From contig NZ_CP011310.1 in NCBI RefSeq assembly GCF_001077815.2, positions 2,604,001-2,668,000 of the forward strand: DNA of 64,000 bases, read 5' to 3'. Position 1 is the first letter of the stretch; each line of letters starts with the position of its first letter. The translations under genes were made by a program, and so were the position numbers. The notes beneath the pieces are model-generated. The model was not told where the DNA came from and did no database searches. It saw only the letters and a list, made by a program, of their open reading frames with translations. Source of the DNA: Aurantiacibacter atlanticus (GTDB taxonomy: Bacteria; Pseudomonadota; Alphaproteobacteria; Sphingomonadales; Sphingomonadaceae). Of this stretch, positions 1-64,000 are shown in pieces.

Positions 1-417
1 CGCCAGGACATCGTTTATCGTGACGTGCCCCCAGCTGACACGCGCCCTAGGGCGTCACCGTCACCCGCCCCCACAGGTGCCGCCCAGCGCGAGATCCGGC
101 CCACGCCGGAGCTGCTCTTCCGATATTCTGCGCTGACCTTCAACGGCCATCGCATTCATTACGATTATCCCTACGCGACCGGCGAAGAAGGCTATCCCGG
201 CCTTGTCGTCCAAGGTCCGCTTCAGGCGATGCTTCTGGCGCAATATGCCGAGGAGCTGCGCGGCTGCGCCCCGGCGCGGTTCAGCTTCCGCAGCCTCTCA
301 CCAATCTTCGGTGAAGCGCAGTTCACGCTCAATGCGCGCGAAGAAGATGGCGCGACGGCCCTCTGGACTGCGGGCGCAGGCGGTCCGATCGCGATGGAGG
401 CCCGCGCGGAATGGTGA
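1..417 (+). CDS. C-terminal part of a hotdog-fold (MaoC/HTD2-like) acyl-CoA dehydratase, cut by the window edge
   Basis: The frame is open from base 1, so the true start lies upstream; 138 codons remain before the TGA. The segment with FNGHRIHYDYPYA, followed by GYPGLVVQGPLQAMLL, is typical of the C-terminal hotdog of mesaconyl-CoA hydratase / type 2 hydroxyacyl-thioester dehydratases, where the acyl-CoA hydratase His-Asp region and the VQGPLQ helix are conserved. Expected role: hydration or dehydration of a short CoA thioester (mesaconyl-CoA or a branched-chain acyl-CoA). The next gene downstream is a tRNA on the opposite strand, so this is the end of its operon. The exact substrate cannot be read from the fragment. 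Confidence 0.75.
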   Translation, partial: RQDIVYRDVPPADTRPRASPSPAPTGAAQREIRPTPELLFRYSALTFNGHRIHYDYPYATGEEGYPGLVVQGPLQAMLLAQYAEELRGCAPARFSFRSLSPIFGEAQFTLNAREEDGATALWTAGAGGPIAMEARAEW

Positions 418-461
418 AGCCCCGAGGCGATCGTGGCATGGCACTCATCGACTTAGGTAGT

Positions 462-552
462 TGGCGGAGCGGGTGGGATTCGAACCCACGATACGGGGTT
501 ACCGTATACACACTTTCCAGGCGTGCGCCTTCGACCACTCGGCCACCGCTCC
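462..552 (-). tRNA. tRNA-Ser(GGA)
   Basis: On the minus strand from 552 the sequence folds as a class II tRNA: acceptor GGAGCGG (552-546) pairs with CCGCTCC (472-466), the anticodon loop contains CTGGAAA giving anticodon GGA, a long variable arm with TACGG/CCGTA stem follows, and the T loop GGTTCGAATCC is intact. The discriminator base is G (465) and the CCA tail is encoded (464-462). It reads UCC/UCU serine codons. Both neighbours lie on the plus strand, so it is a stand-alone transcription unit. Confidence 0.97.
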
Positions 553-635
553 GCATGCCTGTGAGGCAGAAAGCGGGCCACTAGACGAGGTACGGGCCGA
601 TGACAAGCATGCTGCGAAACACTATTGGCTGATGC

Positions 636-1040
636 ATGGCGCGCAAAATTGCAAATGCACCTTCAACCGCGGAAATGGAAGCGATGGCGCGCACTGCGCT
701 TGACCGCCTGCCGGGACGATTTACCGCGCAAATGGGGGAGATAGTGCTGCTGGTGGAAGAGTGGCCCGACAAAGCCCTTCTGGAGGGTTTCGGCATTGAA
801 AACCCCCTCGGATTGACCGGCGTTTACGAAGGCCTCCCGCTGACAGAACGCAGCATTGAGCATAGCGGCACCATGCCTGACCGCATTCGTCTGTTTCGTC
901 GCCCCATCCTCGATGAATGGGCGGAACGCGGGAACGAGACGCTGGAGCATCTGGTGGCGCATGTCGTCATCCACGAAGTCGGACATCATTTCGGCCTGTC
1001 AGACGAGGACATGCACGCGCTGGAGGACATGGCGGGCTGA
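636..1040 (+). CDS. Small zinc metallopeptidase family protein (DUF1025/COG3824 type)
   Basis: A 134-residue protein with the zinc-protease signature HEVGHHFGLSD near its C-terminus, that is HExxH followed by a third ligand region. The N-terminal half with LPGRFTAQMGEIVLLVEEWP and the middle IRLFRRPILDEW match the small cytoplasmic family annotated as metallopeptidase family protein in alphaproteobacteria; its substrates are unknown. No signal peptide is seen. It starts 84 bases from the tRNA on the opposite strand and ends 39 bases before a secreted cyclophilin, so the two may share a transcript. The family call is sure; the function is not. Confidence 0.85.
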   Translation: MARKIANAPSTAEMEAMARTALDRLPGRFTAQMGEIVLLVEEWPDKALLEGFGIENPLGLTGVYEGLPLTERSIEHSGTMPDRIRLFRRPILDEWAERGNETLEHLVAHVVIHEVGHHFGLSDEDMHALEDMAG

Positions 1041-1079
1041 ACGCTTGCCAAATCACGGCGTTTTGGCAGGATGGTTTGC

Positions 1080-2114
1080 ATGAGAACATGCCTTGCCCTT
1101 GCCGCTCTTTCCTTTGTCATCGCCGCGCCCGCATTGGCGCAAGAGCAACCCGCTCCGGTTACGCCCGGATCGGTCATCGAAAGTGCCGCGCCGGAGGAAT
1201 GGCACAGCATCGCTGCTGAAGACCTTCTGGTGATGGAGCTCGCGCCCGATGCTGCGGGCGAGCCGCGAACAATTGTGATCCAGTTGATGCCAGCCCCGCT
1301 TAGCCAGCCGTGGGTCGAGAACATCCGCACGCTGGCCCGCGCACAATATTGGGACGGCAGCTCGATCAACCGCGTGCAGGATAATTACGTGGTGCAATGG
1401 GGGCAGCCGGACGAAGGCTCGGGCGGGACGGTTAAACCGGTGCCGGAAGGGCTGAATGTTGTGCCGGAGAGTGCATATACGGTCGATTTTGCGCCCGGCT
1501 TGTTTGGCGGCAGAATTTACCATCGCGACGGGGCGCGGGACGAAATCGTGCGCATCGAGCCTCGCCCTTTCCCGCACGGTCCGCGTCCAAACAGTTTTGC
1601 CGATCCCTATGCCGATGCGGTCGGCTTTATCGGCGGCTTTCCAGCCGCTGCGGCCATGGAATTGACACGCGATGCCGACATTGTCAGCCGACCAACACAA
1701 GCCTGGCCTACCCATTGTTATGGAATGGTAGGCGTTGGCCGCGATGTTTCACCTGATACAGGGGATGGCTCACAACTTTACACCGTGATTGGCCACGCAC
1801 CCCGCCATCTTGATCGCAATATCGCGCTGGTGGGACGCGTTATCGAAGGCATGGAACATCTTTCCAGCCTGCCGCGCGGCACCGGACCGCTGAGTTTCTA
1901 TGAGACGGAGGAAGAGCTGGTGCCGATCCTCTCCTTTCGTATTGCCACTGACCTCGCCAACCCTCCGAGGTTTGAGTTTCTGGACACGGGCAGCGTAAGC
2001 TTCGAACGCTACATCGCAGTGCGGGCCAACCGGCACGATGATTTTTACAATATACCCGCAGGCGGCGTAGACATTTGCAACGTGCCGGTGCCTGTCCGTC
2101 GTGCCGGAGACTGA
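1080..2114 (+). CDS. Secreted cyclophilin-type peptidyl-prolyl cis-trans isomerase
   Basis: 344 residues beginning MRTCLALAALSF with a signal peptide that ends ALA|QEQ, so it is exported to the periplasm. I chose the ATG at 1080, not the in-frame ATG at 1071, because AGGA at 1068-1071 sits eight bases before 1080 and overlaps 1071. The body has the divergent bacterial cyclophilin pattern: TIVIQLMP strand, YWDGSSINRVQDNYVVQWG (usual F/Y-H-R-V-I-x-x-F-M-x-Q-G-G region), then GMVGVGR, IGHAPRHLDRNIALVGRVIEGM near the C-terminus. A long insertion (about residues 120-200) separates the two halves, as in the larger sphingomonad homologues. Probable role: folding of periplasmic or outer membrane proteins. 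Isomerase activity is inferred only. Confidence 0.82.
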   Translation: MRTCLALAALSFVIAAPALAQEQPAPVTPGSVIESAAPEEWHSIAAEDLLVMELAPDAAGEPRTIVIQLMPAPLSQPWVENIRTLARAQYWDGSSINRVQDNYVVQWGQPDEGSGGTVKPVPEGLNVVPESAYTVDFAPGLFGGRIYHRDGARDEIVRIEPRPFPHGPRPNSFADPYADAVGFIGGFPAAAAMELTRDADIVSRPTQAWPTHCYGMVGVGRDVSPDTGDGSQLYTVIGHAPRHLDRNIALVGRVIEGMEHLSSLPRGTGPLSFYETEEELVPILSFRIATDLANPPRFEFLDTGSVSFERYIAVRANRHDDFYNIPAGGVDICNVPVPVRRAGD

Positions 2115-2120
2115 GCCGCA

Positions 2121-2150
2121 CGGGTGACAAAGGTGACAGGGTGTCACCCG
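2121..2150. repeat. GTGACA-type inverted repeat, copy 1
   Basis: CGGGTGACA (2121-2129) and TGTCACCCG (2142-2150) form a perfect 9-base inverted repeat around an internal GGTGACAGGG. It sits seven bases after the cyclophilin stop, between convergent genes. A near-identical element lies at 37797-37824. A further GAAGGTGACACTTC mini-hairpin lies at 2201-2214. It may serve as a bidirectional terminator or be a dispersed REP-like element; there is no T-run. Confidence 0.6.
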
Positions 2151-2295
2151 GCCAAATTGCTGTTTTAGCGCGTATTATCAAACACGTGAAATAATTCGGC
2201 GAAGGTGACACTTCTGCGGTGCAAAACGTTTGGCAGTAACGGCGATGGGAAAGAGCGCCATTGTCATGAGCTTGACACGACTTGTAGGAAAGCCG

Positions 2296-4377
2296 CTAAA
2301 TCCGGTCGGCCTGCGCCACTGCATCGCTGGCGCGGAGCGAGCTGATGATGCGGGTGAGATGTGCCAGATCCTGGACTTCTATATCCACTTCATAAGTGTG
2401 GAATGGCTCATCACGGTGGGTCAGCTCAAGATTGATGACATTGGAATTGTTGCGTGCAAACACGCCGGCCATTTCCGCAAGTGTGCCAGCCCTGTTGTAG
2501 AGGACGATGTTGAGCCGTCCGATCGCCCCACGTGAACGCTCGCCCCAAGACAGATCGACCCAATCAGCATCGACGCCATTGGCAAGTTCGAGGCAATCGA
2601 TAGCATGCACTTGCACGCCAACCCCCTTGATACGCAGGCCGACGATGCGATCTCCGGGAACGGGGTGGCAACACTGGGCCAACTCGAACGCCACGCCGGG
2701 TGGCAGCCCCTTAATGGAAATCGCCCGCCCTTGCGAAAGCTCTTTGGGCATATCCGCGGTGCTGCCGGGCACAATGGCTTCCATGACATCGCGATCAGAC
2801 AGTTTGGACGAACCGATCGCATACATCATGTCTTCGACCTCGGCGAACTCAAGTCGCTCTGTCGCCTGCGCAATCGCTTTTTTGCCGACCTTGGTGGGCA
2901 GCCGTTCGACAATTTCATCGAACAGCTTGCGCCCGATTTCGGCTACCTCGTCACGCTCTTTCATCCGGACTGCGCGGCGGATGGCAGCGCGTGCCTTTCC
3001 GGTAACGACGAAACCCAGCCAGCTTAATTGTGGCTGGGCATTGCCACTCTTGATGATCTCCACCACGTCGCCATTATTCAGCGGCGTGCGCAGCGGCATG
3101 TGCCGCCCGTTGATTTTTGCGCCAACGGTTTGCGCGCCAAGATCGGTGTGCACGGCAAAGGCAAAATCTACCGCCGTTGCACCTTTCGGCATCTGGAACA
3201 AAGAACCGCGCGGAGTGAAGGCGAATATGCGATCCTGGTAAATCGCCAGCTTGGTATGTTCGAGAAGTTCCTCGGCATCATGGCTGGCATCGACAATCTC
3301 AATCAGATCGCGCAGCCAGCCAACGGCGCCATCGGGCCGGTCGCCCTGCTTATATGCCCAATGCGCGGCGAGACCGAATTCATTGGTCTGATTCATTTCC
3401 CGCGTCCGGATCTGCACTTCAACGCGCATGGACCGGTCATAAAACAAGGTAGTGTGCAGGCTGCGATAACCATTGTTCTTCGGCGTGGAGATGTAATCCT
3501 TGAACCGCCCCGGCACGAATTGAAACGTTCGGTGCAATTTGCCCAGTGCGCGGTAACAATCCTCTGGATTCTCGGTCAGCACGCGAAAGGCCATGATGTC
3601 GGAAATCTGTTCGAAGGGAAGATGCCGCTCCGCCATTTTGCGCCAGATCGAATAGGGGTGCTTTTCGCGCCCCCAGACACCGACATCCAACCCGGCTTCA
3701 GACAGCGCCTGCTTGATATCGAGTGCAATGCGATCGACCTGCCCGGTATCTGTCTGCCGCAATTGTTCGAGCCGCTTGGTGATAATGTCGTAGGCTTCGG
3801 GCTCAAGCTGCTCGAATGCCAACAGCTGCATTTCGCGCATATATTCATACATACCCACCCGCTCTGCCAGCGGGGCGTAGATATCCATCGTTTCGCGGGC
3901 GATACGGCGGCGCTTGTCCGGGTTTTTGATGTGGTGAAGCGTGCGCATGTTATGCAGCCTGTCCGCCAGTTTCACCAGCAAGACACGCAGGTCTTCGCTC
4001 ATTGCCAATAGGAATTTGCGCAGGTTTTCAGCGGCGCGTTCATCCTCCGGCATCTGTTCGATTTTGGAAAGCTTGGTTACCCCGTCGACCAGCCGAGCGA
4101 CCTTCGGTCCGAAGTTTTTCTCCACATCCTCAATCGTGGCCAGCGTGTCCTCGACCGTATCGTGGAGGAGCGCGGTAATGATCGTTTCCTGATCGAGCTT
4201 CAGATCAGTCATCAGTCCGGCGACTTCTACCGGATGGCTGAAATAGGGATCACCCGATGCGCGCTTCTGGCTACCGTGTTTCTGCACCGTATATACATAG
4301 GCGCGGTTGAGCAGCGCCTCATCAGCGTCGGGATCATATTCCTTGACCCGCTCAACAAGTTCGTATTGGCGCAGCAT
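2296..4377 (-). CDS. rsh: Bifunctional (p)ppGpp synthetase/hydrolase (Rsh, RelA/SpoT family)
   Basis: 693 residues from MLRQYELVERVKEYDPD, the conserved start of alphaproteobacterial Rsh; an upstream in-frame ATG at 4551 would add 58 residues that look non-coding. Domains in order: HD hydrolase (about 20-180) with the intact HD pair H72-D73 in LLHDTVEDT; (p)ppGpp synthetase (about 230-350) with GRFKDYISTPK, YRSLHTT and EVQIRT; TGS (about 390-455) with FTPRG; C-terminal zinc-finger/ACT region with HRDEPFHTYEVDIEV. Both active sites look complete, as expected when a genome has a single Rsh controlling the stringent response. Monocistronic, convergent with the cyclophilin gene. Confidence 0.97.
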   Translation of the reverse strand: MLRQYELVERVKEYDPDADEALLNRAYVYTVQKHGSQKRASGDPYFSHPVEVAGLMTDLKLDQETIITALLHDTVEDTLATIEDVEKNFGPKVARLVDGVTKLSKIEQMPEDERAAENLRKFLLAMSEDLRVLLVKLADRLHNMRTLHHIKNPDKRRRIARETMDIYAPLAERVGMYEYMREMQLLAFEQLEPEAYDIITKRLEQLRQTDTGQVDRIALDIKQALSEAGLDVGVWGREKHPYSIWRKMAERHLPFEQISDIMAFRVLTENPEDCYRALGKLHRTFQFVPGRFKDYISTPKNNGYRSLHTTLFYDRSMRVEVQIRTREMNQTNEFGLAAHWAYKQGDRPDGAVGWLRDLIEIVDASHDAEELLEHTKLAIYQDRIFAFTPRGSLFQMPKGATAVDFAFAVHTDLGAQTVGAKINGRHMPLRTPLNNGDVVEIIKSGNAQPQLSWLGFVVTGKARAAIRRAVRMKERDEVAEIGRKLFDEIVERLPTKVGKKAIAQATERLEFAEVEDMMYAIGSSKLSDRDVMEAIVPGSTADMPKELSQGRAISIKGLPPGVAFELAQCCHPVPGDRIVGLRIKGVGVQVHAIDCLELANGVDADWVDLSWGERSRGAIGRLNIVLYNRAGTLAEMAGVFARNNSNVINLELTHRDEPFHTYEVDIEVQDLAHLTRIISSLRASDAVAQADRI

Positions 4378-4662
4378 TATTTCAATGTGCGGTGCAACAC
4401 GTGTTTCGGCAAGCGGAAATGCATCTGCTATTGCAAGATTTGCAAGTTGGCGAAACACATGCACTGGTCCGGTGCTCTGGGCGAAGGCGATTTCTCCACC
4501 CGGAATGGCGAAGTCACTTGAAGCAGTTGCGTAGCAGCGCAGTCCGGACACGAACGGGTTTGGAGCTTCGACGACTAACCCGACCTATATGGGGGATCCA
4601 CTGTCGCGACGGGTCCATATGTCTTACTCGGAGACACTTAACCCGTGCAGGATGCCGGGCGA

Positions 4663-6606
4663 CTACTCCCCTTCACCCTCCGCAGCGAAGCCCACGATGG
4701 GATCGACCTGACCGCGGGTGTAGCTGTGATAGCCGCCGCGCGTTTCGTCATAGATGCGCGTGGCGATAGGCTGGCCCCATGCGCCAGTGTCCCACAAGGC
4801 CTTGAACAGAGGTTCGACAAATTTGTTGCGGCCCACGCGCCCGAGGAACTCCTCGGCCTGAGGGATGACCGGACGATATTCATTGCGCAAGGCTGCCTCC
4901 AACCAGAGGAATAGCACTTCATTATTGCCCGCCTCCGACAGACCCAGCTCTTCATCAAGCGCGGCCAGCTGGGCATCACTCATGTCATCAGGCAATTCTT
5001 CCATGAAGCGGCGCTGTTCAAACGCGCTCCAGCCAGCCCATGCATCGGCCGTGGGGAGAGTGGCATCAGCGGCGTAAGCTGTGACGGCATCATCGACCGC
5101 GGCAAAGGCCTGGCGATCGGGCTGCACCACGTTTTCAGGAAGTCCGGTGCCGTAAACCCAAGCATCCAGCATCAGCGATTCTTCCAGCTCTGCATCGTCC
5201 GCGATCACGTGCTCGCGCAGATCGGCAATAAACATTTCGGAGGTGGCGGGCTCAAACGCATGACGATCAAACCAGCCGCGCATGAATTCATCAAATCGCT
5301 CGCGTCCGATGATGCTTTCCAGCGTATGCAGGAACAAGGCGCCCTTATCGTAAACGATGGCCGAACTATATTCGAGCGGGTTCAGTTCGGGGGGAGTGCG
5401 CAGCGCGGTGCGCGGATTGTCTTCGCCCAGCGCTTCCAGCGCTTCGCGCACGCCGGCAAATTCCAGCGCGCGTTCCTGCATGGCGCGGGTTTCGCCGAAT
5501 ACTTCTTCTGAAATGCGGTTGGTCAGGTAACTGGTCACGCCTTCGTTAAGCCAGCCATCGCGCCAACTGGCATAGGTGACGAGATTGCCCGACCAGCTAT
5601 GCGCCAGCTCATGCGCGATCAGCCCGGTATTGGACCTGTCGCCCGCGATGAAAGTAGGGGTGAGAAAGGTCATCACCGGGTTTTCCATCCCGCCATAGGG
5701 GAAGGCAGGCGGCAAAACGATCATGTCATACCGGCCCCAGCGATATGGGCCGTAAATGCCCTCCGCAGCATTTATCATGGCCTCGGTATCGACCAGTTCG
5801 GCAGCGGCCTCTTCAATCATTTCAGGTTCGGACCACACGCCTGAACGCGGGCCGAGTTCGGCAAATTCAAGGTTCCCAGCAGCAATCGCGATCAGATAGG
5901 GCGGGATCGAATTCTCCATCACGAAGCTGTAAACGCGGCGCGCGGGTTGGCCGTCAGCGGCCTCCAGCTCTTCTGCATCGCCGCGGCTGATGCCGCTCAT
6001 CACCACGGTCAGTGGATCGGGTACGGTAATCTTCGCTTCCCATGTCTGGCGGATACCCGGACTGTCCTGTGTCGGGATCCAGCTGCGGTTGAGAATGGCC
6101 TGCCCCTGGCTGAATACGAAGGGATGTTTGCCGCCCGCGGTCTGTTCGGCTTCGAGCCATTGCAGCGCCTCTGCACCCGATCCGCTGGCATAGGATATGA
6201 CGATCTGCTGCAGGTCCGGCCCGGTCAGTTCGCCCAATTGCACCGTAATGGGTTCGCCCTTGCCGGGATCGTTTTCGCCAATTTCATAGGTTAGTTCATT
6301 GCCATTGCCATCGGTGATACCGCCGATCACAAGACCATTTGAATCGAGCACGATCTCCGTCGCGTCTTCGGCCTTCTGAATATCCAGCGTGGCAACACCT
6401 TCAACCTTCTGCCCCTCAAAATCGAGCGCAAGATCCAGCGCGACATGGGTAACCCGCGCGTCCAGAGGTTGCGCAAAGGTGAATTCGTCCAGCGCCTCTT
6501 CGCTCGTCAGAATGGGGGCGACGACCCGCTCTTGTTCAGGCAGATCATCTGCGGAACATCCCGCGACAAACAGGGCGGCAACACAAGCAAGGGCAGGAAA
6601 ACGCAT
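4663..6606 (-). CDS. M1-family zinc aminopeptidase, lipoprotein (leukotriene A4 hydrolase-like)
   Basis: 647 residues. The start carries a lipoprotein signal with lipobox VAGC (Cys17), so it is anchored to a membrane facing the periplasm. The M1 signatures are complete: substrate loop GGMEN (305-309), zinc site HELAHSW (332-338) with the downstream Glu in WLNEGVTSYL (E355). N-terminal beta-saddle domain about 40-235, catalytic domain 236-450, and a C-terminal helical domain of the LTA4-hydrolase type (about 510-640). Expected role: removing N-terminal residues from peptides in the periplasm. It stands alone: rsh runs in the same direction, but its start lies 285 bases away, across the 3' end of this gene. 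Confidence 0.93.
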   Translation of the reverse strand: MRFPALACVAALFVAGCSADDLPEQERVVAPILTSEEALDEFTFAQPLDARVTHVALDLALDFEGQKVEGVATLDIQKAEDATEIVLDSNGLVIGGITDGNGNELTYEIGENDPGKGEPITVQLGELTGPDLQQIVISYASGSGAEALQWLEAEQTAGGKHPFVFSQGQAILNRSWIPTQDSPGIRQTWEAKITVPDPLTVVMSGISRGDAEELEAADGQPARRVYSFVMENSIPPYLIAIAAGNLEFAELGPRSGVWSEPEMIEEAAAELVDTEAMINAAEGIYGPYRWGRYDMIVLPPAFPYGGMENPVMTFLTPTFIAGDRSNTGLIAHELAHSWSGNLVTYASWRDGWLNEGVTSYLTNRISEEVFGETRAMQERALEFAGVREALEALGEDNPRTALRTPPELNPLEYSSAIVYDKGALFLHTLESIIGRERFDEFMRGWFDRHAFEPATSEMFIADLREHVIADDAELEESLMLDAWVYGTGLPENVVQPDRQAFAAVDDAVTAYAADATLPTADAWAGWSAFEQRRFMEELPDDMSDAQLAALDEELGLSEAGNNEVLFLWLEAALRNEYRPVIPQAEEFLGRVGRNKFVEPLFKALWDTGAWGQPIATRIYDETRGGYHSYTRGQVDPIVGFAAEGEGE

Positions 6607-6771
6607 GAAATCTCCGGTCAGTTTTCGCTATTCAATAACCACACATAGGCATAGGCTGCGCTCGTGTCATCTGTCGAGGAAAGCTGTTTCGTGCTAAATG
6701 GAACATTGGCTAGATTGGCATGATTTGAACAGTCAGGCCGTGTCGCATGACAGGACAAGGTGGGATCTAGG

Positions 6772-7643
6772 ATGACGCGGATACGACAATCGGCAACGCG
6801 GATTGGGTATGCCTTGGCCATACTTTCCGTGGCATTTGCTCCCCTGTCTGCAAGCGCGCAGGATGGCGATACGCCCGCGCAAGACGGCAGCGATGATATC
6901 GTGGTCGAAGGCGTGCTGGACGTGGACGGTGTAGAGGTGCTCCGGCAGGCGCGTGAGATAACTGCCCAGCGCAGCTCCACAGCCAAGCCGCTGGCCCGCT
7001 TCAACACTCCCATCTGTCCCGGCATCTGGGGCTTGGCCCCGGAAAATGCTCAATTATTGGTCGATCGCATTAATGAAGATGCGGATTGCCGCGCAAACAT
7101 CTGGGTCATTTTCGTCGATGATCCCCATGCAAGCTATCACCAGATGCGCATCGAAGATGCCTTTTTGATGCAGGGGGTGAACATATGGGAAAGCCGCCGC
7201 ATCCTTGAACAGGAAGGGCCCGCGCTGGCATGGAACGCGACCATCCTGCGCAACAATGAAGGTATTTCCAATTCCACCAGCGACGCCGCGATCAATCAGG
7301 TTTCATCCATGTCGCGGCTCGATACCGGAATGCGCAACGATATCGAAATCGCAGTGCTGTTGATGGAAAGGTCTGTGCTGGCCCGTCTGGATGCCTATGC
7401 GCTGGCCGATTACGCCACCATGCGACTGCTGGCCGATACCCGCGCACCCGAGACGAAGGCGAATATGGCACGATCCTGTCCCTCATGGGCGCAGAGGGAG
7501 TTGACCAAGCTTCCCCCACCGGCCTCACTCCGTTCGACATGGCCTATCTGCGCAGCCTCTACCGTGGCAGCGGCACATCGCCCTCTCGCCACGCGCATTC
7601 AAGCATGGATGATCTGATGGTAGAAGAAATGCTGCGCGACTAG
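6772..7643 (+). pseudogene. Secreted protein of unknown function, interrupted by a -1 frameshift near 7459
   Basis: The ATG at 6772 opens a frame with a clear signal peptide ending SASA|QDG, followed by a domain with IDVDGVEVLRQ-like and FNTPICPGIWGL segments. At 7459-7460 the reading frame breaks: the first frame runs on as low-quality sequence to 7617, while the frame beginning GAA TAT GGC at 7461 continues a sensible protein (EYGTILSLMGAEGVDQ, then TPFDMAYLRSLYRG) to TAG at 7641. The full interval is 872 bases, one short of 291 codons, so one missing base explains it. There is no slippery heptamer, so programmed shifting is unlikely. The function is not recognised; homologues would be envelope proteins of sphingomonads. 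Confidence 0.7.
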
Positions 7644-7677
7644 ACGCTGTGGCTGCGCCGGTTGCAAGCAGGTCTGG

Positions 7678-8532
7678 CTAATCCCACACCGCTTCTGGTG
7701 GCAGGCTCATCAGAATGGCGTCGATATTACCGCCGGTCTTGAGGCCGAACAGCGTTCCGCGATCATAGACAAGGTTGAATTCAGCATAGCGACCACGCCA
7801 TTCAAGCTGCCGTTGCTTTTCCTCCCGCGTCCATTCCGTGTCCATGCGCCCTCTGACAAGCTGAGGGTATATATCCAGAAACGCTTCGCCCACATCGCGG
7901 GTGAAAGCCAGATTGCGTTCGAACGCAGGCTCATCCTCGCATTCCAGATGGTCGTAGAAAATTCCGCCTACCCCGCGATGCACGCTGCGGTGGGGGATGT
8001 AGAAATATTCGTCAGCCCATTTGCTGAATCGTTCGTAATAGGTGGGGTTGTGCGCGGCGCAGGCGGCCCGCAGCCGGGCGTGAAAGGCCTGCGTATCCTC
8101 TTTATAGGGAATCGGTGGATTAAGGTCCGCACCGCCGCCGAACCAAGCGGTTTGCGTGGTGAGGAAGCGGGTGTTCATATGCACCGCAGGGACATGCGGA
8201 TTGGCCATATGCGCAACAAGACTGATGCCGGTGGCGGTGAATTGCGGATGGTCTTCGCTGGCACCGTTGATCTGTGCGGCAAACTGGGGATTGAACGCAC
8301 CCGAAACGGTGCTGACATTCACCCCGACTTTCTCAAATACCTTGCCCTTCATCAGACCCTGAACGCCGCCGCCACCGTGCGATCCATCGTCCGTGTCGCG
8401 GTCCCATTCCTTATAGCCAAAGCCGGCATCCGATCCGGCATCGCGCTCTATCTCTTCAAAGGCGGAGCAAATGCGGTCACGCAAAGCTTCAAACCAGTTG
8501 CGAGCCTGTGCGGTCTGATCTTTCCATTCCAT
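7678..8532 (-). CDS. hemF: Oxygen-dependent coproporphyrinogen III oxidase
   Basis: 284 residues, full length for HemF. Signatures include SHGGGGVQGLMKGKVFEKVGVN, HMNTRFLTT, WFGGGADLNPP, KWADEYFYIPHR and the C-terminal FNLVYDRGTLFGLKTGGNIDAILMSLPP, covering the substrate- and dimer-forming regions of the family. It converts coproporphyrinogen III to protoporphyrinogen IX in the cytoplasm, using O2, in heme synthesis. The start ATG at 8532 is the only strong one. It is divergent from pdeM, with only 45 bases between starts, so the promoters must overlap the coding ends or each other. Confidence 0.97.
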   Translation of the reverse strand: MEWKDQTAQARNWFEALRDRICSAFEEIERDAGSDAGFGYKEWDRDTDDGSHGGGGVQGLMKGKVFEKVGVNVSTVSGAFNPQFAAQINGASEDHPQFTATGISLVAHMANPHVPAVHMNTRFLTTQTAWFGGGADLNPPIPYKEDTQAFHARLRAACAAHNPTYYERFSKWADEYFYIPHRSVHRGVGGIFYDHLECEDEPAFERNLAFTRDVGEAFLDIYPQLVRGRMDTEWTREEKQRQLEWRGRYAEFNLVYDRGTLFGLKTGGNIDAILMSLPPEAVWD

Positions 8533-8577
8533 GATGATGTCTTGCCAAAGCCAGCGTCAGGCGGCAAGTGCGGTTCC

Positions 8578-9318
8578 ATGGTTCCCGTTTCGTTCACCCT
8601 CCCCTTTTGCGGAGACGAATTTGTGCTTGTCCCGCAGGATGGCGGTGGGCGGGCGCTGTTCTGGCCACGCGAAAATGCGCTGCTGGTGGCTGATCTCCAT
8701 CTCGAAAAGGCCAGTTTCTATGCCCGTCACGGCCAGATGCTGCCGCCTTATGACAGCCGCGAAACGCTTGAGCGGCTGGCCGATGCGATCCGCCTAACTG
8801 GTGCACGCAGGGTTTTCACCCTGGGCGATAATTTTCACGACTCGGCAGGCTCCGCCAGGCTTGAACCGCAGGCGAAAGGCATGCTGGCTGCACTCACGCG
8901 GGCAACCGACTGGGTGTGGATCACCGGCAATCACGATCCCGCAATGGAAGCAAGAAGCGGCGGCACGATAGCGACAGAGCTTTCTATCGGCGGCATGATC
9001 CTGCGCCACATGGCAAAGCCCGATGAGACACGGCCCGAACTGTCCGGCCATTTTCATCCGCGCGTACAGGTGAAAATGCGTGAACGCCGCATCCGCCGCG
9101 CCTGCGCTGTTGTCAGCCAGGACAATGCGGGCAGTGGGCGCATGATATTGCCAGCATTCGGAGCATTGACCGGTGGTATGAACGCGGCCGATCCAGCGAT
9201 TCTCAAAGCGCTGCAACCTGCCAGTGAGATTGATGCTGTGGTGCCAGCGGGCAAGCGGTTGGCGCGTTTTCCGCTGTGGCGCAAGGATGGTTCGCGTCAG
9301 GCCGAAACGACTGCATAA
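8578..9318 (+). CDS. pdeM: Ligase-associated metallophosphoesterase PdeM
   Basis: 246 residues from the ATG at 8578; the same frame is open back to 7813 but that part is antisense to hemF. Calcineurin-type metal motifs are in order: DLHLEK (D39, H41), GDNFHD (83-88), GNHD (117-120) and GHFHP (157-161). This is the family named ligase-associated DNA damage response endonuclease PdeM, usually encoded beside a Lhr-type helicase, an exonuclease and an ATP-dependent ligase. Here those partners are not adjacent; LigD appears only at the far end of the window. Role inferred: DNA end processing in repair. Confidence 0.88.
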   Translation: MVPVSFTLPFCGDEFVLVPQDGGGRALFWPRENALLVADLHLEKASFYARHGQMLPPYDSRETLERLADAIRLTGARRVFTLGDNFHDSAGSARLEPQAKGMLAALTRATDWVWITGNHDPAMEARSGGTIATELSIGGMILRHMAKPDETRPELSGHFHPRVQVKMRERRIRRACAVVSQDNAGSGRMILPAFGALTGGMNAADPAILKALQPASEIDAVVPAGKRLARFPLWRKDGSRQAETTA

Positions 9319-9482
9319 TCGCCTTGCAGGAGCGCGCCTTGGGGCAGCGCGTCGACCCACCGCCATGCACAGTGCAGGGTATCGCAGGAAAGCGGCAGCA
9401 ACAAATCCCGCTGCATCGGCAAGAGTCCTACTGGCACTTTGGCCCATTTCCCCCTACATAGAGTCCACAACAACAATTGCCC

Positions 9483-9498
9483 AAGGAGCACAACCATA
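9483..9498 (+). promoter_or_regulatory. Strong ribosome binding site with a non-canonical ATA start for infC
   Basis: AAGGAG at 9483-9488 is a near-perfect Shine-Dalgarno. Seven bases later lies ATA (9496-9498), in frame with IF-3; no ATG, GTG or TTG lies at the right distance. The next ATG (9520) has no ribosome binding site and would remove the usual basic N-terminus (PRPPRRS). IF-3 rejects non-standard starts, so infC genes are classically autoregulated through such codons (AUU in E. coli). Confidence 0.75.
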
Positions 9499-10038
9499 CC
9501 ACGTCCACCCCGCCGTTCGATGGCACCGCCGATTAAATCCGGCCCGAAATACGACAATCTCATCCAGTCCGACAAGGTCCGCGTCATCGATGGCGAAGGC
9601 GAAAACCTTGGCGTGATGTACACGAATGAAGCGATAGAGCAGGCCGCCGAAGCAGGTCTGAATCTCGTTGAGGTATCGCCAACCGCGAACCCGCCAGTGT
9701 GCAAGTTCCTTGATGTCGGCAAATATCGCTACGAGGCCCAGAAAAAGGCCAATGCGGCGCGCAAGACGCAGAAGACGCAAGACATCAAAGAAGTGAAGAT
9801 GCGTCCCAACATCGATACCCATGATTACGATGTGAAGATGCGCAATGTGAACAAGTTCATCGACAATGGCGACAAGGTGAAAGTCACCTTGCGTTTTCGC
9901 GGACGTGAAATGGCGCACCAACATCTGGGCATGGATCTGCTCAAACGCGTGCAGGACGACATGGCCGAAACCGCCAAGATCGAGGCATTCCCCCGTCTCG
10001 AAGGCCGCCAGATGCTGATGGTGCTGGCGCCCAAATAG
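9496..10038 (+). CDS. infC: Translation initiation factor IF-3, ATA start
   Basis: 180 residues if begun at the ATA at 9496, the normal length. The N-terminal domain has the IF-3 pattern (IQSDKVRVIDGEGENLGVM, AGLNLVEVSPTANPPVCKFLDVGKYRYE), a basic linker with KKANAARKTQKTQDIKEVKMRPNI, and a C-terminal domain with DNGDKVKVTLRFRGREMAHQHLG. It binds the 30S subunit, prevents premature 50S joining and checks start codons. The ribosome binding site decides the start (see the separate entry). A strong terminator follows at 10102, so the gene is apparently transcribed alone; rpmI/rplT are not next to it. Confidence 0.96.
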   Translation: MPRPPRRSMAPPIKSGPKYDNLIQSDKVRVIDGEGENLGVMYTNEAIEQAAEAGLNLVEVSPTANPPVCKFLDVGKYRYEAQKKANAARKTQKTQDIKEVKMRPNIDTHDYDVKMRNVNKFIDNGDKVKVTLRFRGREMAHQHLGMDLLKRVQDDMAETAKIEAFPRLEGRQMLMVLAPK

Positions 10039-10101
10039 GATTGCAATTGTGAATGGCTGGCCGGCACGCATGCCGCTGCCGCCTTGACTGGCAAGATTTT
10101 G

Positions 10102-10130
10102 AAGGGCGCGCCGCTGGGTGCGCCCTTTTT
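10102..10130 (+). terminator. Rho-independent terminator of infC
   Basis: AAGGGCGC (10102-10109) pairs perfectly with GCGCCCTT (10120-10127) across a ten-base loop and runs into a T-tract (10126-10130). It lies 63 bases after the infC stop. Confidence 0.85.
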
Positions 10131-10243
10131 GGTTGATGCCTGGACATTAGGATGCTGGCGGATAGTGCCGGTCTTCAATCCGCTATCTTCTGGCTACTGT
10201 GGCAAGAGGCGCACACAAGGCCCGCCTGGACTTTTGCAGCCGG

Positions 10244-11263
10244 TCAGCGCCGGACGTCGCGCCCGCCACGCTCGAAAGCAGCAAGGTCATCGCGGCTGAA
10301 CAGTGGCATGTCCCCGGGGAGACTATGTTCCAGCACCGCTAGTCCAAGCCCTGCCCGTGCCATTGACATGACATCGGCCCCTTCGAGATATCCGTGCAAC
10401 ACACCGGCTGCAAAGGCATCGCCTGTGCCGATCCGGTCGATTATGCCGGTCACGTCAATCTCTCCTGTCTGGGCGCTGTCCTCTGGCAAATCGACGCGGG
10501 CGGCGATGCGGTGGTGATCGACATCGATCACATGCCGCGCGGTGGAGGCGATCAGGCGCAAATTGGGAAAGGTATCGAACCCGGCCTGCGCTGCTTCTCG
10601 CCGTCGATCCGGCCCATCCCCTGAAAAGCGCTGTCCGGTCAGCAGGCTGATATCCTGGTGATTGCCAAACATGATATCGGCATTGGAGATGATCTCGGTC
10701 AGGATTTCCTTGGGATTGCCATCCCATGCAGCCCATAATTGCGGGCGGAAATTGCCGTCGAAACTAATCGGGATGCCAGCCGACCGTGCAATTTTCGCCA
10801 CTTCCATGACGGCATTTGCGCTATCCATGCCCAGCGCTGGCGTAATGCCCGATAAATGCAACAAACGTGCGCCATCAAGTGCGGCGGCAAAATCGAAATC
10901 CTCGGCCCTGGAACTGGCAAAGGTCGAACCTGCGCGATCATAGCTGATGGCCGATGCGCGAAGCCCCTGTCCCTGCTCCAGAAAGTAGAGGCCCATTCGT
11001 CCATCAGCATAGCTGACGAACCGCGTATCGACCCCGCGCGATGCCAGCGTGCCAAGTGCCAACCGCCCCAGCGGGTTATTGGCAACCCGGCTGATCATCA
11101 TGGTCGGATGGCCAAGATGCGCAAGGCCGGCGAGGACATTAGCTTCCGCGCCACCCACTTCAACATCCAGAGATTGTGCCTGGGCGATCATCTTGCGACC
11201 GGGCGGTGTCAGCCGCAGCAGCAGTTCACCAAATCCGACAACGGAGCCCGTCTCGCCCTTCAC
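10244..11263 (-). CDS. kdgK: PfkB-family sugar kinase, probably 2-keto-3-deoxygluconate kinase
   Basis: 339 residues, starting at GTG (11263). It has the ribokinase-fold signatures: N-terminal GFGELLLRLTPPG and VGGAEANVLAGLAHLGH (substrate site), and C-terminal DRIGTGDAFAAGVLHGYLEG with the catalytic Asp and the anion hole. The GELL(L/M)RL opening and GGAEANVA motif are those of KDG kinases, which phosphorylate 2-keto-3-deoxygluconate to KDPG for the Entner-Doudoroff pathway. There are no other uronate or ED genes beside it, though 6-phosphogluconolactonase is in the window at 60 kb. The substrate is therefore inferred from family resemblance. Confidence 0.85.
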   Translation of the reverse strand: MKGETGSVVGFGELLLRLTPPGRKMIAQAQSLDVEVGGAEANVLAGLAHLGHPTMMISRVANNPLGRLALGTLASRGVDTRFVSYADGRMGLYFLEQGQGLRASAISYDRAGSTFASSRAEDFDFAAALDGARLLHLSGITPALGMDSANAVMEVAKIARSAGIPISFDGNFRPQLWAAWDGNPKEILTEIISNADIMFGNHQDISLLTGQRFSGDGPDRRREAAQAGFDTFPNLRLIASTARHVIDVDHHRIAARVDLPEDSAQTGEIDVTGIIDRIGTGDAFAAGVLHGYLEGADVMSMARAGLGLAVLEHSLPGDMPLFSRDDLAAFERGGRDVRR

Positions 11264-11396
11264 TGGTCAAGCCGCCTGCAACAATGCAAATCTGCCAGAA
11301 TAACAGCTGAACCTTTCATCAATTCCATCCCCCAATATGGACTTTCCAGTATCGCGGACTGCAAAGCCTGTATAGCACAAGCTGACCCGGCAAAGA

Positions 11397-11774
11397 TCAG
11401 CCCTGCTGCCACAATTCCACCGGATTGCCGTCACAATCCGCGATCCGCGCAAAACTCCCTGCGCCTTCCATATCTTCGCGGTGCGTGGCATCAATTCCCG
11501 CACTTGCCAGCAGCGCCAGAAGCGGCTCCAGCCCTTCCACCCGCAAATTGAGCATCATCTGCCGGTCTTCCTGCCAGTAATCGGTATCGCGGGCGAAACC
11601 GGCAAAGACCATTGGCCCAGCCTCCTGCATCCACACCCATTCACCATCGGGCGTTGGCTGGCCGCTTTGCGTGGCTGCTATTCCCAGATGATCGCGATAC
11701 CACGCGGCCAGCCGGGCGGGATCTTCGGATCGGATAAACAAGCCGCCTATCCCCAGAACCTTGCCCTCTGCCAT
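11397..11774 (-). CDS. VOC-superfamily (glyoxalase/bleomycin-resistance fold) protein
   Basis: 125 residues forming one pair of beta-alpha-beta-beta-beta modules: GIGGLFIRSEDPARLAAWYRDHLGI at the start, and FARIADCDGNPVELWQ at the end with the usual metal-ligand Glu. Members bind a divalent metal and act on small molecules or bind them; the substrate is not predictable. It lies 58 bases from the divergent SLC13 permease start and 133 bases upstream of the KDG kinase on the same strand, so a shared transcript with that kinase is possible. Confidence 0.85.
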   Translation of the reverse strand: MAEGKVLGIGGLFIRSEDPARLAAWYRDHLGIAATQSGQPTPDGEWVWMQEAGPMVFAGFARDTDYWQEDRQMMLNLRVEGLEPLLALLASAGIDATHREDMEGAGSFARIADCDGNPVELWQQG

Positions 11775-11832
11775 TTATGCCTCCTTGCCCTGACCACGCG
11801 AATCCCTATCGTCAGCAGGGTATACCGGACGG

Positions 11833-13305
11833 ATGGGGAAAACACAGGGCATGGCGGCGCAAGGCAGTGTTCCACCGCGCATAACGGGGCGGAAGATCGG
11901 CTTTTGGCTGGGCCCGGCGCTATTTGCATTGACCGTGCTGTTGCCGGCGCCTGACGGCATGACGGCGCCTGCATGGAATACGGCCGGACTGGTTGGCTGG
12001 ATGGCAAGCTGGTGGATGACGCAGGCAGTCCCGCTCACCGCCACCGGCCTGCTTCCCTTCGTGGTATTGCCCTTTGCCAGTGCAGGAACCGCCCGCGAAG
12101 TAGCCAGCGATTATTACTCGCCGATCATTTTCCTTCTGCTTGGCGGCGCGTTTCTCGCCCTCGCCATCGAACGCACCGGGATGCACAAACGGCTCGCGTG
12201 CTGGATACTTGACCGGATTGGCGGGCGCGGTGGCAGCTTTGGCTTACTGCTCGGCTTCATGATAGCCGCGGCCATCCTTTCCAATATTATTTCCAACACC
12301 TCCACTACGCTGATCATGATGCCAATGGCGCTGGCGGTGCTGGCAGGCGGGACTGCGATGCGTCCTGATGGCTCTATCGACCAGTCCGGGCTTTCAGGCG
12401 CATTGCCGATGGGGCTGGCCTTTGCCGCCAGCATCGGTGGGCTAGGCACCATTATCGGATCACCCACCAATGCCATTGCCGTGGCACTGCTCCGCGATAT
12501 TTCCGGCATGGAGATTACCTTTGCCAAATGGGCGTCCTATGGCGTGCCAGTGGTGCTACTGGGCATCCCGCTGGCAGCTTTCATCATATCGCGGGTGCAG
12601 CGCATTTCCGATCATCCTTTCGATGTGAAGGCTGCGCGCGAAGCCATTGATCCGCACGGACCCTGGAGCGTGGCGGAACGGCGGTTGGTGCCGGTGATTG
12701 CGCTGACCTTCATCGCATGGATGTTGCGCGGGTTTGCCGCGCCCTATTTTCCTGAAGGTTCCTTAACCGATGGCACGGTGGCGATTGCCTCCAGCTTCGC
12801 ACTGTTCGTGCTGCCCGATGGCACGGGACGGCGCCTGCTGGAATGGCACGAAGCCAATCGCGCACCGTGGGATGTGCTGATGATGTTTGGCGGCGGACTT
12901 GCGTTGGCTGGCGCGATGACGCGCAGCGGGCTGGCAGACTGGCTTGGCAATGCTCTGCTGCCCCTGGCGACAGTTCCAGTTATCGTGATGGCAATAGCGA
13001 TGGTGGCGATGGTGGTGCTGATCACCGAATTTGCCAGCAATGTTGCCACCGCCAGCGGCATTATGCCGGTCGTCGCCAGCCTTGCGGTGGCGATGGGCGG
13101 CGATCCAGTGCTGCTCGCTCTTCCCGTGGCACTTGCAGCCAGCTGGGGCTTTGTGCTGCCTGCTGGCACCGGCCCAAACGCCATCGCATGGGCCACAGGC
13201 CGCATTGCGCTGCCACGCCTGATCAAGGCAGGGCTTGTGCTGGATTTTGCAGGAGTTTTCCTGATCGTAGGTGTTGTCTTCGCGCTTGCGCCAATCCTTG
13301 GCTGA
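11833..13305 (+). CDS. SLC13/DASS-family sodium:dicarboxylate or divalent anion symporter
   Basis: 490 residues, almost entirely membrane segments (about 11-12). DASS signatures: WWMTQAVPLTATGLLPFVVLP near residue 60, the hairpin motif SNTSTTLIMMPMALA around 155 (the SNT sodium-site motif), GGLGTIIGSPTNAIAV near 205, and the second half SNVATASGIMPVVASLA and LPAGTGPNAIAWATG (the second SNT-like and GTxPN motifs). It should import C4-dicarboxylates, citrate or a similar anion with Na+. Start could be 11833 or the ATG at 11851; neither has a clear ribosome site. No neighbour fixes the substrate. Confidence 0.9.
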   Translation: MGKTQGMAAQGSVPPRITGRKIGFWLGPALFALTVLLPAPDGMTAPAWNTAGLVGWMASWWMTQAVPLTATGLLPFVVLPFASAGTAREVASDYYSPIIFLLLGGAFLALAIERTGMHKRLACWILDRIGGRGGSFGLLLGFMIAAAILSNIISNTSTTLIMMPMALAVLAGGTAMRPDGSIDQSGLSGALPMGLAFAASIGGLGTIIGSPTNAIAVALLRDISGMEITFAKWASYGVPVVLLGIPLAAFIISRVQRISDHPFDVKAAREAIDPHGPWSVAERRLVPVIALTFIAWMLRGFAAPYFPEGSLTDGTVAIASSFALFVLPDGTGRRLLEWHEANRAPWDVLMMFGGGLALAGAMTRSGLADWLGNALLPLATVPVIVMAIAMVAMVVLITEFASNVATASGIMPVVASLAVAMGGDPVLLALPVALAASWGFVLPAGTGPNAIAWATGRIALPRLIKAGLVLDFAGVFLIVGVVFALAPILG

Positions 13306-13316
13306 GGCTTGCGGGA

Positions 13317-13453
13317 ATCGCTGCAGCGATCTAATTACCGATGTAACCAGATTGCCGGTGTAGTTGCGTTCCTGCGGAGGTTAGGAACGGGTGGCCCGGA
13401 ACTCCTGCCTTTCCCCTGCCTTCCTAGGGGTGAGAACCTTTGTGAAGGAAGGA
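13317..13453 (+). promoter_or_regulatory. Structured mRNA leader with a possible Shine-Dalgarno-sequestering pseudoknot
   Basis: Before the sulfur amino acid enzyme gene there are: a 14-base palindrome ATCGCTGCAGCGAT (13317-13330); a hairpin GTTCCT/AGGAAC (13368-13373 with 13383-13388); and a hairpin CCCCT/AGGGG (13413-13417 with 13426-13430). The eight-base loop of the last hairpin holds CCTTCCT (13419-13425), the exact complement of AGGAAGG (13446-13452), which is the ribosome binding site. Loop-to-SD pairing would make an H-type pseudoknot and block translation, as SAM-II and preQ1 riboswitches do. I could not match it to a known riboswitch consensus, so the ligand is unknown. Confidence 0.5.
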
Positions 13454-13460
13454 TGCCATC

Positions 13461-14795
13461 ATGGCCGACAATTCAAAGAATGATCCGCTTGGCGCTGTCA
13501 CCACCCCCACCCCGCGCCGCAAGCCCAAGCCCGAAATCACTATTATCGGCGGGCGAGAACTGAAGCCGTCCACGCTGATGATGGGCCATGGTTATGATCC
13601 GGCCCTTTCCGAAGGATCGCTAAAGGCGCCGATCTTCCTTACCAGCACATTCGCTTTTGAAAGTGCAGCGGCTGGCAAGCGCCATTTCGAAGGCATCACC
13701 GGCAAGCGCGAAGGCGGCGCCGAAGGGCTTGTCTATTCCCGTTTCAACGGGCCAAACCAGGAAATCCTTGAAGACCGGCTGGCGATCTGGGACGGGGCGG
13801 AAGAAGCCTTGTGCTTTTCCAGCGGCATGACCGCGATTGCGGTATTGATACTGGCAGCCTGCAATGCGGGCGACGTGATCGTCCACTCCGGCCCGCTTTA
13901 CGCGGCATCTGAAGGGTTTGTTGCCAAGGTCATGGCGAAATATGGCGTCACCTATATCGCCTTTCCCGCCGGCGCGAGCCGCGAAAAGCTGGACGAGGTG
14001 ATGCAGGAAGCCAAGGCCAGGGCGAAAGAACAGGGCGGCGAAGTGCCGCTCATCTACCTCGAAAGCCCCGGCAACCCGACCAATGCTCTGGTCGATATCG
14101 AAGCGGTCAAGGCCGCGCGCGATGCGCATTTTGATCCTGCCCGCTGCCCCATCGCCATTGACAACACTTTTCTTGGCCCATTGTGGCAGCGCCCGCTGGA
14201 ACATGGGGCAGATCTGGTAATCTATTCACTGACCAAATATGTCGGCGGGCATTCCGATCTGGTGGCAGGCAGCGTTTCAGGCGCCAAGAAATGGATCGAT
14301 GCGATCCGCGCATTGCGCAACACCATGGGCGGAATTGCCGATCCCAACACCGCATGGATGTTGCTGCGGAGCCTCGAAACGGTGGAATTGCGGATGCAGC
14401 GCGCGGGTGAGAATGCGGCCAAGGTCTGCGCCATGCTGAAAAGCCATCCCAAGATCGAAGGCCTTGGCTATCTCGGCATGATCGAGGATGCACGCCAGCA
14501 GGACATTTATGATCGCCATTGCCTTGGCGCCGGCTCCACCTTCTCCGCCTTCATTAAGGGGGGCGAGGTAGAATGTTTCCGTTTCCTCGATGCGCTCAAG
14601 GTGGCCAAGCTGGCCGTCAGCCTTGGTGGTACAGAAACGCTGGCCAGTCATCCCGCCAGCATGACACACCTGTCCGTCGCCGAAAGTCGCCGTGCCGAAT
14701 TGGGCATTTCGGATAATCTGGTGCGAATTTCGATCGGTATTGAAGACCCGGACGATCTGATCGCCGATTTCGAGCAGGCGCTGGAAGCCGTCTGA
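13461..14795 (+). CDS. PLP-dependent Cys/Met-metabolism enzyme (cystathionine gamma-synthase / methionine gamma-lyase type)
   Basis: 444 residues, fold type I PLP enzyme. Motifs: VYSRFNGPNQEILEDRLA, the SSGMTAI cofactor loop, ESPGNPTN, AIDNTF and the Schiff-base lysine in SLTKYVGGHSD (Lys259). The long N-terminal tail (about 50 residues, proline/lysine-rich) and the inserts around 80 are typical of the sphingomonad cystathionine gamma-synthase family proteins, which are not classical MetB. Possible reactions are gamma-replacement on an activated homoserine (methionine synthesis) or gamma-elimination of methionine. The structured leader upstream argues for regulation by a sulfur metabolite, which is inference. 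The exact activity is open. Confidence 0.85.
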   Translation: MADNSKNDPLGAVTTPTPRRKPKPEITIIGGRELKPSTLMMGHGYDPALSEGSLKAPIFLTSTFAFESAAAGKRHFEGITGKREGGAEGLVYSRFNGPNQEILEDRLAIWDGAEEALCFSSGMTAIAVLILAACNAGDVIVHSGPLYAASEGFVAKVMAKYGVTYIAFPAGASREKLDEVMQEAKARAKEQGGEVPLIYLESPGNPTNALVDIEAVKAARDAHFDPARCPIAIDNTFLGPLWQRPLEHGADLVIYSLTKYVGGHSDLVAGSVSGAKKWIDAIRALRNTMGGIADPNTAWMLLRSLETVELRMQRAGENAAKVCAMLKSHPKIEGLGYLGMIEDARQQDIYDRHCLGAGSTFSAFIKGGEVECFRFLDALKVAKLAVSLGGTETLASHPASMTHLSVAESRRAELGISDNLVRISIGIEDPDDLIADFEQALEAV

Positions 14796-14873
14796 CAGCG
14801 CGATTGTGACCAAGTTCCAAACGCCGCTTGCCCCAAGCCCTTCCAGACAGCTAAGGGAAAGGTCGAGCGGCTT

Positions 14874-15836
14874 ATGGGCCGGAAAACAGCAAATATGGAC
14901 GGAAACAACGTGATCCGGAAAATCGGTCTTCTGCTTGGTGTCGCAGCTTGCGGCGCACTCGTAACCTCTTGCGGCGGGGACGACGATGACCCCACTCCAA
15001 CACCGACAGGCAGCAGCACGCCAACGCCATCGCCCACCTCGTCTGAACTCAGTCTCACAGCAGATTTCACCGCGAGCAGTGGCAATGCTAATTATATCTA
15101 CGCATTCTTCACGCCCGATACCGGCGGGACCGAGGTCTTCAACGGCGGCAGCCGGATCAATGGCAACGGCGTTATCGAATTCGTCGCATCGCCCGATAGC
15201 GCCAGCTTCATTTTCCCCGACCTCAGCGAGGCGGCTGTGTTTGGCGCTGCCGAATTCGTCAGCGTTTCGGCCACGCAACGGTTTTACCAGATGGGCACCG
15301 CTGCATTGACCATGTTCCTTCCGGATGAGGAAGTGATGCGCGTTACCTATGATCTGGACGATCAGCCCTTTACCAGAAATTCTGTGGAAGGCACCTTGCG
15401 CAGCCGCCGTTCCGCGATCTTCTTCAGCCCCGTCACCACCACTACCGATATCGCTTCTACGCTGACTTATAGCGGCGATATAGACGTGGCAGGCGGCGAT
15501 CCGGGCGTTACGGCTGCGGACACGGTTTCAGCACCGCAGACCACCTTCACCGTCACCCCGGGGACTGACGACACGATAAGCGGCACCATTGCCATTTTCG
15601 AGACGGTCGCTTCCACTCAGACACAAATTGCATCGTTTGAGATCAGCGCCAAGGTGGGCGCCGGGGGGACTTTTGACGGCGCGATCAGTGATACGACCTA
15701 TGCGCTCACCGGCAATTATGTGGGTGCGCTTGCAGGCGATGACCGCGAAGAAGTGTTCATTATCTTCTCTGCAATCGACAGCGATCCCGACGATGATGAT
15801 GACCGCGTATTTGTCGGCAGCTATATCGGCAATTAG
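14874..15836 (+). CDS. Lipoprotein of unknown function with a Pro/Thr linker
   Basis: 320 residues from the ATG at 14874; ATG 14895 or GTG 14910 are alternatives, since all keep the signal peptide. The lipobox is LVTSC, followed by GGDDDD and a TPTPTGSSTPTPSPTSS linker, then a beta-rich globular part of about 260 residues with many Asp, Ser, Thr and repeated SGTI/TFDGAISDTTYAL strands. This resembles extracytoplasmic beta-barrel-like or transferrin-binding-like domains, but I do not recognise a family. It ends with a run of Asp residues before VFVGSYIGN. It likely sits in the outer membrane. Confidence 0.8.
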   Translation: MGRKTANMDGNNVIRKIGLLLGVAACGALVTSCGGDDDDPTPTPTGSSTPTPSPTSSELSLTADFTASSGNANYIYAFFTPDTGGTEVFNGGSRINGNGVIEFVASPDSASFIFPDLSEAAVFGAAEFVSVSATQRFYQMGTAALTMFLPDEEVMRVTYDLDDQPFTRNSVEGTLRSRRSAIFFSPVTTTTDIASTLTYSGDIDVAGGDPGVTAADTVSAPQTTFTVTPGTDDTISGTIAIFETVASTQTQIASFEISAKVGAGGTFDGAISDTTYALTGNYVGALAGDDREEVFIIFSAIDSDPDDDDDRVFVGSYIGN

Positions 15837-15867
15837 TAACTGCGTGACGAGGTTGCTGTCTCAGCTT

Positions 15868-15885
15868 TGCCGCATGCTTGCGGCA
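15868..15885. terminator. Small hairpin between convergent genes, possible terminator
   Basis: TGCCGCA (15868-15874) and TGCGGCA (15879-15885) form a perfect seven-base stem with a four-base loop, 32 bases after the lipoprotein stop and 79 bases beyond the stop of the opposing META gene. Neither side has a T-run, so termination efficiency is doubtful. Confidence 0.35.
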
Positions 15886-15963
15886 TCCGTCGCATAACCA
15901 CATTCCGTGGTGATTATCGGATGGAGGTAATAGCCTTCATTGGAATGGAGACGATTGCCGTAA

Positions 15964-16605
15964 TCACTCAGCCCCGGGCGGCGGCGGCGGCCGCGGTGAA
16001 AGCACCGGCGGTGGTGGCGGAGTTGCACCAATTCGCAAAGGAACCGCAGAGGGTCGAATTTGCAGCGGCTCGGCATTTCGTGCCGCCTCAACCTCGCGCT
16101 CGCCCTCAGCGCGCTCCGCTTCTTCCATTGCGTCGGTCCAGCGAATGAACTGGCCGACTGTCCCAAGTGACTGCGCTTCGAGGTGATTTTCATCCAGTAG
16201 CCGCAGGATAGCGCCTCCATGGGCGATCTTTCTGTAAGCTTGGATTGCTGGCGTATCCATGCACCCTGCCAGCGTCGATGTCATCATGCGCTCTCCAGTA
16301 ACTGGATCGGCTTCACCACTGTAATTCCAGTAATTGCATCCATCACGGCCTGCGACGATTTCGCCGCTTTGCACGGTCACGCTCATGCGCTCTGCGGATA
16401 CATCCTCGCCATTGATAGTGAGTAAACGCCAGGTGCCGCGTTCAGGCCCATCAAACCAACCGCGCCAGTCAGGCCCATGCACACCCGCCAGCCCCAGCAT
16501 TACGGAACCCATCGCCAACAGCAAGGCAGGCAAAATCAGCCGGACAGTCCATTTTTCAAAAGAACCGCCCCTATTGGGTCGTGTAGGCCGGTTCAGCCGC
16601 GCCAC
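15964..16605 (-). CDS. Membrane-anchored META/HslJ-domain protein with a proline-rich tail
   Basis: 213 residues. A transmembrane anchor (about 22-45, LILPALLLAMGSVMLGLAG) follows a basic N-terminus. Next comes a META-like domain (about 55-160): WRLLTINGEDVSAERMSVTVQSGEIVAGRDGCNYWNYSG, with GCMDTPAI and a final strand ending FIRWTDA. The gene ends with a charged helix and a tail rich in proline (PPPPPVLSPRPPPPP). META domains occur in heat-inducible and surface proteins; the role here is unknown. Its first 13 bases overlap the end of the upstream J-domain gene, so the two are translationally linked. Confidence 0.75.
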   Translation of the reverse strand: MARLNRPTRPNRGGSFEKWTVRLILPALLLAMGSVMLGLAGVHGPDWRGWFDGPERGTWRLLTINGEDVSAERMSVTVQSGEIVAGRDGCNYWNYSGEADPVTGERMMTSTLAGCMDTPAIQAYRKIAHGGAILRLLDENHLEAQSLGTVGQFIRWTDAMEEAERAEGEREVEAARNAEPLQIRPSAVPLRIGATPPPPPVLSPRPPPPPGAE

Positions 16606-17123
16606 TCGCGCCGTTCCTCGGCCGATTTCAATATCTCATAGGACAGTTGCAGCTTTTGAAACTCTGCTGCTGCGTCGGCATCGCCGGGCTTTACATCGGG
16701 GTGGACCTTTTTCGCACGGGCGCGCCATTCGCGCTTGATCGCATCAAAATCGGCATCGGCTTCCAGCTCGAATACCTCGAGTGCGCGCATTTCATCTGCC
16801 GAGCGTGATCCATCACCGCTGCCGCCCCAACCATAATGCTGCGCTTCTGCATAACCGGCGTTTTCGGCCTGTTCGGATTTCGCGCGGCGGGCGGCCTCTT
16901 CCTTGTCCAGCCCTTCGAAATAATCCCAACCCTTATTGTATTCAGCCGCGTGCTTTTCGCAGAAATACCAGCGGTCCTTGCTGTTGGGGCTCTTGGGAGC
17001 GGGGCATTTACCCGGCTGATCACATCCGTGGCGGTCGCACAGGCGCACCTCCACCGTATCACGGCTTGATCCATATCCACGCCAGCGCGGGAATCCCCAA
17101 TCGGAAGAGCGGCGCGCAGCCAT
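16593..17123 (-). CDS. J-domain protein with an N-terminal cysteine cluster
   Basis: 176 residues. The C-terminal 65 residues are a J domain: ALEVFELEADADFDAIKREWRARAKKVHPDVKPGD with an intact HPD (141-143), followed by AAAEFQKLQLSYEIL. The N-terminal part holds Cys29, Cys34, Cys40 and Cys55 with His58 (CEKH), a plausible zinc site. J domains stimulate Hsp70 ATPase; this one is of the small sphingomonad DnaJ-like type and is not the main DnaJ. It overlaps the META gene downstream by 13 bases. The client is unknown. Confidence 0.88.
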   Translation of the reverse strand: MAARRSSDWGFPRWRGYGSSRDTVEVRLCDRHGCDQPGKCPAPKSPNSKDRWYFCEKHAAEYNKGWDYFEGLDKEEAARRAKSEQAENAGYAEAQHYGWGGSGDGSRSADEMRALEVFELEADADFDAIKREWRARAKKVHPDVKPGDADAAAEFQKLQLSYEILKSAEERREWRG

Positions 17124-17215
17124 CAGTAAATGTCAAACAAGGTCAGCATTGCGCTCCTATAGGGGCATAGATCCGCTTCGTGAACCAGCCAGTTTATGGG
17201 TCAGCAAAACCAGCA

Positions 17216-17243
17216 GGGCGCGGCGGTGGAAACCGCCGCGCCC
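17216..17243 (-). terminator. Strong GC hairpin downstream of the tol-pal operon
   Basis: GGGCGCGGCGGT (17216-17227) and ACCGCCGCGCCC (17232-17243) form a perfect 12-base stem with a four-base loop. It lies 60 bases past the pal stop, the position of the operon terminator. Reading leftward on the minus strand the next bases are CTGCTGGTTTTGC, only a short T-run, so it may instead protect the 3' end of the mRNA. A 35-codon plus-strand reading frame (17196-17303) crosses it. Confidence 0.55.
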
Positions 17244-17303
17244 GATATGAACCGGCCAGCCATCGCAAAGCTGAGTCCGGCGCTGGTTGATCTGATCGAA
17301 TAA

Positions 17304-17819
17304 TCAGCGGCTGATCATCACCGTTACGGAACGGCGGTTGCGCGCCCATGCAGATTCATCCGATCCGGTCGCAATCGGCCGTTCCTCGCCATAGCTGACG
17401 GTGCGCAGACGGTTTTCCGGCACGCCCAGGCTGACGAGATAATTCTTGGCGGAGTTGGCACGGCGTTCACCCAGCGCGAGGTTGTAATCGCGTGTGCCGC
17501 GTTCATCAGCATGGCCTTCGACCGTGGCGGTGGAACTGTTATATTGCAGCATATATTCTGCCTGACGGCGAAGCGCGGCCATGTCTTCATTGTCGATGTT
17601 ATAGCGATCGGTCTCGAAGTAAATCGTGTCTGCGCCAGACATGGCAGAAGCGAAATGCGCCTGCGATCCGGGCGGATTGCTTACCGGTGCGGGCGCAGGT
17701 GTCGGCGTCGGTGTTGAAACATCTGCCGGTGGCGGCGGCGTGGTGACGGGCGGCTCTTTCTTGCAGGCGCTGAGCGCAAGAGCGCTGGAAATTGTCAAAG
17801 CAATAACAATGCGATTCAT
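17304..17819 (-). CDS. pal: Peptidoglycan-associated lipoprotein Pal
   Basis: 171 residues. Lipoprotein signal with LSAC (Cys19), then a short PPPP/TPTPAP linker, then an OmpA-like peptidoglycan-binding domain (about 60-170): IYFETDRYNIDNEDMAALRRQ, VEGHADERGTRDYNLALGERRANSAKNYL and TVSYGEERPI, with the DAP-contacting Asp/Arg pattern. It links the outer membrane to peptidoglycan and to TolB. It is the last gene of ybgC-tolQRAB-pal, separated from tolB by 70 bases. Confidence 0.97.
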   Translation of the reverse strand: MNRIVIALTISSALALSACKKEPPVTTPPPPADVSTPTPTPAPAPVSNPPGSQAHFASAMSGADTIYFETDRYNIDNEDMAALRRQAEYMLQYNSSTATVEGHADERGTRDYNLALGERRANSAKNYLVSLGVPENRLRTVSYGEERPIATGSDESAWARNRRSVTVMISR

Positions 17820-17889
17820 GATGGCTCTCCTTGAACCGGGAAAAACAGGTCTGCTGTTGTTTTTGCGAACCCTCGAGGAACTAACGCAC

Positions 17890-19287
17890 TTACGGCAAAA
17901 CCGGTCCCCAAGCCGGGTCTGACGCCCCTACCGGCGTGCGCAGTCGACGTTCATTTTCTCCGGTCAGGTCAACCTGCCAGATCGAAGTGTCGCCGGAATT
18001 GCGTTCGGTCCGGAAGAACTGGATGATGCGGCCATTGGGCGCCCAGCTGGGGGCCTCGTCATGCCATGCATTGGTAAGCCGGCGCATGTTGCTCCCTTGC
18101 GGGGTCATCACGGCGATGCGGAAGTCGCCAGCGATATGGGTAAAGGCGATCTGGTCGCCGCGCGGGCTCCATTCAGGTGTGGCGCAGCGCCCGCCAAAGA
18201 AGCTGATGCGCCGTTCGCCACTGCCATCGGCATTCATAACATAGCATTGCTGTGAACCGGATTTGTCGCTTTCAAACACGATCTGGCGGCCATCGGGCGA
18301 ATATGATCCGCCCACTTCGATAGCCGGGCTGTCAGTCAGACGCAGCGGTGTGCCGCCGCCCTCTGCGGAAACGCGATAGATGTCTGTATTGCCGCTCACC
18401 GCCATAGAATAAAGGATATAGCGGCCATCGGGGCTCCAGCGCGGGGCGAAGGTCGGATTGCCGCTTTGCGTTACCAATGTCTGGCGGCCACTATCGATAT
18501 GATAGACATAGATACGCGGATTACCATCGACATAGGAGAGATAGGCAATACGCGAATAATCGGGAGAATAGCGCGGGGTCAGTGCAGTTGACTGGCCATT
18601 GGTGATGAAACGGTGATTGGCACCGTCGCTATCCATGATGGCCAAGCGCTTCACACGGTTTTCCTTGGGACCGGTTTCGGCGATATAGGCAATGCGGCTG
18701 TCGAAGAACGGGCTTTCACCGGACAGGCGCGAATAGACAAGGTCAGCGCAGCGGTGAGCAGCGCGGCGCCAGTCATTGGGTGCAACCACCCAGCCTTCCC
18801 GCACCAGCTCGTTCTGCAAGGCAACGTCATAAAGATAACAACCCACCGTCAGCCGTCCGTCTGCATTGGCACGGACATAACCGTGGACCAGCATCTCTGC
18901 CGATCTCCCATGCCACGTGTTCCACGCGGGCGCGGTGATCTGGCCATAAGAAGGACGTGGCAGGGCATCGGGCCCAACAGGTCGAAACAGCCCATTGAAG
19001 CGCAAATCATTAAACACGATACGCGCCAGCTCAATGCCCAGCGCCTGGGTGCCCTGCGTATTGGCAGGGGTTGGCACATCGGCATTGGTGGCAAATGCGG
19101 CAATCGCAATGCCGGTATCCTGCCAGGCAGAATCATCGGTTACGGTGCCGCGCAGTGGCCCGTCATCGTCGTCCTGTGCGCTCGCCGTCTGCTGGGTTGC
19201 AGGCTGCGCATTAGTGGACTGGGGCGTCGCCGCCGCAGGAGCAGCGAAGATCAGCATGAATGTGGCAAACAGGGAAACGGACTTCAT
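17890..19287 (-). CDS. tolB: Tol-Pal system protein TolB
   Basis: 465 residues with a signal peptide (MKSVSLFATFMLIFAAPAAA). I start it at 19287: GGAGG lies five bases upstream, and the ATG shares its A with the tolA TGA stop. N-terminal alpha/beta domain about 55-190 and a six-bladed WD40-like propeller (about 200-460) with repeated YSPDGRQIVF / WSPRGDQIAFTH blocks. Periplasmic partner of Pal and TolA in outer membrane constriction at division. Confidence 0.97.
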   Translation of the reverse strand: MKSVSLFATFMLIFAAPAAATPQSTNAQPATQQTASAQDDDDGPLRGTVTDDSAWQDTGIAIAAFATNADVPTPANTQGTQALGIELARIVFNDLRFNGLFRPVGPDALPRPSYGQITAPAWNTWHGRSAEMLVHGYVRANADGRLTVGCYLYDVALQNELVREGWVVAPNDWRRAAHRCADLVYSRLSGESPFFDSRIAYIAETGPKENRVKRLAIMDSDGANHRFITNGQSTALTPRYSPDYSRIAYLSYVDGNPRIYVYHIDSGRQTLVTQSGNPTFAPRWSPDGRYILYSMAVSGNTDIYRVSAEGGGTPLRLTDSPAIEVGGSYSPDGRQIVFESDKSGSQQCYVMNADGSGERRISFFGGRCATPEWSPRGDQIAFTHIAGDFRIAVMTPQGSNMRRLTNAWHDEAPSWAPNGRIIQFFRTERNSGDTSIWQVDLTGENERRLRTPVGASDPAWGPVLP

Positions 19288-20108
19288 CAGAGCCTCCGGT
19301 CGAAATCCCACTCCAGATCATCCCACTGAGTGTAGAACTGATTGGGCAGGTTGAAAGGTGCAGCAAGCGTCACTGCTCGAATAGCACGTTCGCAGTGCAG
19401 CGCCGCTTGCGGATGGTTGGAATCATTGACGCCGCGCTGGGTCACGCAACGCGGCCTTCCGCTGAGCGAGCCGTCACGGTTGAGGCTCCATGCCACTACG
19501 GTCACGAGCTGATCGACATCAACGCCCGATGGCGAGGTCCAGTGCGGGCGGATTTGCCGCGTGATAGCAGAGGCGAGCGATGCGCGTTCTGCGCTGCCGA
19601 AAGTGGCCGCGGGTGAGCCGCTATTGCCATCAGACATACTGCTGCCTTCAAGGAAATTGTCACCGATCCTGCTGCCACCAGCCCGCTGTGTGGCGGTAGC
19701 AGTGGGAGTTGGCGTGGGACGCTGGGTCGCACGCGCCGTTGATGTTGGTGCAGGCGTTGGACGCGCGCTTGATCGCGCTGTCGGCGGCGTGGTTGGCACC
19801 GGACGCGGCGCAGTGGTGGGCACCGGGCGCGGCTCCACCGGCGGCATTTCGATCACTTCCTGCGGCGGCTGCGGAAGTTCGGTGATGACGGGCGCGAAGC
19901 TGGCAGCAGGCTGCGCCGATGGATCTGGCGCGGTCGATTCCATGCTGATTTCTGTCGCCAGGCTCACATCAACCCGTTCAGGCGGCGTGGGCACGGGCAA
20001 TTCCCGCCCGATCTGCATCGACAGGGCAATTGCCAGCGCGACATGCGCCACGACCGCCGCGCCAATGCCAACGCGCTCTTCAGTGGAAAGGTCAGCCAAA
20101 GCAGCCAT
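19287..20108 (-). CDS. tolA: TolA/TonB-like cell envelope protein
   Basis: 273 residues. One transmembrane helix at about 14-32 (GIGAAVVAHVALAIALSM) is followed by a long periplasmic linker (about 60-150) rich in proline, threonine and alanine (repeats such as RPVPTT, RPTPTPTATATQR) instead of the lysine/alanine helix of E. coli TolA. The C-terminal domain (about 175-273), with IRPHWTSPSGVDVDQLVTVVAWSLNRDGSL and APFNLPNQFY, is the TolA III/TonB C fold. Position between tolR and tolB fixes the identity. The gene overlaps tolB by one base. Confidence 0.92.
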   Translation of the reverse strand: MAALADLSTEERVGIGAAVVAHVALAIALSMQIGRELPVPTPPERVDVSLATEISMESTAPDPSAQPAASFAPVITELPQPPQEVIEMPPVEPRPVPTTAPRPVPTTPPTARSSARPTPAPTSTARATQRPTPTPTATATQRAGGSRIGDNFLEGSSMSDGNSGSPAATFGSAERASLASAITRQIRPHWTSPSGVDVDQLVTVVAWSLNRDGSLSGRPRCVTQRGVNDSNHPQAALHCERAIRAVTLAAPFNLPNQFYTQWDDLEWDFDRRL

Positions 20109-20120
20109 CGTTGCCTGCGC

Positions 20121-20563
<443 letters not shown>

Positions 20564-20564
<1 letters not shown>

Positions 20565-21271
20565 TAGAGGCCTTCCATGTCGCGGCTGATCTGTGCGTGG
20601 ACGCGGTCACCAAAGCGCATCAGGCGTGACTCGAATCCGTTCACCGTATTGGACAGCCGGTTATAGGCAATCACTGCGGGAATGGCGGCAAAGAGGCCGA
20701 TGGCGGTAGCAAAAAGCGCCTCTGCAATGCCGGGTGCCACCACGGCGAGAGAGGAGTTTTCCTGCAACCCGATCTGGAAAAAGCTGTTCATGATGCCCCA
20801 GACGGTGCCGAACAAGCCCACAAAAGGCGCAACAGAGCCGACCGTGGCGAGGAAGTTGAGCCGATCTGCCATCTTGTCCGATTCCAGCGCCACCTGCCCT
20901 TCCATCGATTGCGCGACGCGGGCACGCGCGGCCTCGTGATCCTTCAACCCCGCTTTGTGCGAGCGGCGGAATTCACCGATCCCGGCAGCGGCCACGCGGG
21001 CCGAGGGGTTATCCTTGCGGCGGCGCGCGTCGAGCAGCGAATCGACATCGTCATTCGACCAGAACTCCTCCTCGAATGCATCGCATCTGCGGCGCGTGTT
21101 GCCCATGCGAAGACTGAAACCGAAGATAATGGCCCACACCCAGACCGACGCCAATATCAGGCCGATGATAACAATCTGGACGACGATATCGGCCTGCATG
21201 AACAGCTCTATCGGATCGAGCCTGGTGGGCGCTGCCGGAGTGATTGCTGCAAGAGTGGTCAAAACGCTCAT
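20564..21271 (-). CDS. tolQ: Tol-Pal system protein TolQ (MotA/ExbB family)
   Basis: 235 residues with three membrane helices: about 28-50 (VVQIVIIGLILASVWVWAIIFG), 140-165 and 180-205. The ExbB/TolQ signature VGSVAPFVGLFGTVWGIMNSF and APGIAEALFATAIGLFAAIPAVIAYN are complete. It forms the inner membrane motor with TolR. It overlaps the ybgC end by four bases (ATGA) and tolR by one base, so the operon is tightly coupled. Confidence 0.97.
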
Positions 21272-21723
21272 TCAGGCTCTTTCTCGATAAAGCTGGCAAA
21301 GGCGGCACGCCAAGCCTCTGGCTGGCGCCTTGGCCGGCCGTTGGATGCAAGAAACGCGGCAATAATGTCTATTTCAGCCAGAACTTCAGCGCCGCGAAGG
21401 ATAGTCTGGTGCATACGCGCACTGGCTGCCCTCAGTTCCGTGCAACGCGTCTCCACGATCAGCACATCATCAAACCGGGCGGGACGGCGCCATTTGATAT
21501 TGGCCTCTGACACGGCGTAAAAGCCATCACCCGCTTCAAAGGCAGCACGTTGATCTATGCCAAGCAGGCGCAGGATATCACTGCGCGCCCTTTCGCACCA
21601 TTTGAGATAATTGGCATGATAGGCGATGCCGGACAGGTCAGTATCCTCAAAGAAGACGCGCACCGGATAGTGGTGACGCGACCCCACGATTTGGCCGGAG
21701 GGTGGCTGCATTTGCTCGTTCAT
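21268..21723 (-). CDS. ybgC: Tol-Pal-associated acyl-CoA thioesterase YbgC
   Basis: 151 residues, hotdog fold. The catalytic segment YPVRVFFEDTDLSGIAYHANYLKWCERAR contains the Asp and the Tyr-His pair of 4-hydroxybenzoyl-CoA-type thioesterases. Further conserved: YAVSEANIKWRRPARFDDVLIVET. It hydrolyses short-chain acyl-CoA or acyl-ACP in the cytoplasm and is the usual first gene of the tol-pal operon. The start at 21723 is supported by length and by the following TEST-type alignment of the motif near residue 20. Confidence 0.93.
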   Translation of the reverse strand: MNEQMQPPSGQIVGSRHHYPVRVFFEDTDLSGIAYHANYLKWCERARSDILRLLGIDQRAAFEAGDGFYAVSEANIKWRRPARFDDVLIVETRCTELRAASARMHQTILRGAEVLAEIDIIAAFLASNGRPRRQPEAWRAAFASFIEKEPE

Positions 21724-21834
21724 TTCTGAACAGCGGCTTACAGGTCCGCGCGCTTAGAAAAAAGGGGGTTTTACGCCATTCCGAGTCAATTTCGGGACAG
21801 GCGGCGCAAGGCCTTGTTTCAGACTGAAAACCTG

Positions 21835-22212
21835 TCAGCGGGCGAGCATCGGACCCAGAGGACCGCCGCCAAAGAGATGCACATGCAGATGCGCCACTTC
21901 CTGCCCGCCATTGCGGCCAATATTGGCAAGCAGGCGATAGCCGCGCACGACCAGCCCGTTATCGCGCGCCACCGTGCCCACTGCACGCACAAATCCGGCG
22001 ATTTCCTCTGCCGAAGCCTTGGCTGAAAAATCATCCCAGCTGACATATTCGCCCTTGGGTATCACCAATATGTGCACATCGGCCTGCGGATTGATATCAT
22101 GGAAGGCCAGCGCGTGCTCGTCCTCATAGACCTTGTTGCAAGGGATCTCGTCGCGCAGCATTTTGGCGAAGATATTGTCAGGATCATAGGCGGCAGTCGG
22201 ATCGATGGGCAT
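21835..22212 (-). CDS. HIT-family nucleotide hydrolase/transferase (HinT type)
   Basis: 125 residues. HIT signature HLHVHLFGG near the C-terminus (His-x-His-x-His triad) and the N-terminal DNIFAKMLRDEIPCNKVYEDEHALAFHDINPQADVHILVIPK. Such proteins hydrolyse adenosine 5'-phosphoramidates. It follows hisE after two bases and is probably on the his transcript; this hisE-HIT pairing is common in alphaproteobacteria. Confidence 0.95.
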   Translation of the reverse strand: MPIDPTAAYDPDNIFAKMLRDEIPCNKVYEDEHALAFHDINPQADVHILVIPKGEYVSWDDFSAKASAEEIAGFVRAVGTVARDNGLVVRGYRLLANIGRNGGQEVAHLHVHLFGGGPLGPMLAR

Positions 22213-22214
22213 CG

Positions 22215-22529
22215 TCAGTTGTTCCTGGCAGCTTTTTCATCAAGACCGGAAATGCCTTCACGCCGATCCAGTTCCGTCAGCACGTCTGCCAGCGAGACAT
22301 CTTTCGCGCCCAGCAGGACAAGCAGGTGGAATAACAGATCAGCCGCCTCGCCGGTAAGGTCCTGCCGACTGCCCAAAAGCGCGGCGATCACAGCTTCTGT
22401 TGCTTCCTCACCCAGCTTCTGCGCCATTTTGGGCAGGCCCTTGGCGTGCAGGCTGGCAACATAGCTTTCATCGGGCGATGCGGCGCGGCGCTGCGCAATC
22501 GTGGCTTCCAGGCGGGTGAGAGTATCCAT
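22215..22529 (-). CDS. hisE: Phosphoribosyl-ATP pyrophosphatase
   Basis: 104 residues from [15 protein letters not shown], the usual HisE opening; a further upstream ATG (22559) adds ten residues and has no better ribosome site. The MazG-like metal site [16 protein letters not shown] and [13 protein letters not shown] are intact. Second step of histidine synthesis: PRPP-derived PR-ATP to PR-AMP. It lies two bases before the HIT gene and 66 bases after the small PEP-CTERM gene. Confidence 0.95.
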
Positions 22530-22595
22530 CGGCGCTGGCAATGCGCGAAGCGGCGGCATCGCGTCAAGCGATGTGTTCGGCCAAAACAGTAGCGT

Positions 22596-22769
22596 TTATT
22601 CGTCCCGGTCGGATTTCCGCATGGATAAGCGGCGGCCAATAATGACCCCGATTGCGCCCAGCGCAAACAGCGTCATGCTTGATGCTTCTGGTATTTGCGC
22701 AGTGCCGCTGCCCGCAGCCGGGGCGGCCAAGATAAGCAGAATAGCTGAGAAGAACATGCGGTGGATCAT
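22596..22769 (-). CDS. Very small PEP-CTERM sorting-signal protein
   Basis: 57 residues from the ATG at 22769 (alternatives 22757, 22811). It is a signal peptide (MFFSAILLILAAPAAGSG) joined almost directly to a PEP-CTERM tripartite tail: IPEASSM, a hydrophobic helix TLFALGAIGVIIG, then RRLSMRKSDRDE. Such tails are recognised by exosortase, which is not in this window. Almost no mature domain lies between the two signals. It sits in the same direction between hisF and hisE, so it is probably cotranscribed with histidine genes. No known function. Confidence 0.7.
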   Translation of the reverse strand: MIHRMFFSAILLILAAPAAGSGTAQIPEASSMTLFALGAIGVIIGRRLSMRKSDRDE

Positions 22770-22871
22770 CAGGAGATCGTAATCCGCCTTCGAAATGAGT
22801 CGCACAATCATGGTAGCGCTGCTGTCCCGTAGCGGGACCGCAGTAATTGAACGGTGCCATGCGCTGAACCT

Positions 22872-23636
22872 TCAGGTGGAACGCGCCGGAAGTCCTGCGG
22901 CGCGCAAGGCCGCATGCGCCTCTGCGATCGTGTGATTTCCGAAGTGGAATATGCTTGCCGCCAGCACCGCGTTTGCCCCGCCCATTGTCACGCCATCGAC
23001 CAGATGCTGCAAATTGCCGACCCCGCCGCTGGCGACAACGGGCACGGATACGGCATCTGAAATGGCGCGGGTAAGCTCAAGATCATATCCCGCCTTGGTC
23101 CCGTCACCATCCATGCTGGTGACCAGCAATTCGCCTGCGCCAAGCTCTGCCAGCCGCACTGCGTGATCTACAGCATCGATCCCCGTTTCGCGCCTTCCGC
23201 CATGGGTGAAGATTTCCCAACGCCCCTTTGCAACGCGGCGTGCATCGACGCTGGCAACTGCGCATTGGCTGCCCATGCGATCAGCGATGTCGGCCATGAT
23301 TTCAGGACGCTTCACGGCGGCGGAATTGACTGCAACCTTGTCTGCCCCTGCCAGTAGTAATGCGCGCACATCTTCCACGCTTGAAACACCGCCCCCTACT
23401 GTCAGAGGCATGAAGCACACCTCCGCAGTGCGTCTTACGATATCGAGCAATGTGCCGCGCCCTTCATGGGTGGCGGAAATATCGAGGAAGCACAGCTCAT
23501 CCGCGCCCGCGACGCTATAGGCTTGCGCCTGCTCCACCGGATCGCCCGCGTCCTTCAAGTCAACGAAATTCACGCCCTTCACCACGCGCCCATCGGCAAC
23601 GTCGAGACAGGGGATGACACGGATGCGGACGGTCAT
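22872..23636 (-). CDS. hisF: Imidazole glycerol phosphate synthase, cyclase subunit
   Basis: 254 residues, a (beta/alpha)8 barrel. Catalytic Asp in [19 protein letters not shown] and the second Asp in [16 protein letters not shown]; phosphate loops LTVGGGVSS and [13 protein letters not shown]. With HisH it converts PRFAR and ammonia to IGP and AICAR. The first bases (23633-23636) overlap the hisA stop as ATGA. Confidence 0.98.
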
Positions 23637-24358
23637 CGATTTGCCATCGCAATCGCAGTCGCCAGATCGAGCCGCCCTTCATAAAGCGCGCGCCCGGTAA
23701 TCACGCCTTCAATGCCTTCATCGCGATGCAATGCAAGCATGTGAATATCGTCCAGCCCCTTCACGCCGCCGCTAGCGATCACGGGGATATCGACACTGCG
23801 TGCCAGCTCCACCGTCGCATCGACATTGCAGCCTTTCAGCAGCCCATCACGGCCAATGTCAGTAAACAGCAGGCTGGCAACGCCCGCATCCTCGAACCTT
23901 CGCGCCATGTCGCGCACCGGAACATCGGACACTTCCGCCCAACCTTCTGTTGCGACCATGCCATCGCGCGCATCTACGGCAACGACGATGCCGCCTTCCC
24001 ATTCCTTCGCCATGTCCTTGACGAATTCAGGATTTTTCAGCGCCGCGCTGCCCATCACGATCCGCGCTACACCCAGCTTGAACCAGCCTTCCACTCCAGC
24101 CGCGTCACGAATGCCGCCGCCCAATTGGACATAACCGGGAAATACCTCGACGATTGCTTCCACCGCCTCACGATTTTCTGCGCGACCGGCAAAACTGCCG
24201 TCGAGATCGACGACATGGACATGCTCCGCACCTGCTTCGGCGAACAGCAACGCCTGCGCGGCAGGGTCATCACCATAAACGGTGGCGCGGTCCATATCGC
24301 CTTCGGCCAGGCGCACGACTTCGCCACCCTTCAGATCAATCGCGGGAAAAATAATCAT
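23633..24358 (-). CDS. hisA: ProFAR isomerase
   Basis: 241 residues from ATG 24358 ([21 protein letters not shown]). A GTG at 24367 would add three residues, but TGGAG lies about eight bases before 24358, and the ATGA overlap with hisH matches the rest of the cluster. Barrel motifs: first-half Asp in [17 protein letters not shown], second-half Asp in [14 protein letters not shown] and [12 protein letters not shown]. It isomerises ProFAR to PRFAR. Confidence 0.97.
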
Positions 24359-24984
24359 GGGTTCCACTCCAGGAAATTGCGCAGCAGATCGAGCCCGTAA
24401 GCCTGGCTTTTTTCCGGATGGAATTGCACGCCAATGATATTGTCACGCGCCACGGCCGCCACCAGCCCGCCGCCGTGATCGGTCATGGCGGCGATATCAT
24501 GGCCATTATCGGGCACGAAGTGGTAGGAATGGAGGAAATAGGCTTCCCCTTCCTCAATCAATCCATGATCGCCATGATGCGGCGTGAGCGCGACATCATT
24601 CCAGCCCATGTGGGGCACGCGGATGGCAGGATCGGTCCTGCTGATACGGCGCACTTCGCCCGCGATCCAGTTGAGGCCTGGGCATTCCCCATGTTCCAGC
24701 CCGCGCGTCGCCATCAATTGCATGCCCACACAAATGCCGAGGAACGGCACATTGGCACCCAGAACGCGTTCTTCCAGCGCAGCCACCATGCCGGGAATGC
24801 TTGTCAGGCCTTCATAACAGGCACGAAAGCTACCGACGCCGGGAAGCACAATCCGCTTGGCACCGCGCACCAGCACCGGATCATCAGTCACGGCGATATG
24901 TTCGGCACCGGCAGATTTGAGGGCATTATAGACAGAATGCAGATTGCCCGCGCCGTAATCTATCAGCGCAATAGCCTCAGCCAT
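24355..24984 (-). CDS. hisH: Imidazole glycerol phosphate synthase, glutamine amidotransferase subunit
   Basis: 209 residues from MAEAIALIDYGAGNLHS; an upstream in-frame start at 24999 is possible. Class I amidotransferase triad: the nucleophile Cys in FLGICVGMQLM, and the His-Glu pair in GVQFHPEKSQAYG. It supplies ammonia to HisF. It overlaps hisA by four bases. Confidence 0.97.
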   Translation of the reverse strand: MAEAIALIDYGAGNLHSVYNALKSAGAEHIAVTDDPVLVRGAKRIVLPGVGSFRACYEGLTSIPGMVAALEERVLGANVPFLGICVGMQLMATRGLEHGECPGLNWIAGEVRRISRTDPAIRVPHMGWNDVALTPHHGDHGLIEEGEAYFLHSYHFVPDNGHDIAAMTDHGGGLVAAVARDNIIGVQFHPEKSQAYGLDLLRNFLEWNP

Positions 24985-25061
24985 TGTAATATTGCGCACG
25001 TCCGTTCGGGCGCGCGGTCCTCAACTGGCAGACAGCCCGACGGCCTTGCAACTGACGTTGT

Positions 25062-25655
25062 CTATCCACCCAATTGCCCCTTGGTGCTCGGCACCGCGCC
25101 GCCCTTGCGCGTATCAAGTTCTACAGCCTGCCGCATGGCGCGGGCAAATCCTTTATAAAGCGCTTCGCAAATGTGGTGGTTGTTACTGCCGTAGAGCACC
25201 TGGCAATGCAGCGTCAGCCCGGCCGATTGCGCGACCGAATGGAACCAGTGCTCGATCAGCTCTGTATCCCATTCGCCCAGCTTTTCCTGCGTGAATCGGG
25301 CCTTCCAGACAAGATAGGGGCGGCCGGAAATATCCAGCACCACGCGCGCCAGCGTTTCATCCATAGGTGAATGCGCCTCACCATATCGGCCGATACCCGC
25401 CTTCTCGCTCAACGCCTGTGCCAGCGCCTGCCCCAAAGCAATTGCGCTGTCTTCGGTGGTGTGGTGCTGATCGACATGCAGATCGCCATCTACCTTCAGC
25501 GAAACATCGATCAAGGAATGACGACTGAATTGTTCGACCATGTGATCGAGGAAACCGATGCCCGTCGAAATGGCATAGTCGCCCGTCCCGTCAAGATCGA
25601 CCTCGACGAGGATGCTGGTTTCCTTGGTTTTCCGTTCTATTCGGCCTTTGCGCAT
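25062..25655 (-). CDS. hisB: Imidazoleglycerol-phosphate dehydratase
   Basis: 197 residues, monofunctional HisB. Metal motifs [34 protein letters not shown] and [27 protein letters not shown]. First gene of the cluster hisB-hisH-hisA-hisF-(PEP-CTERM)-hisE-HIT; the gap to hisH is 77 bases. The promoter should lie in 25656-25784, shared with the divergent sspB. Confidence 0.98.
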
Positions 25656-25784
25656 GGTTGCCAGCCTATAGGGTGCCTGTCGCCATGCGCAAGCGGTCTG
25701 GCTGGTTTGCTGCAGTAGAAATACGGTGTATTAGCCGCCAATTGCCGCTTGACCTTGGACCACGTCGCCGCCACCTACGCTTGC

Positions 25785-26297
25785 ATGAGCGACGATACGC
25801 CAGACAGCCTGATCCCCTATGACGAGATCGTGCAGGAAGCCTTACGGGCCGTGGTAGGCCGCGTCCTCGGATCGGTGGAGCAAACGGGCGGGACCTTGCC
25901 CGGCACGCACCATTTCTACATCACCTTTAAGACAGGTGCTGTCGGGGTGGATGTGCCCAATTCGCTGCGCGAGCGCTTTCCCGATGAAATGACAATCGTG
26001 CTCCAAAACAAGTTCTGGGATCTCAATGTCACCGAAACCGGTTTCTCGGTCGGGTTGAGCTTCAATCAGACACCGTCAAAACTGGTCATACCCTTCTCTG
26101 CCATCACCGCATTCGTCGATCCGGCTGTCGATTTTGGTCTGCAATTTCAGGCGTCTGTGGACGATAATGAGCCGACAGAGCACGAAGATGCAGAGAATGA
26201 CGGGTCAGGCGATGCGGAACAGGATGGCACGTCGGACATTGGTCAGACGGAAGACGGCTCCAATGTCGTCACGGTCGATTTCGGCCGCAAGAAATAG
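25785..26297 (+). CDS. sspB: SspB-family ClpXP adaptor
   Basis: 170 residues from MSDDTPDSLIPYDEI. The SspB fold occupies about 1-115 (LPGTHHFYITFKTGAVGVDVPNSLRERFPDEMTIVLQNKFWDL and LVIPFSAITAFVDPAVDFGLQF), then an acidic, disordered tail (about 120-160) and a C-terminal VVTVDFGRKK that resembles the ClpX-docking tail of adaptors. It hands ssrA-tagged and other substrates to ClpXP. Alphaproteobacterial version, about 55 residues longer than the core fold because of the tail. Confidence 0.92.
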   Translation: MSDDTPDSLIPYDEIVQEALRAVVGRVLGSVEQTGGTLPGTHHFYITFKTGAVGVDVPNSLRERFPDEMTIVLQNKFWDLNVTETGFSVGLSFNQTPSKLVIPFSAITAFVDPAVDFGLQFQASVDDNEPTEHEDAENDGSGDAEQDGTSDIGQTEDGSNVVTVDFGRKK

Positions 26298-26336
26298 TAC
26301 GCGGGCACGCACGCCCGTCAACCAGGGCTAACTTCT

Positions 26337-26762
26337 GTGTCTGAACCTTCTCACCTGACCGACAAAACCGCCGATATGATGGACGATGCCGCGAATGCTG
26401 CGGGCATTGAAGCAAACCATGTTCCCGGGCCAAGCCCGAACCCGGCAACCAACCTTGTCATTCACGATATCGTATTACGCAGCGTGGGCCGTTTATCGCG
26501 CATGGCGGTAGAAAAGGCGCTTCTGGGCCGGCAATATGGCCGTGAATTTGCCAAGGATGCCGTAGAGAACCGTTCTATTGTTCAGACCCTTGCTGCCTAT
26601 GGGGTCACCAAGGTTGCTACCCGCTCAATACCGGGCTTTGCACTGGTTTCCACCGGATTACTGGCGAAGACCCTGTTCGACCGTAGCCAAAGCCGGCGCA
26701 AGGCGGAGCGCAATGGCGACAAGACTCTGCGTGAGCAGGCCGATCCCGATAGCATGATCTGA
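26337..26762 (+). CDS. Conserved sphingomonad protein of unknown function
   Basis: 141 residues, from a GTG at 26337, 39 bases after sspB. An acidic N-terminus (about 1-40) precedes a basic, helical part: IVLRSVGRLSRMAVEKALLGRQYGREFAKDAVENR, then IVQTLAAYGVTKVATRSIPGFALVSTGLLAKTLFDRSQ, with a weakly hydrophobic helix that might touch the membrane. No catalytic motif is seen. It probably shares a transcript with sspB. Confidence 0.75.
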   Translation: MSEPSHLTDKTADMMDDAANAAGIEANHVPGPSPNPATNLVIHDIVLRSVGRLSRMAVEKALLGRQYGREFAKDAVENRSIVQTLAAYGVTKVATRSIPGFALVSTGLLAKTLFDRSQSRRKAERNGDKTLREQADPDSMI

Positions 26763-26827
26763 CGACAACTGCCTGTCCTGGTATATCCGGGGTTGATTTA
26801 CCAATGCAGCTTGCGCCAACAGCGATG

Positions 26828-27469
26828 ATGGCCAACCCTTCCAAGCCCTTCCTCCCCCGTCGGGGACTGATGTTCATTCTTTCTTCGCCCAGCGGTGCGG
26901 GCAAGACGACTATCGCTCGCCGTCTGCTGGCTGAAGATGCCAATCTGCGCATGTCAGTATCGGTCACGACGCGCCCCATGCGCGATGGCGAGGTAGAGAG
27001 CCGCGACTATTACTTCACCGCACAGGACGATTTTCGTGCCATGGTGGATGATGATGCGTTCATGGAATGGGCGCAGGTATTCGGCAATTTTTACGGCACC
27101 CCGCGGGCCAGCATAAAGGCCGGGCTGGAGCGCGGTGACGATTTTCTGTTCGATGTTGACTGGCAGGGCGCGCAGCAACTTTCGCAGCGCGCAGGGGCCG
27201 ATGTGGTATCCGTCTTCCTGCTCCCCCCCAGCATTGAGGAGTTGGAACGCCGCCTGCGCGATCGGGGCACTGATGATCCTGATGTCATTGCCGGGCGCAT
27301 GGCCCGCGCCCGCGACGAGATCAGCCATTGGGATGGATATGATTATGTCGTGGTGAATGATGATCTGGGCACCTGCTTTGAACGGGTGTGCACCATCCTC
27401 CACGCTGAAAGGCTGCGCCGTATCCGGGGCACCGGATTGGTCGATTTCACGCGCAAGCTTATCAGTTGA
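26828..27469 (+). CDS. gmk: Guanylate kinase
   Basis: 213 residues from ATG 26828; in-frame ATGs at 26804 and 26825 are alternatives and no ribosome site decides. P-loop SSPSGAGKTT, GMP-binding SVTTRPMRDGEVESRDYYF, FYGTPRASI, DVDWQGAQQL and the lid region ERRLRDRGTDDPDVIAGRMARA. It phosphorylates GMP to GDP in nucleotide metabolism, which also feeds ppGpp synthesis. Confidence 0.97.
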   Translation: MANPSKPFLPRRGLMFILSSPSGAGKTTIARRLLAEDANLRMSVSVTTRPMRDGEVESRDYYFTAQDDFRAMVDDDAFMEWAQVFGNFYGTPRASIKAGLERGDDFLFDVDWQGAQQLSQRAGADVVSVFLLPPSIEELERRLRDRGTDDPDVIAGRMARARDEISHWDGYDYVVVNDDLGTCFERVCTILHAERLRRIRGTGLVDFTRKLIS

Positions 27470-27580
27470 TAGCCCACTGTCCGCAGTGCCAAGTTACCCA
27501 GCACATCAGCAGACTTGTGCACCGCCGCGCCACGCGCTAGCCGCCTGCTCTTTCACAGCAGTGCGACAGGAGAAGCCAAG

Positions 27581-28420
27581 ATGACCACCGAACTCGTCAC
27601 CATGATCGAGGATGCGTGGGAAAACCGCGCCGAACTCAACCCGGCGGATGCCGACCTTCGCCGCGCTGTCGATGAAACGATCGAGATGCTCGATAGCGGA
27701 AATGCCCGCGTGGCAGAGCCTGATGACCAGGGCGGCTGGCAGGTCAACGAATGGCTCAAGAAGGCGGTGCTATTGTCATTCCGCCTTTATGATAACCGCG
27801 TGATGGATGGCGGCGCTGCCGGTGCGCCCGCGTTTGACAAGGTTTCTTCCAAATTTGCCGGTTGGGGCAAGGATCGCTTTACCGAGGCTGGTTTTCGCGT
27901 GGTGCCAGGCGCAGTGGCACGGCGCGGCAGCTATATCGCAGCAGGAACCGTGCTGATGCCAAGCTTTGTCAATATCGGCGCCTATGTCGATGAAGGCACG
28001 ATGGTCGACACATGGGCAACAGTGGGTTCATGCGCGCAGATCGGCAAGAATGTGCACATTTCGGGCGGTGCGGGCATTGGCGGGGTTCTGGAACCCTTGC
28101 AGGCAGGCCCGGTGGTAATCGGCGATGGTGCATTCATCGGTGCACGTTCGGAAGTTGCAGAAGGAGTGCGCGTGGGCGAAGGCGCAGTGCTTTCAATGGG
28201 CGTCTATCTTGGCAGTTCAACCAAGATTATCGACCGCGCCACGGGCGAGGTCCACCGCGGTGAGGTGCCGCCCTATGCGGTGGTGGTGCCCGGCGCGCTG
28301 CCCGGCAAGACATTGCCCGATGGCACGCCCGGCCCTTCCCTTTATTGCGCAGTAATCGTCAAGACCGTTGACGCGCAAACCCGTTCGAAGACGGGCATAA
28401 ATGAACTGCTGCGCGAATAA
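27581..28420 (+). CDS. dapD: Tetrahydrodipicolinate N-succinyltransferase
   Basis: 279 residues from [16 protein letters not shown], with AGGAG placed seven bases before this ATG. Left-handed beta-helix repeats about 100-220 ([60 protein letters not shown]). Lysine/DAP synthesis by the succinylase route; the product is needed for peptidoglycan. Stand-alone gene with a 111-base gap behind gmk. Confidence 0.98.
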
Positions 28421-28525
28421 GCCAGCTTCTTGTGATAGACTTTGCTCCGTGGTTCACAGCATTGCGGAACTAACGACAAATTCGCCCGTAGTCCGGGCAA
28501 GAACACAAACATCAGGGCCATTGGC

Positions 28526-28807
28526 ATGAGCAATCAAGAAAGAGACGAGATTCATATTGAGGAGGACGAGGCGTCAGGCGGCACCAAGGAAGGTGTTGTA
28601 CGCTGGATTCTTCTCCTCAGCCTGCTGGGCGCGATTCTTATCCTGTCCGGCATCTGGATCTTTGGCGCCGCGACACAAAGCGATGAGGAAGCAGCCATCA
28701 CACAAACCGGCAATATCGAAGCTTCGCAAAGTGATGCCGCGAATGATGGCGTGCTGATGGATGAAGACAATAATGCCGCTGAACTAGACGCCGCCGATCC
28801 AGAGTAA
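28526..28807 (+). CDS. Small single-pass membrane protein, unknown
   Basis: 93 residues from MSNQERDEIHIEEDE. An acidic N-terminal part, one transmembrane helix (about 28-50: WILLLSLLGAILILSGIWIFG) and an acidic C-terminal tail. An upstream in-frame start at 28442 gives 28 unlikely residues. No family recognised. It precedes two small stress-type proteins in the same direction and may share their transcript. Confidence 0.65.
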   Translation: MSNQERDEIHIEEDEASGGTKEGVVRWILLLSLLGAILILSGIWIFGAATQSDEEAAITQTGNIEASQSDAANDGVLMDEDNNAAELDAADPE

Positions 28808-28838
28808 TTTTCTCAACTGGCAAATGAACAGGTGCCGC

Positions 28839-29066
28839 ATGAATAAACCCAACAGCTTTAGAGCTAATCAATATGTCGAGTGGGACTGGGGCAGCGGCAC
28901 TGCCAGTGGTCAAGTGGAAGAACGGTTCGAGCGGGAAGTGAAACGCACGCTGAAAGGCTCTGAAATCACGCGCAAGGGTAGCGAGAAAAATCCTGCCTAT
29001 CTCATCAAACAGGAAGATGGTGACGCCGTGCTCAAGCTCGGTTCTGAATTGAAGGCAGGAAGCTAA
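28839..29066 (+). CDS. HVA1/TUDOR-like small protein (DUF2945 type)
   Basis: 75 residues from MNKPNSFRANQYVEWDWGSG. The pattern YVEWDWGSGTASGQVEERF, TLKGSEITRKGSEKNPAYLIKQEDGDAVLKLGSEL is that of the hypervirulence-associated TUDOR-like family, a small SH3-like barrel found in many soil and marine bacteria. Function unknown; it often accompanies stress proteins. An AGG lies about eight bases upstream. Its stop overlaps the next start as TAATG. Confidence 0.88.
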   Translation: MNKPNSFRANQYVEWDWGSGTASGQVEERFEREVKRTLKGSEITRKGSEKNPAYLIKQEDGDAVLKLGSELKAGS

Positions 29067-29263
29067 TGCCCGCGCAATCACAAGCCCAGCAAAAGGCGGC
29101 AGGTGCCGCACTTTCCGCCAAGCGCGGCGAAACCAAGGTCGGGGACCTCAAGGGCGCATCGAAAGAGATGTATGATTCCATGAGCGAGGCCGAGCTGGAA
29201 GATCTTGCCAGCACCAGTCATGATGACTTGCCTGAAAAAGCGGGCGACGACGACAAGGACTGA
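29066..29263 (+). CDS. DUF3008 family protein
   Basis: 65 residues, starting MPAQSQAQQKAAGAALSAKRGE, then KGASKEMYDSMSEAELEDLASTSHDDLPEK, matching the short DUF3008 family almost along its whole length. It is hydrophilic and highly charged, with no membrane segment. Coupled by a one-base overlap to the HVA1 gene before it, so the two are expected to be made together. Confidence 0.9.
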   Translation: MPAQSQAQQKAAGAALSAKRGETKVGDLKGASKEMYDSMSEAELEDLASTSHDDLPEKAGDDDKD

Positions 29264-29303
29264 GCCCCAGAAGGCTTGCCCTTCGCGCCCCGCTTGCGAA
29301 TCT

Positions 29304-30563
29304 TCAGTCCACCGGAGTTTCGAGCGGCGCCATATCTGCCTTGCTGGCCGCGAAGTCTTCTGCATTGCGCATTACACGCATCATGTTGCGAAAGGATATC
29401 TTCTCCAGATCGTCCTGTGAATAGCCGCGCTGCGCCAGTTCCGTGAAAAGCGCCGGATAGCCGGTCACGTCCTCCATACCGACAGGACCGTTGGGCATCC
29501 CGTCATAATCGCCGCCAATGCCGATATGCTCGATCCCCGATGTGTCGCGAATATGGTCGATATGGTCAGCCATGTCGGAAATTGTGGCTGGCGGGCTCGG
29601 ATTGGCCGTATTCCAAGCCTCCATGCCCGCAGTGACAAGATCAGGTCGTCCCTGCCACCACGCCTCCAGCCGCGCCTGTTCTGCTGACCGTGCGGCGTAC
29701 CATTCGCGCTGCGCCTCACTCAAATATCCGGGCAGGCCCACTACCATCACGATCCCGCCATTGTCGGGCAGGCGAGCGAGCACGTCATCGGGCACATTGC
29801 GTGCATGGCCATTGATCGCCTGCGCGCCCGAATGGCTGAAAATCACCGGAGCGCCAACCACGTCCAGCGCATCATGCATGGTGGCAGCCGAGACGTGGCT
29901 CAGATCCACCAGCATGCCCAGCCGCGCCATTTCACGCACCACTGACACGCCAAAATCGGTCAGCCCACCATGCTCCGGATCATCGGTTGCGCTGTCAGCC
30001 CAAGGCGTGTTGCTGCTGTGCGTCAGCGTCATGTAACGGGCGCCCAAATCATACATCTGGCGCAGAACCGCCAGGCTCGACCCGATCGAATGTCCGCCTT
30101 CCATCCCGATTAGTGACGCGATGCGCCCCTGTTCAACGGCAGCGGCAACATCATCCGCATCCAGCGCAAGCGCCAGCTGCTGCGGGTAGGCGGCGATCAG
30201 ACGCTTGGTGATGTCGATCTGTTCCAGCGTGGTTTGCACCGCCTGCGGTTCTTCCAGCGAGGCGGGCACATAGACTGACCAGAATTGCGCGCCGACCTGC
30301 CCTTCCAGGAGACGCGCCAGATCAGTGTGCATTTCTTCCGGCGTCCACGCCTCGCCTTGCAGCGTGTCATGGAAATCGAAATCGACAAGCATGTTCTCAT
30401 GCCGGCGACGCAGGGCGTAGGGCACATCATTATGCCCGTCCCACACAGGGGCAGCTTCCAGCGCTGCGGCGGCAATGTCCTCCGGCCTATCCTGCGCGCT
30501 GACAAAATGGGGGGAGAGCATGGCGGTGGCCAGCAGGCTGGCTGCAAACAGGGTCTTGATCAT
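29304..30563 (-). CDS. Secreted membrane dipeptidase (peptidase M19)
   Basis: 419 residues from ATG 30563 with a signal peptide ([25 protein letters not shown]). Renal dipeptidase-type zinc site: [11 protein letters not shown] (HxD), the bridging Glu in [26 protein letters not shown] and GIGGDYDG. It cleaves dipeptides in the periplasm, possibly including D-amino acid-containing peptides. It is divergent from the cupin gene and runs toward the DUF3008 gene. Confidence 0.94.
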
Positions 30564-30622
30564 GGGCACCAAGTATCGCGTCCAAACGTTGTATGGCAAT
30601 AGCTTATCTCAGGAACACACCC

Positions 30623-31060
30623 ATGGTCTGTGCCAAAGACTTGATTGCCCAGCTGAAACTCGCTCCGCATCCCGAAGGGGGTTGGTATCGTGAAACCTGG
30701 CGCGCCGATGCGACCCAAGGCGAACGCGCCAGCGCGACGCTGATCTATTTTCTGCTGGAAGCGGACCAGTTATCGCATTGGCACACGGTCGATGCGGCAG
30801 AACTGTGGCTGTGGCATTCTGGCGATCCGCTGCAGCTTTCCACCAGCATGCGGGACAGCGCCGAAGTGGATCGCTCCATTCTCGGTCCGGATCTGCTTGG
30901 AGGCCATGTCGCGCAACAGGTGGTCTACGCCGGTGATTGGCAGGCAGCGCGCGTGATACCGGGAGATCACGGTTTTGCGCTTGTGTCCTGCGTCGTCTCC
31001 CCCGGGTTTGAATTCGAAGGGTTTACACTTGCCCCGCCCGCATGGCGGCCTGACGCATAA
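30623..31060 (+). CDS. Cupin-fold DUF985 family protein
   Basis: 145 residues from MVCAKDLIAQLKLAPHPEGGWY; a start at 30593 is also possible. The opening LKLAPHPEGGWYRETWRA, then ATLIYFLLEADQLSHWHTVDAAELWLWHSGDPL with histidines of a cupin metal site, and CVVSPGFEFEGFTL define the family. Enzymatic role unknown. Its TAA overlaps the next gene's ATG (TAATG). Confidence 0.9.
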   Translation: MVCAKDLIAQLKLAPHPEGGWYRETWRADATQGERASATLIYFLLEADQLSHWHTVDAAELWLWHSGDPLQLSTSMRDSAEVDRSILGPDLLGGHVAQQVVYAGDWQAARVIPGDHGFALVSCVVSPGFEFEGFTLAPPAWRPDA

Positions 31061-31497
31061 TGCGCACGATGCTCAAATATTTGCTGGCCGCGTTCTACGC
31101 CTATGCCGGCTATCGCCATATCGTGGATCCTGCGCCCTTCATGATGATAACGCCCGGCTGGGTGCCTGCGCCCGGCAAGGTCATCATGTGGACCGGCCTT
31201 GCCGAAATTGCCGGTGCCATCGCTCTTATCCAGCCTGTATCCCATCGGCTGCGACAGTGTGGCGGTATCGGGCTAGCGCTTTACGCATTGTGTGTTTGGC
31301 CGGCCAATATCAATCACATGCTGATCGACATGGCGCAAGCTGGCGGTGGCTGGGGACTTTCGTACCACATTCCGCGCCTGATTGTGCAGCCGATCATCAT
31401 CTGGCTGGCACTATGGGTGGGAGATGTGATCGACTGGCCGTTCAAATTCCGGCGCAAGGCACGCAAGGCCACACCCGGAGATGAACTCCGCAGCTGA
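31060..31497 (+). CDS. DoxX-like small membrane protein
   Basis: 145 residues with about four membrane helices (residues 5-20, 42-62, 72-92, 106-126). The loop GYRHIVDPAPFMMITPGWVPAPGKVIMWTGLAEIAGAIALI followed by PANINHMLIDM is that of the DoxX/MauE-like family of unknown function. Translationally coupled to the cupin gene. A 16-base-pair terminator follows. Confidence 0.82.
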   Translation: MRTMLKYLLAAFYAYAGYRHIVDPAPFMMITPGWVPAPGKVIMWTGLAEIAGAIALIQPVSHRLRQCGGIGLALYALCVWPANINHMLIDMAQAGGGWGLSYHIPRLIVQPIIIWLALWVGDVIDWPFKFRRKARKATPGDELRS

Positions 31498-31528
31498 CAG
31501 CAATGTTGCGGACCAAAGCGACCCAAGA

Positions 31529-31565
31529 CAAACGGGCGGGAAGCGCATTGCTTCCCGCCCGTTTG
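31529..31565. terminator. Bidirectional terminator
   Basis: CAAACGGGCGGGAAGC (31529-31544) and GCTTCCCGCCCGTTTG (31550-31565) form a perfect 16-base-pair stem with a five-base loop, between the convergent DoxX-like and SWIB genes. Each strand ends with a short T-run (GTTTG, CCGTTTG), so it can serve both. Confidence 0.85.
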
Positions 31566-31589
31566 CGTATTCAAATGAACGGACCTTTA

Positions 31590-31841
31590 TCAGGTCAGGT
31601 GTTTGGACACCGCAGCCGTCATCTTGAACATAGAGATCTGGTCCTTGCCGATCACCGCACCCAGCTTGGCATCCGGATTGATCATCCGGCGGTCATTGGC
31701 GTCCTGCAGATCATTGGCCTTGATGTGTTCCCAAACCTTACTGGTGACCTGTGCACGGGTCATCGGACCCTTGCCGACCACGTTCTCCAGCTCCGATGAC
31801 AGAGTCACCGGTTTGTTGAGAGCATTGTTCTTGGCAGCCAT
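31590..31841 (-). CDS. SWIB/MDM2-domain protein
   Basis: 83 residues, essentially one SWIB domain: NKPVTLSSELENVVGKGPMTRAQVTSKVWEHIKANDLQDANDRRMINPDAKLGAVIGKDQISMFKMTAAVSKHL. Bacterial SWIB proteins are known from chlamydia (fused to topoisomerase) and as free small proteins in alphaproteobacteria, probably affecting chromosome structure or stress response. Monocistronic; terminator 31529 is its end. Confidence 0.93.
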   Translation of the reverse strand: MAAKNNALNKPVTLSSELENVVGKGPMTRAQVTSKVWEHIKANDLQDANDRRMINPDAKLGAVIGKDQISMFKMTAAVSKHLT

Positions 31842-31891
31842 CTTCGAGGTTTCCTTTCAGTCAAAAAAGCCGGGCTTCAGCCTAGCACCAC

Positions 31892-32506
31892 TTATTTATC
31901 TTCGTCGCTATCATCCCAATCATAATCCCCGCCTTCTTCGCGGGCATAAGTCGCTGTAATCATGGAAAGACCCATAACATGGCCTTCCATCGACGCAACA
32001 AGTTGCTCACGACTCGCCCCCGGCATCAGTGTCAGGGGCAGATCAAGGGCAAATAACTGGAACACGTAATCATGCGGATCATCGCCCGTGGGCGGGTCCG
32101 GCAAAAGCCATTCCGAATTGCCGAAAGAGTTCTTCCCGACGCGCGGAGGGGCTTCGCCCTCCAGCAATTGCGCGCGCTGCCCCGGCAGGCCCCAGACCAG
32201 CCAATGGCAGAAAGGTTCCCCTGTCTGAAAATCGGCGTCTTCGACAATCAGGACCAATTCCTGAGTGCCGGGTGGTGGGGCCGACCACTCCAGCGGGGGA
32301 GCGACGGCATCTTCTTCATCGGCGGTGAAGCTGGGGTCCAGTTCCTCTTGCGCGCGGAAGGCGGCTGACGAAAGCGAGAACCCGCCCTTGCCCAGCAAAT
32401 CTTCGCCGCCCAGCTTTGCCGCCACCAGCTTGGTGTGGCCGGCACGCAATTCTCCTGGTGCCTTGCCCAGAGCCTTGGCGAGCCATGCAGGGGGAGTATC
32501 GGACAT
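31892..32506 (-). CDS. YbhB/YbcL-type PEBP (Raf kinase inhibitor-like) protein
   Basis: 204 residues. PEBP fold: PPLEWSAPPPGTQELVLIVEDADFQTGEPFCHWLVWGLP (the CHW and D-P ligand-site signature) and DDPHDYVFQLFALD. Acidic tail EEGGDYDWDDSDEDK. No signal peptide is seen. Members bind small anions or phospholipids; bacterial role unclear. Confidence 0.9.
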   Translation of the reverse strand: MSDTPPAWLAKALGKAPGELRAGHTKLVAAKLGGEDLLGKGGFSLSSAAFRAQEELDPSFTADEEDAVAPPLEWSAPPPGTQELVLIVEDADFQTGEPFCHWLVWGLPGQRAQLLEGEAPPRVGKNSFGNSEWLLPDPPTGDDPHDYVFQLFALDLPLTLMPGASREQLVASMEGHVMGLSMITATYAREEGGDYDWDDSDEDK

Positions 32507-32751
32507 TTGCTTTCCTTAGCTGGAGTGGCGCGATCGGCGCATTTACGGATAGAAGGCCCTGCGATGTGCCGCTTGCTTCGCGCCATTGCAAGCGCAGTTT
32601 CCGTTCAGACTGTCGAAGGGTTGGAAATGCAAGGTGGTTTCTTCAGGTCTAGATTCCGACATGACCGATGATGATGGTGCCTCCTGCCAATCCAGGAGCG
32701 AAAGTCCAAAGATCCAATTTTCTTTAATTAGCTGAAATACAGGGACAAATT

Positions 32752-34185
32752 ATGCGCACACCATCAACCGCCATTTCGCTCGCCTGCCTCGCATTGCTTG
32801 TATCCTGTGGTGGAGGCGGTGGAAGCAATAACAACGCAGGCACAGTTGCGCCCGCACCAACCCCCACCCCGACGACAGGAATATCCGCATGTTCGCTGTC
32901 CGCCCGGCAGGATTTTACGCTTGCTGCCTTCAACGAATGGTATCTGTTTCCCACCTTGCTCAACACGTCGGCAAGCAAATCAGATTTCACCAATCTCCAG
33001 GAGTATATTGATGCGCTGGTTGCCCCCGCGCGGGCGCAATCAAAGGATCGCTTCTTTTCCTATGTGATGTCGATTGCGGAGGAAAATGCCTTTTCCAACA
33101 GCGGTGCGACTGCCGGATTTGGCGTTCGACTGAGGTACGACACTACCAATCTCCGCGTCTTCGTAATCGAAACATTCGAGGGGACAGCCGCGTTGGGCGC
33201 GAAAATGGATCGCGGCACGGAAATTCTAGGTATCGGCACCTCCTCGGCAGATATACAGAGCGTCGATACCCTGATGGCGGCGGGCGGCCCTGCGGCCGTT
33301 TCCGATGCACTGGGGCCAAACACGGCGGGCACCACCCGCGTGTTGAGCATTCGTGACCAATCGGGCGTGGTGCGCGAGGCGCCCTTGACCAAGACCGAAT
33401 TCGCGCTCGATCCGGTGTCGGATCGCTATGGCGCCAAGCTCATCACCGATGGCGCCAGGAAAATCGGCTATCTCAACTTGCGGACATTCATTCAGCCCGC
33501 CGATCCTGATTTGCGCGCAGCCTTTGAAGATTTCCGAAACGAAGGTGTCACCGAACTCATAATTGATTTCCGTTATAATGGCGGTGGTGCGATTAACATT
33601 GCCGAATTGATGGGCAATTTGATGGGCCGCAATCTTGGCGGCCAGGTTTTTGAACAGAGCACCTGGCGACCGTCAAAATCCAATCGCAATGAGATCTATC
33701 GTTTTACCCCCGTCGCGCAGTCAATCGCCCCAACTAAAATCGCCTTCATCGGCACAGGTTCTACCGCCTCTGCCAGCGAGTTGGTGATCAACGGCATGCA
33801 GCCATGGGTCAATGATATCGCGCTTGTCGGCTCCAACACCTTTGGCAAGCCGGTGGGACAATCTGCCTTTGATCTTACTGCATGTGATGATCGGCTGCGC
33901 GTCGTCACCATCCAGATTGAAAATGCCGATGGCAATGGAGATTATTTCAACGGGCTGGCCGCCACTGTTCCCAACACATGTCGCGCCAGCGACGATATTA
34001 CGCGTCAGCTGGGCGATCCGGAGGAAGCGATGGTCTCCACTGCGCTCGATTATCTTGCCGGACGCGGCTGCACGGCGATTGCCTCCACTCGCACAACTGT
34101 CCAATCCGCCATCAACAGCGGCGTGCTTATGCCAGCACTGGAAGGCAGGTCTGCCGCGCAACACGAAGTCCCTGGATTGTATTGA
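32752..34185 (+). CDS. S41-family serine protease, lipoprotein
   Basis: 477 residues with a lipobox LVSC (Cys ~20), followed by GGGGGSNNN and an APAPTPTPTTG linker. PDZ-like region about 95-195 (GATAGFGVRLRYDTTNLRVFVIE, GTEILGIG). Catalytic C-terminal processing protease domain with FRYNGGGAINIAELMGNLMG and the Ser in TGSTASASELVINGM, with FGKPVGQSAFDL further on. The expected Lys of the dyad is not obvious to me at the usual spacing. It acts on periplasmic or cell-surface proteins. Confidence 0.88.
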   Translation: MRTPSTAISLACLALLVSCGGGGGSNNNAGTVAPAPTPTPTTGISACSLSARQDFTLAAFNEWYLFPTLLNTSASKSDFTNLQEYIDALVAPARAQSKDRFFSYVMSIAEENAFSNSGATAGFGVRLRYDTTNLRVFVIETFEGTAALGAKMDRGTEILGIGTSSADIQSVDTLMAAGGPAAVSDALGPNTAGTTRVLSIRDQSGVVREAPLTKTEFALDPVSDRYGAKLITDGARKIGYLNLRTFIQPADPDLRAAFEDFRNEGVTELIIDFRYNGGGAINIAELMGNLMGRNLGGQVFEQSTWRPSKSNRNEIYRFTPVAQSIAPTKIAFIGTGSTASASELVINGMQPWVNDIALVGSNTFGKPVGQSAFDLTACDDRLRVVTIQIENADGNGDYFNGLAATVPNTCRASDDITRQLGDPEEAMVSTALDYLAGRGCTAIASTRTTVQSAINSGVLMPALEGRSAAQHEVPGLY

Positions 34186-34212
34186 CGTCCGGCGAAGGCC
34201 CCTTGTGTCAGC

Positions 34213-34644
34213 TTAGGGCTCGCCCAACTCGTCCTCCCCCTCGCGCCAGGCGCAGCCTCTGTATTGGGTTTTGCCGATCTCTATCGTGGCGGTGAAGGGA
34301 TATGTCCGGTCGCTCATCCCGTCTGAACAGGCACCTGGCGTAATCGCAGCATCCAGCGCCGCGCCATCCATTTGTCCGCTGAAGGAAACGCCGCCGCGCC
34401 CCGCGAACCGTTCCACCGGCACTGTCACCCCATCCACATTTTCGGGCGTCGACCATGTGAGAGAGTGATCTGCGATCTGCGCCCTCCAGAAAGGTTCTGT
34501 CCCGATGATGTGCAGCACCGTCTCCTCTGCAATGCCATTATAGGGCTGCGTATCGGATGTATCACCCGGCACGCCGCTACTCTCACCCTGCTGGCAGGCG
34601 GCAAGGGCAATACTCGCAAGAAAAAGCCCGGCGTAGTTTTTCAT
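34213..34644 (-). CDS. COG3650-type lipoprotein
   Basis: 143 residues from ATG 34644 with lipobox LAAC (Cys ~17). The signature IGTEPFWRAQIADHSLTWSTPEN and GACSDGMSDRTYPFTATIEIG with a conserved Cys pair (ACSDGMSDRTYP, YRGC) is that of the family of small outer membrane lipoproteins often annotated as COG3650. No biochemical function is known. Convergent with the S41 protease: the stops are 27 bases apart. Confidence 0.85.
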   Translation of the reverse strand: MKNYAGLFLASIALAACQQGESSGVPGDTSDTQPYNGIAEETVLHIIGTEPFWRAQIADHSLTWSTPENVDGVTVPVERFAGRGGVSFSGQMDGAALDAAITPGACSDGMSDRTYPFTATIEIGKTQYRGCAWREGEDELGEP

Positions 34645-34674
34645 GAACACCCTTTCGAGAATACGATGTGACGA

Positions 34675-35124
34675 TCAACTCAGCGCGATTGCCAGAGTTG
34701 CCCCGCCCAGCCCCAGCGACAATGGCACACGCAGCATCATCCACCAGCTTGGCCGAACGGTGACCATCCGCTGGTCGACAAGCGGGCTCAAGACAATGGC
34801 CACGCCCAGAACGAATAATGACGGCGCAGGCCAGGTTCCCCCCACCACCCAGGGAAGATATGTCGCCAGCGCTATCATGCTGGGCGCGATCGCGGCGATC
34901 CATATCCATCGTGGTGCCCGGCGCGCTTCGTCTGGGGATGCCGAGGCCATTCCCCACCATGTGCCACCAAGGAAAGTGAAAATGATCGCCGCATAGGCCC
35001 AGCCGAATGCCAGTGCCGTCCAGCGCCATTCTTCCGGCCCAATCCAGACAGCAGCTGCGCAGGCAAGTTGCGGGAAAAGTCCGGCGATCCCTGATATTCG
35101 AGCGAAATGCGGAATGGATGCCAT
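34675..35124 (-). CDS. DUF3429 membrane protein
   Basis: 149 residues, five or so membrane helices starting at about 15. The signature FGWAYAAIIFTFLGGTWWGMA followed by WIWIAAIAPSMIALATYLP marks the DUF3429 family, whose role is unknown. It ends 30 bases before the COG3650 start, in the same direction, suggesting a two-gene operon. Confidence 0.9.
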   Translation of the reverse strand: MASIPHFARISGIAGLFPQLACAAAVWIGPEEWRWTALAFGWAYAAIIFTFLGGTWWGMASASPDEARRAPRWIWIAAIAPSMIALATYLPWVVGGTWPAPSLFVLGVAIVLSPLVDQRMVTVRPSWWMMLRVPLSLGLGGATLAIALS

Positions 35125-35247
35125 CTGCCAATTCCTAGCGCCGCGATCGACATGAAGCCAGCCCCCTTGGGGGCCACGCAGGTTGGAACCCTCCAGCCAG
35201 CCAGGCCGTTGGCAGGAAATGAAAGATTATCGAGCGGAGTTCGCGTG

Positions 35248-35886
35248 ATGAAGGTTTCGTATTATTTACTGGGCGCAGCCATCGCCGTGCCACTTGCAGG
35301 GGCTCTTGTCGGCACCCGCGTCGGGACCGATCCGACGGGCGGGTATGAAGATTTTTCTGCCGTTCTGCCCGACAATCCAATTGCAGTTGATCACAACTCC
35401 GGCCCGCAGACCCGCGAGCGGCTACCCGATCATTACGCGCTGGAGACGCCAGAAGGTCGGGTTGATGTGGCCGATCTCGCGCGGCGTGGCCGACATGCTG
35501 ATCGCTATCGTGCTATCGAAGCAAGAGATGCCGCTTTCAAAGCAGAGTTGGCCGCAAGGGATGCCTATGAGGTGGATATGCGGGCAGGCAGCCTAAAGGC
35601 GGTAAATCTCGATGCGCAACAGCCTCAATTTGTCAGGGCTAATCACCATGCCCCCGCACAGCGCGTTGCGCCGCAATATGCAGGATCGGAAGGTGAATAT
35701 ACTGGCAGGAATACTGCTGTGTCATCGGCATCAGGCAGTGCGAATGCGCCAGCGCCGTTAACAAGCGATGTTACGGATCTGTCTGTAAGATCACAGGCCA
35801 AGCATCCCCAGACAATGGCTTCAAGATCGAATAGTGGACCGCTCCCACACATTATTGACGTAGGTGCTGTGCTCGCCTCGCAATAG
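35248..35886 (+). CDS. Exported protein of unknown function
   Basis: 212 residues from MKVSYYLLGAAIAVPLAGALVG (GGAG lies nine bases upstream). A signal peptide or membrane anchor covers residues 1-22, then an Asp/Arg-rich stretch with DVADLARRGRHADRYRAIEARDAAFKAELAARDAYEVD likely helical, and a low-complexity Ser/Ala/Pro tail. No recognised family. Stand-alone gene between divergent and convergent neighbours. Confidence 0.65.
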   Translation: MKVSYYLLGAAIAVPLAGALVGTRVGTDPTGGYEDFSAVLPDNPIAVDHNSGPQTRERLPDHYALETPEGRVDVADLARRGRHADRYRAIEARDAAFKAELAARDAYEVDMRAGSLKAVNLDAQQPQFVRANHHAPAQRVAPQYAGSEGEYTGRNTAVSSASGSANAPAPLTSDVTDLSVRSQAKHPQTMASRSNSGPLPHIIDVGAVLASQ

Positions 35887-35932
35887 ATACTCTATTCCGC
35901 GTGCAAATTTGCACCGGCCTTCGCGTAAGCAG

Positions 35933-36181
35933 CTAGGCCTGCTGGACCACCGCTATTTCAGAAGTTTCGGCAGCTTCGGCAGCTTCGCGATCAAGCCGCT
36001 CCTGGCGGACGGCTGCAGCTTTCTTGCGGTCGCCCTCCACCTTCTTGGCCTGATCCGCAAGGGCCCGCCACGTCTTCTCTGCCCGGAGATTGCGTTCGCG
36101 CACATTATCCAATGTTGCGGCCTGCGCGGCGTCAGCTGCATCGCTGGCGCGCTGGTCATAGAATGCGAAAGATTGGGACAT
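35933..36181 (-). CDS. Small helical protein of unknown function
   Basis: 82 residues, one long amphipathic region rich in Ala, Glu, Arg and Lys: QRASDAADAAQAATLDNVRERNLRAEKTWRALADQAKKVEGDRKKAAAVRQERLDREAAEAAE, very likely a coiled coil. No catalytic motif. Lies 90 bases downstream of the cold-shock gene in the same direction. The same type of short protein occurs in other sphingomonads, as far as I can judge from its style. Confidence 0.65.
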   Translation of the reverse strand: MSQSFAFYDQRASDAADAAQAATLDNVRERNLRAEKTWRALADQAKKVEGDRKKAAAVRQERLDREAAEAAETSEIAVVQQA

Positions 36182-36270
36182 GGCTTTGCTCCGAAAGGAA
36201 GGGCGGGTGGGCCGTGACCAGACCGGACGCGATCAAAATCGCGCCCGGTCCAATCAGCGGATCGACAATA

Positions 36271-36483
36271 TTAGTCAGCAGCAGACAGGTTTACTGCGCT
36301 TTCCTTGCCATTGCGGCCCTGCTCAACATCATAGTTCAGGCGCTGTTCCTTATCGAGCGTCTGCATGCCGGCGGCCTGCACGGCGGAGATGTGCACGAAG
36401 CTGTCGTTCGAGCCATCGTCAGGCTGGATGAAACCATAGCCCTTGTCTGTGTTGAAGAATTTTACGGTGCCGGTCTTCGACAT
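36271..36483 (-). CDS. Cold-shock domain protein
   Basis: 70 residues. One CSD with RNP1 and RNP2: GTVKFFNTDKGYGFIQPDD and SFVHISAVQAAGM. Single-strand RNA/DNA-binding chaperone of the CspA type, used as mRNA antiterminator or in stress. GAAAGGAAC precedes the ATG as ribosome site. The upstream gap of 373 bases is compatible with a long, structured leader, typical of csp genes. Confidence 0.96.
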   Translation of the reverse strand: MSKTGTVKFFNTDKGYGFIQPDDGSNDSFVHISAVQAAGMQTLDKEQRLNYDVEQGRNGKESAVNLSAAD

Positions 36484-36856
36484 AATGTGTTCCTTTCAAA
36501 GAACGTCTGGTTGCCTAGCCACGAAATGCGGCGCGGGTATGCGTCAAATCGTCATGGGAAAGGAAGTCGTCGTCAGGTTAACGCCGGGGCCCTCTGCATG
36601 GAAGCTATCGGGCAAGCGGCGATGCGCAAAGTTCGAAGTCCGTCGCAAATTCCGACGTCAGCAGCGGTGCATATAGCATGACTTGCGCAGATTACCTAAT
36701 GATTGCTGTTCCATACCTTCTGGGCACTGACATTGTCGACCGGTGCAATCGCGCCCATATGCCTTTCATGACAGCCCCAAGATCGTTGCTTGCCCTGCTC
36801 GCCATACCTGCCCGTGACGGATCCTCCGATCGCGCCCGCCAGCAGCATGTTGCGCA
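36484..36856. other. Gene-poor interval, 373 bases
   Basis: The space between the divergent cold-shock gene and the YaiI-type gene. It should carry both promoters and the cold-shock leader. I see no reading frame with protein-like composition, no tRNA and no clear repeat; a 61-codon frame at 36678-36860 lacks a ribosome site and looks accidental. Confidence 0.5.
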
Positions 36857-37321
36857 ATGACGGCCACCGCTTCCCAGATCACCATCCTCGTGGATGCCGA
36901 TGCCTGTCCGGTGAAGGATGAGATATACCGCGTGGCAGACCGTTTTTCCGCGCAGGTTCGCGTGGTCAGCAATGCCCCTTTCCGCGTCCCGGTGAGCGAG
37001 CGGATAAAACGCGTGGTGGTGGCCGACACATTCGATGCCGCCGATGATTGGATCGCCGAACAGGCAGGCCCGCACAGCATCGTCATCACCGCCGATATCC
37101 TCCTTGCCCAGCGATGCCTGGAGGCAGGCGCCCGGGTGTTGGCGCATGACGGACGCGAGTTTGACCAGGCCAGCATCGGCAGCGTAATTGCGACCCGCGC
37201 CATCATGGCGGACCTGCGCAGCGGCATGGACGGTATTGGCGGCGGCCCTCCCCCCTTCAGCAAGGCGGACCGTTCGCGTTTCCTGCAATCGCTTGATCGG
37301 GTGCTTGTGAACCTGCGCTAG
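36857..37321 (+). CDS. YaiI/YqxD (DUF188) family protein
   Basis: 154 residues: ITILVDADACPVKDEIYRVADR at the start, VADTFDAADDWIAEQAGPHSIVITADILLAQRCLEAGARVLAHDGREF and the C-terminal GGPPPFSKADRSRFLQSLDR. The conserved Asp residues (DADACP, TADI, HDG) are those of a PIN-like fold that may cut RNA, but no activity is established for the family. Monocistronic. Confidence 0.95.
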   Translation: MTATASQITILVDADACPVKDEIYRVADRFSAQVRVVSNAPFRVPVSERIKRVVVADTFDAADDWIAEQAGPHSIVITADILLAQRCLEAGARVLAHDGREFDQASIGSVIATRAIMADLRSGMDGIGGGPPPFSKADRSRFLQSLDRVLVNLR

Positions 37322-37387
37322 GCTCGCCCTGCGCAATGGCCCTGCAGAGGGTGCTGACGAAACCTTCGCGCCCCTTACCCTTGGCTA

Positions 37388-37699
37388 TCAGCGTGAAAGG
37401 CGGCGCCTGTTGGCGCTGACTTTAGCGCCATAATGCCTGACAGATTCGCCAGCGACATGCTGCGCGCCGTTCTGCCCGTATGTCGCGGGATCGAAAACCA
37501 GGCCGAAGGCCAGTTCCCACGGGGCGGCAAGCTTTTCATTCACCATCCGGCGCGATTCGCGTTCACCGACCCTGCCCCCGCCTGCCAGCCGCATGCTGCG
37601 CAGCCACACGACTTGCGAAGCTTCGAACCACATGTTCCATGTGTCGAGAGCGATGCGGTTCCAGAAATCGGGGGTGATCGGGTCGGATGTTTGGTTCAT
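37388..37699 (-). CDS. Small protein of unknown function, phasin-like in character
   Basis: 103 residues from MNQTSDPITPDFWNRIALDTWNMWFEASQVVWLRSMRLAGGG; a start at 37741 is also in frame. The tryptophan-rich amphipathic N-terminal helix (WNRIALDTWNMWFEASQVVWLRSMRL) and the later RMVNEKLAAPWELAFGLVFDPA suggest surface or lipid-body association, but this is inference. It has an ordinary G+C bias and lies just before the accessory region. Confidence 0.6.
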   Translation of the reverse strand: MNQTSDPITPDFWNRIALDTWNMWFEASQVVWLRSMRLAGGGRVGERESRRMVNEKLAAPWELAFGLVFDPATYGQNGAQHVAGESVRHYGAKVSANRRRLSR

Positions 37700-37796
37700 G
37701 GACGGTCTATAGGGGCGGAAATGTTGCACTGCAACAAACATTGATCATCCATCCACCGGGCATTTGCAAATCGCCCCGCAAAGGATTGGCGACAGG

Positions 37797-37824
37797 GTGA
37801 CGAAGGTGACACCGTGTCACCCGC
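37797..37824. repeat. GTGACA-type inverted repeat, copy 2
   Basis: GGGTGACGAAGGTGACACC followed by GTGTCACCC: the arms GGTGACAC and GTGTCACC are perfect. Lined up with 2122-2150 the two copies differ at only about four positions. A further TGACAGGGTGACACA lies at 37870-37884, just before the end of the HTH gene. Intergenic, no T-run. Confidence 0.55.
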
Positions 37825-37900
37825 CTGAAACACCCGAAAACCGTACTTTTGCGCCATTTTTCAGGCATAATGACAGGGTGACACATTGCGCGGGCGTTTT

Positions 37901-38446
37901 TCAGACCTCGTGCGGCTCTGCCGGGGGATCGCTCGCCTGCCCGCTATCCTCCGCCGCCTCTGCCCAAAGCTCCTCGCCTTCCTCCACGCGCTCCACCAGC
38001 ACCTCGAAATCGTCTGTCGGCATGTTTTCGTGCTCGTAATGGCGCGGTCGGGCAATCGGGGTGAGCCGGTCCTGCATGGCGAGCAGCGCCACGGTGAGCC
38101 GCTCGTCATAACGGCGCGAGACATGCACCAGCTCGCCCTTGTGAAAATGCGGCACCTCCACCCCGTTCAGCGCCCGCTCCAACGCGGCCTGCGCCAGTGC
38201 ATCATACTGCCGCCGGAAGGCGCAATCCCACGCAATATCGAACGGCTCGCCCTTCAACCGATTGCGCAAGCGATAGGCCGACTGCCGGCTCATCCCCACA
38301 TGCCGCGCCGCCTGCGCGACATTGTGGGTGGCAGCAAGCTGACGGAGAAATTCCGCCTGCTTGGGCAGCGTCCAGCCATCATGGCGCGGCTGGATTTCGG
38401 CTGGTGTGGAGTGGGCGACGGGAGTGATCGATGTGTGATGTGTCAT
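37901..38446 (-). CDS. Helix-turn-helix DNA-binding protein, terminase-small-subunit-like
   Basis: 181 residues. A homeodomain-like HTH lies near 30-60: PKQAEFLRQLAATHNVAQAARHVGMSRQSAYRLRNRLKG, followed by WDCAFRRQYDALAQAALERALNGVEVPHFHKGELVHVSRRYDERLTVALLAM and a disordered acidic tail with AEAAEDSGQASDPPAEPHE. Proteins of this architecture are frequent and uncharacterised in sphingomonads. The HTH resembles that of phage terminase small subunits or Hin-type regulators, but no phage gene is near. Confidence 0.7.
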   Translation of the reverse strand: MTHHTSITPVAHSTPAEIQPRHDGWTLPKQAEFLRQLAATHNVAQAARHVGMSRQSAYRLRNRLKGEPFDIAWDCAFRRQYDALAQAALERALNGVEVPHFHKGELVHVSRRYDERLTVALLAMQDRLTPIARPRHYEHENMPTDDFEVLVERVEEGEELWAEAAEDSGQASDPPAEPHEV

Positions 38447-38564
38447 GCGCTTGAGCGAGGCACAGGTGCGGGGGTGTAGGAAAGGGGTAGTGATTCACGC
38501 ACGTGCAACAGTTGATAGCGTGAGGCGGCCCGCGATTTTGCAACCAATTTCGTTAAAAATCTGA

Positions 38565-39362
38565 TCAGCTCGGAAGAAGCGCTTGGAAACGGTTTGAAAG
38601 CGAACCTGCCTCGAAATAGCGGTCCAGGTATGATCGGAATTCGCTATCCAAATTCATATTTTCATTCATTAGTCTCTGTGATGTAAGCTGGAATCTTTTC
38701 ACTGGAATAGCTAGAGCAGCATAATCTGCATCAAAAGCATAGTATGGCTCTGTGTCGGCAAGAAACGTCTCGATTTGATTCCCCAAGTCCCACTGTTCGT
38801 CAGAAAAAAAAGGATCGAACTTTTCTAATTCTGGTGGACGTCGCAACCTATACTGCACGACCTCACGGACTGACTTCAACCATTCATAGGTCATGATGCC
38901 ATCTATCGATTGAGATTGCAGGACATCTGATTCAGAAAAATAACGTTTAGCCAAAGCGATTGCCAAACCATGGTCACCAGACGATCGGCCATTATATTGC
39001 TTGCAGAATTCGCCTTGCTTGCAATCGAAAATTAGAACCCTCCCGGCACGAATAGGAGTATAACGCTCCAGCAATATTTCGGTTTTTAGCGAATAGAAAA
39101 CTGAATAGTAGAGTTTAACTGCCGCCCAAAGCCGATCACCCTTCTGAAGATCGCAGACAGCTTGAAGGAGCGATAGTGCCGCTCGTTCGTACGATGCGAG
39201 TGCGTCCGAATCTGAATGATCGCGCAATGCTTGCTCATCAGCGAGAGTGATCCTGTGAGCGCGAAGCTCGTCGCGAAATATCGCTAGATCCTCTGGCGAA
39301 GAGACCCCGAACTTCTCCTCAAAGTAGCGCTGGCATGCAGCGCGTTTAGAAGCTGTAAGCAT
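38565..39362 (-). CDS. Unknown protein with HEPN-like features (R-x4-H)
   Basis: 265 residues, low G+C. Around 75-100 the helix GDRLWAAVKLYYSVFYSLKTEILLERY resembles the AYYAxFHAAxALL helix of HEPN domains. It is followed by NGRSSGDHGLAIALAKRYF, where R126 and H131 give an R-x4-H motif, the catalytic signature of HEPN ribonucleases. The C-terminal half (EWLKSVREVVQYRLRRPPELEKFDPFF) is unfamiliar. It overlaps the DGQHR gene by 17 bases, so the two are translated together. The HEPN reading rests on motif shape only; fold and activity need testing. Confidence 0.5.
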   Translation of the reverse strand: MLTASKRAACQRYFEEKFGVSSPEDLAIFRDELRAHRITLADEQALRDHSDSDALASYERAALSLLQAVCDLQKGDRLWAAVKLYYSVFYSLKTEILLERYTPIRAGRVLIFDCKQGEFCKQYNGRSSGDHGLAIALAKRYFSESDVLQSQSIDGIMTYEWLKSVREVVQYRLRRPPELEKFDPFFSDEQWDLGNQIETFLADTEPYYAFDADYAALAIPVKRFQLTSQRLMNENMNLDSEFRSYLDRYFEAGSLSNRFQALLPS

Positions 39363-40401
39363 CCTTGTTTTCTATAGATTTTGTCATTCCACGCTCTAAG
39401 TAAGCGACGACATTTCTTCTCGCAGTCTTGCCATCCTGACCCTTCAGGTCTTCCCATGTCAAAAGTTCTTCCTCTTCAAGCTTTAGTATTGAGCCAATCG
39501 TCTCGACTGTGAAAGAACCCTTTTCCGCACATTTGAAAATTAGCTTTTCGAGCAGAAATTCGATCGCGCCATTGAAGCCAGCAGCTCGAAGAAATGGGTT
39601 CTGTGTTCCGTTGCCCCACAGCTTTTCATCCTGATACGGCCGTCGAATTGCTTTAAAATAATTACTTACTACGACCGTCTGATGCTCAAGCGATTTCAAA
39701 CCTCGCTTGCCAAACTCTCCATCTGGCTCAAGACCTTTTTTCAAGGCGGTCACAAAAGTGGAAAGTTCGATTTTTCCAACCCCGCGGGGTGAGCCGGGAA
39801 ATTTGATCAATCGATACAAAGGTGAATCTGGATCGTCATTCAAAGCTTGTGCGATGTCGCGAGCTCTATTTATTGCGTGCTTTGGATCATTTCCAACTTC
39901 ACCGAAGAGATCGTATAGAAGGCTCTTCGGCACCGGCCGTTGCTCGGTATTGATATTCAAGAAGATGGTTGCTGCTTGTTGGGTGCTTAGTCCGACACAA
40001 AGGGTCACAATGACAGTGCGCTCTCCCACCTCAACATTTTCCTCCATCGCATCTTCTAGCCCCGCCAATCTATGCTGTCCGTCGATAGCCTGCGCAGCAG
40101 AAGAGATCAGATCAAAAGAAACTTTGCCCGAATTGAATTCGACGTTCGACGATTCTTCCGTCCAATTCAATATAAATGAATTAAAGAATGTGTTACCTTG
40201 TAAAATATAGTCTTTTATACTTTGCACCCGTCGCTTACTCAAAGGTCGTTGCACGGCGCCTTCCTCATCATCAATACCGCGCACAGCAACGTAATAAATC
40301 TGCAAGAGATCTTTTACTTTCATCGGAAAAGTGAAAGCCCTTACGCCATCTAGCGATACCTCAATATATTCAGCTTTAAATTGTTTGCTCTTCGCTGCCA
40401 T
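39346..40401 (-). CDS. DGQHR-domain protein (DndB-like)
   Basis: 351 residues from ATG 40401 (a TTG at 40422 is in frame upstream). The signature AIDGQHRLAG (D107-R111 in this numbering) lies after LSKRRVQSIKDYILQGNTFFNSFILNW and before VTLCVGLSTQQAATIFLNINTEQRPVPKSLLYDLFGE. This DGQHR fold, related to ParB nucleases, is found in DndB, the regulator of DNA phosphorothioation, in DpdB of the deazaguanine DNA modification system, and in many uncharacterised accessory proteins. None of the dnd or dpd partners is nearby. G+C is low: 21 of 60 bases in 40141-40200. Confidence 0.85.
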   Translation of the reverse strand: MAAKSKQFKAEYIEVSLDGVRAFTFPMKVKDLLQIYYVAVRGIDDEEGAVQRPLSKRRVQSIKDYILQGNTFFNSFILNWTEESSNVEFNSGKVSFDLISSAAQAIDGQHRLAGLEDAMEENVEVGERTVIVTLCVGLSTQQAATIFLNINTEQRPVPKSLLYDLFGEVGNDPKHAINRARDIAQALNDDPDSPLYRLIKFPGSPRGVGKIELSTFVTALKKGLEPDGEFGKRGLKSLEHQTVVVSNYFKAIRRPYQDEKLWGNGTQNPFLRAAGFNGAIEFLLEKLIFKCAEKGSFTVETIGSILKLEEEELLTWEDLKGQDGKTARRNVVAYLERGMTKSIENKDAYSF

Positions 40402-40528
40402 ATTTTTCTTTCTAAAGACCAAGTCTAAGCGGTTAGAATCGCGAGGCGGTGGAATTAAGCGGAACTTTGGGAATGTAATTGAATTTCAATCGAAGGCAAC
40501 AAGCCTAGGCGTGGCATCAAGCCGCACT

Positions 40529-40705
40529 TCAATCTTTTGGCAAATCCAACTTCTCGCCCTTCGCCTTAAACAGCGCGCTCATCTCCTCCATGCCTTTCAG
40601 CGCGGCTTTACGGCTGGCTTCCGCAATGTCCACGCCCGATGCGGTGGCTTCGAGAAAGCTGTCGGGGTCGGCATTTTGCTTGAAGGCGTAGTCGAGCGCC
40701 AGCCG
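40529..40705 (-). pseudogene. Fragment of a second thiC, last ~58 codons only
   Basis: Read on the minus strand, the frame ends ...SRKAALKGMEEMSALFKAKGEKLDLPKD and a TGA at 40529-40531. The intact thiC ends ...[31 protein letters not shown]. The homology runs back through KQNADPDSFLEATASGVDIAEAS, matching [23 protein letters not shown], and fades at about 40705. No start codon precedes it; an in-frame TAG is just upstream. The similarity is clear but far from identity, so this is a divergent copy, not a recent duplication. The iron-sulfur Cys motif lies upstream of the preserved part and is missing. Confidence 0.8.
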
Positions 40706-40756
40706 CAGGACAGCGGACTAGGCAGATCAAACGGCGGACTCCTCCGCCCCCAAACG

Positions 40757-40787
40757 CCAAAAGGCGGGCCTCTTTATGAGACCCGCC
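40757..40787 (-). terminator. Terminator of the fasciclin gene
   Basis: On the minus strand AGGCGGGTCTC pairs with GAGGCCCGCCT (one T·G wobble) across ATAAA, then TTTTGG. It lies 55 bases after the fasciclin stop and separates that gene from the thiC fragment and the DGQHR cassette. Confidence 0.8.
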
Positions 40788-40841
40788 TCCTATGGCAGGC
40801 GCTTTGATAGCGCGAAGGGAAGACGCTGCGCCTGCTCTGGG

Positions 40842-41414
40842 TCAGGCTGGCATCAGCACGGTGTCGATCACGTGGATCACTCCGTTATCGGCATCGACAT
40901 CGGTGGCGACCACGATTGCGGTTCCGCCCGTGGCATCGCGCAGGACGACATTCTCGCCATCCATCATCGCGGTCAGCGTCGCGCCGTTCACAGTCTCGAT
41001 CGTGTAGCCTGCATCACCTGCGGCTTCGATCGCTGCAACAACATCTGTCGCCATCAATTCGCCAGCGACGACGTGATAGGTGAGGATGTTGCCGAGCGTT
41101 TCGGTATCGTCGGTGGTGAGCGTCTGCACCGTGCCTGCGGGCAGCTTGTCAAAGGCGGCATTGTTCGGCGCGAATACGGTAAGGGGTCCGTCACCCGACA
41201 AGGTCTCTACAAGGCCCGCGGCCTGAACGGCGGCGACCAGGGTCGAGAAATCAGGGTTGCCGGCAGCCACGTCGACAATCGTGGAGCTCGTGTCAGCGGG
41301 CGCTTCCATCGCTGGTTCGGCGTCTGCCATATCGGTGTCGTCAGGCGTTTCGCCGCAGGCCGAAAGCGCAATGGCGGTGGAGGCCACCAGCGGAATCATC
41401 AATTTATGGAACAT
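40842..41414 (-). CDS. Fasciclin-domain (FAS1) lipoprotein
   Basis: 190 residues from MFHKLMIPLVASTAIALSAC (lipobox SAC, AAAGGA six bases before the ATG). After an acidic linker, one FAS1 domain (about 50-188): TIVDVAAGNPDFSTLVAAVQAAGLVETLSGDGPLTVFAPNNAAFDKLPAGTVQTL, LTYHVVAGELMATDV and NGVIHVIDTVLMPA, with the H1 and H2 boxes. Secreted adhesion-type domain, common in sphingomonads. It lies downstream of the thiC operon but has its own likely promoter (172-base gap). Confidence 0.93.
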   Translation of the reverse strand: MFHKLMIPLVASTAIALSACGETPDDTDMADAEPAMEAPADTSSTIVDVAAGNPDFSTLVAAVQAAGLVETLSGDGPLTVFAPNNAAFDKLPAGTVQTLTTDDTETLGNILTYHVVAGELMATDVVAAIEAAGDAGYTIETVNGATLTAMMDGENVVLRDATGGTAIVVATDVDADNGVIHVIDTVLMPA

Positions 41415-41585
41415 GGTCGTCCTTTCGAAAAATCTTGGGTCCCCTTCGTCTGCATCCAAAATGGGGAATGCGGACGTGAATTGGGACACGGACGAAAGGA
41501 CAGGGGCCTTAAGGACGGGGGTACAGGCGGATCGATAAGGGACCGCATTTGCGAAGATGGTGGCGCGTATGGCGTGCGCCCGCCC

Positions 41586-41924
41586 CTAACCGTCCTCGGC
41601 AACCCGTCGATGCTCCTCCACACTGCGCTGCATCTCTCGCGCTTGCAGGTTGAGTGCCCTGCTCGACAGGCGGATTTCGCGGCTTTGCTGGAAGAAGCCG
41701 AGCACCAGCCAAAGGAAGGCGAGCGGGCTGGAGACGCCGCCAACAAAATCGCCCAATTCGTTGAGCGCAAGGTCGGCAGGGTTCTGGCCCTGTATCACCA
41801 GATAGAGCGCGACCCCCGCCACATAGAGAACTGACAGGCCAAGGCCGATCATGGGCAAATGGCGGCGTTCGCGGCGTTCGGCCTCTCTCTCAGCCTCCCA
41901 ATCGCTTGCCTCGCTATCTGCCAT
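41586..41924 (-). CDS. Small membrane protein, third gene of the thiC operon
   Basis: 112 residues. A charged N-terminus (DWEAEREAERRERRHL), two membrane helices (about 25-45, 62-82) and a C-terminal basic/acidic helix (SREIRLSSRALNLQAREMQRSVEEHRRVAE), likely a coiled coil. The stretch ALNELGDFVGGVSSPLAFLWLVLGFFQQ resembles short membrane segments of several accessory proteins, including some annotated as phage abortive infection-like, which is a weak clue. It starts 18 bases after thiC and is probably cotranscribed. Confidence 0.7.
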   Translation of the reverse strand: MADSEASDWEAEREAERRERRHLPMIGLGLSVLYVAGVALYLVIQGQNPADLALNELGDFVGGVSSPLAFLWLVLGFFQQSREIRLSSRALNLQAREMQRSVEEHRRVAEDG

Positions 41925-41942
41925 GATGCGGCCCCTTCTGCC

Positions 41943-44278
<2,336 letters not shown>

Positions 44279-44329
44279 AAATGCGCTCCTCTCCAACAAT
44301 GCGGAGGCAAAGCGGCTCTTGCCCGGGCC

Positions 44330-44424
44330 GCCCTTCCCTCCGCCCGTGCTAACGGGTTCAGGTTCAACGGGTCGGGCGGCGCTTAATCCGCCCCTCTCAG
44401 CCACAAGCTGGCTCCCCGGGGATA
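44330..44424 (-). promoter_or_regulatory. TPP (thiamine pyrophosphate) riboswitch
   Basis: On the minus strand the element shows the conserved TPP-sensing parts in order: GGGGAGCC, CTGAGAG (44400-44394), CCGACCCGTTGAACCTGA with the AACCTGA box (44364-44358), GTTAGCACGGGCGG and the closing AGGGAAGG (44339-44332). It ends about 50 bases before the membrane gene 43880, followed by thiC. Binding of TPP should lower expression of the operon. Confidence 0.92.
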
Positions 44425-44518
44425 GAGCGGTCTTAGGCCAATGCTTTGCCGTCGTAAAGTATTGCCCGATCACGCGGAATGGACGCAGCGGCGCGCGGGC
44501 TATAGGCGACTTGGCGCA

Positions 44519-45151
44519 ATGACCATGCTGTATAATCTCGATGCCGATGCAGGCGCGATTGGCCGCACCTTTGGTGTCGAGGTAGGCAATGACCCGTGGA
44601 CCGGCAGCTATGTCGCGCCTGCCAGCTTTGCGCCGGTCATCACTGCGGGACGCGAGTTTATCGCCGGGCCGGGATCGTCGCGCCAGCCGTGGCGCATGGT
44701 GCCGCGCTTGTGGGGCGTGCCGCCTCCGCCATCCGCACATGATGCAACGCGCGCCGTCCTGAGCGTGCGCAACAGACAAAGCCCGTTCTGGATCGGAAAC
44801 TTGCGCAATCCAGAATTTCGCTGTCTCGTTCCGGCGACCAGCTTTATGGAATGGGGCCCACAACCGGTCAGCGTGGGCGCGGATGGCAAGCGCCGCCAGC
44901 ACTGGTTCACCGCATCCGACCAGCCGTTGTTTGCGCTGGCAGGCGTATGGATGGACAGCGAAGTGCCCGGCTTCGCGCTGCTGACCTGTGCGCCTAACGC
45001 GCTGGTGAAACGCACCGGACGCGATGCTATGCCGGTTATCCTGCCACCCCATCGCGGCGCGTGGGCGACATGGCTGCACGGCGGGTGGGACAGGGCGGAA
45101 GCGCTGCTGGAGCCATATTCTTCATCGCTGATGCGGAAGGTGGAGCGCTAA
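44519..45151 (+). CDS. SRAP (SOS response-associated, YedK/HMCES-type) homologue without catalytic Cys and His
   Basis: 210 residues from ATG 44519. The SRAP frame is recognisable: RCLVPATSFMEWG (catalytic Glu present), LFALAGVWMDSE, FALLTCAPNALVKRTGRDAMPVILPPHRGAWATWL. In active members residue 2 is a Cys that bonds abasic DNA (M-C-N-L-Y or M-C-G-R-Y); here the start is M-T-M-L-Y-N, so Cys2 is Thr. The usual His before xxMPVIL is a Gly (TGRDAMPVIL). It is probably an inactive or repurposed family member, divergent from the thiC transcript. Confidence 0.8.
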   Translation: MTMLYNLDADAGAIGRTFGVEVGNDPWTGSYVAPASFAPVITAGREFIAGPGSSRQPWRMVPRLWGVPPPPSAHDATRAVLSVRNRQSPFWIGNLRNPEFRCLVPATSFMEWGPQPVSVGADGKRRQHWFTASDQPLFALAGVWMDSEVPGFALLTCAPNALVKRTGRDAMPVILPPHRGAWATWLHGGWDRAEALLEPYSSSLMRKVER

Positions 45152-45379
45152 AAGCACAAATTTACGCGGCGACCGTCACGATAAACGCAATGGCCAATAT
45201 GCGGCTGGTGCGGCCTCTGAAATCTCTGCTTGCCTTGCGCCCATAGCAAAAAATCGTCGCGTTAGAACGCCTTGGTCATTCCGCCGGGCTGACTGGTCAC
45301 CCGACAGCCATGTTTGCCTTGCTGGCACTGATCGCTATGACCCGTTGCAATCACACGTTCAAAGGAAGGATCGCCCCCT

Positions 45380-47419
45380 ATGAAAATGCTCCGCCCTGCA
45401 CTGCTTGCCTCCGCCCTGACGCTGCCCTTCACCCCAGCATTGGCGCAGGACGTGATGACACCGGAAGATGTCGCGCGCGTCGAATCCACCGGCACTGTCG
45501 CCGTTTCACAGGATGGCACCCGCATCGCCTACACCCGTGTTCACTATCCCGATGTGACCCGCGGCGAAGAGGACGGCACAGGCCGCCAGCAATTGTTGGT
45601 GGCCGATGGCCCGATGCAATCGCGCGCATTCCTGCCCGAAGACATGTCCGTATCAGGCGTGGATTTCACGCCTGACGGATCAATGATTACCTTCCTTTAT
45701 ACCAGCGAAGATGATGACCGTGCATTGTGGGGCATTCCTGTAAATGGCGGATCTCATCGCAAGATTGCCGGCGTGGATGATGCGCAAGTCAGGTCCTACG
45801 CATTTTCGCCCGATGGATCGCAGGCCTACCTGTTGGTTTCCGCAGCGCCGGATGAAGGCCGGGACGATGAACGCGGCGATGGCTTCGATTCAGTCGTTTA
45901 CGAGGAAGAACAGCGTCTTAATCGTGTATTCGTTGCCAGCACCGCTGGCGCGGAGGTAGATGCAGCCCCGCGCGCGATTACCGTGCCAGGCTATGTCGAC
46001 AGCTTCGAAGTTGCGCCCAATGGCCAGTGGGCCGTCATCACCAGCGCGCCGACCCCGCTGATCGACGATGCCTACACGGCCAAGCGTGCGCATATCCTTA
46101 GTCTGGTGGACGGTTCGCTGATGACGGTGGAAACACCGGGCAAGATTGGCGATATCGAAATCTCGCCCGATGGCCGCCAGCTTTCGATGATTGCTGCTGT
46201 CGATGAAAACGACCCTGCTCCTACCACGCTGCATCTTGTCGATACTGACACAGGTGCTTTCCGCGCGCTGAATGCTGACGCGCCCGAAGCGGCGATCGAT
46301 GCGGAGTGGATGGCCGACGGTCGCCTTGCCGTGGTGGTGCATGTTGGCGTGCAGAGCGTGTTGCGGATCTATTCCGATGAAGGCGATGTGCTGCGCAATG
46401 TCGATCCGGGCGCGCTGATACTGACCAGCCTTGGACAGGGCGGCAACCGCCTGACCGTGGAGGCCAATTCGCCAGCCCACCCTAACGAACTGTTCCTTTA
46501 CACAAGTGCAGGTTTCGAACGCTGGACCGATCACAATCCATGGCTGGCCAATATAGCGATGGGCGATCAACGCGCCTATACTTATACAGCGCGTGACGGG
46601 CAGGAAATAGAAGGCGTGCTGATAGAGCCTGTCGGCGGAATAGCAGCAGGCGGTGTGCCGCTAATCCTGGATGTGCATGGCGGGCCCGAGGCACATGAAA
46701 GCAATGGCTGGGTCACCAATTATTCCGGGCCCGGACAGGTTGCTGCGGGACAAGGCTATGCCGTGTTTCTGCCCAATTATCGCGGCTCCACCGGATATGG
46801 AACAGCCTTTTCCAAGCAGCATCAAGGCAATTATACCGATCCCGAATTCGTCGATCTGGTAGATGCCAAATATGCGCTGGTGGAAGCCGGTATCGCTGAT
46901 GCGGACCGTGTCGGCGTGACGGGCGGTTCGTATGGCGGTTATGCAACCGGCTGGAGCAGCACCTATTATTCGGAAGAATTTGCCGCGGGCGTCATGTTTG
47001 TCGGCATTTCCAACCAGATCAGCAAGGTGGGCACAGGCGACATTCCGATGGAAATGTATCTCGTCCATGCGCGCCAGTGGCCGTGGGAAAATTGGCAGCA
47101 CTTCCTTGAAGTCAGCCCGATTTACTACGTTGACCGTGCCGATACGCCGCTGCTCATCATGCATGGTGACAGCGATCCGCGCGTCAGCCCGACGCAGAGC
47201 CTTGAGCTATATCGCAACATCCGTATTCGCCGCCCCGATACGCCGGTGCGGCTGGTATATTACCCGGGCGAAGGCCACGGCAATGCGCGCGCCGCATCAC
47301 GTTACGATTACAATCTGCGCATGATGGAATGGTTCGACACCTATCTCAAGACAGGCAATCGCGATGCCACCATGCCCGCAGCGCGCCCGTCGCTGAACAT
47401 TGAGGAAAGCGACGACTGA
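45380..47419 (+). CDS. Secreted S9-family prolyl oligopeptidase-type peptidase
   Basis: 679 residues with a signal peptide (MKMLRPALLASALTLPFTPALA|QD). N-terminal propeller (about 40-400) with YSPDGS-type blades; C-terminal alpha/beta hydrolase with GGSYGGYATGWSSTYY (nucleophile Ser), HGDSDPRVSPTQS (Asp) and PGEGHGNARAASRYDYN (His). Acylaminoacyl or dipeptidyl peptidase activity in the periplasm is expected. CAAAGGAAGG precedes the start by about 13 bases. A strong terminator follows. Confidence 0.92.
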   Translation: MKMLRPALLASALTLPFTPALAQDVMTPEDVARVESTGTVAVSQDGTRIAYTRVHYPDVTRGEEDGTGRQQLLVADGPMQSRAFLPEDMSVSGVDFTPDGSMITFLYTSEDDDRALWGIPVNGGSHRKIAGVDDAQVRSYAFSPDGSQAYLLVSAAPDEGRDDERGDGFDSVVYEEEQRLNRVFVASTAGAEVDAAPRAITVPGYVDSFEVAPNGQWAVITSAPTPLIDDAYTAKRAHILSLVDGSLMTVETPGKIGDIEISPDGRQLSMIAAVDENDPAPTTLHLVDTDTGAFRALNADAPEAAIDAEWMADGRLAVVVHVGVQSVLRIYSDEGDVLRNVDPGALILTSLGQGGNRLTVEANSPAHPNELFLYTSAGFERWTDHNPWLANIAMGDQRAYTYTARDGQEIEGVLIEPVGGIAAGGVPLILDVHGGPEAHESNGWVTNYSGPGQVAAGQGYAVFLPNYRGSTGYGTAFSKQHQGNYTDPEFVDLVDAKYALVEAGIADADRVGVTGGSYGGYATGWSSTYYSEEFAAGVMFVGISNQISKVGTGDIPMEMYLVHARQWPWENWQHFLEVSPIYYVDRADTPLLIMHGDSDPRVSPTQSLELYRNIRIRRPDTPVRLVYYPGEGHGNARAASRYDYNLRMMEWFDTYLKTGNRDATMPAARPSLNIEESDD

Positions 47420-47440
47420 GCCGTAAAACTGACTGCATAA

Positions 47441-47480
47441 GCGAAAGGGCGGCAGGCGCAGGCCTGCCGCCCTTTTTCGC
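47441..47480. terminator. Bidirectional terminator between the S9 peptidase and the OmpV-type gene
   Basis: AAAGGGCGGCAGGC (47444-47457) pairs with GCCTGCCGCCCTTT (47462-47475), loop GCAG, followed by TTTTT within 47473-47477; the opposite strand has AAAGGG preceded by TTTTCGC symmetry, so it serves both convergent genes. Confidence 0.88.
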
Positions 47481-47490
47481 AAAACAACTA

Positions 47491-48390
47491 TCAGAAGGTG
47501 TAGGCCAGTCCTACTGCACCAGTGAACTGGTCCTTAGATCCGCGTTCGGTGGTAAAGGGCGTATCGGCCGCGTCACCCAGCAAGCGCGAATATCCGCCGA
47601 GCAGGACGAGAGCGAGCCCGCCATTGGCCAGATCACCATCAAGATCAATCCCGAGGAACAGATTGGCGCCAACATTGGTGAAGCCACCGCCATCAGGATC
47701 AAACGGGGTCAGCGGCGACACGCCCGGACCGATATAGGCCGAAGGATCGACACCAAAGTTATAGTCGTGAAAATCCTCATCCGCCCATTCTGCGCCGATG
47801 GAAAGCGCTCCCGCCATTCCGCGGCTCAGCGGGGTGAAATATGATATGCCAGGGGACACCACCAAGCCTTCATGCGCCCCCGCAGCATCAAGCATGATAT
47901 CGGTGCTGAAAGACAAGCTGTCGTAAGGGTTGAGCACCTGGTTGATGCTGACGCCCACACTCGGCCCGACCTCTATCGCCCCGTCCAGCTCGCCATATTG
48001 CTTGACGATCTCATCCTCGATCTGGCCGGTGCGATTGTTCCTCAACCGCCCTGCTACGCCGAGACTGAGATCTACCTTGCCTTCACCATCGGGGATGAAA
48101 TCAAGCTTGAGCCCGCCCGCGCGCGGCGAAATCCCGATACCGCCCAGCGAACCTTGCGCAAATGGCAGGACCGAAACTACATAATCGTCCGATCCGGTGT
48201 ATGAAGAACTGACCGCAGCGCCAACGCCTACCGACAGATAATCGCCGTCATATACGGTTTCACTCATATCGACCGGACCTTGGGACACATTGACTTCATC
48301 GTCTTCGCTGGAAGTGTCCTGCGCCATGGCAGGCACCGCAAGTGTGACGGAGGCAAGAGCGGCAACAAGCCGCAGAGAGTGGTATTGCAT
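47491..48390 (-). CDS. MipA/OmpV-family outer membrane protein
   Basis: 299 residues from MQYHSLRLVAALASVTLAVPAMA|QD. Beta-barrel with alternating strands and a C-terminal aromatic GAVGLAYTF, the usual outer membrane end. MipA/OmpV signatures: VGVGAAVSSSYTGSDDYVVSVLPFAQGSLGGIGISPRAGGLKLDF and GVGVSINQVLN-like strands (GPSVGVSINQVLNPYDSLSF). Probably a scaffold or osmotic porin-type protein. Own promoter region upstream. Confidence 0.92.
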   Translation of the reverse strand: MQYHSLRLVAALASVTLAVPAMAQDTSSEDDEVNVSQGPVDMSETVYDGDYLSVGVGAAVSSSYTGSDDYVVSVLPFAQGSLGGIGISPRAGGLKLDFIPDGEGKVDLSLGVAGRLRNNRTGQIEDEIVKQYGELDGAIEVGPSVGVSINQVLNPYDSLSFSTDIMLDAAGAHEGLVVSPGISYFTPLSRGMAGALSIGAEWADEDFHDYNFGVDPSAYIGPGVSPLTPFDPDGGGFTNVGANLFLGIDLDGDLANGGLALVLLGGYSRLLGDAADTPFTTERGSKDQFTGAVGLAYTF

Positions 48391-48498
48391 CGAGTGGATT
48401 CCTTTGATGGTAAGGTCCTTTAACATCTAACGTGTTCATCAGGTTCCGCAATGATTACCGGTAGTTCCTAGGTGTGACATACAAGTGACAGGGCACCA

Positions 48499-49094
48499 TC
48501 ACACCGCCCCGCCCGCGCCTTGCCATTCGCGAATGGCATCCATTGGATAAAGCAACATAATGACGTTCAGCGTCAGATTATCGCGGATCGCCCACAGTGC
48601 CAGCAATTCAAGAAATAGCGCCAGCGCCAGTATTGCCCAGGCCGGCAGACGCACAGCGATCAGGAACCCGACCATCATCCAGCCGATATCGGCAGCGGAA
48701 TTGACGATGGAATCGCCTGTATAACCGTAGGCCGCAGTCGCCTCTCGGTAATGATTGATGACCGTGGGCGTGTTCTCGGCGATTTCCCACAGCGCTTCCA
48801 CCGCCACCGCGATCGGCAGGGCCCAACGTTCCGGCCTCCTGCCAAACAAGTGCCATCTTTGCCACAGCAGCCATGCAATCCCCGACATGATCAGGCCGTG
48901 GGTGAAATGGCTGGGTGAATACCAATCGTGATATGCTGGCTATTGCCTGCCGATTGGACCTTGCCATGCCACAGATCAATTGTGCCGCAGGTGCACATGG
49001 GCGGGCGATCCATGGCGAAAAGCACGGCAATTGCCGCGAACACGATAAATGCAGTAAGGAGCAGAGCCGGGCGATGCGGCAGAAGCTTTTCCAT
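48499..49094 (-). pseudogene. DUF2585 membrane protein, split by a single missing base
   Basis: The N-terminal frame (start 49094) reads MEKLLPHRPALLLTAFIVFAAI, then GTIDLWHGKVQSAGNSQHI, the DUF2585 hallmark, but then turns to nonsense and stops at 48891. The family continues HI-x-DWYSPSHFTHGLIMSGIAWLL; that very sequence is present in another frame, starting GAT TGG TAT just after CATATCAC (about 48937). The whole interval is 596 bases, one short of 199 codons, so one deleted base explains it. The remainder with NTPTVINHYREATAAYGYTGDSIVNSAADIGWMMVGFL is normal DUF2585. It is either a recent pseudogene or a sequencing error. Confidence 0.8.
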
Positions 49095-49214
49095 TCACGC
49101 CAGCATTACGGCACGCACTAAGCCTGGCAAGCACGCAATGGCGGCACTGGCCCGCCACTACGGACTAGTGACCATCATTGCCTCGCCCCGGCAATCCGCT
49201 AAGGCACCGGAATA

Positions 49215-50411
49215 ATGAGCGAACGCGATTGCGATATAGCCATCATTGGCGGCGGCCTTTCAGGCGGATTGATTGCCTTGGCGCTGGCCCGTCGTCGGCC
49301 AGAACTATCCGTCCGGCTGATTGAAGGCGGCCCGAAACTGGGCGGCAATCACCGCTGGAGCTGGTTTGCAACCGATCTGGATCACGACGGAGAGGATCTG
49401 CTCTCTCCAATCCGCAAGATTGATTGGGATGGCGGTTATGAAGTGCGCTTTCCGGGCCATACGCGCCGGCTGGATGCCGCCTACCGATCCATCGACAGCG
49501 CAGATTTTTCCGCCGCGCTGGAACGGGAACTGGCGCCGGGCACGATTCTGACTGGCCGGGATGCCGCCAGATTGACCGGCAGCGGCGTTACCTTGCGTGA
49601 TGGAACGCAGATTACCGCGCGCAGCGTCATCGATTGCCGTGGCTTTGCCGCGACAGGCGATCTGGAAGGCGGCTGGCAGGTCTTTATGGGACGGCATTTG
49701 CGCACGCCATCGCCGCATGGGGTGGACCGCCCGATCATCATGGATGCGACGGTGGATCAGACGCATGGCTACCGCTTCACATATGTGCTGCCGCTGGGTC
49801 TGAACGATCTTTTCATCGAAGATACCTATTATCAGGATACGCATGAACTGGACCGCTCAGCCCTGTCCGGACGGATCGACGCATATCAGCGCCAGCATGG
49901 CTGGACGGGTGAACCTGTCAGCTTTGAAACCGGTATTCTGCCTGTCATCACTGGCGGCAATTTCGCTGATTTCCAGGCCGCTCATCGAATTCCCGGCGTC
50001 AGCGTGGCAGGTGCGCGGGGCGGGTTTGTCCACCCACTCACCAGCTATACCCTGCCTATCGCGGTCAGGACTGCGCTGATGGTTGCCAAGGATGCAGATC
50101 TGCCGGGCGATCAATTATCCGCCAAGCTGGAAACGCATGCTCGCCAGCACTGGCGGGCCATGCGCTATTACCGGCTGCTGGGCCGCATGCTGTTTTGCGG
50201 GGCAGAGCCGCAGGAGCGATACCGGATTTTCAAACGTTTCTACCGCTTGCCTGAACCGCTTATCGAACGTTTCTATGCCGGAAAATCCACCATGAAGGAT
50301 CGGCTGCGCGTGCTTTCAGGCCGTCCGCCAATACCGATGAAGCGGGCAATTCCAGCGCTGTTCAGTCATTGCCCCGGCTTGTTGGCTCCCAATCGCAAGG
50401 ACCATCGATGA
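49215..50411 (+). CDS. crtY: Lycopene beta-cyclase CrtY
   Basis: 398 residues. N-terminal FAD-binding Rossmann motif (DIAIIGGGLSGGLIALALA), later GNHRWSWF, FIEDTYY-type signature (LFIEDTYYQDT), GARGGFVHPLTSYTLPIAVRTA and FYAGKSTMKDRLRVL. Cyclises both ends of lycopene to beta-carotene. First gene of crtY-crtI-LOG-crtB. Its last four bases overlap the crtI start (ATGA, 50408-50411). Confidence 0.96.
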   Translation: MSERDCDIAIIGGGLSGGLIALALARRRPELSVRLIEGGPKLGGNHRWSWFATDLDHDGEDLLSPIRKIDWDGGYEVRFPGHTRRLDAAYRSIDSADFSAALERELAPGTILTGRDAARLTGSGVTLRDGTQITARSVIDCRGFAATGDLEGGWQVFMGRHLRTPSPHGVDRPIIMDATVDQTHGYRFTYVLPLGLNDLFIEDTYYQDTHELDRSALSGRIDAYQRQHGWTGEPVSFETGILPVITGGNFADFQAAHRIPGVSVAGARGGFVHPLTSYTLPIAVRTALMVAKDADLPGDQLSAKLETHARQHWRAMRYYRLLGRMLFCGAEPQERYRIFKRFYRLPEPLIERFYAGKSTMKDRLRVLSGRPPIPMKRAIPALFSHCPGLLAPNRKDHR

Positions 50412-51904
50412 AAACTCCCGAAGGACGAACCGCCTGCGTGATTGGTGCCGGTTTTGGCGGCATGGCGCTGGCCATCCGTCTGCAAAGCGCGGGCATTGCT
50501 ACCACTGTTATAGAAGGGCGCGACAAGCCCGGCGGCCGTGCCTATTTCTGGCAGCAGGACGGCTTTACCTTTGATGGCGGCCCCACTGTCATCACCGATC
50601 CGCCATGCCTGCGCGAATTATGGGAGCTTTCGGGCCATGACATGGATGATGATCTGGAACTGATGCCTGTCAGTCCGTTCTATCGTCTCAATTGGCCCGA
50701 CGGCACAAATTTCGATTATTCGAACGACAAGCAAAATCTGCACAAGGAGATCGCCAAGCTCGATCCCGCCGATGTCGCAGGCTACGACCGCTTTCTGCAA
50801 TATTCCAGTGCCGTGCATGATGAAGGTTACGTCAAGCTGGGGACTGTGCCCTTCCTCGATTTCAAAAGCATGCTGAAAGCCGCACCTGCCTTGGCCAAGC
50901 ATCAGGCATGGCGCAGCGTCTATTCCATTGTCAGCAAATTTGTTCGTAATGAAAAGCTGCGCGAGGCGCTCAGCTTCCATACGCTGCTTGTGGGCGGCGA
51001 TCCGATGAAGACCAGCAGCATCTATGCGCTGATTCACAAGCTGGAGATGACCGGCGGCGTATGGTGGACGCGTGGCGGCACCAATCGCCTGATAGCCGGA
51101 ATGGTCCGCCATTTTGAACGGCTGGGCGGGACGATGCGCGTAGGCGATGCAGTAGAACGGGTAGAAACCACCGGTAACCGCGCCACGGGGGTAACTACTC
51201 AGGGCGGCTGGTCAGGCAAATTCGATGCGGTCGCCAGCAATGCCGATATCGTCCATTCCTACAAGAAATTGCTGGGCGACAATCATCGCGGCAGGACGCA
51301 TGGCAAGGCGCTGGCGAAAAAGAAATATTCGCCCAGCCTGTTCGTCGTGCATTTCGGAGTGGAAGGCAGCTGGCCGGGCATACCGCACCACATGATCCTG
51401 TTCGGCCCGCGTTATAAAGGATTGCTGCAGGACATTTATGACAAGGGCATCCTGCCAGCAGATTTCTCGATCTATCTGCACCATCCCACCGTCACCGATC
51501 CCAGCATGGCGCCGGAAGGCAAAAGCTCCTTCTATGCGCTGGTCCCCGTCGCCCACATGGGCAAGCTGACGGTCGATTGGGACGAGATCGGCCCAAGGCT
51601 TGAAAAACGGGTGCTGGATGAAGTCGGCAGGCGGCTTATCCCTGATATCCATGATCGCATTGTCACCAAGTTCCATTACGCGCCAAAGGATTTCGCGCAG
51701 GATTTGAACGCTCATCTCGGCAGTGCCTTCAGCCTCGAGCCACTACTGACGCAAAGCGCCTTCTTCCGCGCGCATAATCGGGACGACACAATCGGCAATT
51801 TCTACCTTGTCGGCGCAGGCACGCATCCCGGCGCGGGCATCCCCGGTGTGGTGGGCAGCGCCAAGGCGACAGCGGGGCTGATGATCGACGATCTTAGCAG
51901 ATAG
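50408..51904 (+). CDS. crtI: Phytoene desaturase CrtI
   Basis: 498 residues from ATG 50408 (MKTPEGRTACVIGAGFGGMALAIRLQSAG). FAD motif, then GGRAYFWQQDGFTFDGGPTVITDP, and the C-terminal phytoene dehydrogenase tail NFYLVGAGTHPGAGIPGVVGSAKATAGLM. Adds up to four double bonds to turn phytoene into lycopene. The overlap with crtY supports coupled translation. The gap to the next gene is 98 bases. Confidence 0.97.
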   Translation: MKTPEGRTACVIGAGFGGMALAIRLQSAGIATTVIEGRDKPGGRAYFWQQDGFTFDGGPTVITDPPCLRELWELSGHDMDDDLELMPVSPFYRLNWPDGTNFDYSNDKQNLHKEIAKLDPADVAGYDRFLQYSSAVHDEGYVKLGTVPFLDFKSMLKAAPALAKHQAWRSVYSIVSKFVRNEKLREALSFHTLLVGGDPMKTSSIYALIHKLEMTGGVWWTRGGTNRLIAGMVRHFERLGGTMRVGDAVERVETTGNRATGVTTQGGWSGKFDAVASNADIVHSYKKLLGDNHRGRTHGKALAKKKYSPSLFVVHFGVEGSWPGIPHHMILFGPRYKGLLQDIYDKGILPADFSIYLHHPTVTDPSMAPEGKSSFYALVPVAHMGKLTVDWDEIGPRLEKRVLDEVGRRLIPDIHDRIVTKFHYAPKDFAQDLNAHLGSAFSLEPLLTQSAFFRAHNRDDTIGNFYLVGAGTHPGAGIPGVVGSAKATAGLMIDDLSR

Positions 51905-52002
51905 CGGGGCATGCCTTCGATAGCCGCACTGGCAAAAAGGCGTAGCGCATTGCATAGGGTCTGTCCCGCAGTGCATTTCCAATCCAGCAAGGGCATTCCT
52001 TC

Positions 52003-52584
52003 ATGAACCGTATCGCCGTCTATTGCGGCTCTGCCACGCCGCCTGACCCGCGATTTATCGAATTGGCAACACAGGTCGGCCGCAGCCTTGCAGAGCGCGG
52101 CATTGGCATTGTCTATGGCGGCGGCAAGGCGGGGCTCATGGGCGCGCTGGCGACAGGCGCGCTGGATGCGGGCGGCGAGGTAATCGGCGTGATCCCACAG
52201 GCGCTGAAAGACATGGAGGTCGCCAATCTGGATTGCACCCAGTTGCATGTGGTCGATACCATGCACCAGCGCAAACAGGCTTTTACCGATCTTTCAGACG
52301 GCTTCATTACACTGCCCGGCGGTGTCGGGACGATGGACGAATTGTGGGAAGCTGTCAGCTGGGCGCAGCTGGGCTATCACAACAATCCAGTCGGGCTGCT
52401 CAATGCCCTGGGATATTATGACGGTCTTGTTGCGTTCAACAGCCAGATGGCCGAAAGTGGGTTTGTCAGGCAAGCCCATCGAGATATCGTTATTGTAAGC
52501 GAAACGCTGGAGGAACTGCTGGAAAAGATGGCCGCCTACACGCCTGGCACAACAATCGTGCAAATGCGCGCAGAGGATTTGTGA
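52003..52584 (+). CDS. LOG-family (TIGR00730) nucleotide phosphoribohydrolase
   Basis: 193 residues. Signatures of the LONELY GUY family: GIVYGGGKAGLMGALATGAL, MHQRKQAF (usual MHERK) and PGGVGTMDELWE (105-116). Members release a nucleobase from a nucleoside 5'-monophosphate, including cytokinins in some organisms; in bacteria the physiological substrate is often unclear. It sits between crtI and crtB, and its final TGA overlaps the GTG start of crtB. This placement is unusual for a carotenoid operon. Confidence 0.93.
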   Translation: MNRIAVYCGSATPPDPRFIELATQVGRSLAERGIGIVYGGGKAGLMGALATGALDAGGEVIGVIPQALKDMEVANLDCTQLHVVDTMHQRKQAFTDLSDGFITLPGGVGTMDELWEAVSWAQLGYHNNPVGLLNALGYYDGLVAFNSQMAESGFVRQAHRDIVIVSETLEELLEKMAAYTPGTTIVQMRAEDL

Positions 52585-53666
52585 AGCGCGTCAGCCCTCG
52601 CCCACTGGTCGCAAGCCACGTGATCCGCACGACTCCGCGGCAGATCGGCGGAGGTCGCTCGCGCGAGGCGTTGGTGGCACAGGCGCAGGCAAGCATTGCC
52701 AGAGGCTCAAAAAGCTTCGCCTTCGCGTCCATGCTCTTCGACAAGCCCACACGTGAACGCGCGCATTTGCTATATGCTTGGTGCCGCCGGTGTGATGATA
52801 TTGTCGACGGGCAGGATCACGGTGGCGAACTGAAGCTGGACAGTTCCTCTACGGTGGACCGGGTGGAAGCGATCCGCATCCTCACCCACCGTGCACTGGA
52901 AGGCCAGCCAACTGCCGATAATGAATTTGATGCATTGGGTCAGGTTGCCAGCGAATCCAAATTGACGCGCGAAATGTGCGACGATGTGATCGACGGTTTT
53001 GCCCTTGATGCCATCGGATGGCGCCCCCGCACAGAAGCGGATTTGATGCGTTATTGCTATCATGTTGCGGGCTCTGTCGGCGTGATGATGGCGCATGTCA
53101 TGGGTGTGCCGCTCGATGCAAATGAAACCTTTGACAGAGCCTGCGATCTTGGCCTTGCCTTCCAGCTCAACAATATTGCCCGCGATATCTCGGAAGATGA
53201 TGCTGCGGGCCGTTGCTATCTGCCCGAAGAATGGCTTGCCGAAATGGATATCCCGCCCGGTCAGCACATGAAGCCGCAATATCGCAAGCAATTGGTGAAG
53301 CTGACGCGCCGCCTGGTCGATCTTGCCAGCCAGCACGAGGCCGCCGCGCGGCTGGGCGCCGGCCAATTGCGCTTTCGCCAGCGCTGGGCAGTGCTGGCAG
53401 CGGCCAATATATATGGCGCTATCGGCAGGGAAGTGGTGCGCCGCGGCGATGCAGCTTGGGACCGCCGCGTCCATACCGGCTTATTCAACAAGATACGCCA
53501 CACCACGGCCGCATTTAAAGAGGCGATTAGCGGTTCCTTCGAACCTGAAACCATGCCCGAGTGGACTCGCGGCCGCCTGTTGGTTGCAGCGCGCATGGCA
53601 GGGCCGGTTGCCGATGTCCCGCGCACCCCCATCCGTGATGAGGATGTCCGCCGCAAGGAAGACTGA
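52581..53666 (+). CDS. crtB: Phytoene synthase CrtB
   Basis: 361 residues from GTG 52581, with AGAGGA a few bases upstream inside the LOG gene. First Asp-rich motif WCRRCDDIVDG (D72, D73), second near LNNIARDISEDDAAGRCYLP. Condenses two geranylgeranyl-PP into phytoene. The N-terminal ~40 residues (RPLVASHVIRTTPRQIGGGRS) are longer than in E. uredovora and look disordered. crtE and crtZ are not in the window. Confidence 0.96.
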   Translation: MKRVSPRPLVASHVIRTTPRQIGGGRSREALVAQAQASIARGSKSFAFASMLFDKPTRERAHLLYAWCRRCDDIVDGQDHGGELKLDSSSTVDRVEAIRILTHRALEGQPTADNEFDALGQVASESKLTREMCDDVIDGFALDAIGWRPRTEADLMRYCYHVAGSVGVMMAHVMGVPLDANETFDRACDLGLAFQLNNIARDISEDDAAGRCYLPEEWLAEMDIPPGQHMKPQYRKQLVKLTRRLVDLASQHEAAARLGAGQLRFRQRWAVLAAANIYGAIGREVVRRGDAAWDRRVHTGLFNKIRHTTAAFKEAISGSFEPETMPEWTRGRLLVAARMAGPVADVPRTPIRDEDVRRKED

Positions 53667-53704
53667 TAGTTGCGAATGCAAGTATATTGGCGCAGAGGAT
53701 GCGG

Positions 53705-55674
<1,970 letters not shown>

Positions 55675-55678
<4 letters not shown>

Positions 55679-57147
55679 CCGCCCATATATTCCGCCAGCG
55701 CCGCCTGATTGTCGGCGCTCATATGCAGCCCCAGCTTGGTTCGCCGCCACAGCACGTCTTCCGCCGTCATTGCCCATTCCCTGTCGCGCAGATAGGTAAG
55801 TTCGGCCTCACTCAGCCCTGCACCGAACATGCGGCCAAGATCTTCCCAGCCCTTCGCCTCACCCAGCCAATCCACCGCGCGCGTGCCATAGGCGCGGCCT
55901 ATGCGAACAAGATCGCACATCGGCAGAAATGGATAATCTTCAGCCAGGACATTGATGAGGTGGGCCTGCGCCTCCATCGGAAAATCGCCACCCGGCAGCG
56001 GCGCGTCCTGGGTCCAGCCTTCACCTTCAAGCACGGGCAGGCGCGTGGCCAGCTTTTCTATCGCGTCTTGTGCCACGTGGCGATAGGATGTGATCTTGCC
56101 GCCATAAATGCCCAGCATCGGCGCGCCGCGAGAAGCATCGCTCAGCGCCAGCTTGTATCCGCGGGTTGCTGCCTCTGGCTTGCCCGAGCCATCATCCACC
56201 AATGCGCGCACACCGGCATAGGTATGGATGACATCGGCCGGCGTCACGTCATGATCGAAATAGCGGTTCACTGCATCGCACAGATAACGAATTTCGTCTG
56301 CGCTCGCCTCAACATCGTCAAGGTCGCCCGCATGATCGGCATCAGTCGTGCCGATCAGCGTAAAATTCTCTTCCCACGGGATTGCAAAGCAGATGCGCGT
56401 ATCGGGCTGTTGCAGGATATAGGCGTAATCATGCTCAAACAATTTGGGCACTACGATGTGCGATCCGCGCACGCGGCGGATGCCATATGCGGGGCGTTCA
56501 CCGGCAAGGCCCGCCAGATCGTCTGCCCCCGGCCCCGCGGCATTGATAAGCGCGCGGGCGGTAAAAGTTTCGCCGCCCGCCGCGATATGCCAGATCTCGC
56601 CTTCGCGCCGCGCGGATGTGAGCGCGCAGCGTGTCCGGATAACGGCCCCGCGCTCTGCGGCATCCACCGCGTTGAGCACCACCAGCCGCGCATCGTCTAC
56701 CCATCCATCCGAATATTCAAAAGCTGCTTTATAGGGCGCTTCCAGTGCATCCCCTGCCGGGTGCTGGCGCAGCTTGATCGGTTTGGCCCTCTTCAGCTTC
56801 CCGCGTCCGCCAATGGTATCGTAAAGAAGCAATCCCGCGCGCAACATCCACTTCGGCCGCATGTCGTGGGTGACGGGCAGCACAAATCGCATTGGGCGGA
56901 TAATATGCGGCGCTATCCGCCACAAGATCTCGCGCTCCTGCAATGCTTCTCTTACCAGCGCAAATTCGTAATATTCCAGATATCGCAGACCGCCATGCAC
57001 CAGCTTGGTCGATTTGCTGGAAGTTCCGCTCGCCAGATCGCCCTTCTCCAACAGCAATACGCTCGCCCCGCGTCCTGCTGCATCACGCGCAATGCCGGTG
57101 CCGTTTATGCCTCCGCCAATGATGGCGAGATCATAGGGATCGTTCAT
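55675..57147 (-). CDS. glpD: Aerobic glycerol-3-phosphate dehydrogenase
   Basis: 490 residues. FAD motif DLAIIGGGINGTGIARDAAGRGASVLLLEKGDLASGTSSKSTKLVHGGLRYLE, then VRGSHIVVPKLF, IGTTDADHAGDLDDVEASADEI and the C-terminal DUF-like region with DVLWRRTKLGLHM. Oxidises glycerol-3-phosphate to DHAP at the membrane. Its start overlaps the stop of the MFS gene upstream (ATGA at 57144-57147), so both are on one transcript; the two stops with mccA overlap by four bases (convergent). Confidence 0.96.
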
Positions 57148-58400
57148 GGAATTGCCCTGTGGCGCGGCCCCTTATTGAGTCGCCTGAACAATTTGCCACG
57201 TTCGCTGAATAGCACAAGCATAAGGGCGGTGCTCGAACAGATCAGCAATGACCAGGCAAAGGGAATGGATGTCCCGTCAAAGGATTGGCCGATCAGCGCA
57301 CCCACGATACCCGCCCCCGTCATGCGCAGGAAAGTCTGCACGCTGGACGCAGCGCCCGCAGTTTGCGCAAAAGGTTGCATTGCGATGGACCCGAAATTGG
57401 CACCAAGAAAGCCGAGTAGTCCCAGGTTGATGCTCATCAGCGGGATGAACCAGTAAAGGCTGCCGGGGTGGACATAGGATGACCAGACCTGCACCGCGCT
57501 GACTGCCACGAAAATGATGACTCCCAGATGTGATACTCTGCGCGCACCAAACCGCTCGACGATTTGCGAATTGAGGATGTTGGACACCGCCATCACCGCC
57601 GCCGTGCCGCCGAATACCAGCGGGAAGGCGGCGCCAACGCCAAAATAGTCCTGCAAAAGCTGCTGCGAGGAATTTATGTATCCGAACACGCTGCCGACCA
57701 GCAGCATGGACCCTGTGACATATCCGATGGCCTGACGGTTGAAGAGCGCCGCGTGCATATTGCGGGCAATTGCAGGGATGATGATAAGCTGGCGGTTGGC
57801 CGGGCTCAGCGTTTCAGGCAGGCGGAAATATACCCAGACGGCGGCGATTGCGGCGACAGAGGCGAGAAGGACGAATATCCAGCGCCAGCCCGCCACCATC
57901 AAGACCGCCTGCCCCAAGCTGGGCGCGACCACCGGCACGGTGATAAAGACCGCCGCAATCAGCGACATCTGCCGTGCCATTTTGTCCCCTTCATAAAGAT
58001 CGCGCACCACGGCAACCGGCGCAACGATCAGCCCTGCGCCAAGCACGCCATTGATGGCCCGTACCGCCAGCAAAGCCTCGAAATTGGTCAGCAAGGCCGT
58101 GACGAGCGAAAGGACGGTGAAAGATGCCAGCGCCAACAGGATGATCGGGCGGCGGCCGAAGCGATCGGCAAAGCTGCCCGGCACAAGACAACCGATACCC
58201 ATCGCGATCATGTAGACCGCGATAACGAGCTGCCGGTCATTGCCATCGGCCGCCCCCAGTTCGCGCGCCATGTCTTCCAGAGCCGGAAGCATCGCGTCGA
58301 TCGAGAACGCATTGAGGCTCATCAACAGGGCGAGCAGAAAGATCAGCTCTCGCTTGCCAAGGGGGAGGGAGTCCAGCGTAGTATTTGCTGCAATTGCCAT
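57144..58400 (-). CDS. Bcr/CflA-type multidrug efflux MFS transporter
   Basis: 418 residues with 12 membrane helices. MFS loop motif GSFADRFGRRPIILLAL (about 75-91), N-terminal FSIDAMLPALEDMARELGA, typical of Bcr/CflA (drug resistance/sulfonamide-bicyclomycin) exporters. It may export drugs or another compound. Its coupling to glpD is unusual and could mean a different substrate, such as a glycerol-type compound. Confidence 0.88.
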   Translation of the reverse strand: MAIAANTTLDSLPLGKRELIFLLALLMSLNAFSIDAMLPALEDMARELGAADGNDRQLVIAVYMIAMGIGCLVPGSFADRFGRRPIILLALASFTVLSLVTALLTNFEALLAVRAINGVLGAGLIVAPVAVVRDLYEGDKMARQMSLIAAVFITVPVVAPSLGQAVLMVAGWRWIFVLLASVAAIAAVWVYFRLPETLSPANRQLIIIPAIARNMHAALFNRQAIGYVTGSMLLVGSVFGYINSSQQLLQDYFGVGAAFPLVFGGTAAVMAVSNILNSQIVERFGARRVSHLGVIIFVAVSAVQVWSSYVHPGSLYWFIPLMSINLGLLGFLGANFGSIAMQPFAQTAGAASSVQTFLRMTGAGIVGALIGQSFDGTSIPFAWSLLICSSTALMLVLFSERGKLFRRLNKGPRHRAIP

Positions 58401-58475
58401 CTTCCGCGCCTAGCCCCGCTGCACTTGCGAGAAAAGAATTAAAACAAGATCGATCGCTGTCTATAGAAAGAACAG

Positions 58476-59612
58476 ATGGCGAATTCCGGCGATTCCGAAA
58501 CTGGCGATGATGGCCTGCCCGACGCCGATGTGGGCCTGCGCAAGATCATCCATGTCGATATGGATGCCTTTTTCGCCAGCGTCGAACAGCGCGACAATCC
58601 CGAATTACGCGGCAAGCCGGTGGCGGTGGGCGGATCGTCAGGGCGCGGCGTGGTGGCAGCCGCCAGTTACGAAGCGCGCAAGTTCGGCGTCAAAAGCGCC
58701 ATGCCCAGCGTCACCGCGAGGCGATTGTGCCCCGATCTGATCTTCTGCAAGAGCCATTTTGACCGCTATCGCGAAGTCTCCGAACATATCCGCGCGATTT
58801 TCCATTTCCACACGCCGCATGTGGAACCGCTCAGCTTGGATGAAGCCTATCTCGATGTGACGCAGGACATACATGGCATCGGCTCTGCTACCGCCATCGC
58901 GCAGGCGATCCGCCGGCAAATTCGCGAGGAAACGCAGCTTACGGCCAGCGCGGGCGTGTCTTACAACAAGTTCCTTGCCAAGCTGGCGAGTGATCAGAAC
59001 AAGCCCGATGGCCTGTTTGTCGTCCGTCCCGGCGAAGGCGCGACCTTTGTGCACTCGCTTCCGATACGCAGGTTCCACGGCGTCGGTCCCAAGGGAGCGG
59101 AAAAAATGGGTCGTCTCGGCATCGAAACGGGCGCGGACCTTGCATCGAAGGACGCGGACTGGCTGCGTGCGCATTTCGGCAGTTTCGGAGAATATCTGTT
59201 TCGTGCAGCGCGCGGTATCGATCTGCGTCCCGTGCGCGCCAACCGGATCCGTAAATCCATTGGCGGAGAACGCACCTTTAGTGAGGATATTTCCAGCGGC
59301 AGCGCACTTCGCGAGACGCTCGACCGGATGGTCGAGATCGTTTGGGAGCGGATCCTAGCGAAGGAGGCGAAGGGAAAGACAGTTACCCTCAAGCTGAAAT
59401 TCAACGATTTCCAGTTGATAACCCGCGCCCGATCATCCGACCGCGCCATTGCCGACAAGGCGCAGTTTGCTGGCATAGCGCATGAAATTCTCGCCGCGGA
59501 ACTGCCGCTTCCCATGCCGATAAGGCTGATGGGCCTGACGCTGAGCAATCTGGAGCGCGAAGGTGCTGGCGATGACAGCGGACGGGAGGATGCTCAGCTT
59601 TCGCTGTTGTGA
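58476..59612 (+). CDS. dinB: DNA polymerase IV (DinB, Y-family)
   Basis: 378 residues. Active site motifs IHVDMDAFFASVEQRDNPELRG (Asp28) and EPLSLDEAYLDVT, GVSYNKFLAKLASDQNKPDG and the helix-hairpin-helix with IRRFHGVGPKGAEKMGRLG. Little-finger domain follows. No clear C-terminal beta-clamp motif ending in QxxLF is visible; the end reads REDAQLSLL, a possible clamp-binding QLSLL. Translesion synthesis. The last 19 bases overlap the Nudix gene end on the other strand. Confidence 0.96.
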   Translation: MANSGDSETGDDGLPDADVGLRKIIHVDMDAFFASVEQRDNPELRGKPVAVGGSSGRGVVAAASYEARKFGVKSAMPSVTARRLCPDLIFCKSHFDRYREVSEHIRAIFHFHTPHVEPLSLDEAYLDVTQDIHGIGSATAIAQAIRRQIREETQLTASAGVSYNKFLAKLASDQNKPDGLFVVRPGEGATFVHSLPIRRFHGVGPKGAEKMGRLGIETGADLASKDADWLRAHFGSFGEYLFRAARGIDLRPVRANRIRKSIGGERTFSEDISSGSALRETLDRMVEIVWERILAKEAKGKTVTLKLKFNDFQLITRARSSDRAIADKAQFAGIAHEILAAELPLPMPIRLMGLTLSNLEREGAGDDSGREDAQLSLL

Positions 59613-60073
59613 AAGCCCAACTCTTCCAGTCTCAGGGCGGTGAGCCTTGTCAGATGCGCAGCGCCTAGTTCCGCCTTTGAAAACCAGCGCAAATCGGCAA
59701 TCTCACGCAGGTCGGCACGCGGCGTGCCGATCGGGCGGGCAGTATAGACATGGGCGGTATGCGGACTGCGCGACAGTTCTTCCTTCACCACCAGCCTGCA
59801 CGATAAATCCTCCATTTCGCAGCCCAATTCCTCACGGATTTCGCGGCGCGCGGCATTTGCCGGGTCTTCCCCTTTTCGCATTCCACCTCCCGGAATGGCC
59901 CAGCCTTGCGGACCATAGGTGTGCCGCACCAGCAGACAGCGATCCTCTGCATCAGTCAGCAGGACCGCCACGCCGGCAAGATCGAGCTTCGTGAGATGGC
60001 GCAGGCGCCTCCGTAATGCGTAAACGAGCCGCAATGTTGCGCGGTGCAGCGGCGCGGGGATCAGGTAAAACAT
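59594..60073 (-). CDS. Nudix hydrolase
   Basis: 159 residues. Nudix box GGGMRKGEDPANAARREIREELG (62-84) fits G-x5-E-x7-REUxEExGU. N-terminal hydrophobic basic stretch MFYLIPAPLHRATLRLVYALRRRLRHLTKL may contact the membrane. It overlaps the start region of the 6-phosphogluconolactonase gene's end by 13 bases, so the two are cotranscribed. Substrate unknown (nucleotide sugars or damaged nucleotides are typical). Confidence 0.9.
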   Translation of the reverse strand: MFYLIPAPLHRATLRLVYALRRRLRHLTKLDLAGVAVLLTDAEDRCLLVRHTYGPQGWAIPGGGMRKGEDPANAARREIREELGCEMEDLSCRLVVKEELSRSPHTAHVYTARPIGTPRADLREIADLRWFSKAELGAAHLTRLTALRLEELGFHNSES

Positions 60074-60681
60074 GTCACCTTCTGAGCTGCCGCCCCTAAC
60101 AGGCGCGCCACTGGCAGATCATTCCTGCCGCGTGCTGCCTCATCAAACACGGCGCGCTTGGCATCACCACGGATGACAAACATCAGGTGATCGCTGCCAA
60201 GCAGCGCGGGTATTGTCAGCGTGATCCGGTCAAACGGCGCTTCGGGCGGCAGTGGATCAGGTGTGAGGCGGCGCAATGGGGCCGGATCATCCACCTTCGG
60301 ATCTGTATTGGGGAAGAGCGAGGCAATATGTCCGTCGCCCCCCATACCCAGCCAGACCAGCGCAAAACGGGGCACCTGTTCCATCACCGAAAGCGATACA
60401 ATCGTTGCACCGACAGGTTCAAGCAGAGCACGAATCTTGCCGGTATTGCTGGCGGCGTGATCTTCGGGAACGATGCGATCATCCCCCGGCCACACGGTTA
60501 TGCGGCTCCAGTCCAGATGGGCACCCTTCAGCGCCTCTAATATCGGAAACGGCGTGGAACCGCCCGGTACGCTGATGGCAACAGGGTGATCATTCTTGGC
60601 AAGACAATCAGACAAATAGCCAGCCAGAAACCGGGCAATATCGGCGTTACTTGCGCCTTCGATAATGTCGATATCCGTCAT
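60061..60681 (-). CDS. pgl: 6-phosphogluconolactonase
   Basis: 206 residues from MTDIDIIEGASNADIA; an in-frame start at 60702 exists. Signature ISVPGGSTPFPILEAL, TVWPGDDRIVPEDHAASNTGKIRALL, and LGMGGDGHIASLFPNT. Hydrolyses 6-phosphogluconolactone, in the Entner-Doudoroff/oxidative pentose phosphate routes, a likely partner of the KDG kinase pathway. Overlaps the Nudix gene by 13 bases. Confidence 0.95.
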   Translation of the reverse strand: MTDIDIIEGASNADIARFLAGYLSDCLAKNDHPVAISVPGGSTPFPILEALKGAHLDWSRITVWPGDDRIVPEDHAASNTGKIRALLEPVGATIVSLSVMEQVPRFALVWLGMGGDGHIASLFPNTDPKVDDPAPLRRLTPDPLPPEAPFDRITLTIPALLGSDHLMFVIRGDAKRAVFDEAARGRNDLPVARLLGAAAQKVTCFT

Positions 60682-60766
60682 GGTAGTTCGCGCTAGACGC
60701 AAAACCGCCGCAAGGCGATACCCGAAGGTGCCCGGCGGCGGCTTGTGCGAGCCAATATGAAGATGC

Positions 60767-61228
60767 TTACTTCAGTGTGGACGAAAGGAACCAGACGCGT
60801 TCTTCGGCCATGTCTGTCCAATCATCAAGCAATCCGTCGGTAGCATTGTCACCAGCTTCTTCGGCGAGCTTTTTGAGCTCTTTCAGACGCTTCACCAGCT
60901 TCTGATTATCATCGCGCAGTTCTTCCACCATCTTTTCGGGTGCAAGAGTCGCATCGTCCTGATCCTTGATCTGCGTGTTCTTCGCAACAGAGCCAATGGA
61001 CGTCAGCGTCATCGCATCATTCTTGCGCACACGTTCGCCGATGGCATCAATCTGATCGCGAATTTCAATGGCATGCTCGTCAAACAGCAGATGAAGATCG
61101 CGGAAACGCGGGCCGCTGACGTGCCAGTGAAAGTTCTTTGTCTTGAAATACAGCGCCAAATGGTCTGCCAGAAGTCCGTTAAGCCCTTCGACCAGTGCGG
61201 TTTTCGAATTGTCGCCGGATTGTGCCAT
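60767..61228 (-). CDS. dps: Dps-type DNA-binding ferritin
   Basis: 153 residues, four-helix bundle with the ferroxidase ligands in FHWHVSGPRFRDLHLLFDEHAIEIRDQIDAIGERV (His36, Asp50, Glu/Asp beyond). It stores iron with hydrogen peroxide and protects DNA in starvation. No basic extended N-terminal tail, so DNA binding may be weak. Own promoter upstream. Confidence 0.96.
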   Translation of the reverse strand: MAQSGDNSKTALVEGLNGLLADHLALYFKTKNFHWHVSGPRFRDLHLLFDEHAIEIRDQIDAIGERVRKNDAMTLTSIGSVAKNTQIKDQDDATLAPEKMVEELRDDNQKLVKRLKELKKLAEEAGDNATDGLLDDWTDMAEERVWFLSSTLK

Positions 61229-61320
61229 CGTAAAAATTCCTTTCGATTGTTTTATACCGAACGGGCAAGACAGATGAGGTTTCCCGAAACTTACTAGGTC
61301 ACATCAATCGTATCTGACGA

Positions 61321-61839
61321 TCATGAAAATGCATCTGGTGAGAGAAGAGCGATTGCAAATGCGCCCAGCAGAAGGGCGATGCCCGTAGCCCAGCGCATAG
61401 TGGGGAGCGGAAGCTTTTCCCAGTCACGCCCAGCCAGCAAGGCGGCGCCCAAAACCCCTGCAACCGCCAACGCGCCACCAGCCGCCACGAACAATGGCGC
61501 AGCTGTTGCCACGCCGAGTGACAGGATCAGAAGGCCACTGGCATCGGCCAGCACACCGGCAAATAACACAATGGCAATTGCACCCAGGGATCTGGTCGGC
61601 TCACGCGGAGCAACAGGCGCTCTCAGCACGATGACCTCCAGCGCCGCCAGCACCATTGCAGCCGCCACGAACCAGCTTTTCTGCCGCCCCGTCAGCAATG
61701 GCGCGAATTCACCCGCCAGCCATGACGCCAGCGCGCAGGCGGCGATGGCCACGGCCGCGATGATCACAAATAAGGGTGCAGGCGGCGCGCCTTTTGCCGC
61801 AATGCGCGAAATTCGCACCGCTTCACGCCCTGCCAGCAT
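61321..61839 (-). CDS. Membrane protein of unknown function, start uncertain
   Basis: 172 residues from ATG 61839 with about five membrane helices. In the same frame upstream (61840-61893) lies TIAGFIIAFLAVAFA, a good first helix, but no usual start codon precedes it there; an unusual start or a missing base may hide the true N-terminus. No recognised family. It follows ligD 75 bases downstream on the same strand. Confidence 0.65.
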   Translation of the reverse strand: MLAGREAVRISRIAAKGAPPAPLFVIIAAVAIAACALASWLAGEFAPLLTGRQKSWFVAAAMVLAALEVIVLRAPVAPREPTRSLGAIAIVLFAGVLADASGLLILSLGVATAAPLFVAAGGALAVAGVLGAALLAGRDWEKLPLPTMRWATGIALLLGAFAIALLSPDAFS

Positions 61840-61913
61840 GGCGAACGCAACAGCCAGAAATGCGATGATAAAGCCTGCTATCGTTCTACTCCGGCAGGGT
61901 TCACAGAACAGGC

Positions 61914-64000
61914 CTAGAGGCCCGGCAACGCCTGATTGGCAAAGCCCCAGCCCGACAGCGTTTTCGACGATGCACGGGAGGTCAGCTTCTGCGCATCGTC
62001 GATAGTATAGATATTAGCCGCGTCGATAGTCTTTAATTCGTTCCACGTGACAGGGGCCGCAACCGGGGCGCCGCTGCGTGCCCGCGCAGAATAGGGCAAG
62101 ACTGCAGTGCTGCCGCGCTGATTTCTTAGCCAATCGATAAAGATTTTGCCCTTGCGCTTGGCCTTGCTCATCGTGGCGGTAAAGCGGTCAGGCTCGGCAA
62201 GGCTCAGCGCCTCTGAAAAGCGGCGGGCGAAATCCTTGTGCGTGTCCCAATCATGCCCTGGCGTCAGTGGCACCACGACATGGACCCCCTTCCCGCCTGA
62301 CAGCATGGCAAAGCTCACAAGACCCAGATCAGACAGGCGATCGCGCAAGTCGGTTGCGGCTGATTTCACCGCTGCGAAATCAAGGTCCTCATCGGGGTCA
62401 AGGTCGAACACCATCTTGTCTGGCGCTTCGACATCGCTGCTTCGGCTACCCCAGCCATGGAATTCTATCGAACCCATCTGCACGCAGGCGAGTATGCCGG
62501 GTGTGTCCTCGATATAGAGATAGTCTTCCGTGCCGCCGTCCTTTTCCCTGATTGGAATCTGGTGGACATGCGGACCAAAGCTACCGCTGTCGTGTTTCTG
62601 AAAAAAGCATTTGCGTGCGCGCCCCTGCGGACACCGCACCAGGCTGACTGGGCGGCTGGCAAGGAAGGGCAGCATAATCGGGCCGATCTTCTCGTAATAA
62701 TCGGCAAGTTCACCCTTGGTCTGGCCGCTATCGGGGAAGATGACCCGCTCGCGGCTGGAAATCTTGATGCCTGTATCAGGCGCAGGAGCCTTCGCGGGTT
62801 CTTCGGGTTTGACGGCGCTGGCCTTCTTGTCATCGCGCAGGCCGAGAAAGCTGCCGTGTCTCACATTGCCGTCGGCAGTGAATTCGCTGAAGGCAATTTC
62901 GGCAACCAGTTTTGGCGTCAGCCACGTCACCTTGCGGCTGGATGTTGTGTCCACCTCGGCAGGGGCGGTCTTGCGTTCGAGACGCTTCATCTTTGCGGCC
63001 AGCATTTCAAGATCCTCGCCTGAGAACCCCGTTCCCACATTGCCCTTGTAAACAAGCGCATCGCCTTCATGCTGGGCGAGAAGGAGCGAAGCAAAGGGGC
63101 GGCCTCTTGCCGAAGACGCCTTCCATCCAATGATCACGAATTCCTGCCGCCGCGTGCATTTGACCTTGACCCATGCCTTGCTCCGTCGGGAACGGTAGGG
63201 GGCATCTATCTTCTTGGAGATGATGCCTTCCTGCCCTGCAACACACATTGCCCGGTAAAGTTTCTCTCCGGCGCCAATGATGTGATCCGCCACGTGAATT
63301 GGCGGCTCTGCCCCGCTCAAAAGCGCTTCGAGCCTTTCCTTGCGTTCAATATTAGACAGGGCGGAAAGATCTTCTCCTGCCAGTTCCACCAGATCAAAAG
63401 CGTGGAAGGCCAGCTTGTCGCCCTCGCCCTGCGCGCCGTGGCCGCGCTTCAGTGTTTTTTGCAAGGTAGAAAAATCGGGATTGCCATCAGCGTCATGCGC
63501 CACGATCTCGCCATCGATAAGGCAGGCCGGCAATTCCAGCGCAGAGAGATGGCGGGTGAGCGGGAGGAATTTGTCAGTCCAATCCTTGCCGTTGCGGGTA
63601 TATATGCGCACTTCATTGCCAGCCACGGCCACCATCGCGCGGTAACCGTCAAACTTGATCTCGTGCATCCAGCCATTGCCAGCGGGCACATCATCCACCA
63701 GTGTGGCAAGCTGGGGTTTACGAAATTTGGGCAGCGTTTTCGGGCTGGCCTTTCGCCTCTTCACCTTGCCGCGATTGTGGTCTGCCGCCTTTTCCATCTG
63801 CTGCAGAAAGGCATCGTCCTTCTTGTTCTGAAGACTGAAACTGCCTTCCTTGTCGGCGCCAATTTCCGCCATGGAACGGCCTGTCAGCACACTGGTCAAT
63901 GCGCGCTGAACCAGCGCATCTCCAGTGCCTGCGTGCTCATCGTTCAACTTCCGCAAAAGCCAGTTTTCGCGCTTTTCGCCGGGCTTCTGTTTCAGGCGGA
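61914..64000 (-). CDS. ligD: DNA ligase D (ATP-dependent, NHEJ), cut by the window edge
   Basis: The frame is open to base 64000, so the start and the N-terminal phosphoesterase domain lie outside; the visible part begins with the end of that domain (RENWLLRKLNDEHAG). Then the ligase domain with the catalytic Lys in MHEIKFDGYRAM, ligase motif SKKIDAPYRSRRSKAWVKVK, followed by the C-terminal primase/polymerase domain with VFDLDPDEDLDFAAVK and SGGKGVHVVVPL. Joins double-strand breaks with Ku, which is not in the window. Confidence 0.95.
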   Translation of the reverse strand, partial: RLKQKPGEKRENWLLRKLNDEHAGTGDALVQRALTSVLTGRSMAEIGADKEGSFSLQNKKDDAFLQQMEKAADHNRGKVKRRKASPKTLPKFRKPQLATLVDDVPAGNGWMHEIKFDGYRAMVAVAGNEVRIYTRNGKDWTDKFLPLTRHLSALELPACLIDGEIVAHDADGNPDFSTLQKTLKRGHGAQGEGDKLAFHAFDLVELAGEDLSALSNIERKERLEALLSGAEPPIHVADHIIGAGEKLYRAMCVAGQEGIISKKIDAPYRSRRSKAWVKVKCTRRQEFVIIGWKASSARGRPFASLLLAQHEGDALVYKGNVGTGFSGEDLEMLAAKMKRLERKTAPAEVDTTSSRKVTWLTPKLVAEIAFSEFTADGNVRHGSFLGLRDDKKASAVKPEEPAKAPAPDTGIKISSRERVIFPDSGQTKGELADYYEKIGPIMLPFLASRPVSLVRCPQGRARKCFFQKHDSGSFGPHVHQIPIREKDGGTEDYLYIEDTPGILACVQMGSIEFHGWGSRSSDVEAPDKMVFDLDPDEDLDFAAVKSAATDLRDRLSDLGLVSFAMLSGGKGVHVVVPLTPGHDWDTHKDFARRFSEALSLAEPDRFTATMSKAKRKGKIFIDWLRNQRGSTAVLPYSARARSGAPVAAPVTWNELKTIDAANIYTIDDAQKLTSRASSKTLSGWGFANQALPGL

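What the first reader, a model, noticed from the sequence alone, without database searches (positions are those of the whole stretch)
38565..40401. Two-gene DGQHR + HEPN-like cassette: candidate new defence or DNA-modification system
Seen: a DGQHR-domain gene (DGQHR at residues 107-111) overlaps by 17 bases a 265-residue gene with a YYSVFYSLKTEILL helix and R126-x4-H131. Both are poor in G+C (21 of 60 bases at 40141-40200, against 38 of 60 at 43081-43140). Known: DGQHR proteins occur in Dnd (DndB) and Dpd (DpdB) systems; HEPN R-x4-6-H proteins are RNases in many toxin and abortive-infection systems. Inference: a compact pair in which the DGQHR protein binds or modifies DNA and the HEPN protein is the effector. 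None of the dnd, dpd or restriction partners is adjacent, so it does not fit a described system.
Basis: partly seen in the sequence, partly recalled or inferred. Interest (0 to 1): 0.85.

Follow-up and report, generated by a model that had tools for sequence, protein, structure and literature searches.

The report
Two-gene DGQHR–HEPN phage-defence candidate
Two overlapping bacterial genes, found side by side in very different bacteria and in their viruses, look like a compact, undescribed anti-virus switch in which one protein senses trouble and its partner, probably an RNA-cutting enzyme, shuts the cell down.

Summary
In detail: a 351-aa DGQHR-domain gene overlaps a 265-aa gene by 17 bp in the lowest-GC stretch of the window. 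The pairing is conserved: in 80 non-redundant pairs from diverse bacteria, plasmids and viral contigs, 77 lie within 60 bp, and the two distance trees agree (Pearson 0.85, shuffle maximum 0.09). Searches started from the second gene also find it only beside DGQHR (4 of 4 other genomes; 9 of 9 viral loci). No third gene was found to recur. The second protein is probably a divergent HEPN domain (weak Pfam, PDB-profile and fold evidence; one profile test negative). That fits the alternative active site proposed for AbiV/AF0298-type HEPNs. A foreign thiC tail upstream suggests horizontal acquisition. Other DGQHR clades carry an upstream membrane protein or fused nuclease-like domains, suggesting a sensor with exchangeable effectors. 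Most likely an abortive-infection or superinfection-exclusion module; function untested. Prior art: HEPN–ParB operons and fusions were tabulated in 2013; five open-access literature searches gave no paper on this pair.

The parts
39346..40401 (-). DGQHR-domain gene (351 aa; TTG alternative start at 40422). DndB/DGQHR family; Q51-R52, D107-R111, F147 and N151 invariant in 47 aligned homologues
40069..40083 (-). DGQHR codons (residues 107-111)
   Evidence: invariant in the 47 aligned homologues
38565..39362 (-). HEPN-like partner gene (265 aa), mostly helical in the model, with strands at residues 101-105 and 109-113
39346..39362 (-). 17-bp overlap of the two genes
   Evidence: overlap or near-contact is conserved, 77 of 80 pairs within 60 bp
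38970..38972 (-). H131 codon, candidate alternative catalytic histidine
   Evidence: 77 of 80 homologues
38865..38867 (-). R166 codon, invariant
   Evidence: 80 of 80
38850..38852 (-). Y171 codon, invariant; stands where Rx4-6H HEPNs have H
   Evidence: 80 of 80
40529..40696 (-). scrap of a foreign thiC 3' end upstream of the pair (probable acquisition footprint)
   Evidence: 69% nt identity (166 nt) to own thiC, 85% (159 nt) to the same end in another genus of the family
41943..44081 (-). resident thiC gene (context; the ORF as listed probably begins upstream of the true start)
   Evidence: 83% identical to the ORF before the pair in L041; the name ThiC is recalled, from no family call
40842..41489 (-). 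fasciclin-domain gene flanking the insert (context)
37901..38446 (-). small HTH gene flanking the insert, with relatives in other genomes of the genus (context)

Best explanation
A horizontally acquired two-gene defence cassette, most likely of the abortive-infection or superinfection-exclusion type. Shown: the two genes form a conserved, co-inherited unit on chromosomes, plasmids, viral contigs and phages, and no other gene was found to recur beside them. Inferred from sequence families: the DGQHR protein is a ParB/Srx-fold NTPase or nuclease-like protein that senses an infection signal (phage DNA ends, modified bases or nucleotides), and its partner is a HEPN-type RNase using R166 and H131 instead of Rx4-6H. 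Inferred from gene order and co-inheritance: the DGQHR protein holds the partner inactive in a complex until triggered; RNA cleavage then stops the infected cell.
For: Pairing in both directions. From DGQHR: an iterated partner profile hit 91 ORFs among all ORFs (>=60 aa) of 190 loci, all on the same strand as and downstream of a DGQHR gene (two of the loci are copies of the window's own). With >=600 bp downstream, 82 of 85 DGQHR genes scoring >200 bits are paired, 5 of 10 between 150 and 200, 1 of 80 below 150. From the partner: 5 of 398 genomes have it, own included, all 5 next to DGQHR; 9 of 9 viral loci are on contigs already found by DGQHR. Co-inheritance: Pearson 0.85, Spearman 0.68, maximum of 1000 permutations 0.09. 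Mobility: 40 of 70 viral-collection loci are paired (not de-duplicated); phage PfAC19 (complete genome record) and an Acinetobacter phage contig carry the pair; integrase or phage gpA 14-337 bp upstream in L043, L128, L131; foreign thiC scrap. HEPN: 23 of 55 members hit PF05168 at E<=0.1, best 5.1e-4; the top two of four PDB profile hits are HEPN proteins, E 0.02; model pLDDT 92.9, with 2hsb at probability 0.91 and TMt 0.60, the highest in the 50 rows shown. The R-plus-upstream-H layout matches the alternative active site in PMC3710099. Fusion precedent: 4 of 7 scanned ~780-aa DGQHR proteins (27 such ORFs known) have a weak C-terminal HEPN_Swt1 match.
Against: No experiment. No fold match at E<=0.001; 2hsb ranks sixth by E-value, behind four chains of a sensor domain and a synthase. 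The window protein's own Pfam HEPN hit is below cut-off (E 0.11); one member hits an unrelated Pfam family slightly better (PF18107, 3.5e-4) than any hits HEPN. Profile comparison with nine 'FHxQQA'-type PF05168 proteins was negative; the closer-family profile A5 gave only 9xbd at E 0.18. The H of Rx4-6H is replaced by Y, so RNase activity is uncertain. Three close DGQHR genes with room downstream have no recognisable partner (L155, L176, L070). Neighbours are not rich in one known defence family: no PADLOC or PHROG model listed hits more than 4 of 126. Co-inheritance follows from adjacency and does not by itself show interaction.
Confidence: 0.55

Rival explanations
1. A toxin-antitoxin module: the HEPN-like protein is a toxin and the DGQHR protein its antitoxin, selected for maintenance of mobile elements rather than for anti-phage activity.
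For: Two-gene overlapping layout, carriage by plasmids and phages, and HEPN genes strictly co-localised with MNT genes are known (PMC3710099, passages).
Against: The DGQHR protein is large (351 aa) and keeps the superfamily motifs QR, DGQHR and FxxxN, unusual for an antitoxin; most type II antitoxins are small (recalled). TA and defence roles are not exclusive.
Confidence: 0.2
2. A modification-linked or type IV-like restriction system: the DGQHR protein is the effector (nuclease/NTPase acting on modified DNA, as proposed for GmrS), and the HEPN-like protein is an inactive helical scaffold or specificity subunit.
For: DGQHR shares its motifs with GmrS/DUF262 (PMC4619093, passages). A methyltransferase sits directly upstream in L007 and a methyltransferase plus NotI-family REase in L004. 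The H of Rx4-6H is absent.
Against: Methyltransferases are not a constant companion: no single model hits more than 4 of 126 neighbours of 38 loci (the total over models was not counted). R166, Y171 and H131 are among the most conserved residues of the partner, which argues for a site with a function there.
Confidence: 0.15
3. A housekeeping or regulatory pair (e.g. autoregulated DNA-binding protein and helical partner) with no role in conflict.
For: DndB is reported as an ATP-dependent transcriptional regulator (PMC10853773, passages).
Against: Patchy distribution (5 of 398 phylum genomes, own included; 1 of 396 order genomes by a less sensitive single-protein query), presence on phages and plasmids, probable acquisition footprint.
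Confidence: 0.1

Closest known systems
HEPN-T family of AF0298 type (PDB 2hsb) and AbiV abortive-infection protein
   Same: Basic residue of the Rx4-6H motif kept, H of the motif lost, second conserved H N-terminal to it; 2hsb has the highest probability and TMt among the 50 fold matches shown.
   Different: No AbiV model is among the 12 Pfam families that any of 55 members hit at E<=0.1; extra N- and C-terminal helices in the model; DGQHR partner in every case found.
HEPN–ParB fusions (Saro_3948 type) and HEPN families 'in operon with ParB' (MAE_28990, Ribo L-PSP-HEPN) in Anantharaman 2013
   Same: HEPN combined with a ParB-superfamily protein; 4 of 7 scanned ~780-aa DGQHR relatives have a weak C-terminal Swt1-like HEPN match.
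   Different: Here two separate genes and a HEPN type with R-x4-Y; none of 5 loci with a PF18737 (MAE_28990) hit shows a DGQHR ORF in the roughly 1.5 kb held on each side (3 of the 5 are over the cut-off).
DndB / DpdB / DGQHR_dnd_1
   Same: Same DGQHR domain family.
   Different: Scores far below the equivalog cut-offs (24 of 328, 60.6 of 300, 75.1 of 450 bits); partnered with a HEPN-like gene.
GmrSD type IV restriction (DUF262 DGQQR + HNH)
   Same: QR, DGQ(H/Q)R and FxxxN motifs of a predicted ParB/Srx-fold domain plus a nuclease partner.
   Different: HEPN-like rather than HNH partner; GmrSD_N did not reach E<=1 for the window protein.
MNT-HEPN toxin-antitoxin pairs
   Same: HEPN protein encoded with a constant partner.
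   Different: The partner is a DGQHR protein, not a minimal nucleotidyltransferase.

Membership tests
DGQHR domain (TIGR03187) | Score above the curated cut-off and QR, DGQHR and FxxxN motifs | tested here: met
   125.6 bits against 58.85; the motif residues invariant in 47 aligned homologues, present in the window protein
ParB/Srx superfamily | ParB/Srx three-dimensional fold of this protein | not tested
   structure job for A4 was never accepted; PDB sequence searches gave no credible relative
HEPN superfamily | Recognisable profile match | tested here: inconclusive
   23 of 55 members hit PF05168 at E<=0.1, best 5.1e-4; window protein 0.11; hhalign against nine 'FHxQQA' PF05168 proteins negative
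HEPN superfamily | HEPN fold | tested here: inconclusive
   Confident model; best by probability and TMt is HEPN 2hsb (0.91, 0.60), 4nqf HEPN TMt 0.48, but E 0.48 and 1.2; BFVD uninformative
HEPN superfamily | Canonical Rx4-6H motif | tested here: not met
   R166-x4-Y171 in 80 of 80
HEPN superfamily, AF0298/AbiV-type alternative site | R of the motif kept plus conserved H N-terminal to it | tested here: met
   R166 80/80, H131 77/80; layout described in PMC3710099. Spatial proximity of the two residues not measured
Dnd (DndB) phosphorothioation | DndB equivalog score | tested here: not met
   24 bits against 328
Dpd 7-deazaguanine system | DpdB equivalog score | tested here: not met
   60.6 bits against 300
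MAE_28990 HEPN with ParB | PF18737 match and the same ParB partner | tested here: not met
   PF18737 is not among the 12 families hit by 55 members; 0 of 5 PF18737-hit loci show a DGQHR ORF
Anti-phage defence system | Protects against phage | not testable with these tools
   needs experiment

The most novel reading that the evidence does not exclude
DGQHR proteins are a general infection-sensing chassis with exchangeable killing modules: a HEPN-like RNase encoded downstream (this clade), a 2-5-span membrane protein encoded upstream (another clade), nuclease-like and HEPN domains fused on either side (~780-aa clade), occasionally an HNH gene upstream (L070) or a GIY-YIG gene downstream (L009). 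That would make a whole undescribed class of modular immunity comparable in logic to CBASS or Thoeris, of which Dnd- and Dpd-associated DGQHR proteins are one specialised branch.
Probability: 0.4. Interest if true: 0.87.

Novelty: new variant of a known kind. Interest (0 to 1): 0.74.

Why it matters
DGQHR proteins are known mainly as Dnd/Dpd accessories (recalled, and in the passages seen), and what the domain does is an open question. A free-standing two-gene version with a constant, co-inherited probable RNase gives a minimal system in which that question can be tested in a laboratory strain. If confirmed, it adds a compact, phage-carried immune module whose HEPN-like half has no model in PADLOC-DB 2.0.0. 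The change of partner type between DGQHR clades hints at a family-wide sensor–effector rule.

Tried and rejected
Rejected: R126-x4-H131 as the HEPN motif (R126 in 6 of 80). Rejected: MAE_28990 as the family. Rejected: a conserved third gene; upstream genes of the 28 closest loci differ, and 126 neighbours (up to two on each side, >=110 aa, E<=1e-10) of 38 paired genome loci show no model with more than 4 hits (the lists show 25 of 257 and 25 of 98 families, sorted by number of members). Rejected: the 37901-38446 HTH gene as part of the unit; relatives occur in genomes of the genus without the pair.

Led nowhere: single-sequence search of the partner in genome contigs (8 pattern matches, none confirmed) and plasmids; PDB sequence searches with single proteins; profile A5 against PDB gave only 9xbd at E 0.18 and an unrelated chain; hhalign against nine PF05168 proteins of the 'FHxQQA' type was negative (of 12 loci returned I chose ten and nine gave an ORF; they are one sub-type, so this lowers but does not settle the HEPN claim); BFVD fold search gave nothing useful; promoter, terminator and repeat scans gave nothing decisive.

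Counter-cases: three close DGQHR genes with room downstream lack a recognisable partner (L155, L176, L070); fragments of broken partners in L062 and L086 and in G695. Of 17 plasmid and phage regions opened, 5 (L003-L007) have the pair. The DGQHR score used for the 82/85 against 1/80 contrast comes from a profile of the window protein and five relatives chosen because a gene of similar size followed them, so the bins measure closeness to this clade; the counts include two copies of the window's own locus and are not de-duplicated. The 80-pair set dropped partners under 230 aa, DGQHR ORFs under 300 aa, the second copy of the window locus and identical partners.

Full report
What is there. On the minus strand, a 351-aa ORF (39346-40401) and a 265-aa ORF (38565-39362) overlap by 17 bp. 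The first holds a DGQHR domain above the curated cut-offs (TIGR03187, 125.6 bits against 58.85; Pfam DndB PF14072, 61.9 against 29.1) but fails the DndB, DpdB and DGQHR_dnd_1 equivalog cut-offs by a wide margin. The second has only a sub-threshold HEPN hit (PF05168, E 0.11). The genome has one match to the DGQHR protein. The pair is the lowest-GC part of the window (45.8% against 58.6%).

The pair is a unit. Of 17 plasmid and phage regions opened around DGQHR hits, five (L003-L007) have an unannotated 294-325-aa gene directly behind the DGQHR gene. Four of those five proteins align with the window protein with M1, W79, Y85, Y86, R166 and Y171 invariant, at 11-19% identity; the fifth was recognised later by the profile. 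The closest relative, in a Sphingomonas, is 73% identical for DGQHR and 44% for the partner. Paired loci come from Desulfobulbaceae, Colwellia, Methylophilaceae, cyanobacteria, Bacteroidetes, Lachnospiraceae and others. An iterated partner profile over all ORFs of 190 loci hit 91 ORFs, every one on the same strand as and downstream of a DGQHR gene; four of these are fragments in L062 and L086, and two are copies of the window gene itself. With at least 600 bp downstream, 82 of 85 DGQHR genes above 200 bits are paired, 5 of 10 between 150 and 200, and 1 of 80 below 150 (the profile was built on this clade, so the bins measure closeness to it). In 80 non-redundant pairs, 77 are within 60 bp of each other; the other three overlap by 92, 140 and 229 bp as called, with the longest start assumed. 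Patristic distances correlate (Pearson 0.85, Spearman 0.68) against a maximum of 0.09 in 1000 permutations; this shows that the two genes travel together, not that the proteins touch.

The reverse test avoids choosing loci by DGQHR. A partner profile over 398 genomes of the phylum found 5 genomes with a hit (own included), and all 5 have a DGQHR ORF directly upstream; one copy is broken into two frames. A partner search of viral contigs found 9 loci, all on contigs already found through DGQHR.

What the partner is. Across 80 homologues R166 and Y171 are invariant, Y85 is in 79, H131 in 77, W79 in 74, R126 in 6. Evidence for HEPN: 23 of 55 members hit PF05168 at E<=0.1 (best 5.1e-4); the best two of four PDB profile matches are 'HEPN domain-containing protein' 9xbc and 9xbd (E 0.02); the AlphaFold2 model is confident (pLDDT 92.9, pTM 0.91), and of the 50 Foldseek rows shown (279 matches) the HEPN protein AF0298 (2hsb) has the highest probability (0.91) and target TM-score (0.60). 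Against: 2hsb ranks sixth by E-value (0.48) and no match reaches 0.001; one member hits an unrelated Pfam family at 3.5e-4; profile comparison with nine PF05168 proteins of another sub-type was negative; the closer-family profile gave 9xbd only at 0.18; the BFVD search was uninformative. Anantharaman and colleagues (PMC3710099; [quoted passage not shown] The window family has that layout: helices 40-73 and 77-98, an insert with a strand pair (101-113), H131 near the start of helix 129-142, R166 towards the end of helix 158-172. I could not measure the R166–H131 distance.

What the DGQHR protein is. Q51-R52, D107-R111 and F147xxxN151 (FLNIN) are the three DGQHR-domain motifs shared with GmrS, for which a ParB/Srx fold and NTP binding or endonuclease activity were predicted (PMC4619093, passages seen). 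DndB is described as a ParB-superfamily protein and claimed ATP-dependent regulator (PMC10853773, passages seen). A structure job for the window's DGQHR protein was never accepted.

Mobility and context. Upstream genes differ among the 28 closest loci looked at: a thiC-like gene ending 49 bp before the DGQHR ORF in Sphingomonas L041, a tyrosine integrase 337 bp upstream in Colwellia L043 and 80 bp upstream in viral contig L128, phage gpA 14 bp upstream in viral contig L131. A restriction endonuclease gene lies near the pair in L003, a methyltransferase plus NotI-type REase in L004, a methyltransferase in L007. Among 126 neighbours of 38 paired genome loci no listed PADLOC or PHROG model hits more than 4; the models at the top are methyltransferases and helicases (the total over models was not counted). 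The pair occurs in the filamentous phage PfAC19 (complete genome record) and an Acinetobacter phage contig and in 40 of the 70 viral-collection loci, not de-duplicated.

Acquisition footprint. Upstream of the window pair lies a 168-bp scrap of a thiC 3' end (40529-40696). It is 69% identical to the resident thiC end (166 nt) and 85% (159 nt) to the same end in another genus, the best match outside the own genome in a search of 249 genomes of the family, own included. In Sphingomonas the pair sits directly behind thiC. The gene name ThiC is recalled, not from a family call. The simplest reading (inference) is that the pair came in with a piece of a donor's thiC tail. None of the 13 other same-genus genomes shows the partner (single-protein query), and in G100 the interval between the fasciclin and HTH genes holds an unrelated 479-aa ORF with a P-loop-like sequence by eye, so the site looks variable.

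Exchangeable partners (most novel reading). Of 61 other DGQHR ORFs of at most 430 aa, 32 have an immediately upstream same-strand ORF with two or more predicted membrane spans, against 1 of 89 in the HEPN-paired set and 0 of 40 among longer ones (hydropathy only, sets not de-duplicated). Of 27 DGQHR ORFs over 700 aa I scanned 7: 4 have a weak C-terminal HEPN_Swt1 match (E 6e-5 to 0.054, all below the curated cut-off), 3 have weak N-terminal nuclease-like matches (E about 0.015), one has no match at all. One DGQHR gene has an HNH gene just upstream (L070) and one an annotated GIY-YIG nuclease gene just downstream (L009). This is what a sensor with interchangeable effectors would look like; it is not proof.

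Literature. Search listings: 'DGQHR'+'HEPN' 0 papers; 'DGQHR' 6; 'PF14072' 14, of which 13 look unrelated by title; 'DndB'+'HEPN' 4; at least 3 of HEPN, ParB, anti-phage, two-gene: 14, of which 12 listed. I saw passages of PMC10853773, PMC12839542, PMC3710099 and PMC4619093; those passages do not describe this pair. The other papers I know only from the listings. Prior art that limits novelty: the 2013 table lists HEPN in operon with ParB (MAE_28990, Ribo L-PSP) and fused to ParB (Saro_3948). None of five loci with a MAE_28990 profile hit shows a DGQHR ORF. Subscription papers and preprints could not be searched.

Verdict. A real, conserved two-gene module, undescribed in the sources searched, probably sensor plus HEPN effector, best explained as phage defence or superinfection exclusion. 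Membership in HEPN is likely but not proven; function is inference.

Noticed in passing
L113, L074, L108, L147, L109, L039, L038, L033, L175 and others (immediately upstream of the DGQHR ORF): Other DGQHR ORFs of at most 430 aa often (32 of 61) have an adjacent upstream ORF of about 120-275 aa with 2-5 predicted membrane spans: a second recurrent DGQHR partnership.
   Followed up: partly
L034 2772-5078, L077 5230-7626, L099 1599-3845, L103 5079-7352: ~780-aa DGQHR proteins with a weak C-terminal HEPN_Swt1 match, some also with a weak N-terminal nuclease-like match.
   Followed up: partly
window 40529-40696 (-): Scrap of a foreign thiC 3' end, 85% identical over 159 nt to the same end in another genus of the family.
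   Followed up: yes
L230 6570-8009: In a same-genus genome the interval between the fasciclin and HTH genes, where the window has the pair, holds a 479-aa ORF with a P-loop-like sequence and no Pfam match above cut-off; the site looks variable.
   Followed up: partly
L070 5489-5989: DGQHR gene directly preceded by an HNH endonuclease gene and lacking a recognised HEPN-like partner.
   Followed up: no
L008 and L036 (Lactococcus and Lactiplantibacillus plasmids), L120, L097, L117: DGQHR preceded by a ~250-275-aa protein with predicted spans (one in L120, two in the others), possibly another partner family.
   Followed up: no
L192, L196 (G695), L086, L062: HEPN-like partner genes broken into two or more frames beside a DGQHR gene.
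   Followed up: no
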